This document shows positions 1 through 26,073 of a stretch of DNA of 26,073 nucleotides, piece by piece; position 1 is the stretch's first letter; each line of letters begins with the position of its first letter. Origin of the DNA: a virus. The DNA lies in the IMG/VR virus record IMGVR_UViG_3300035701_000247, positions 1 to 26,073 of that record; one strand, written 5' to 3'. The notes below the pieces were generated by a model. The model was given only the letters and a program-made list of their open reading frames with translations. It was not told the DNA's origin and did not search any database. The translations under genes and the position numbers were made by a program.

Positions 1-1606
1 GGAGTACGGTGCGATCAAAACCACAGTACATCTCCCGGTAAGCGTCGATTATATGGCCCCGCCAGTTGCAGTTGGCCATCCAGTTGTACACGTTCTCGTC
101 GGCAAAAGCAACCACTTTGTCATATGGGATAATATGCACACTTGCTTCACCCTCGAACACTTCTGGGAACACCGTCCCTATGATCAGTAGATCATAGTGC
201 TTGCGCAGTTCAGGTAGAATGTGCTTGAATGCGAGCACATCACCAAGTCCTGTTCCCAAGTGAATCAGTTTGATCTTGAACTCCTCAGCCAACAGCCGCA
301 TGAACTCTTTGTGATCGAACGCATAGGCCCAACGGTTATCATCCTTGCGTGTCCCACCGCTGGGGCTCTTTAAGTGATAGGTGATAATGTCTGTATCAGC
401 GATCAGCCGATAGCCTGCGCGTTTCAAGCGGTAGGTGAAGATGGTCTCCTCGTGATAGGCTACATTCGTCATGTCACTCTTGTAGTGAACGATACCGGCG
501 CGGTAAAGAAAACTACAGTACAGAAAATCCACGTCGCGCCTCCCCTGATGTGGACCCCACTGAATGTTCCAGCCATCAAAGAAGTCCTCGATTTTACTGG
601 TCCCGCCAGTCACAATCTTGTCCGGTTGGTAGACTGCACCCCCTACTGCTCCCACGTCCTCATCCATGAGAGCGAGTAACCGCTCCAGTACATCCGGCTC
701 AGCTACACAATCATCATCCAGCCGCCAGACATAATCGTAGCCAGCGATATTCGCTAGTTCATGTGCTCGGTGTTGGCCCTCACGCTTCGTGAAGATAACC
801 TCCCACTCGATCCTATGCTGAGTCAAGAGTGGGAGCATGTAGCGGCCTATTGCATGCTGCCGGAGATCTGCCTGCTCGCCATCGTCGTAGATGTTCACTT
901 TGTCGGGCTTCACCGTTTGCATCATAACGGACTGGAGGGCCATCATCAGTGAGTCATAGCGGTAGCAGGTTGGGATCGAGCATAGCACACGCTTCTTGTC
1001 CTTGTACGTTTTTCCTTCCTCCCAAACCATCACGAGCAGATTGGCAATCTCTGTAGTAGGGAAAGCCTCAATGTCTTCATTCATGTGCATGTAGCGATAC
1101 TCGAACTGACGGAAATCATGCTCGGCTAGTTGATGCAGCACATGGTGCGGACCCCAAAAACCGGGAGGCTCCCGGTAGGGAGTAGTGAGAATTACCGTCT
1201 TTGCATAGGTCTTGAGCTTCTGCGCGATCTCTCGACCATTAGGGATGTGTTCCAGCACCTCAAAGGCAATGATCACATCCCACTTCTGGCCGTTCACTTC
1301 TTCAAAGAACTTGTCGATGCTTGACCAGATGAAGTTTCTGTTGGCAGAAGCGAAGTTCCGCTTGGCATACTTGATGATTTCATGCGAGTAGTCAACGCCA
1401 GTGTAGTGAATATCTTTCGGTAGGAAGCGAAGACCAAAGCCAGATGAACAGCCGAGTTCCAGCACGCGGTCTTTGGGTTTGATGTACTGTGCTGCGAATC
1501 GGTAGCGGGCAATCTCGCGGGCATAGGCTTCCGGGTCAATGGCCTCCTTTGAGCCCAGCACTGTCCGCTCGTAGTTGTTGCCGTATTTTTCCTGATCTGC
1601 TGTCAT
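1..1606 (-). CDS. Methyltransferase-GT2-GT9-like fusion protein (C-terminus beyond window)
   Basis: The frame is open from ATG at 1606 to the left edge, 535 codons without a stop, so the gene is incomplete. Residues about 1-195 look like a class I SAM methyltransferase: LELGCSSGFG at 49-58 (motif I), GVDYS at 70-74, and FEVLEHIP at 115-122. Residues about 205-440 look like a GT-A family 2 glycosyltransferase: an early DDG at 241-243, RLDDDC at 295-300 supplying the DxD metal/nucleotide-sugar motif, and a late HEET at 385-388. From about 443, KLIHLGTGLGDVLAFKHILP resembles the N-terminus of heptosyltransferase-like (GT9) GT-B enzymes. The ATG overlaps the stop of the lectin-like gene as ATGA, so translation is coupled to the adhesin genes. 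The likely role is sugar transfer and methylation on a fiber or on host surface glycan; the acceptor is unknown. Domain calls come from motifs read by eye. Confidence 0.85.
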   Translation of the reverse strand, partial: MTADQEKYGNNYERTVLGSKEAIDPEAYAREIARYRFAAQYIKPKDRVLELGCSSGFGLRFLPKDIHYTGVDYSHEIIKYAKRNFASANRNFIWSSIDKFFEEVNGQKWDVIIAFEVLEHIPNGREIAQKLKTYAKTVILTTPYREPPGFWGPHHVLHQLAEHDFRQFEYRYMHMNEDIEAFPTTEIANLLVMVWEEGKTYKDKKRVLCSIPTCYRYDSLMMALQSVMMQTVKPDKVNIYDDGEQADLRQHAIGRYMLPLLTQHRIEWEVIFTKREGQHRAHELANIAGYDYVWRLDDDCVAEPDVLERLLALMDEDVGAVGGAVYQPDKIVTGGTSKIEDFFDGWNIQWGPHQGRRDVDFLYCSFLYRAGIVHYKSDMTNVAYHEETIFTYRLKRAGYRLIADTDIITYHLKSPSGGTRKDDNRWAYAFDHKEFMRLLAEEFKIKLIHLGTGLGDVLAFKHILPELRKHYDLLIIGTVFPEVFEGEASVHIIPYDKVVAFADENVYNWMANCNWRGHIIDAYREMYCGFDRTVL

Positions 1607-2187
1607 AAGTCCCCTGCCGACCAATCATCAATATAACTGGCATCATTGGAATAGAAAGGCGCACCACCATAACCGGCACCCGTAACGTCAGAGTCTGTGG
1701 TGGTCAAAGTTGTCGCACCATTTCGCTTGCATGTGATACTCGTTCCCGATACCTCTATCCTCACAATATCGTTCGCCGCAAAGTTTGCGCCGCCAGTCTG
1801 GAGACTCGTCTTCACGCCGTTGACAACTTTGAATAATTCGCTACCTACATTGGATCCACCATAATACCCATAGAACTTTGTTGATGCTCCCGTGCCCGTG
1901 CACCGCACAGAAACTCCGGCCTGACATGATGGCCCTGCCGCAACGATCTTCGCTGTAGCAAATTGATTTGCCGCGAGAATCTGATCCTTGTAGTATGCAC
2001 TGCACTCCGTCGATCCAGTGCCCCCGGCGAGACCGTTGGAGTTGATATTCCAAACGGTTCCCTGTTGAGTTGTCCAGTGTGTTATCCCACTATTGAAATT
2101 ATCAGAAGCAGAAGCTGGCGGTGTAATATATCCCTGTTTTCTGAGGCCCGCTTCCTGTCGCCCCAATATAAAATCAAGGACACTCAC
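1603..2187 (-). CDS. LamG/concanavalin-like lectin-fold protein without signal peptide
   Basis: A 194-residue protein. After a short N-terminal tail (about residues 1-25) it has one beta-rich domain that opens with ASDNFNSGITHW and closes with YIDDWSAGDL. This plan, DNF near the start and DDW near the end, is typical of LamG/concanavalin A-like jelly rolls that bind sugars. A secreted protein at 12655-13323 shares the same opening and closing motifs, so the two are probably distant paralogues. This copy lacks a signal peptide. The GTG start at 2187 overlaps the stop of the collagen-like adhesin as GTGA, and its own stop overlaps the next ATG. The likely role is an accessory adhesin or fiber-tip component. 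The function is inferred from fold-like motifs and position. Confidence 0.75.
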   Translation of the reverse strand: MSVLDFILGRQEAGLRKQGYITPPASASDNFNSGITHWTTQQGTVWNINSNGLAGGTGSTECSAYYKDQILAANQFATAKIVAAGPSCQAGVSVRCTGTGASTKFYGYYGGSNVGSELFKVVNGVKTSLQTGGANFAANDIVRIEVSGTSITCKRNGATTLTTTDSDVTGAGYGGAPFYSNDASYIDDWSAGDL

Positions 2188-4511
2188 GATGAGTACTCGT
2201 CAATAATAATCATTCCAGGAGAACCGGCCCCACCAGATCTCAAACCCGATGTGATAAGGATTGCTCCTCCTCCACCCGCACCGTTACCTGTTGCCGGAGA
2301 GCCATTTGAACTTGCTGTCAAAGTTGTGCCGCCAGCACCAGGTCCTCCACCATTTGCCCCCTCACCAACCACTTGGGTACTCATCATTCCGTGATTACCG
2401 GGAAACCCGCCAAGCGTTACATCACCAGAATACCCGACCGGAGCGCCCGACCCCCCATAGGAAACCTTTACTGCTGTTGAAGATTGTGCGGCTCCGCCTC
2501 CACCCAGACCGCCGGAGGCTCCGAGAACGGTTGTGCCTGAGAATACGTTATTGCCACCCGCTGATCCTGAGAGGTTTCCAATACCTCCAAGACCACCAGA
2601 TCCAACACCATAATTGTGCCACGTCGAAGCGCTCATAGTCATGCGCTTCTCAGTATAGCCACCACCACCACCACCACCACCAGCGCAACCAGAAGAAGCC
2701 GTCGTCGAGGAAACCCCGCCACCGCCAGCGCCTCCGCCGACAAGCATCACTACCGCGTAAGCTGTTGCTGCGTTTGACTGATGGCTACCCGTTCCAGCCG
2801 CAGCATATACCGTCCGAGCAAGGAACCGTCCAGTTGTCACGGATGAATAGCCGGAGTAACCCGATGTTCCTGCCGCACCATTTGTGCCAGAATATCCTGA
2901 GTAGCCACTGTACCCACTTGCGCCAGGGCTCGCAGCCGAGTAACCGGAAAATCCTGAGTACCCCGAAACCCCACTCCCACTGTAGCCAGAGAACCCTGAA
3001 TATCCACTTACACCTGATCCGGAGTAACCGGAAAATCCTGAGTAGCCCGATGTCCCAGAACCAGAGTAACCGCTGAATCCAGAGGTTCCAGAACCGGAAT
3101 ACCCTGAAAATCCACTCGTCCCGCTGCCCGAGTACCCCGAGTATCCACTATATCCTGATGTTCCGGAGTCGCCGGTCCTCGAGAAGGTAATTACTATCGG
3201 ATCATTATTCGTAAACGATCCGTTGCTGACAACGTGAACTACTGTCAATTTCCGGTAGCCCGTCGCTGTCGTCCACGAGGAGATCGAGTAGACAGCAAAG
3301 ACAGAACTGTCCAATTTCTTGAAGATCCGGACGAAACCCTTGATAGTACTCGTACTGTCGTCGAGGGAGTCGAGCCACGCGGTTACTGTGGCAGCATCAG
3401 CATTCAAGAGATCAATGAAAAGCTGGGTGACACTTCCCAGAGTACCATTGTTGAACTTGAGTATGCCATTCCCGGGATCCGAGTCGTCTGTTGCACTTGA
3501 CCATGTGTAGTAGTGCGAATCTCCTCCAGCATGCCCAAGATAACCGGAATATCCCGAATACCCAGAGGTTCCACTACCGGAGTAGCCACTGTACCCACTC
3601 GTCCCGATACCCGAGTAACCAGAATATCCCGAGAATCCCGAATCTCCGTTGCTCCCGATAGTGCCGTTTGTGCCAGAGTAACCACTGAATCCTGAGTAGC
3701 CGCTGGTCCCTTGCCCCCCTGCGTTTCCTTGCGGTCCACTGTACCCTGAGTAGCCACTTGCGCCAGGATTTTGACCGCTGAAACCCGAAATCCCTGAATC
3801 TCCAGTGAATCCACTATACCCACTGAATCCGCTGGCTCCCCCCGTTCCCGTTGATCCCTGCGGACCGCTGTATCCGCTATATCCGGACGTTCCTACGTTA
3901 CCCTGATTACCCTGTTGTCCTTGTGGCCCACTGAAACCGCTGTAGCCCGAGGTTCCAACGGATCCGGTTGAACCTTGTGGCCCACTGAAACCGCTGTAAC
4001 CGGAAATTCCCTGAATACCTTGATCCCCTTGCGGACCGACCAATCCGCTGTAGCCACTATACCCCGAATAACCGCTTGATCCCAGCGGGCCGCTGTACCC
4101 AGAAAACCCGCTTGTTCCTTGATTACCCTGAGAGCCTTGCGGACCTGTCGCTCCGCTGTAGCCTGAGAATCCAGATGTTCCAATACCACTATAGCCAGAA
4201 TACCCACTAGATCCGGTATTGCCCTGATCGCCTTTGGCTCCAGAGTAGCCACTATGACCCGAGAATCCGCTGCTTCCTTGGTTATCGCCACTGTAGCCGC
4301 TCTGTCCCGAGTACCCACTGATCCCACTGTAGCCTCTCATGCCGCTTTCTCCCGATCCGGATAGACCTTGGAACTGTTCGGCAAACCTAGTGAGTGCGTC
4401 GTCGAGTTCCGACTTGGAGATCGCTTGACGCGCCAAATTCTCAAGTTCATCCTCGATCTCCGGGGGTTTTGTTTCCGTCTTGTTCCAGAACCGTATCTTT
4501 CTCGTAATCAC
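2184..4511 (-). CDS. Collagen-like tail fiber/adhesin with glycine-rich tip
   Basis: A 775-residue protein. Residues 1-49 are a charged, probably helical head that may anchor it to the particle. Residues about 50-330 are a collagen-like block (Gly every third residue), dominated by GYS, GFS and GTS triplets with scattered GPQG. Residues about 331-448 form a globular insert (DPGNGILKFNN, then a stretch ending FTNNDPIVITFSRTGD) of a type common between repeats in phage fibers. Residues about 449-556 are a second collagen block. The C-terminus, about 585-775, is very glycine-rich (an eight-Gly run at 612-619, ending GMIIIDEYSS) and resembles glycine-rich phage fiber-tip domains. It is probably a trimeric receptor-binding fiber. 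The GTG start overlaps the nozzle-like gene stop (GTGA). The assignment as a fiber is firm; attachment site and receptor are unknown. Confidence 0.9.
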   Translation of the reverse strand: MITRKIRFWNKTETKPPEIEDELENLARQAISKSELDDALTRFAEQFQGLSGSGESGMRGYSGISGYSGQSGYSGDNQGSSGFSGHSGYSGAKGDQGNTGSSGYSGYSGIGTSGFSGYSGATGPQGSQGNQGTSGFSGYSGPLGSSGYSGYSGYSGLVGPQGDQGIQGISGYSGFSGPQGSTGSVGTSGYSGFSGPQGQQGNQGNVGTSGYSGYSGPQGSTGTGGASGFSGYSGFTGDSGISGFSGQNPGASGYSGYSGPQGNAGGQGTSGYSGFSGYSGTNGTIGSNGDSGFSGYSGYSGIGTSGYSGYSGSGTSGYSGYSGYLGHAGGDSHYYTWSSATDDSDPGNGILKFNNGTLGSVTQLFIDLLNADAATVTAWLDSLDDSTSTIKGFVRIFKKLDSSVFAVYSISSWTTATGYRKLTVVHVVSNGSFTNNDPIVITFSRTGDSGTSGYSGYSGYSGSGTSGFSGYSGSGTSGFSGYSGSGTSGYSGFSGYSGSGVSGYSGFSGYSGSGVSGYSGFSGYSAASPGASGYSGYSGYSGTNGAAGTSGYSGYSSVTTGRFLARTVYAAAGTGSHQSNAATAYAVVMLVGGGAGGGGVSSTTASSGCAGGGGGGGGYTEKRMTMSASTWHNYGVGSGGLGGIGNLSGSAGGNNVFSGTTVLGASGGLGGGGAAQSSTAVKVSYGGSGAPVGYSGDVTLGGFPGNHGMMSTQVVGEGANGGGPGAGGTTLTASSNGSPATGNGAGGGGAILITSGLRSGGAGSPGMIIIDEYSS
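2659..2682 (-). repeat. Trinucleotide microsatellite (CCA)8, GGT on the coding strand
   Basis: Eight perfect CCA units on the plus strand lie within a reading frame that encodes a run of eight glycines (residues 612-619) in the adhesin tip. It is the longest simple repeat noticed in the window. Gain or loss of units would keep the frame and change only the glycine count. Confidence 0.9.
2844..3167 (-). repeat. Collagen-like repeat block 2 (coding)
   Basis: This stretch codes for residues about 449-556 of the adhesin. Triplets GYS, GFS, GTS and GVS are broken at regular intervals by a two-residue Gly-Ser step (as in GYSGSGTSG), which shifts the collagen phase by one residue each time. Confidence 0.85.
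3522..4364 (-). repeat. Collagen-like repeat block 1 (coding)
   Basis: This stretch codes for residues about 50-330 of the adhesin: Gly-Tyr-Ser, Gly-Phe-Ser and Gly-Thr-Ser triplets with GPQG segments. The repetition is much stronger in protein than in DNA, because glycine, serine and tyrosine codons vary from copy to copy. Confidence 0.9.
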
Positions 4512-7012
4512 AGCACATCACCCATAGCCGGGTAGATTGAACGTAATATCCTCAAGGTCTTGATTCGAACGATTTGATCCTTGGCAGTAACCGTTGCGCT
4601 GATCTTGAGTCGAAAACTTTTGCACCGAGCGGAGAGGTCGAAATAGTCAAAGTGCGTGATAGCTCCTAGTCCTGCCGGACAGATCCTCGTCGAAAAGGCC
4701 GTGTCTGAATCATCTAGGTATAGGGCGATCGTAACCGCTACGTCCGATTGATACTCCGCCCTGAAACCCTCGATCAGTATGTCGAAGTTCGCAAAGGGAC
4801 TATAGATGGGGCTCGTCTCAAATTCGCAATCGAATCCCGTTGGCCCGATATCAAGTGTTTCATCTGAGGACACACAGAGAAATTGGTCGTCGCTCACGAA
4901 ACTGAGATTTGTAGCTGGGGGCTTTAATATCCAGATCGGAGTCTTGTTAAACTCCACCGGTAGAGCATCCCCCGGCGTCAGTTCCGGCGTTCGCATGGGA
5001 AACCAATACCACTTGTTGCCGGCAAAGAGACAGTATCGACCGTGTAGGAGGTCGTACCCCGCGACGGCGTTCTCTACCCCTAAGATGGCCTTGTAGGATT
5101 TGATCCATGCAGGATTGAGAAGCGCCTTCCCTTCATTTGGCGTAAACGTCCAGATCCCGTAATGCCCAGCCCAATAGACTCGACGGTTCACGATCAGGAC
5201 GGAATTGATTGCAGCAACGCCATCATCACTAGTGATCGGCTCCCAATGCCAGAGTTCAGCTTCTCCACGCAAACTCAGGATGGAACCCGTCTGGTCCGTG
5301 AGAATCAACAACCGGTCGTCGATACCGATGAGGCTCTTGATGGGATTTGGATCCGATTGCAACTGATCGAAACTCGTTTGTGGTCCGATACAGATTAGGT
5401 CCGTTTGGATGGCTCCATCTCCACTCGCCGGCGTAACGCACACCCGATTTGGATACCGGATTCCACCAACCATCACGTCCCCGTAGGCAACCTTATTGGA
5501 GGCAATCCCGACTGTGTTCCAATACCCTGGCGCTCCGTCTGCTGTACCCCTCCCGAGATCAGCACTAGCCTCTGCACCTTCCATATCCGTCAGATCGACA
5601 TACAGGAGAATACCATTCGTTTTCCATGTGTTCGTTCCGTCGTAATAGTCTGCCCTTGCATCGTCATAGACATTCCCACAATCAGTGAGGTCGAGTTCTT
5701 TTGACTGAAAGAACCCCGGGCTATCGACGTTCTCAAGGTAGATCCGAAGTCTCGTTGCGGATCGAGGGAATATCCCCACCTGTAGCATAACGTGGACGAC
5801 AATCTTCTCGTCCTCTGCAATCGTGATTCCTGAATCGTCTGTCGCGTCGAATCTACTGTGAACGCCGTCGTACTTTGGACAGTGTTTCAAGGGACTCCAA
5901 CTTTTGCCCGTCAGCACCGAATATGCTGCCCGGTACGTTCCAGCAAGCATTGGAGTGCCTGCCCCTCCATGCGAAAACAGCCCTACGTAGATGCAGGAGT
6001 CAACAGGATCGTAGAACTGATCGTCGAGGATCACGCCATTGGCAAGTTGTTCTTTTGGGACCAGATCCGACCGTCCGTATTCACCAAAGCCGATGAAATA
6101 TCGCGACTTGTAGGTTCCCAGACCGGTCGAGATCCGCATGCCGTCCTCGAGTGAGAAGATGCGCGGGTCTATATCGACGTCGTCCGATGCAGAGAACCGG
6201 TTTTGTTGGTAGATGTAGTTTCTGTGGATCCTGATGTTGTCGCCAACTTGCCAACCAAATTGATCCCAGGCGCTATCAATTATTTGCAACTCTAGCAGTC
6301 CCCGGTCATTCGCGTCAATATCGGTACATTTGGATGCCAGTATGCGCGTGAAGCGATTGTATTGCTTTGCACTCTCAAGGTTCTCGACAGTCCAACTTCG
6401 GAAATAATACTGATTTTCGTATCCGTTTCCGTACCCTGTGCCGGCTTCCTTGGGAAAAACCAAATTGTCTGAATCGCCAAACAGCCACGTCGCTGGGTCT
6501 GAATCGACGACCAACCACTGATGCCATGTTCCATGGATAGCGTAAACGTGAAGATCCCAAAATTCCGTCAATTCCTGCCAGCTATCGTACCACACCGAAC
6601 CATTCCAGAAGGGACGCACAAAGATGCCGTAGGTGTAGACATAATTGGCGGTAGGGGTGCAAGCGCGGTTTCTATATTTCATCATCACCACGTCGATCGT
6701 AGCGCCACCATGGGCCGTTGTACGGTACTTCTCCCATGCGACCATCTCTCCTTGAGATCTACGCGATTTGACAACGTAGGGATTAAGTTCGATGCTGTGC
6801 GGTTTGAAGGAAATCGAGGGATTATGACCCGTAGCCGAACCGATACTCCAAGCCGATCCAAGGCCCTGGCGACGACAAAGTTCACCAGGAACCTCGTCCA
6901 GCACGAAGTTCTTTGCACTCCTAGCTGAGTTCGCCGGAGCTAGAATGAGATCCGGAGCTAACCCATGCCAAGACGGAAAAAGAACCTGTTTTTCGTCCTG
7001 TTCAACTTGCAC
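4508..7012 (-). CDS. Tail nozzle / stabilization-like protein
   Basis: An 834-residue beta-rich protein. Its middle part, about residues 560-680 (for example SLIGIDDRLLILTDQTGSIL, then VYWAGHYGIWTFTPNEGK), has the beta-propeller-like pattern seen in P22 gp10/T7 gp12-type tail nozzle or stabilization proteins. The N-terminus (residues about 15-60, with LAPANSARSAKNFVLDEVPG) fits the same family, where a leading segment covers a list of tail positions. It follows four connector-like genes and precedes the fiber, as expected for the distal end of a short tail. The start is GTG at 7012 with GAAGGG upstream, overlapping the previous gene by 11 bases; no ATG lies near. The family assignment is by pattern and gene order, so the name is provisional. 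Confidence 0.65.
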   Translation of the reverse strand: MQVEQDEKQVLFPSWHGLAPDLILAPANSARSAKNFVLDEVPGELCRRQGLGSAWSIGSATGHNPSISFKPHSIELNPYVVKSRRSQGEMVAWEKYRTTAHGGATIDVVMMKYRNRACTPTANYVYTYGIFVRPFWNGSVWYDSWQELTEFWDLHVYAIHGTWHQWLVVDSDPATWLFGDSDNLVFPKEAGTGYGNGYENQYYFRSWTVENLESAKQYNRFTRILASKCTDIDANDRGLLELQIIDSAWDQFGWQVGDNIRIHRNYIYQQNRFSASDDVDIDPRIFSLEDGMRISTGLGTYKSRYFIGFGEYGRSDLVPKEQLANGVILDDQFYDPVDSCIYVGLFSHGGAGTPMLAGTYRAAYSVLTGKSWSPLKHCPKYDGVHSRFDATDDSGITIAEDEKIVVHVMLQVGIFPRSATRLRIYLENVDSPGFFQSKELDLTDCGNVYDDARADYYDGTNTWKTNGILLYVDLTDMEGAEASADLGRGTADGAPGYWNTVGIASNKVAYGDVMVGGIRYPNRVCVTPASGDGAIQTDLICIGPQTSFDQLQSDPNPIKSLIGIDDRLLILTDQTGSILSLRGEAELWHWEPITSDDGVAAINSVLIVNRRVYWAGHYGIWTFTPNEGKALLNPAWIKSYKAILGVENAVAGYDLLHGRYCLFAGNKWYWFPMRTPELTPGDALPVEFNKTPIWILKPPATNLSFVSDDQFLCVSSDETLDIGPTGFDCEFETSPIYSPFANFDILIEGFRAEYQSDVAVTIALYLDDSDTAFSTRICPAGLGAITHFDYFDLSARCKSFRLKISATVTAKDQIVRIKTLRILRSIYPAMGDVL

Positions 7013-7937
7013 GTTTGCCCTTCACCTCTGCGGCACTAGCTTTCGACGCTGCGGCAGCAGCATAGACCTTGTCAAAGGCTGCTTGACGGTCTGCGAGTCC
7101 TTGTGGGATCGCTTTCCCGCCCTGGCTCATAAACGTCGCCACGACCTCATCGACGAGGACTTGGTTGTACTCCGGTGGGAGCAAAATCACGTCGTTTTCA
7201 TTCGCGGCAACATAGATAGCCGGTTTCGTCCGACACTCACACGTAACAATTCCAAGTGCAGCGGCGTCTGCACCAACCTTGAAACGCAAGTGATCCCCAC
7301 CATGATGCCACACGATCTCCGGACCGTACAAGGGGTCACGGTGTGCTTGGTTGAATATGAGAGGGTCCTTGATCTCTCGGAATTGCCGATCGCTGTTGCC
7401 GCTACCCTTGTCGTCATAGACTTGGAGAACTTGTTTGACGTACAGGTTTGACAGATCGACGGCCAACACACTGAGGGAGCGCATGACGTGAACGGTGAAA
7501 AGCAACGAATCGTCCGCGTCAGCTTCGGTCCCACTACCGATCTTCTCGTAGACGCACGTTGCCCCGCCGGTAATCACCCGCGCCTTCCACTGTCCTGCCA
7601 ACCGATCCTTGTCAGCGTGGACGATAACGATATCAAGGATACTCCCAGCGGCAAAAGAGCCGCTTGACCTTGAGATGGTTTTCGCAGTCGAATTGATCGC
7701 GGTAAGGGACCCATGCGTTTCCTCCCCACCGGCCAGCAATTCCACATCGTCGTCAACGGTCAAGATCGAGAAGCGATCATAGAATGGGTCGTTGAGACCG
7801 TCCAAGAGCGCGAAAATCTTCATCAACTTGTTGTTGATGATGATTCGTCGCGTTACGGGATCGACGTCGTTCTCCCCGATGCCAGCCTCGCGTCGGCAAA
7901 GGGATTCCAATTCCAAAAAGGTGAGGTAATTTTTCAT
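7002..7937 (-). CDS. Head-to-tail connector/adaptor-like structural protein
   Basis: A 311-residue protein with a helical N-terminus (residues about 1-50, MKNYLTFLELESLCRREAG onward), a beta-rich centre, and an alanine-rich helical C-terminus (about 270-311). Two neighbours (7947-8792 and 8794-9414) share this helix-sheet-helix outline, and all lie between the portal-side genes and the nozzle-like gene. The role is probably building the connector or the base of the tail. A good ribosome site, AGGAGA, lies eight bases before ATG at 7937. I do not recognise a specific family; the role is inferred from position and shape. Confidence 0.6.
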   Translation of the reverse strand: MKNYLTFLELESLCRREAGIGENDVDPVTRRIIINNKLMKIFALLDGLNDPFYDRFSILTVDDDVELLAGGEETHGSLTAINSTAKTISRSSGSFAAGSILDIVIVHADKDRLAGQWKARVITGGATCVYEKIGSGTEADADDSLLFTVHVMRSLSVLAVDLSNLYVKQVLQVYDDKGSGNSDRQFREIKDPLIFNQAHRDPLYGPEIVWHHGGDHLRFKVGADAAALGIVTCECRTKPAIYVAANENDVILLPPEYNQVLVDEVVATFMSQGGKAIPQGLADRQAAFDKVYAAAAASKASAAEVKGKRAS

Positions 7938-7946
7938 CTCTTTCTC

Positions 7947-8792
7947 CTATGCCATGTTCTTTTGATCGGCTAGTCCGTAGCCAACCATGCGCTTCACTAT
8001 TTCCGGATCCCAGATCGGCGCGATCGGTACATCGTTGAGATCCGGTCCCGAATCAGCAACCATAACGGCCTCGACAATCTCTCCTCCGGTCGGCAAACCC
8101 TGTCCGCTGACAAACACTTCGTCGGTGTCCGAGTAGCCAGAGATTCGTCCGTGATAGATGGTGGTTCCAATCTGAAACATCACGGTTTTCCCAATATCGG
8201 TGATGAGGAAGTCGGAGTGCATACTTACAGCTAGCAAGCCGGTTGCACTTGTCCACTCACCTTTACCAACACTATAGTTCCCGCCGCCGCTTTCTTCTAT
8301 GACCGAAATATCTGTCGGGGTTACGACGTATCGGCCCTTGACAGTGGTTGCTCCGTCGTCCGGAAGGACATAGATCTTTCTGCCTTCCTCGAAGAAATAC
8401 ACATCATCAAGAGAAGGTTGTATGGTTCCGACTCTGCCAGCCCGGACTGCTGACACGTCCTCGAAAATCTTGTGGATGTACGCGGAGAAATCGGACTTCG
8501 CCAGGTCGATAAAGAGCCATGCGTCAGGAGGAAGATCAGCGACACCATTGGCATCGAGTGTCAGATCCGCAGACGTTTTCACGCACTCCGGCATGACCTG
8601 ATCGAAATTCTCTCCATACTGGAAATACTTCTCGAGAATCAATTCCTTGATCGCCCGATTCTCGTAGTATGCCAGTATGTCCGAGGAAAATCTTCTGCCG
8701 CTATCTCCCGCCGAGCTTGGGCGAGTGCGCCGATCCTTGAGCGTACTGGCAGCGGCCATGAGATTCGCATTGAAGCGTAGTGTTGCGCTCAT
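7947..8792 (-). CDS. Connector/adaptor-like structural protein
   Basis: A 281-residue protein. The first 65 residues are charged and helical (RRFSSDILAYYENRAIKELI). They are followed by a beta-rich region containing VADLPPDAWLFIDLAKSDF at about 84-102 and KIYVLPDD at about 139-146, and a short terminal helix with DPEIVKRMVGYGLADQ. The mix of a helical start, LPPD-type turns and a helical end matches phage adaptor or neck proteins in general style. The ATG is one base after the upstream stop, so it is probably translated by re-initiation. The exact family was not recognised. Confidence 0.6.
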   Translation of the reverse strand: MSATLRFNANLMAAASTLKDRRTRPSSAGDSGRRFSSDILAYYENRAIKELILEKYFQYGENFDQVMPECVKTSADLTLDANGVADLPPDAWLFIDLAKSDFSAYIHKIFEDVSAVRAGRVGTIQPSLDDVYFFEEGRKIYVLPDDGATTVKGRYVVTPTDISVIEESGGGNYSVGKGEWTSATGLLAVSMHSDFLITDIGKTVMFQIGTTIYHGRISGYSDTDEVFVSGQGLPTGGEIVEAVMVADSGPDLNDVPIAPIWDPEIVKRMVGYGLADQKNMA

Positions 8793-8793
8793 G

Positions 8794-9414
8794 TCAGAAC
8801 CCTATGTCCTCGCTTGAGTGTTCGGTACGCTGCACACCGCCAAGGTGTTCGTGTTGATTCTCGTCCTTCCGTTGGCGGATCTTCATTTCAAACAAACCTA
8901 TGTACTTGTTGGGACCGTCTTGGAACTGCGCTGTCGCGTACCACTCGATGCAGGGGTCCCAATCGTCCTCGACCTGCGGATCTCCACCCTCAACCATCGG
9001 TTCGACCGGCAAACTGTAACCGAAAACCTCCAGTTTTGCCGTCGCGTTTGGTGCGGGATTGAAGATCAGCCGGTGGTTCCAGACGAACGCGAATAGTGGT
9101 TGTTCCGTCGCAATCGTGAGTAACCGTTTGGACTTTGCCCATTGTTGCAAACTGTCGCAGATGGTGAGGCGGACCTTCCACTCCGGCGGTTCTATCAGTT
9201 CCGCAATCTTGAAAAGGGGCTCTCCAACCGGATACGATTCTGTGCCGGCTTTCAGGGTTAGAACGCGATACATCTTGAGGCCGAGTCCGCGTCGGGCAAT
9301 CTCGCGTTCAGCCTCATTCATCTGGTCAAGAATCTCCGCTGGGGTGTGATCCCTTGCCCCCTCGTCGTTGAGATTCTTCAAGACCTTGTGCAGTATGAGA
9401 TCCACGCGACTCAT
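8794..9414 (-). CDS. Connector protein, P22 gp4-like in outline
   Basis: A 206-residue protein beginning with MSRVDLILHKVLKNLNDEGA, then helix EILDQMNEAEREIARRGLGL at about residues 27-46, a beta-rich centre with LIFNPAPNATAKLEVFGY at about 115-132, and a charged helical end (PNKYIGLFEMKIRQRKDENQ, about 168-187). A helical N-terminus, a beta middle such as LxxxPxP..., and a C-terminal helix with Arg/Lys is the usual form of short-tailed-phage adaptors attached under the portal. The ATG overlaps the preceding stop as ATGA. The function is inferred; sequence identity to gp4 could not be measured here. Confidence 0.6.
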   Translation of the reverse strand: MSRVDLILHKVLKNLNDEGARDHTPAEILDQMNEAEREIARRGLGLKMYRVLTLKAGTESYPVGEPLFKIAELIEPPEWKVRLTICDSLQQWAKSKRLLTIATEQPLFAFVWNHRLIFNPAPNATAKLEVFGYSLPVEPMVEGGDPQVEDDWDPCIEWYATAQFQDGPNKYIGLFEMKIRQRKDENQHEHLGGVQRTEHSSEDIGF

Positions 9415-9890
9415 AGCCCAAGCCTCGTCTGTTCCGCATTGATCTGTTCGTCAATTCCCGCTGGCACGTTCTTGCCTTTCAGGAGATACGCAGATTTGAC
9501 CGCCATAGCGAGTGCCATGTCCTTTGATTCTTGTGGCACATCGAGTTTGTTGGTGGCGGATAGGAGATTCACGCAGTTGCGGTAAAACCAAATACCCATT
9601 CGTGTATAGTGGTTCATAGGGTAAATGCTGATCTTCAAAAATACGTCCAGCATATCACCATTCTGACACCATGCAAAATCAGGACAAGACGCATCCTCTG
9701 GATACGCTGAGAGGGTTGCTTGACCTACACTGGATGGTTGTGGCAAGGAGAGCCGATCAGTTCCCTCCGTCAGTTGAAGTTGTACTTGCGTCACTTGCCT
9801 TGGTTCAAGATTTGAGATGTTGAAGCGCACAATGGCACCATACGTCCCATGCGCGACAAGTGTTCCCGATGTAACTGCATATCCGAACAT
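9411..9890 (-). CDS. Small head-tail joining-like protein
   Basis: A 159-residue protein. The first half is beta-rich (VAHGTYGAIVRFNISNL at about 12-28) and the last 40 residues are helical, with DVPQESKDMALAMAVKSAYL at about 117-136. A similar helical tail appears in the larger connector-like proteins of this operon. A clear ribosome site, AGGAGG, precedes ATG at 9890. Its stop overlaps the next start (ATGA at 9414-9411), so it is coupled to the gp4-like gene. A neck or head-completion role is likely from position; the family is not recognised. Confidence 0.55.
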   Translation of the reverse strand: MFGYAVTSGTLVAHGTYGAIVRFNISNLEPRQVTQVQLQLTEGTDRLSLPQPSSVGQATLSAYPEDASCPDFAWCQNGDMLDVFLKISIYPMNHYTRMGIWFYRNCVNLLSATNKLDVPQESKDMALAMAVKSAYLLKGKNVPAGIDEQINAEQTRLGL

Positions 9891-9898
9891 GGTTCCTC

Positions 9899-10231
9899 CT
9901 ATCGTGCCGCGAGACGTTCAAGGCTTGGTTTCAACCGCCGCCAATCCTCGAGCATCGCTTTGATTTGGGCGTTCATATCTGCCTGTTGCTTCTCGTATGC
10001 GTTCAGTTCATTGGCTTGGGCGGTTATCTTCGCATCAAGTTTTTCGTGGATGCTGGCCTTTTCTGCCTTCAAGAGCGCTACGGACTCTTCTACCCCACTT
10101 AACCGTGTGGAGTCAACGCCGTATCGAATCCCGATCGTGAAGGTCGTCGTGAGGCAACCTAGTATCACGCCGCCCACCCAAGGTCCCCAAACCCTCATCC
10201 ATTGGGGAGTAGTGGTTTCCCCGTTTGCCAT
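9899..10231 (-). CDS. Membrane-anchored coiled-coil protein; inner spanin or holin-like candidate
   Basis: A 110-residue protein if started at ATG 10231, which has AAGGGAG seven bases upstream; a longer frame to 10291 lacks such a site and would run into the preceding gene. One transmembrane segment (about residues 16-35, WVGGVILGCLTTTFTIGIRY) is followed by about 70 residues of coiled coil rich in Lys, Glu, Ala and Gln. This outline fits an inner-membrane spanin (Rz type) or an XhlA-like lysis protein. The gene just upstream encodes a lipoprotein with its own coiled coil, as expected for an outer spanin. The pairing is inference; spanins diverge too much to assign by eye. Confidence 0.6.
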   Translation of the reverse strand: MANGETTTPQWMRVWGPWVGGVILGCLTTTFTIGIRYGVDSTRLSGVEESVALLKAEKASIHEKLDAKITAQANELNAYEKQQADMNAQIKAMLEDWRRLKPSLERLAAR

Positions 10232-10244
10232 GATCTTTGCTCCC

Positions 10245-10700
10245 TTATGGAGTAATGGCAACGTACTCGATATTGAGGCCAGAAGTGCCATTTTGATTCC
10301 TCAATACGATGATTGAATCAGTTTTGACAATCCGCGTCAGGTAATCTAGTGCCGGAGCCTCTACCGTGTAGACCGGTGTTACAACTGCCGACCAACTTGG
10401 GGTCAATCCTTGAACGTAGATTGCCAGCCGCCAGTTTGTGCCAACAAATGCCACTTTCCCCGTCTTGAACTCAATGGCCTTGGACTCAAGGTTCCCCAGG
10501 CGTGTCCTCTGCGCTGCCAGCGAGTCCCAAACCGGTTGGAGGTTCACCGGAGCGCTTTTGAGGATCGTCACATCACTCCGGAGAGCAGCGATCGAGTCTC
10601 TGACGGATTGCGGGACCGGCTGCACTTGACTTTGTGTGCAACTGACCAGAACAACAACTGCGAGTGCGAGAAGGAGCGTTTTCAAGATTTCACCTATCAT
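10245..10700 (-). CDS. Lipoprotein with coiled coil; outer spanin candidate
   Basis: A 151-residue protein starting at ATG 10700. The N-terminus is a lipoprotein signal with lipobox LVSC and the lipidated Cys at residue 21. Residues about 34-80 are a predicted coiled coil (SVRDSIAALRSDVTILK and a second stretch ending NLESKAIEF), and the last 60 residues are beta-rich. A TTG at 10685 could also be the start: AGGTGA lies just before it, and it would give MKTLLLALAVVVLVSC with Lys at position 2. It lies 5 bases after the GH18 gene and 13 before the membrane coiled-coil gene, and may form the outer half of a spanin pair. Another envelope role is possible. Confidence 0.7.
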   Translation of the reverse strand: MIGEILKTLLLALAVVVLVSCTQSQVQPVPQSVRDSIAALRSDVTILKSAPVNLQPVWDSLAAQRTRLGNLESKAIEFKTGKVAFVGTNWRLAIYVQGLTPSWSAVVTPVYTVEAPALDYLTRIVKTDSIIVLRNQNGTSGLNIEYVAITP

Positions 10701-10705
10701 GTTGG

Positions 10706-12658
10706 TTATGGTATCCTGCCGAGAGTACGTTTTACTGTTTCTAACAAACCAAATCTACCATGCCCATTTGTACTGTCCGGCTGGAAATCTTCTGTCAGGC
10801 CATAGAGCATGATCGCCTTGAAACCGTTTGTCCGAAGCCATGACGTCCATTTTGCCGCGTTTATATTTGTGGGGGCACTCACAAAATATCTCTCTCCGGC
10901 AGGGATATTGGCGTTTGTCGCTGGCCAGCCTGTTGCAAAGGATAAAGTTGATGCAGCAGTGCCGGTATAGTACCCTGCTTCATGCGTGGCATCATAACGA
11001 AACTTATTGGACGGCATGACCTTACGCATTCGGTTCAAGTAAACTGTTGCCGATCCAGCATAGTACCCCCAGCCACCAGCACCCACTACTGTATCGGAAA
11101 CAGTGTGATAGACATTCCCGTAAGTTGCCAACCCTGCACCCAACTGGTTCTTAGGCCATCCATGACTCACCCACATCTTGGGGCCCGGATTACCACTTGC
11201 CGTTGCTTGCACACTATCCCGCAATCCATATCCCGCCCAGTCTCCAGACGGACAGACAGCTGGAGCGCGTTGCATTGCATCCATAAACCACGTTCCATTC
11301 CAACCGGAAGGCTGACCACCAAGACAAGAGTTGTAAACCATGCCCCACGCATAATACTGAGGAACCACAAGATCAATGTAACTTCTGGCCCCTGCATATA
11401 AATCGTAGTCACCCATCCCAGAAGGAAGAACAAATGTCTTCCCGGACGCATGAAGTGATCGGCCCAGTATCCGACAGAATCTACCCACGATAGTTGCCGA
11501 CGGAAGAGGGTCGCCATTTGTTTCTTCCCAATCCAGATCAGTGCCGTCAAAGTTATTGCGCACACAAAAACGCGTTACCTCGTCAGCAAATACCTGGCTT
11601 TTCACACTATCATTTGCAATAGCATTGAGGTTATTTGCCCAGACCGCTTGGATTGTAACGAGAACCTTCCCGCCGAAAGCATGAACACTGTCGCGGACTA
11701 CACCAGCCCTGTTCCCTCCGGGTTGCCCATAGCCCCAGAAGTCCAGACTATCACTGATGCCGTCGTTATTGTCGTCGTAACCACCAGCTCCGTCAATCGT
11801 AAAGTATGGATAACTACTGGCAATGTTTCCGTTAGAAAAGAGAATCACATAGTCAATCCCTCTCCAATCCACTTGTGTTGCCGGTAGGGTGGCCATCATC
11901 CCATCCCACGAAGTCCCATAAGTCCCGAAAATCCACAGTTGCGCATAGAGGACAATCTTGAAGGTCGTATCTGGTGCCTGAGCCGTAGCCGTGGTGAATG
12001 ACCATATTGAACTCCATCCACTTGTCCCCCCCAGATTGGTGGCATTGACCCGCCAGTAATAGGTCGTGAGATTCGCCAAACCACTGGCCGGATAACTCGT
12101 CGTCCCAACCGATTGATTGATAACGGTCGATGCAAAAGTGTTGACCAAAGAAACTTGGATTCGGTAACTTACAGCCCCCCCCGAAGCGTTCCAAGTGAAT
12201 GTCGGACTCGTAGAAACGCCTGTAGCACCGTTAGCCGGCAACGCCAACGTTGGAGCCAGAGGAGGATTCGGTAAGGTCGTGAAACTCCATGTTGTAGAAT
12301 AAGCACTTGTACCACCAGGACCGGAGGAACGAACATGCCAGTAATATGTGACGCCGTTAGACAAAGGCGGAGCATAGGCTGTATCTGCTTGACTTTGATC
12401 CACCGCCACTGTTGCAAAGTTGTTCACCGTTGAAATCTGTAAACGATACGACGTCGTGTTGGCCGTAAGCCGCCATCGAAAGGTGTATCCAGGAATAACA
12501 TCCACGGCAAGGTTCGCGGGAGTGACCAAAGTCGGCACGCCGGGAGCGCCAGGAGGAATCTCGTATCCTCGCTTAGGCAAACGCTTGGAAGTCTGTCCAC
12601 TGGCAATAACAAGGAAGGCGGTTGTGAGAATCAAAAGGCCAATGCAGGAACGTTTCAT
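10706..12658 (-). CDS. Secreted GH18 glycosidase (chitinase/endo-N-acetylglucosaminidase-like) with two Fn3 domains
   Basis: A 650-residue protein. The ATG at 12658 overlaps the upstream stop as ATGA, and GGAGGT lies inside the upstream gene's last codons; a longer frame to 12676 lacks a ribosome site. Residues 1-22 are a Sec signal peptide (MKRSCIGLLILTTAFLVIAS). Residues about 41-129 and 135-224 are two related Fn3-like domains, each with a TYYW(H/R)V core and a WSFTT end. Residues about 232-650 are a GH18 barrel: DGTDLDWE at 371-378 is the DxxDxDxE signature, with Glu378 the expected acid, and all key residues are kept. GH18 enzymes cleave chitin or N-acetylglucosamine linkages, some in peptidoglycan. 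Substrate and export target are unknown. It may be a lysis enzyme, a virion depolymerase or a lysogenic-conversion gene. Confidence 0.85.
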   Translation of the reverse strand: MKRSCIGLLILTTAFLVIASGQTSKRLPKRGYEIPPGAPGVPTLVTPANLAVDVIPGYTFRWRLTANTTSYRLQISTVNNFATVAVDQSQADTAYAPPLSNGVTYYWHVRSSGPGGTSAYSTTWSFTTLPNPPLAPTLALPANGATGVSTSPTFTWNASGGAVSYRIQVSLVNTFASTVINQSVGTTSYPASGLANLTTYYWRVNATNLGGTSGWSSIWSFTTATAQAPDTTFKIVLYAQLWIFGTYGTSWDGMMATLPATQVDWRGIDYVILFSNGNIASSYPYFTIDGAGGYDDNNDGISDSLDFWGYGQPGGNRAGVVRDSVHAFGGKVLVTIQAVWANNLNAIANDSVKSQVFADEVTRFCVRNNFDGTDLDWEETNGDPLPSATIVGRFCRILGRSLHASGKTFVLPSGMGDYDLYAGARSYIDLVVPQYYAWGMVYNSCLGGQPSGWNGTWFMDAMQRAPAVCPSGDWAGYGLRDSVQATASGNPGPKMWVSHGWPKNQLGAGLATYGNVYHTVSDTVVGAGGWGYYAGSATVYLNRMRKVMPSNKFRYDATHEAGYYTGTAASTLSFATGWPATNANIPAGERYFVSAPTNINAAKWTSWLRTNGFKAIMLYGLTEDFQPDSTNGHGRFGLLETVKRTLGRIP

Positions 12659-13323
12659 AAACCACCTCCAGCCCAATCGTCAACTTGTGAAACCCCGTAG
12701 TCGCTGTAGCATGAAATCCCCGCCTTGCCAGAATTGATGTACCCGAGTGAGTTTGGGTTCGTATCCGCTTGAGTGTTCACTATCGTCCCGTTTTGTTTCG
12801 TCACGAGAGAGATTGACCCATCCTGTCCCGTCACCTCAAGTCTCAAGGTCTGCCCCGTCGTGAAGGCAATCACCCCCTCGTCCCATTCGTAATTCACTCC
12901 GGCAACCCACTTCCCAACGTACAGGTGCCCATCGTAGGGCTCGAAGACTGAATAGTAGTACGTCCGCGCCCCTGTGGCCGCTCTGGCAATAGCCCCAATG
13001 GACTGATACCCCTCTACCACTGCCCAAACGAGTTTGACTTGGCTGTACTGATCGTTGGCGAACGTCCCAGCAGAATAGTGCGCTTCGTTGCCCGCTCCCA
13101 AATATCCCTGGACGACATTCCCATATATCTCAAGACCGCCGTAATTGACTGTCCAGTTTGCTCCGAGGTCGGTTGCATTCGTCCGGTTGAAGTTGTCTGT
13201 ATAACCAGACGGAGGAGCCCCTTGCGTTGCTGTTGTGAAGTAGAACGGCGAAATTGCCGACTGCTGTGCAAGAACCGGCAGAGCGAGGCAAAGAAGGGTC
13301 AGAACAAGGATGAATTTTCTCAT
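12655..13323 (-). CDS. Secreted LamG/concanavalin-like lectin-fold protein
   Basis: A 222-residue protein. Residues 1-20 form a Sec signal peptide (MRKFILVLTLLCLALPVLAQ) with a likely cut near Ala-Gln. The rest is one beta-rich domain with DNFNRTNATDLGANWT at about 43-58 and a closing QVDDWAGGGL, the same frame as the protein at 1603-2187. Such jelly-roll domains commonly bind carbohydrate. The ATG overlaps the upstream stop (ATGA at 13323), and its own stop overlaps the GH18 start, so the three genes are translated as a set. The GGA GGT codons at its end double as the GH18 ribosome site. The binding target is unknown. Confidence 0.75.
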   Translation of the reverse strand: MRKFILVLTLLCLALPVLAQQSAISPFYFTTATQGAPPSGYTDNFNRTNATDLGANWTVNYGGLEIYGNVVQGYLGAGNEAHYSAGTFANDQYSQVKLVWAVVEGYQSIGAIARAATGARTYYYSVFEPYDGHLYVGKWVAGVNYEWDEGVIAFTTGQTLRLEVTGQDGSISLVTKQNGTIVNTQADTNPNSLGYINSGKAGISCYSDYGVSQVDDWAGGGL

Positions 13324-15704
13324 AGGTCATGCCCCAGGACGATTGCCATGAAACTTCGAGGTTTTGTCGTGATTGTTGGAACTGTCAACCAAATTGTCAA
13401 GCCAGCGGCAACGGTCGCATTGTTGAAGGTCGAGATTTTCGTTGCCGTCGTGTTGCTCGTTACGGGAGACGGAGAACTAATCACCGCCGTTCCCGAAGCT
13501 GAAATATCCAGACCAAACCGAATGTCGGGCACGATTGATGGGGAAGATCCGCTTGACATCACGTAGATGATGGTGTCAATCACGGCTCCTGTCGAGTAAC
13601 CCATCGTATATTTTTCGGTCGTATTTATGGCCGATGAATCTGCCCCACTCGCAAAGTATCCGATCACTTTTGATTTCAGCCGGTAAGATCTTGATCCGGC
13701 CAAGGTTTGGAGAGTGTCGGTCGGAGTGTACACCATCCCCGTTGTTTTGAACCCCAAGATATTCGTCCCTGCCAAATCTGTAAGCTGGAGGTCTGTCGAG
13801 GACTGGAGAAGTGACATCTGCCAACCGGACTGAGTACCAGCCATGCGGCGGATTCTGAAACCGGGGAAGGAGAACGTCGAGTTGTAGTATGCATTCACTG
13901 GCCCGTTGACATGGATTGAGTCGTTGAACGTGTTGCCCGCACCAAGACCCTCACCAACAGAATCCGAAGCGGTTTTAAGTAGTCCCGCCTCTAGGTAGAT
14001 CTTGGAGGTCCTGCCAGTATAGGCGGTGTCGGCAAAGGGAATCAGCGTTTTCCCTGTAATCTGTGACGCTCGATACGCATATTTCGTCGTATCCGATTTG
14101 TACGCGGTGCGTGAACTGTCAGATTGTTGGGCTTGTGCCGGGATCAAATTCCGAACGTCATACCACGTCGCAAGGGTTTCGGCGGAAGATGTGGTTATCA
14201 GAATCTTCGGACCATACCGGAGAGAATCCGCAGAGTTCCAAAGAGCAACCTGTCCAGCCGAACCGAGGACGCCAAGCGAGTTTGTGCGGAAATACTGCTT
14301 GATCTCATCCTGTGCTCCTCCAGCGGCAAGGTCAGCCCACACTATGTCCCGAAAATTCGGGACTCCAGAAGTGCCATTGGGCGACATCAGGGGTCGGTTG
14401 GCGTTTTGAGATCCCCACGTTACAGTGAACGTCCCCGCACTTGTGATGGGATTCGGCGTACTGACAGAAAATTGTGCCGGCATAGTCAGTCCGATACTAG
14501 TGACGGTCCCGCTACTTGGAGGTACAGAAACCGAACTCCAGTAGGTTCTCAGTCCATCAGTAAGAAGCGCTTTGCCGGAGTTCCCGCCCTGAGCAGGAAG
14601 GAGATTTGTCAGCGCTGAATCCTTTGAGTTTCCTCCTGTCCCACCTTTGGCGACCGACATAATATTGCCGTTCCACGTTCCCGTCGTGACATTCCCAAGG
14701 GTAACGATGGAGGTTTGACCGACATAGTTTGGAGAAATATCAAAGGCTCCTGTGCCGGATGTGTAGAGGACCCTATTCGTTGTACCAGAGAACGAAGCGC
14801 GAACGGTGCTCGTCAAATCTGCCCATGACTTATCTCCACGGAAGTATTGTGCGCTAGTTCCAGGGGAGATAAAGTCCTGTTTAAGTCCGACCTGTCGTTG
14901 ATTTGCAAGTCCGATCACCGACGTTGTCGTATCAACCCCAAAAGTATAGACTGCACCCACGCGGCTGACGGTTAGGGGCGCAGTTGGATTTATCCGTATT
15001 GAATCCGTGTTCGGGACGTCGGATCCTGTGATGTACGCCTTAAAAGTTGTATCACCGGACCCGCCACCGCCGCTCAGATATAGATCGTTGAGGCTTACAC
15101 CCTGGGGGTAGTTTCTATCCTTGAATACCAGACCGTTGCCGTTCACAAGGATCTGCTCTTGTGTACTGGCGAAATTGACGATCTCGTTTGTCGTTATATT
15201 GCCAACAAATAGATTCGCAAAGTAAGCCGAAGATCCGTATGCAGAGAAATTACCATCAACACTGAGATTTGGCCCGATATGAAGGGTATTGCTCTCGGCA
15301 TCTAGCCAAATGTCAGCGTAGAAACCGTAGTCCAGATCCTCGAAGCGCAGTTTCGCGCCGCTTCCGTTGTGGGCCGAAAAGAATAGGGTTTGTGCGGTCT
15401 GATGGAGAGAACTTGAACCCGAAAGTTCATTCGAAAGCCCTTCTCCACGATCTCCCCTTGTCGTCCAAATCGCAAAATTCCCAGGAGTGCCGCTACCCTG
15501 AACCACGTTTGTCATGCCGCCAATGAGACGGTTGAGTGTCTGCGCTCCAGCAACCCTGTCTTTCAGGATCATATTGCCGGACCCGTCTCTGTATATGGCG
15601 GTTGTGCTATCGTGGATCTGAAATTTCTCCCGGGTGAACGTCGATTGTGCTCCTGCAATCTGCGCGGAGAGCAGAACGACTAGAGACAGTATGAGCTTTT
15701 TCAT
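13320..15704 (-). CDS. Fiber-like protein with Sec signal peptide
   Basis: A 794-residue protein starting at ATG 15704 (MKKLILSLVVLLSAQIAGAQ is a signal peptide); a GTG start at 15713 would add three residues. After residue 20 it is a chain of beta-rich modules typical of phage fibers: YFRGDKSWADL at about 287, TGTWNG at about 341, GGTG at about 354, GTVTSIGLTMPAQF at about 399, and FRDIVWADL at about 451. These modules usually form trimeric shafts in tail or receptor-binding fibers. A signal peptide on such a protein is unusual, since virion fibers assemble in the cytoplasm. No clear Shine-Dalgarno sequence precedes the start. The C-terminus (about 730-794) is beta-rich and Thr/Ser-rich. It may be a virion fiber or an exported host-surface protein. 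Confidence 0.75.
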   Translation of the reverse strand: MKKLILSLVVLLSAQIAGAQSTFTREKFQIHDSTTAIYRDGSGNMILKDRVAGAQTLNRLIGGMTNVVQGSGTPGNFAIWTTRGDRGEGLSNELSGSSSLHQTAQTLFFSAHNGSGAKLRFEDLDYGFYADIWLDAESNTLHIGPNLSVDGNFSAYGSSAYFANLFVGNITTNEIVNFASTQEQILVNGNGLVFKDRNYPQGVSLNDLYLSGGGGSGDTTFKAYITGSDVPNTDSIRINPTAPLTVSRVGAVYTFGVDTTTSVIGLANQRQVGLKQDFISPGTSAQYFRGDKSWADLTSTVRASFSGTTNRVLYTSGTGAFDISPNYVGQTSIVTLGNVTTGTWNGNIMSVAKGGTGGNSKDSALTNLLPAQGGNSGKALLTDGLRTYWSSVSVPPSSGTVTSIGLTMPAQFSVSTPNPITSAGTFTVTWGSQNANRPLMSPNGTSGVPNFRDIVWADLAAGGAQDEIKQYFRTNSLGVLGSAGQVALWNSADSLRYGPKILITTSSAETLATWYDVRNLIPAQAQQSDSSRTAYKSDTTKYAYRASQITGKTLIPFADTAYTGRTSKIYLEAGLLKTASDSVGEGLGAGNTFNDSIHVNGPVNAYYNSTFSFPGFRIRRMAGTQSGWQMSLLQSSTDLQLTDLAGTNILGFKTTGMVYTPTDTLQTLAGSRSYRLKSKVIGYFASGADSSAINTTEKYTMGYSTGAVIDTIIYVMSSGSSPSIVPDIRFGLDISASGTAVISSPSPVTSNTTATKISTFNNATVAAGLTIWLTVPTITTKPRSFMAIVLGHDL

Positions 15705-15720
15705 TGTCGGCACGTCATGG

Positions 15721-16173
15721 TTAGGAAGAATAAGGAACGATGTGATATTCGAGCTTCACCCAATCTGCAAGCGCATAGAACTCTACCCTGTCGGGATATT
15801 TTCTTACCTCAAGACCGACGTCCGAACCGTCCTGGCCTTGAACCGCATGATAATCAACGTAGTAATCCCCATCCGGATTGAAAAGAATGTCGAATGGACT
15901 TGGGAAATGGATTACTAGGCCGTCTGTTCCAAGGGCGCTGTTGTAGCCGGTGATGGTGTTCAGTTCGATTACGGAGAGTAGGGGCGTTGCCGTCATGTTG
16001 TCGGCTCGATAATCCGGCTTGGCCTTGCTGCAATACAGATCGGAGATCTGTTGACACACCGAATTTATGATTTGGAGCTTTTGTGCATCCGAAAGGGTCT
16101 GGAACACCGGATTGATGTTCGCCTCCGTGATGAAATCCGAGGCCACAATGTCAGAGCGAACTTGGAAACTCAT
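15721..16173 (-). CDS. Small structural protein, unrecognised
   Basis: A 150-residue protein. An N-terminal helical part (residues about 20-50, with LSDAQKLQIINSVCQQISDL) is followed by a beta-rich part ending VKLEYHIVPYSS. It sits between two small head-side genes and the exported cassette, with a GGAGAG ribosome site upstream of ATG 16173. It could be a head-completion or fiber-connecting protein. I do not recognise its family. Confidence 0.6.
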   Translation of the reverse strand: MSFQVRSDIVASDFITEANINPVFQTLSDAQKLQIINSVCQQISDLYCSKAKPDYRADNMTATPLLSVIELNTITGYNSALGTDGLVIHFPSPFDILFNPDGDYYVDYHAVQGQDGSDVGLEVRKYPDRVEFYALADWVKLEYHIVPYSS

Positions 16174-16190
16174 AGTCTCTCTCCGCTAGG

Positions 16191-16565
16191 TTATGCGCGT
16201 CGCTGGCCCTTGCGTCCCTTGAAGGGGTTCTTCGGCTGATCCGGTTCTCCCGGCAACACTTCCTTCTTTGCTTCTGCTTCCTCTTTGAGCAATCCGTAGG
16301 CATACGAATGGACGTCTGCCTGGTGCTGATCGCTCAGTTTGTCAACAAGCTGGCTGATCGTCAGCGACTTGTATTTCTGCGAAAACGTGTACTGCGAAAG
16401 GTCCGCAGGTTCTTCGCCGGCCAATTCGTAGATGGTCGGTTGCGTCTTGAGATATGCCTCTCCGAGTGCGTCGGGTACTTCGCACTCCGGATTGAAAACA
16501 TATTCCACGTTTCCCCGGGTGAGGGTGAAAGGCAGAGTAACGATCGGTTTAACTCGTAGCTTCAT
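16191..16565 (-). CDS. Small head-proximal protein, unrecognised
   Basis: A 124-residue protein. The ATG at 16565 is chosen because GGAGG lies five bases upstream; a TTG at 16577 would overlap that site. An N-terminal beta-rich part with FNPECEVPDALGEAYLKTQP (about 24-43) resembles short phage head-side proteins that carry a 'VPDxLxExL' segment. The rest is helical and acidic, and the end is basic (NPFKGRKGQRRA). A basic tail could bind DNA or another virion protein. A strong inverted repeat lies directly upstream. The function is unknown. Confidence 0.6.
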   Translation of the reverse strand: MKLRVKPIVTLPFTLTRGNVEYVFNPECEVPDALGEAYLKTQPTIYELAGEEPADLSQYTFSQKYKSLTISQLVDKLSDQHQADVHSYAYGLLKEEAEAKKEVLPGEPDQPKNPFKGRKGQRRA

Positions 16566-16588
16566 CTGTGCCTCCAAGTGAATGATTT

Positions 16589-16649
16589 TGGTTCCTGGCC
16601 GGCGCAGAGTCCATGCAGAGACACTGTGCCGGCCTTGAATCAGGAACCA
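16589..16649 (-). terminator. Two-tier inverted repeat; possible terminator or RNA processing hairpin
   Basis: Outer arms TGGTTCCTG (16589-16597) and CAGGAACCA (16641-16649) pair perfectly over 9 bp. Inner arms GGCCGGCGCAG (16597-16607) and CTGTGCCGGCC (16624-16634) pair over 11 bp with one G-T wobble, leaving a bulge TTGAAT on one side. It is the longest perfect-type hairpin between late genes. The coding-strand downstream sequence is not U-rich (AAAATCATT), so it may be a pause, a processing site or a stabiliser instead of a classical terminator. Confidence 0.6.
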
Positions 16650-16653
16650 TTTG

Positions 16654-16911
16654 TTACGTGATCTCCACCCAGCTTCCGTCCTTCAAGCCCAGCGTGCCAC
16701 CCTTCTGATAGAAGGCGTTGTTCGTTGTGTCATGGCAAACCGAACCGTTCGGGGCGTTGTCGAAAAGCGCCGCCGGCGCACCAGCGTACCAGATTTCATG
16801 CACTTCGATCCCCCCGCCCTGATGTGCCAGAACATAGGCGGTAGCGGGATAGGAGTACACTTCATCGGGGCTACGTGTACTGACGACGTTTGTGAACATA
16901 GTGGTTGACAT
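16654..16911 (-). CDS. Small virion-associated protein, unrecognised
   Basis: An 85-residue protein with AAGGGGG eight bases before ATG 16911. It has no signal peptide. It ends in a beta-strand segment, NGSVCHDTTNNAFYQKGGTL then GLKDGSWVEIT. The 'NGS..D..n..FYqK.G..G...gsW' pattern occurs in short repeat units of phage head or fiber decoration proteins. It follows the secreted beta-rich gene and precedes the hairpin. A decoration or minor capsid role is a guess. Confidence 0.55.
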   Translation of the reverse strand: MSTTMFTNVVSTRSPDEVYSYPATAYVLAHQGGGIEVHEIWYAGAPAALFDNAPNGSVCHDTTNNAFYQKGGTLGLKDGSWVEIT

Positions 16912-16926
16912 CTATGCCCCCTTCCG

Positions 16927-17367
16927 TCATTTGTGATAGAAAAGTAGCCACCGCAAGTACACACGCGCACCCGGCGTGACCGTCGCGTTCCCGGTGTAGG
17001 GCGTAATCCGAAGCCCGATCAGATCCGTGTCAGTCCAATATGATGCCGTGATGGTTTTGTGACTTGTGCCAGCAGCCTTGATTGAATCGACGATCACGCT
17101 GGAATACGTCCCAGCGCTGAACGCAGCCTTGAACGCAAGTGCAACCTTGACAGAGTCCCCCGCCTGTTTTGCATACCAGGACACTTGGACACTGTCCGGA
17201 AACATCCCGTTCCATTCCAAACCGACACCGACCGATGAGTCAGCGACGGCGTTGGTGGTGCGTTTATAACTCCAGATATCCACCGACCGGCGAAGCACCT
17301 GTGCCTCGGAGGTAATGGCGCAGACGACGAGTAGCGCCATCACGAAGAGGATCCCTTTGGTTTTCAT
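16927..17367 (-). CDS. Secreted small beta-rich protein next to the capsid gene
   Basis: A 146-residue protein with a clear signal peptide (MKTKGILFVMALLVVCAITS, then EAQ) and a single beta-rich domain of about 120 residues ending RVYLRWLLFYHK. It starts 12 bases after the capsid gene stop, with GGAGGGG upstream of ATG 17367. Its outline (DSV strand, SGTYSSVIVDS turn, aromatic C-terminal strand) resembles the membrane-anchored protein at 24046-24525, so the two may be related. A secreted protein directly after the capsid gene is uncommon. The role is unknown; decoration after release or host-surface display are possible. Confidence 0.65.
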   Translation of the reverse strand: MKTKGILFVMALLVVCAITSEAQVLRRSVDIWSYKRTTNAVADSSVGVGLEWNGMFPDSVQVSWYAKQAGDSVKVALAFKAAFSAGTYSSVIVDSIKAAGTSHKTITASYWTDTDLIGLRITPYTGNATVTPGARVYLRWLLFYHK

Positions 17368-17379
17368 GGTTCCCCTCCG

Positions 17380-18693
17380 TTAAGCGTACTTGAGTGCGCT
17401 GGGTGAATACGTCGCTACAACCAAACTCGACGTGTTCTCAGCGAAGTCACCCGCCGTGAGTCCCGAAACCAGCCCGTCATAGTCGTAGATGTCGTTTCGG
17501 ACGACGCTCTGGATGGTGTTGATCCCGATTTCCACGAGGAAACCGTGATCGTCAACAAGATCCGTGAACTCCATCCGTTTGCCGACACCAACCGACAGTG
17601 ACGACTGACCGACCAGGATTGCCACTTTCCGATCACCGGTGTCCCGATTCGTAATCGTGTTCCCGATCTTCAAGCCTTTGCCAAGTTCCGCAGCCGATGG
17701 ACGCGGCCCGTACTCGACTGTCCCTGCCGTCACGTTGGCGTTGATCGCGTTGGTGTACGCAGCGAACATGCGGTTGTCCACATAGATCGCAGCGCCGTGA
17801 ATGAACGCAACAGCGTTGTTGGCGAGGGGGTTGTTGATGAGATCGACCGGAAGGCGTCGCATCCAATCCTTCCAATCGGCATCGTCCTGAAGCTGGACCC
17901 ACTGGCTGTCGTCGATCCAGATGGGGTAGAAATCGAAACCGTTTTTCATAATAATCGGCATGATCTTCGCCCGGGCAGCTTCAATGACCAGGTTCCGGAT
18001 CAGACCAACGCTCATCCTGTCGGAGGCGACGTCGGTCACGCCGTTAATCGCGGCTTCAACGGTTGCTTCATACGCTGCCGTTCCAGGACGACCGGCTGCA
18101 TACGAACATTCTCCCGCCCCCGCTGTGAAGAAATGCGGGTGAGAGACGATCGACACGGCCCGACCACCAGCAGCCGCAGGAGCGATCAAGTCACGCGACG
18201 CTCCGGCGAGGTAGCTGAGGAGGAAATTCCCGGGATGGTAGTCATTCCACCATTCCGTCAGGTACGTGTTTGCGTTCTTCACAAGGTCGTCGGCAAACTG
18301 CCGGACGATCTGTTCGGACATTCCCGTTGGGGGATTGTACGCCTTGCGGGTGTAGTTGATCGTGACGGTGCGGAATGTCAGCACCGCCCTTTCCCCTGTT
18401 CCCTTCAAGGGCTTGTCGCCATAGACCGGGCTTTCGACCAGCCTGTTGCGAACGGGGATGTCCAGTGTCGTGCGGCCCATCTTCACGAACTCCTCGTGGA
18501 CCTCGATCGGCGCTCCGGTCCAATTCGGCCCTTCGGGTGCAATCGGCCCAACTTCCTCTTTGCCACGAATGGCTTTGATGAAGTTTGGCGCTACCCACTG
18601 AGCGAACTTGTTCCGATACCACTGTTGCCGATAAAGGCGCTCCGCGAGAAGGTGTGGGTTCGTCCGACTTGTGTACTGAAAGACTGAGTACAT
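17380..18693 (-). CDS. Major capsid protein, N4-gp56-like
   Basis: A 437-residue protein with AGGAGCG upstream of ATG 18693. The N-terminal region (about 60-120, MGRTTLDIPVRNRLVESPVY and the following GDKPLKGTGE) and the middle segment IDDSQWVQLQDDADWKDWM (about 261-279) resemble the N4-gp56 family of major capsid proteins (HK97 fold). The size fits that family. It follows the scaffold gene by 15 bases, the usual order in tailed phages, and a large antisense frame over it is a shadow. The family match is from memory of its conserved segments, so the exact subfamily is not certain. Confidence 0.85.
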   Translation of the reverse strand: MYSVFQYTSRTNPHLLAERLYRQQWYRNKFAQWVAPNFIKAIRGKEEVGPIAPEGPNWTGAPIEVHEEFVKMGRTTLDIPVRNRLVESPVYGDKPLKGTGERAVLTFRTVTINYTRKAYNPPTGMSEQIVRQFADDLVKNANTYLTEWWNDYHPGNFLLSYLAGASRDLIAPAAAGGRAVSIVSHPHFFTAGAGECSYAAGRPGTAAYEATVEAAINGVTDVASDRMSVGLIRNLVIEAARAKIMPIIMKNGFDFYPIWIDDSQWVQLQDDADWKDWMRRLPVDLINNPLANNAVAFIHGAAIYVDNRMFAAYTNAINANVTAGTVEYGPRPSAAELGKGLKIGNTITNRDTGDRKVAILVGQSSLSVGVGKRMEFTDLVDDHGFLVEIGINTIQSVVRNDIYDYDGLVSGLTAGDFAENTSSLVVATYSPSALKYA

Positions 18694-18708
18694 TTGTCGC
18701 TCCTATCC

Positions 18709-19869
18709 TCACTTTTTCGAGAGTTTTTTTATTTCCTCTTCGAGAGCATCATCACTGAGTTTGTGAATCGCCTCTGTGTCGTCAACATTGACCGTCGGGC
18801 TAACAACCCTCGATGATCCTGGGGCCGGCGTCGTCGAGATGGATCCAACAGTGGTAGCGCTCATGCGTCTGAGATCTTCCATGTGTTGAATCCGACCACG
18901 AACCTCCGAAGCCAGTTTCACTTTCGGCAAGAGATCGTTCACGTTTGCGAGAAGGAAGGACCGCCAGTAGGCATCCTTGACGGGAAATTCCACCCCATTT
19001 CGATTGGTGGTTTCAACGCCAAGCGTCTGTAGCTGATCGAGTTGCGCTTTCAGCGAAGCCTCGTCGATCTCTAGCCCGTTCTTCTCGTAGAACTCCTTGA
19101 TTTTTGCGGTTGCTGATTGCCGTTCGCTCTCGAACGCTGGATCGGCCTCCAAGAGAGCTTGCTGGTAGGCCAGAGCCTCCCGGTAGTTCTCATTGTAGAC
19201 GCGTTCCATGTGCTGCTTTAGCTCCATCCAGTGTGCCGGATAATCGAGCTTCAACTGAGCCCAGGCTTCCGCTGTGGTCGGAAAGTCTACGCCCAATCTC
19301 CGCAATTCGGCAACAACCGGTGAGCTTGAAACCTCTTTGAAGGTTTCTCTTGCGACGACCTGTTGGATGGTGCGCTCAATCTCCGCTGCCCCGATACTTG
19401 GTGCAATCGCTTGTGGCGGTTGAACCGGTGGCGTTGTAGTGGCTGGAGGTGGCGCAGCTTTTTCGGCCTTTCGTCGTTCCAGTTCCTCATTCAGACTGAC
19501 GTACATCTCCTCAGCGGCTTGCCAGTTCCCGGTTGTTTTGGCAAGTTCTACCGCTTTCTGGAGTGCAGCCAAAGGAATCTGTAACGGCTTGCCGATTTCT
19601 ACCAAACCTTTCGCAAGATCGTCCTCCGTCTTATACTTCCCGGCAAAGAGCTTCGGCGCGTCGCCTGGCGCTGGTGTCGGTGTGACCGGTGCTGGTGCGG
19701 GAATAGGTGTAGGAGCCGCTGCCGGTACAACTGGAGGTTCCGCTGGCGGTGCAGCCGGTGGTGTCGCTGGCGGTGGCGTAGGCGGCGCTGTTGGCTCTCC
19801 GACGATCGCTTTGTCAAGCGCTTCATCAGAGAGATTGCGAATCTGATCCTGTGTGAACTCTTGAGGCAT
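18709..19869 (-). CDS. Scaffold-like protein with Pro/Ala-rich linker
   Basis: A 386-residue protein between the DUF6496-like gene and the capsid gene, where phage scaffolds lie. Residues about 27-72 are a linker rich in Pro, Ala and Thr. LFAGKYKTEDDLAKGLVEIG (about 74-93) resembles the 'KFK..EELxKGYxELE' opening of scaffold-like proteins. The rest is mostly helical, with charged coiled-coil regions. The two ends carry a similar motif: IRNLSDEALDKAI at 10-22 and IHKLSDDALEEEIKKLSKK at the C-terminus. In many phages the basic C-terminus of the scaffold binds the capsid protein, so the KKLSKK end fits. No protease domain is visible. Confidence 0.75.
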   Translation of the reverse strand: MPQEFTQDQIRNLSDEALDKAIVGEPTAPPTPPPATPPAAPPAEPPVVPAAAPTPIPAPAPVTPTPAPGDAPKLFAGKYKTEDDLAKGLVEIGKPLQIPLAALQKAVELAKTTGNWQAAEEMYVSLNEELERRKAEKAAPPPATTTPPVQPPQAIAPSIGAAEIERTIQQVVARETFKEVSSSPVVAELRRLGVDFPTTAEAWAQLKLDYPAHWMELKQHMERVYNENYREALAYQQALLEADPAFESERQSATAKIKEFYEKNGLEIDEASLKAQLDQLQTLGVETTNRNGVEFPVKDAYWRSFLLANVNDLLPKVKLASEVRGRIQHMEDLRRMSATTVGSISTTPAPGSSRVVSPTVNVDDTEAIHKLSDDALEEEIKKLSKK

Positions 19870-19895
19870 GGTCGTGCCTTTACCCGTTGTGATTG

Positions 19896-20093
19896 TTAGT
19901 GTTTACGAGAGAGTCCGGCTTCCGACATGGCAATCGCCAGGGCTTGTTTGCGACTTGTCACGTCAGGTCCGTGTTTGGAGCCGGAATGAAGCTCCCCGTG
20001 TTTGAACTCGTGTATCACTTTCTCGACCTTGGCCGCTCCGTGGCCCTTGTGGGCGCTCTTGATTGCCTGTTTCCCTTCTGCCGATATCGCCAT
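19896..20093 (-). CDS. DUF6496-like small basic protein
   Basis: A 65-residue protein starting at ATG 20093; a GTG at 20096 would add one residue. AAAGGAGG lies six bases before the ATG. The sequence KVEKVIHEFKHGELHSGSKH followed by VTSRKQALAIAMSEAGL matches the usual form of DUF6496 proteins (a 'HEFKxGxLxSGS' and a 'VTSRKQAIAIALSEA' half). Such proteins are common near phage structural genes; their function is unknown. The start overlaps the portal stop as TGATG, which couples the two. Confidence 0.8.
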   Translation of the reverse strand: MAISAEGKQAIKSAHKGHGAAKVEKVIHEFKHGELHSGSKHGPDVTSRKQALAIAMSEAGLSRKH

Positions 20094-22075
20094 CACTGTC
20101 CTCCTTTACCGTTATCCGGCGTCCTTTGCGCGGCTAGTTTTCGCGCATCTGGGACACCCAAGGAAGTCTGGACCGATCCCGCCAAGTTTGCAGCGGCCTC
20201 GATCTGTTGCTGTTGAACCATCTGTCCCATCATCTGTTGCGCGAACTGTTTCATCTTCTTCGATACCGGACTGTCCCAGAGATCGAAAAGCTGTGTCCAA
20301 TCGACAAGTTGCGGAGGTACGGTCTTGACAAACTCCATAGCCTCGACGAACTTCATCTGCTTTGCTGTCGCACCGATCTGTGTCTGATCTGGTTTGAAGT
20401 CGTACTCGCCCTGGCTGACGTCGTTCATCACACCAAGGATCGTCGGCATGTTAAGCTGGAGCCAGTAGGGATCTCCACTTGACTCGTCGAGTAGACGAAT
20501 TGCCCGGGGAAGCGTTAAGAACTTCTGCATCCCACTGTCGGCGTAATTGAAGATCCCCTTCATGGCCCTTTCGATCTGTCCCATGAAATACCCCAGCATC
20601 ACAATACCCGCTTGAACGCGTTGTGCGAAGAGGACGCCGGTTTCTCGGTTCGTTTCCTTGAAGCCTTGGAGGTTTGGGGTGATACCGGACGTCATTTGGA
20701 CGATGTCGCGATCTTCCGCGGCAAACACTTCAAGCTGCGCTCCTTGCGGCAGCGGGTTCTCCTTCTCGGGACGCATATTCCCGACGGGGGTGTACTTTTT
20801 CAGCACTCCGCGGTCCTTGCTCGTCCATGCAGCCTCGTTCTCAGGTGCGATCGAGTCCGCCGGCACCATGTAATCCGGATGGACGGCGTCCATGATCCAC
20901 TCCAACATCGACATGCGGCGCTGGTTGTAGGAGTCCTGCGGATCCAAGAGCGAATCAATGATCGAAGCGGTCTTGATCCGATCGACGTGAAAATCGTAGC
21001 AGAAAATCGGCTTCAACTGGAAGCCACGGTTCTGAATTGGGTACGGAATCTCGAAAATTGGCATATCGGGCATGAGCCACGGCACAACCACTGTCATCCA
21101 CATTTCGGTGTTAGTCTTGTCGAGGATTTGCCCCATCGGGAAAGCCGGCCCTCCATCTGGGCCAACCTTGTTCAGGGTGGCCAGCTTCGCCCCTTCATCC
21201 ATCCGACTTTCCGATGGGATTTCCTCGCTAGCGCGGGTGAGCGGTGAGTACGCATAGCTTCGCGTGACCATACGTTTGTCATGGAACTCGATTACGCGGT
21301 AGATACCGTTCCGACTATCGACGAAATCGTTCGTCAAGCCCATGTCAAGGTGGCGTTCCTTGCCCAAAAATTGCTGTGCGCTCGTCCAGAGTCGCTTCCA
21401 CCACCCAAGCGGCTTCAACTGCTTTCTAGGATAGCCTTCAATGCGCTCAGCTTCGTCCAGGATCTTCTTTCTCTGCTCGGGTGTCAAATACTTCTCGTAC
21501 ACCTGAATAATCTCTTCTGCGGTGTACATGGCTGAAACTGTGAGATACCGCCAATCCTCCTGATCCGACCGTCGACCATCTGGGTCCCACATGACCATCA
21601 GGGGGTCAAAAGCTTCGCAGATCCATGATCCTTCCGGGTTTTTGCGTGTCGACCAATACTGATTCACGAAGCCGACTTTCGCGATCGCAGCATCGAGCGC
21701 GGCCTTTGAGATCTCGAAATACCCCTCGTCCCCGATCGCGTAGTCCGAAACGAGGACCGTATGTAGGCCAGCACTCTCCTCGTCGCCCATCCGAACCGGC
21801 ACCGCCTTCATGCGCGTCTTGTTCTGAGCCAGCATACCGGCGATATACACGATCAAAGGGATCAACAGATTGTAGACAAGCGCAGGGCGTTTGGCTTCGG
21901 TGAGTTTCTTGCGTAATTCCTTGGAAATCTGATCCCCGATAACGTAGTTATACGACCGAATCTGCTGGTTGCGGAGATCATTGAAGGTATCACGGAGCAT
22001 CATCCAGACGCCTTGTATTTTCTGGACGGTGTCGCGGCCCTCTGTCTCGGGTGTTTGAACGACTTGATCCATCAT
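20093..22075 (-). CDS. Portal protein, P22-like in size and outline
   Basis: A 660-residue protein if started at ATG 22075, whose ATGA overlaps the large terminase stop; a longer frame reaches 22132. The N-terminal helical part (ARPALVYN-like RPALVYNLLIPLIVYIAGML at about 64-83) and the ladder NRETGVLFAQRVQAGIVMLG (about 496-515) are typical of portal proteins. The C-terminal 70 residues are Gln-rich and helical (FAQQMMGQMVQQQQIEAAAN), like the barrel of long P22-type portals. It lies between terminase and scaffold, the standard place. The portal forms the DNA channel at one vertex and docks the terminase. Confidence 0.85.
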   Translation of the reverse strand: MMDQVVQTPETEGRDTVQKIQGVWMMLRDTFNDLRNQQIRSYNYVIGDQISKELRKKLTEAKRPALVYNLLIPLIVYIAGMLAQNKTRMKAVPVRMGDEESAGLHTVLVSDYAIGDEGYFEISKAALDAAIAKVGFVNQYWSTRKNPEGSWICEAFDPLMVMWDPDGRRSDQEDWRYLTVSAMYTAEEIIQVYEKYLTPEQRKKILDEAERIEGYPRKQLKPLGWWKRLWTSAQQFLGKERHLDMGLTNDFVDSRNGIYRVIEFHDKRMVTRSYAYSPLTRASEEIPSESRMDEGAKLATLNKVGPDGGPAFPMGQILDKTNTEMWMTVVVPWLMPDMPIFEIPYPIQNRGFQLKPIFCYDFHVDRIKTASIIDSLLDPQDSYNQRRMSMLEWIMDAVHPDYMVPADSIAPENEAAWTSKDRGVLKKYTPVGNMRPEKENPLPQGAQLEVFAAEDRDIVQMTSGITPNLQGFKETNRETGVLFAQRVQAGIVMLGYFMGQIERAMKGIFNYADSGMQKFLTLPRAIRLLDESSGDPYWLQLNMPTILGVMNDVSQGEYDFKPDQTQIGATAKQMKFVEAMEFVKTVPPQLVDWTQLFDLWDSPVSKKMKQFAQQMMGQMVQQQQIEAAANLAGSVQTSLGVPDARKLAAQRTPDNGKGGQ

Positions 22076-23565
22076 CCCATCCCTGGTTGCCATCCTGTAA
22101 CAGTTACATTCCGGCGAAACATCTCTTCCCAATTCTGGATCCCAGCCGGCATCGTTGGTACACGAAGTTCCGAAAGGGCCATCTTTGCAGCGTCATACGG
22201 GTGATCGAAAGAACCATCCTTGACGAAATCCATACCCTCATTCGAATCCGGGTCGTGGACAAGCTCGGGAACGCATTTCATAAGCTGTGGACACTTCTTC
22301 GCGACGACAAAAAGCCGTGGTTTCTTGACAACTTGGCCATCTTCGTCCTGTTTCCACTCAATGAACTCCTTGAACATCTCATTCATCAAGGCACGATACG
22401 AACGTTTGTCAGTGGAAGCCTTGGAAACTACGGTCATACGTGGCGCTCTCGCCCCCATGATCCGCGAGAATGTTTCCCGGAAGATCTGTGCCGGCGCTTT
22501 CTTGGTATCGGCATAGTGTTCCAAGGAAATGTCCATGTTCGTGTCGTAGACTATTCGCAGATTGAAGATTTCCGCATCTAGGAGACTCTCGGCCATCTGT
22601 TCTGCGCGGGCACCGGGGGATTCATGGACGGAATATACCTCATGGAAGAAAACGACGTTGCCCTCGTAGTCTCTCGAGGCGACTTCCAGGACGGTATGTT
22701 GGCCATAATCCAAGCCACCGATCGTCGGCCACGCGGGAGAACGGGAAAAATGCTCGATGCCATGTACCTGATCGCGCCATTTTGCAAAAAACTGGCCCTC
22801 GTAGACGTCCCAATCGCCCTCAAGGAAGGCTTTTCTCCGGTCCGGAGGTAACATGAGCAATTTCTGGACGTACATCGGGTTCTTGGCAAGTAGGTCGATA
22901 TTGTCGAACACTCTGGAAGGCACAAAACGGCGGGTCAACTTCGCACCAGACTCAAGATCACGGAAAGTATAAGTCGGTCCCGGTCTGACCGGTTGCCAGA
23001 ACACTTTTGCCAGCGGATTGAACACCGGCTTGCCGCGTGGTATTGGCCGGCATGTATCAACGAACCGAGCCTTCACCCAGGCATGCCCGACACCGCCCGG
23101 ATTCGAAGCTGCGCGGGTGTACGCTGTCACCCCTAAGCACGCCGAACGGTTCCAGGGCATGATACCTTCATACTGATCCATCAGGAAGTTCGTAAGCTCA
23201 TCGAACCCCATGTACGCATACTGATGTCCCTGATAGAGCCGCCAATCTTCCTTGCCCTCCATGAACCCCATGCGGATCTCCGCACCGGAAGGAAACACAA
23301 ACCGCTTCTTGGTGTCATTGTACCGAGCGCCGGCAGCCTCATAATACTTGCGTGCCAGCGGAATCACCGACCCCTCAAGTTCCGGATACGAGCGCCGAAA
23401 GATGATAGCCGTAAAATCGGATAAGTGGATGTATCGAAGTGGCTCAACCACAAGCGCCCACGTCTTGCCTCCCCCCGCAGCCCCCCCATAGAGAACTTCA
23501 TCTTCCACACACGACAGGAAGATCTCTTGTGGCTCAGAATTTGGCCGCACCTTCAAGACGTTCAC
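22072..23565 (-). CDS. terL: Terminase large subunit (packaging ATPase/nuclease)
   Basis: A 497-residue protein. The ATPase half has Walker A GGAAGGGKT at 27-35, Walker B with acidic pair Asp122-Glu123 in YAYMGFDE, and coupling motif SNPGGVGH at 154-161. The RNase H-like nuclease half has Asp286 in GGLDYG, Asp341 in VYDTNM, and the Asp454/Asp458 pair in FDHPYDAA. All key residues are present, so the enzyme is probably active. It cuts concatemeric DNA and pumps it into the prohead through the portal. GTG start at 23565 overlaps the small terminase stop (GTGA), and its own stop overlaps the portal start (ATGA). Confidence 0.97.
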   Translation of the reverse strand: MNVLKVRPNSEPQEIFLSCVEDEVLYGGAAGGGKTWALVVEPLRYIHLSDFTAIIFRRSYPELEGSVIPLARKYYEAAGARYNDTKKRFVFPSGAEIRMGFMEGKEDWRLYQGHQYAYMGFDELTNFLMDQYEGIMPWNRSACLGVTAYTRAASNPGGVGHAWVKARFVDTCRPIPRGKPVFNPLAKVFWQPVRPGPTYTFRDLESGAKLTRRFVPSRVFDNIDLLAKNPMYVQKLLMLPPDRRKAFLEGDWDVYEGQFFAKWRDQVHGIEHFSRSPAWPTIGGLDYGQHTVLEVASRDYEGNVVFFHEVYSVHESPGARAEQMAESLLDAEIFNLRIVYDTNMDISLEHYADTKKAPAQIFRETFSRIMGARAPRMTVVSKASTDKRSYRALMNEMFKEFIEWKQDEDGQVVKKPRLFVVAKKCPQLMKCVPELVHDPDSNEGMDFVKDGSFDHPYDAAKMALSELRVPTMPAGIQNWEEMFRRNVTVTGWQPGMG

Positions 23566-24044
23566 TTTGGACCCCGCTGCTTCTGCGGCAAGTACACCGA
23601 AAGCGTGATCGCAGACCCGTCAGCCCCCGTAACCTCATTCCGCTGCTTCGGAGCCCCATGCCGCTGATCCACCAAATACTGCGCCGCCGCCCTGTCCGGC
23701 TTCTGCTGATATACCTTCGTCGCCTTCGGAATTACCTTGTACCCAAGCTCCACAGCCAGCGCCTTCAACTGACCCATCTTCTCCGGATCCTTCTTCTTCG
23801 CGTCAAGTATCTCAGCCTTCTCAAGGAGAGTGTCGTAATCCACCGGCGCTACCCACACCCCATAGGCAAGCTCCTTCAAACGCGAAAGGGCTTGTTCCAC
23901 ATCCTCCTGCGTGATAAGCTCACTCATCACCGCATGAAATTGCTCCGTTTCCTTCACACGCTTCGTGAGCTTCCGGTCCGATGGATGTCCTGCCCCAGAT
24001 CTCCGCCCCCCAGCCCGCCCATATCCCGACGATCCACCATTCAT
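23562..24044 (-). CDS. terS: Terminase small subunit-like protein
   Basis: A 160-residue protein immediately upstream of the large terminase, with a GTGA overlap. The N-terminus is Gly/Arg-rich and basic (GRAGGRRSGAGHPSDRKL), the middle is helical, and the C-terminal segment AQYLVDQRHGAPKQRNEVTG (about 119-138) followed by ADGS closely follows the 'LxxRxxGKPxQxxEVTGxDG' ending of many small terminases. This subunit recognises the packaging site and loads the large subunit. It starts one base after the previous stop. Codon choice favours G at third positions, as in the two genes upstream. Confidence 0.85.
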   Translation of the reverse strand: MNGGSSGYGRAGGRRSGAGHPSDRKLTKRVKETEQFHAVMSELITQEDVEQALSRLKELAYGVWVAPVDYDTLLEKAEILDAKKKDPEKMGQLKALAVELGYKVIPKATKVYQQKPDRAAAQYLVDQRHGAPKQRNEVTGADGSAITLSVYLPQKQRGPK

Positions 24045-24045
24045 C

Positions 24046-24525
24046 TCAGTAACTCTTCGTTATCTGATAATATACCACCGGCGTCGTTACTCCGTTCGCA
24101 CTCCCAGCATACGCCACAATGAACGCGTAATGCTCACAGAGTGGCGATAATGCCACCACCGATGTCTTGAGAACCCCCGCACCTACTGTACTCGCCCCCG
24201 CCAAGCCCGATAATGTGTCCCCCGCAATCACACTCGCCAAAATCCCCGAGTAACTCCGCCGTACTATCACGTTCGTAATACTCACCGAATCCGCCCATAA
24301 TACCGCAAACCCCAACGTCCTGACGTTCGGCTCCGCTGTCCACCATACCGTGTCTACCTGCGAGTTCGCATATGTCTTGCTCGTACTCGAAACTACCACC
24401 CCCCCATGACCCCCACTCACCACTACCGTCCCAGAGGAAGCAACCGTTACCAAAAATGCTACCACTAAACCGATCGCAACCATCACGATCAACGTGAATA
24501 CTACCTTCTCAGTCATGCTCTTCAT
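24046..24525 (-). CDS. Membrane-anchored small protein, unrecognised
   Basis: A 159-residue protein. Residues about 8-28 form a hydrophobic segment (VVFTLIVMVAIGLVVAFLVT) that is an anchor or uncleaved signal. The rest is one beta-rich domain of Ser, Val, Ala and Gly, ending TPVVYYQITKSY. A perfect ribosome site AAAGGAGGT ends five bases before ATG 24525. It is one base from the small terminase gene. Its outline resembles the secreted protein at 16927-17367. Holins have at least one membrane segment, but the large outer domain argues against that. The function is unknown. Confidence 0.7.
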   Translation of the reverse strand: MKSMTEKVVFTLIVMVAIGLVVAFLVTVASSGTVVVSGGHGGVVVSSTSKTYANSQVDTVWWTAEPNVRTLGFAVLWADSVSITNVIVRRSYSGILASVIAGDTLSGLAGASTVGAGVLKTSVVALSPLCEHYAFIVAYAGSANGVTTPVVYYQITKSY

Positions 24526-24697
24526 CTCTTACCTCCTTTGTATCCTTTTTCTCTCTATTCGCTAACTGCCCCAAATGCTCCGAAATGCCGGCAAAACACT
24601 TTCCCGCATCCACAATCTGACCCCGTTTCGGCATAAATGCCTTGATCTCCTGCCCCACTATCTCCCCTACCACCCTTTTTTCCCCAATTTTACCCAT
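24509..24697 (-). CDS. Small charged protein, unrecognised
   Basis: A 62-residue protein from ATG 24697 (a GTG at 24706 would add three residues). It is rich in Lys, Glu and Gly, with a single Cys in GKCFAG and an acidic-basic end (KKDTKEVRDEEHD). It is the first gene of the leftward operon and overlaps the next gene by 17 bases. No ribosome site is clear; the upstream DNA is G-rich (AGGGTGGTAGGG). It may be a real leader gene or only an open frame in G-rich DNA. A nearby repeat codes for the same GKCFA in an open frame. Confidence 0.4.
   Translation of the reverse strand: MGKIGEKRVVGEIVGQEIKAFMPKRGQIVDAGKCFAGISEHLGQLANREKKDTKEVRDEEHD
24531..24539 (-). promoter_or_regulatory. Strong ribosome binding site
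   Basis: AAAGGAGGT on the minus strand, five bases before ATG 24525. It pairs with the 16S rRNA 3' end over nine bases and fixes that start. It lies inside the coding region of the upstream gene, which overlaps by 17 bases. Confidence 0.85.
24589..24604. repeat. 16-bp direct repeat, copy 1
   Basis: CGGCAAAACACTTTCC occurs here and at 24737-24752. The copies are 148 bases apart start to start, just upstream of the terminase genes. It is inside the small first gene in this copy. Confidence 0.85.
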
Positions 24698-24777
24698 CCC
24701 TACCACCCTAAATATGGCGAAAATGAAGCGTTACTACGGCAAAACACTTTCCGAAATCCCCTACCCCCCTATCACCC
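24665..24777. repeat. Three CCCTAYCACCC elements
   Basis: CCCTACCACCCT occurs at 24665-24676 and 24698-24709; CCCTATCACCC occurs at 24767-24777. On the transcribed strand they read GGGTGRTAGGG. They flank the start of the small first gene and could be regulatory or packaging elements. Confidence 0.6.
24737..24752. repeat. 16-bp direct repeat, copy 2
   Basis: Second copy of CGGCAAAACACTTTCC. It is followed, as is copy 1, by a CCCTA(C/T)CACCC element, here 14 bases on (24767-24777). Confidence 0.85.
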
Positions 24778-24778
24778 G

Positions 24779-25138
24779 CTAATTCACCCCTAGATCTGTA
24801 CCCCCGTCAGCAAAATTATCCAAGGATGAAATAAGCATCGTCGGGCCATCTGTTCCACCCGCCCGGCTAGGGTAAAGCGAAGAGCGGAAGCAAAGAACGC
24901 ACACGTACCGGCGACCGAGCGACTCACACGCGCACACGCATGGACATGCGATCTGCAAGATACGTACACGCATACGGCTCAATAGATACGGGCCCATCCT
25001 GGCAGCAATACCAAATAACATATATTGTGTAAAGCTATGAGCCGCAAGGATATGCGAGGACAAGGGCACACACATAGAAAGGTAAACCGGCACGCTACCG
25101 GGAGGCCGATGAATCTGCGAGGCCAAAAATGTCACCAT
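24779..25138 (-). CDS. Doubtful ORF, 119 residues, Cys-rich
   Basis: An open frame from ATG 25138, on the same strand as the late operon, in the gap before the first likely gene. AAAGGA lies nine bases upstream. The product has odd composition (CPCVCACESLGRRYVC, eight Cys) and no recognisable domain, and it runs across a candidate folded region. I think it is more probably non-coding, and list it because nothing else fills the gap. Confidence 0.22.
   Translation of the reverse strand: MVTFLASQIHRPPGSVPVYLSMCVPLSSHILAAHSFTQYMLFGIAARMGPYLLSRMRVRILQIACPCVCACESLGRRYVCVLCFRSSLYPSRAGGTDGPTMLISSLDNFADGGTDLGVN
24969..25056. other. Candidate folded RNA element
   Basis: Left parts CGCATA (24969-24974), GGCTC (24976-24980) and ATAG (24982-24985) pair in order with CTAT (25035-25038), GAGCC (25039-25043) and TATGCG (25051-25056). 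That gives 15 base pairs in three short helices around a 49-base loop. Such a stack may arise by chance in 700 bases, so confidence is low. Confidence 0.22.
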
Positions 25139-25325
25139 TCCTTTTCGTCCTTTGCATTCATGGCACAGTGATGCAGGTAGTAGGAGCAGCTACGGACGGA
25201 AGAGAAGGTATAGACCTATGGGATGTGACGCAAGACAATTCTTAGGATTTCGCTTTGTGATATTGGTCACATAGGAAAGCATTGAGAACATTGGGAAATT
25301 GGAAAACATATTTTTTTTGAGAGCA

Positions 25326-25353
25326 TTGACATTGGTTATATAGTTTCTATATT
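25326..25353 (+). promoter_or_regulatory. Sigma70-like promoter for the rightward genes
   Basis: -35 box TTGACA (25326-25331, perfect) and -10 box TATATT (25348-25353, five of six) are separated by 16 bases. A T8 run lies just upstream. The start of transcription would be about 25360, about 68 bases before the first rightward ATG. Confidence 0.7.
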
Positions 25354-25364
25354 AGAACTATATA
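25337..25364. promoter_or_regulatory. Perfect 9-bp inverted repeat over the -10 box; operator candidate
   Basis: TATATAGTT (25337-25345) and AACTATATA (25356-25364) are exact reverse complements with a 10-base spacer that contains the -10 box. A dimeric repressor bound here would block the promoter. No repressor gene is visible in the window. Confidence 0.55.
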
Positions 25365-25373
25365 CTATGCTAT

Positions 25374-25395
25374 AACCCATTGAAAGCAATGGGTT
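25374..25395 (+). promoter_or_regulatory. Hairpin in the 5' leader
   Basis: AACCCATTG (25374-25382) and CAATGGGTT (25387-25395) pair over 9 bp around a 4-base AAAG loop. It lies in the predicted leader, 32 bases before the first start codon. It is followed by TTACAG, not a U-run, so it may stabilise the RNA or control translation instead of ending transcription. Confidence 0.6.
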
Positions 25396-25427
25396 TACAG
25401 ACGAAGCGATCAAACATAGGAGGAACA

Positions 25428-25670
25428 ATGAGAGAGACGTGTGTTTATTCAACAATGGTTCGCGTCGGGAAGCTCATCTACTTCGTGGACGTGATAGAAG
25501 GGAAGGGGGGCTACCAAATACAAATCAGACAGCGGGATATATCAGCGAGCCGCAACGGTCAGCTTTCCCAATGGTTTCAATCCATCACGGTAGGAAATCT
25601 TGCCGTAGATCAATTCAGACAAGCGATCTGCGAAGCAGCGGCATACGTGGCCAACGCACCCACAACCTAG
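25428..25670 (+). CDS. Small early protein, unrecognised
   Basis: An 80-residue protein from ATG 25428, which has AGGAGG upstream; an earlier in-frame ATG at 25380 lies inside the leader hairpin and lacks a site. LIYFVDVIEGKGGYQIQIRQ (about 15-34) followed by a strand and a helix (FRQAICEAAAYVANA) gives a beta-sheet plus C-terminal helix outline. This recalls PUR-alpha/PC4-like single-strand-nucleic-acid binders, but the resemblance is weak. It is the first gene of a rightward operon and its codon use is ordinary. The function is unknown. Confidence 0.75.
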   Translation: MRETCVYSTMVRVGKLIYFVDVIEGKGGYQIQIRQRDISASRNGQLSQWFQSITVGNLAVDQFRQAICEAAAYVANAPTT

Positions 25671-25683
25671 GAGAACAACTCCC

Positions 25684-25905
25684 ATGCCTAGTCACTACTC
25701 TGGTGACCCGTATTGGCTAACTGCCAAATATGGGAAGTGCGCCAAATGCGGGATACCCGTCAAGGGGAAACGCGCATTCTACTACCCCAAGGGAAAACAT
25801 GTCTATTGCGAGGCATGCGGCGAGATCGAGAGCGCGAGGTTCAACGCAGAGATCGAGGACGAGGACAGCTACAACTATCGCGACGACTTAGCATTCTTTT
25901 CGTAA
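25684..25905 (+). CDS. Small zinc-ribbon-like protein
   Basis: A 73-residue protein. Two CxxC pairs, CAKC at about 19-22 and CEAC at about 42-45, separated by about 20 residues including basic and aromatic residues, form a likely zinc ribbon. The C-terminus is acidic (EIEDEDSYNYRDD). AGGAG lies 10 bases before ATG 25684, 13 bases after the previous stop. Small zinc-ribbon proteins of this type are frequent in phage early regions and may bind nucleic acid or host proteins. No enzyme motif is seen. Confidence 0.75.
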   Translation: MPSHYSGDPYWLTAKYGKCAKCGIPVKGKRAFYYPKGKHVYCEACGEIESARFNAEIEDEDSYNYRDDLAFFS

Positions 25906-25976
25906 TGAGCAGGAAGCGGAACGATTCAATAACTTCTAACCCACAGCCCAACCACTACACCAGCAGGAGAAAGACC

Positions 25977-26073
25977 ATGGAAGCAAAGATTGACAAGGGG
26001 ACACTGATCGTCACGATCCCGGTGACCGAAGGCCGACCATCCTCAACCGGCAAGAGCTATGTGATTGCGTCAA
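25977..26073 (+). CDS. Start of a small phage protein (C-terminus beyond window)
   Basis: The frame opens at ATG 25977 with AGGAG upstream and is cut by the right edge after 32 codons. GTLIVTIPVTEGRPSSTGKS, then YVIAS, matches a segment ('LxxxIPL...PSxSGKxxVVAS') seen in many small phage and plasmid proteins of unknown function. It is the third gene of the rightward operon. Confidence 0.7.
   Translation, partial: MEAKIDKGTLIVTIPVTEGRPSSTGKSYVIAS

Follow-up and report, generated by a model that had tools for sequence, protein, structure and literature searches.

Glycosylation of a collagen-like surface protein by an enzyme encoded next to it has been described for the spore protein BclA3 of Clostridioides difficile. 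SgtA, a GT-A glycosyltransferase encoded beside bclA3, glycosylates the collagen region of BclA3 by adding GlcNAc to Thr (in vitro also to Ser) of Pro-rich GPT triplets, in which the hydroxyl residue is at the Y position; this one glycosyltransferase adds the first sugar (PMC7157674). TibC, of the TibC/Aah enzymes, has a GT9-type fold and heptosylates many serines, but not threonines, of a repetitive autotransporter adhesin; it is a single polypeptide that forms an iron-containing dodecamer (PMC4358343; PDB 4rb4, 4rap). In mycobacteriophages, virion proteins are believed to be decorated by glycosyltransferases of the phage itself (Freeman 2023, cited in PMC12619734); the sites are the C-termini of capsid and tail-tube proteins and not a collagen fiber, and the enzymes differ from those described here. 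Collagen-like phage fibers themselves are known from E. coli O157 prophages. These have Pro at about half of the X positions, and recombinant EPclA and EPclB produced in E. coli are not glycosylated, their stability being thought due to Pro and charge (PMC3368898). Glycosyltransferases encoded in phage tail regions are usually read as host-surface modifiers (PMC7029224).

This work describes a phage locus in which a collagen-like tail fiber is paired with a cassette of a methyltransferase (MT), a GT2 glycosyltransferase and a GT9-type enzyme that is divided over two proteins, its N-terminal half (GT9N) and its C-terminal half (GT9C). As with BclA3/SgtA, a glycosyltransferase gene adjoins the gene of a collagen-like protein that carries a hydroxyl residue at Y. 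Unlike BclA3/SgtA, the protein is a phage fiber with Ser at Y and little Pro, and the enzymes are MT, GT2 and a split GT9. The cassette recurs beside Ser-type collagen fibers in one cultured phage as well as in dozens of uncultured viruses, so it is probable that the phage coats its fiber with sugar. With a probability of about 0.6, we predict that the cassette enzymes O-glycosylate, and probably methylate, the Y-position serines of the fiber. We are much surer of fiber and cassette as a conserved unit than of the target of the enzymes.

The stretch of DNA analyzed here (the window) is a linear virus record of 26,073 bases that ends inside the enzyme gene and derives from a phage with a P22-type portal. 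At the end of the structural module, on the minus strand, an 834-aa protein is followed by the collagen fiber, a lectin-like protein and the enzyme gene, which is cut by the contig end (Table 1). The coordinates confirm the original prediction that the last three genes are consecutive and joined by stop/start overlaps: the fiber stop shares GTGA (2184-2187) with the lectin-like start, and ATGA (1603-1606) contains both the lectin-like stop and the start codon of the enzyme gene. The fiber start likewise overlaps the stop of the 834-aa gene (GTGA at 4508-4511). As special evidence of coupling, however, these overlaps do not hold up, because 4-nt overlaps are present at 7 of the 23 gene junctions in the window; they represent ordinary operon packing and prove little alone. 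When viral contigs were scanned with the 834-aa neighbor as a single sequence, no match was obtained. Elsewhere in the structural module, Ig/fibronectin domains are present in the protein encoded at 10706-12676, along with a weak GH18-like domain that stays below the cut-off; this protein and those encoded at 12655-13323 and 13320-15713 have signal-peptide-like N-termini, which is odd for virion proteins.

Table 1. Features of the fiber and enzyme locus, in window coordinates.
Feature	Positions	Strand	Basis or remarks
834-aa structural-module protein, family unknown	4508..7012	-	directly above the fiber; no Pfam, PHROG or phage match
Collagen-like tail fiber, 775 aa	2184..4511	-	GTG start at 4511, stop ends at 2184
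Lectin-like (jelly-roll type?) small protein, 194 aa	1603..2187	-	weak PHROG virion match
MT-GT2-GT9N enzyme gene	1..1606	-	ATG at 1606; gene cut by contig end; 81% identity to L004
Methyltransferase domain, aa 26-190	1037..1531	-	PF13489 (Methyltransf_23), 49.5 bits, over cut-off
GT2 (GT-A) domain with DDD motif, about aa 207-440	287..988	-	PF00535 (Glycos_transf_2), 41.8 bits, aa 211-332, over cut-off; PF13641, aa 281-429; DDD conserved
GT9-type GT-B enzyme, N-terminal half (GxGD motif), ~90 residues	3..286	-	alignment with L004 and P19250A
Separate GT9 C-half gene, first 8 codons (VVLIAPYS), +1 frame, cut by contig end	1..24	-	comparison with L004 2241-2708

The fiber belongs to the collagen-like phage tail fibers: it carries a Gly-X-Y repeat, scores 69 bits against Pfam Collagen (PF01391, cut-off 27.2), is matched by PHROG tail-fiber families and lies among the last genes of the structural module. 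A short N-terminal part is followed by GYS/GFS collagen blocks, an insert domain (~aa 332-446, 41% shared with the HTVC010P fiber), further collagen and a glycine-rich C-terminal part. Within the 114 Gly-X-Y triplets that occur in runs of five or more, the Y position is Ser in 72, while the X position is Tyr, Phe or Ile in 55 and Pro in 7. The many dozens of Ser and Tyr residues that had been noted are thus present (148 Ser and 54 Tyr in the whole fiber); tyrosine found no support as a likely acceptor.

The lectin-like gene had been proposed as part of a conserved set of three, and here the proposal fails: the gene is missing from most relatives, for which reason it was rejected as a cassette member, and its body is exchanged in the closest one. 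That closest locus (L004) encodes a relative of which the first ~20 residues are kept and the rest differs from the window protein. The L004 protein matches the window proteins encoded at 12655-13323 and 1603-2187 about equally (both with E about 1e-18). It seems, then, that the slot following the fiber swaps bodies while ~20 N-terminal residues are kept. The label "lectin" rests on weak similarity, with the L004 relative matching DUF1349 below the cut-off, and single-sequence scans of viral contigs with the window protein gave no match.

The enzyme gene had been read as an MT-GT2-GT9 fusion. Its MT and GT2 domains are borne out, whereas the GT9 part comprises the N-terminal half only and the C-terminal half is a separate gene. 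L004 covers the contig break. In that locus the GT9N frame runs on without homology, the extension being without structure in the model (pLDDT below 50 from residue 532), and GT9C is a separate ORF in the +1 frame that has its own ribosome-binding site and start (AGGGAG-7nt-TTG); its product scores 27.0 bits against PF01075 (Glyco_transf_9, cut-off 22). GT9C of the cultured phage P19250A remains below that cut-off with 15.6 bits, and the window C-half itself is cut off. What is left of it begins with a GTG at positions 24-22, preceded at 7 nt by GGGAG (32-36), a likely ribosome-binding site.

A single gene read through programmed +1 frameshifting, or an assembly error, could mimic such a split, and the GT9N and GT9C frames in the window and L004 do overlap by tens of bases without obvious need (98 nt in L004). 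This explanation is highly improbable and was rejected, as the halves are separate ORFs in 151 of 151 scorable loci, and fused in one chain in none. Moreover, 71 of 85 non-redundant loci show a 4-nt stop/start overlap between GT9N and GT9C, the ribosome-binding site at the GT9C start is conserved, L093 and L115 have the two halves separated by other genes, and GT9C modeled alone folds as a complete Rossmann-type domain (pLDDT 95.5). The intervening genes encode an HNH/NUMOD3 endonuclease (L115:5354-5998) and a methyltransferase (L093:3592-4086). A different insertion is present in L014 (3530-6907), a GT2-MT-GT2-GT9N ORF whose second GT2 domain is interrupted by an intein with a LAGLIDADG domain. 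A GT-B enzyme formed from two half proteins is also represented by Alg13/Alg14 of eukaryotes, which belong to another glycosyltransferase family and act on a lipid-linked acceptor.

The best matches of the GT9C model in the PDB were TibC and then WaaC, the LPS heptosyltransferase I of family GT9, which is also a sequence relative of GT9C but is a single chain with LPS as acceptor. The alignments behind the structure models contain no P19250A rows. No NCBIfam model scored above its cut-off, a match to a curated TibC/Aah (BAHT) family model being absent, and the two GT-B halves, joined in TibC, are separate genes here. K192, D261 and H266 of WaaC align with invariant GT9C residues; in GT9C alignment A3, K20 and D77 are invariant and aligned to K192 and D261. 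The GxGD aspartate of GT9N, D456, is also invariant and may be equivalent to D13 of WaaC. With invariant residues in both halves, the active site would be shared by two proteins. The cassette is under strong purifying selection, with dN of about 0.12-0.15 and dS near or above saturation. A Foldseek match of the GT2 region to the human collagen galactosyltransferase COLGALT1 was set aside; it carries no weight because many GT-A enzymes score alike.

Fiber and enzymes recur together outside the window. P19250A, a Methylophilaceae phage in culture whose tail genes include one of lambda-J type, encodes a 1201-aa GYS-collagen fiber, MT, GT2-GT9N and GT9C consecutively, with 39% identity to the window over the MT-GT2-GT9N part. 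The pairing therefore spans different phage types. Its fiber, P19250A_0023 (L005:11306-14911), is labeled as tail tape-measure protein. In IMG/VR, alignment scans recovered 264 proteins related to MT-GT2-GT9N; for GT9C the number was at least 533, and the analysis continued with the 80 best from either set. Clustering of GT2 domains at 90% identity gives 79 groups, and at 70% it gives 15. The make-up of the cassette varies in MT and an extra GT2 (separate MT, GT2-GT2-MT, GT2-FkbM methyltransferase, or GT2), and no extra conserved gene, flippase included, was found in the set. Two further genes were observed near individual cassettes: a SPASM-domain protein ahead of MT-GT2-GT9N, possibly a further modification enzyme (L009:1046-1798), and in a lineage with a glycine-rich fiber, a 2OG-Fe(II) oxygenase encoded four genes ahead of MT (L032:2779-3396).

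A GYS collagen was counted as near the cassette when located at most four genes upstream or two genes downstream. Among 65 non-redundant cassette loci with at least two upstream genes, 49 have a GYS collagen, 2 a glycine-rich fiber and 14 neither. Collagen occupies 48 of 221 gene positions at -1, -2 and +1 relative to the cassette and 0 of 363 at +2 to +8. A record-wide collagen search in exception loci was positive in 5 of 16 (4 over the cut-off), and a glycine-rich fiber replaces collagen in the lineages of L032, L039 and L149. Across 84,980 species genomes, GT9C was present in only four contigs, which makes the cassette essentially viral; one of these carries the full collagen-MT-GT2-GT9N-GT9C row and another shares the P19250A gene row downstream of GT9C. 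The search for a conserved set thus succeeded for fiber and enzymes, in P19250A and dozens of uncultured phages, and failed for the lectin-like gene.

To compare collagen types, collagen loci were drawn by a DNA pattern that is blind to the enzymes, and records of about 15 kb or more were used for GT9C counts. GT9C is encoded in 22 of 46 GYS-collagen records (20 times as a stand-alone ORF of 141-174 aa) versus none of the 50 records with Pro-type collagen (p = 3e-9, Fisher test). Within the GYS-pattern sample, the cassette lies beside 47 of 89 Ser-Y collagens versus 0 of 19 Thr-Y collagens (p = 5e-6), counted by locus, with some records entering twice. The Ser-Y enrichment of this sample as such was discarded as evidence because the pattern itself selects Ser-Y; the evidence used consists of the Ser/Thr split within the sample and of loci found via the enzyme sequence alone, in which nearby collagens have Ser at 85% of Y positions versus 5.5% in the Pro-type control. 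A composition-neutral collagen sample points weakly in the same direction (cassette with 2/14 Ser-Y collagens versus 0/94, p = 0.016). As the lineages share ancestry, these counts are not independent, and they are given uncorrected for it. The predicted link between collagen fiber and enzymes is upheld in a narrower form: it was found with Ser-Y collagens only and was absent with the sampled Pro-type collagens.

In the mechanism that we propose, MT, GT2 and the two-part GT9 would act in the host cytoplasm ahead of assembly, on a Pro-poor collagen in which X is aromatic or aliphatic and Y is mostly Ser. One glycosyltransferase, most likely the TibC-like GT9 halves, would put a sugar on many Y-position serines, the other would extend that sugar, and the methyltransferase may cap or alter it. 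The sugar would stabilize a collagen that is without (hydroxy)proline, and the fiber would gain a glycan coat. Glycosylation has been reported to stabilize collagen (Bann 2000, cited in PMC3368898), which fits the Pro-poor repeat.

The enzymes might instead alter LPS or another surface glycan of the host during infection, for example to block superinfection or to avoid the release of progeny onto debris, with the fiber adjoining them since the same receptor is concerned. GT9 relatives such as WaaC act on LPS, the glycosyltransferases in the tail-fiber island of pelagimyophages have been read in this way (PMC7029224), and joint exchange of fiber and receptor-altering genes is to be expected. 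We nevertheless consider host-surface modification unlikely. It does not predict a cassette that accompanies Ser-Y but not Thr-Y or Pro-type collagens; action on the host surface can hardly account for such a link to the Y residue. The link is expected if the Y-position serine is the acceptor: TibC modifies serine and not threonine, and SgtA, encoded beside bclA3, acts on collagen triplets. The MT, GT2, GT9N and GT9C ORFs contain no segment above 1.9 (Kyte-Doolittle, 19 residues), few above 1.6 and no clear membrane segments, and the membrane flippase and membrane glycosyltransferases of GtrABC-type serotype conversion are absent from the cassette. Such glycan genes are usually shared with hosts, yet bacterial genomes are essentially devoid of this cassette except on phage-like contigs.

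Genes may also travel together in an exchangeable tail island without acting on one another, and the enzymes may then have a different target, be it DNA, a phage metabolite or some other protein of the virion. Co-location of this kind would fit the lineages with a glycine-rich fiber and the 14 cassette loci, out of 65, that have neither collagen nor a Gly-rich gene close by; the counts are inflated by common descent (15 GT2 groups at 70% identity), and many Ser-Y collagens do without the cassette. The last point was also the finding that the original prediction had named as contrary to fiber modification, namely homologous fibers that regularly lack the enzyme, and it applies in part: about half of the Ser-Y collagen records are without the cassette, and both GT9C and PF00535 (GT2) are missing from 11 of 46 GYS records. 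Co-location is nonetheless a rather remote prospect, given that the pairing is seen in phages with differing virion types, with the collagen either before or after the enzymes, and that Ser and Thr are discriminated inside one sample. Modification of the fiber itself therefore remains the reading that we prefer.

A different GT2 accompanies the Thr-Y collagens. It is present in all 7 long records drawn with Thr-Y collagens versus 13 of 50 Pro-type records; with G031, which has its Thr-Y collagen elsewhere, the former number becomes 8, to which p = 1e-4 applies. This GT2 lies a few genes from the Thr-Y collagen in G009 and G031 and far off in the linear record of G018. A long GT2 ORF directly follows the Thr-Y collagen fiber in G014 (L501), and in G041 (L507) a GT2 is one gene away, which makes a parallel Thr-collagen system in these two records possible. 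More broadly, and tentatively, phages may have two parallel systems for glycosylated Pro-poor collagen fibers, Ser-Y via MT, GT2 and a two-protein GT9 and Thr-Y via another GT2 set, with sugar in place of hydroxyproline as triple-helix stabilizer; the split GT9 would then be a new two-subunit protein-glycosylating GT-B enzyme that is almost exclusive to phages. A literature search for phage collagen linked to glycosyltransferases found no such paper.

The role commonly given to phage glycosyltransferases near tail fibers is modification of the host surface or of DNA. The present cassette tracks the repeat chemistry of the fiber, Ser and not Thr, which argues that many phages make glycosylated fibers, and these would affect adsorption and fiber stability. 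The cassette offers an enzyme set for the production of glycosylated collagen in bacteria, and P19250A is a cultured phage in which the proposed fiber glycosylation can be studied directly.
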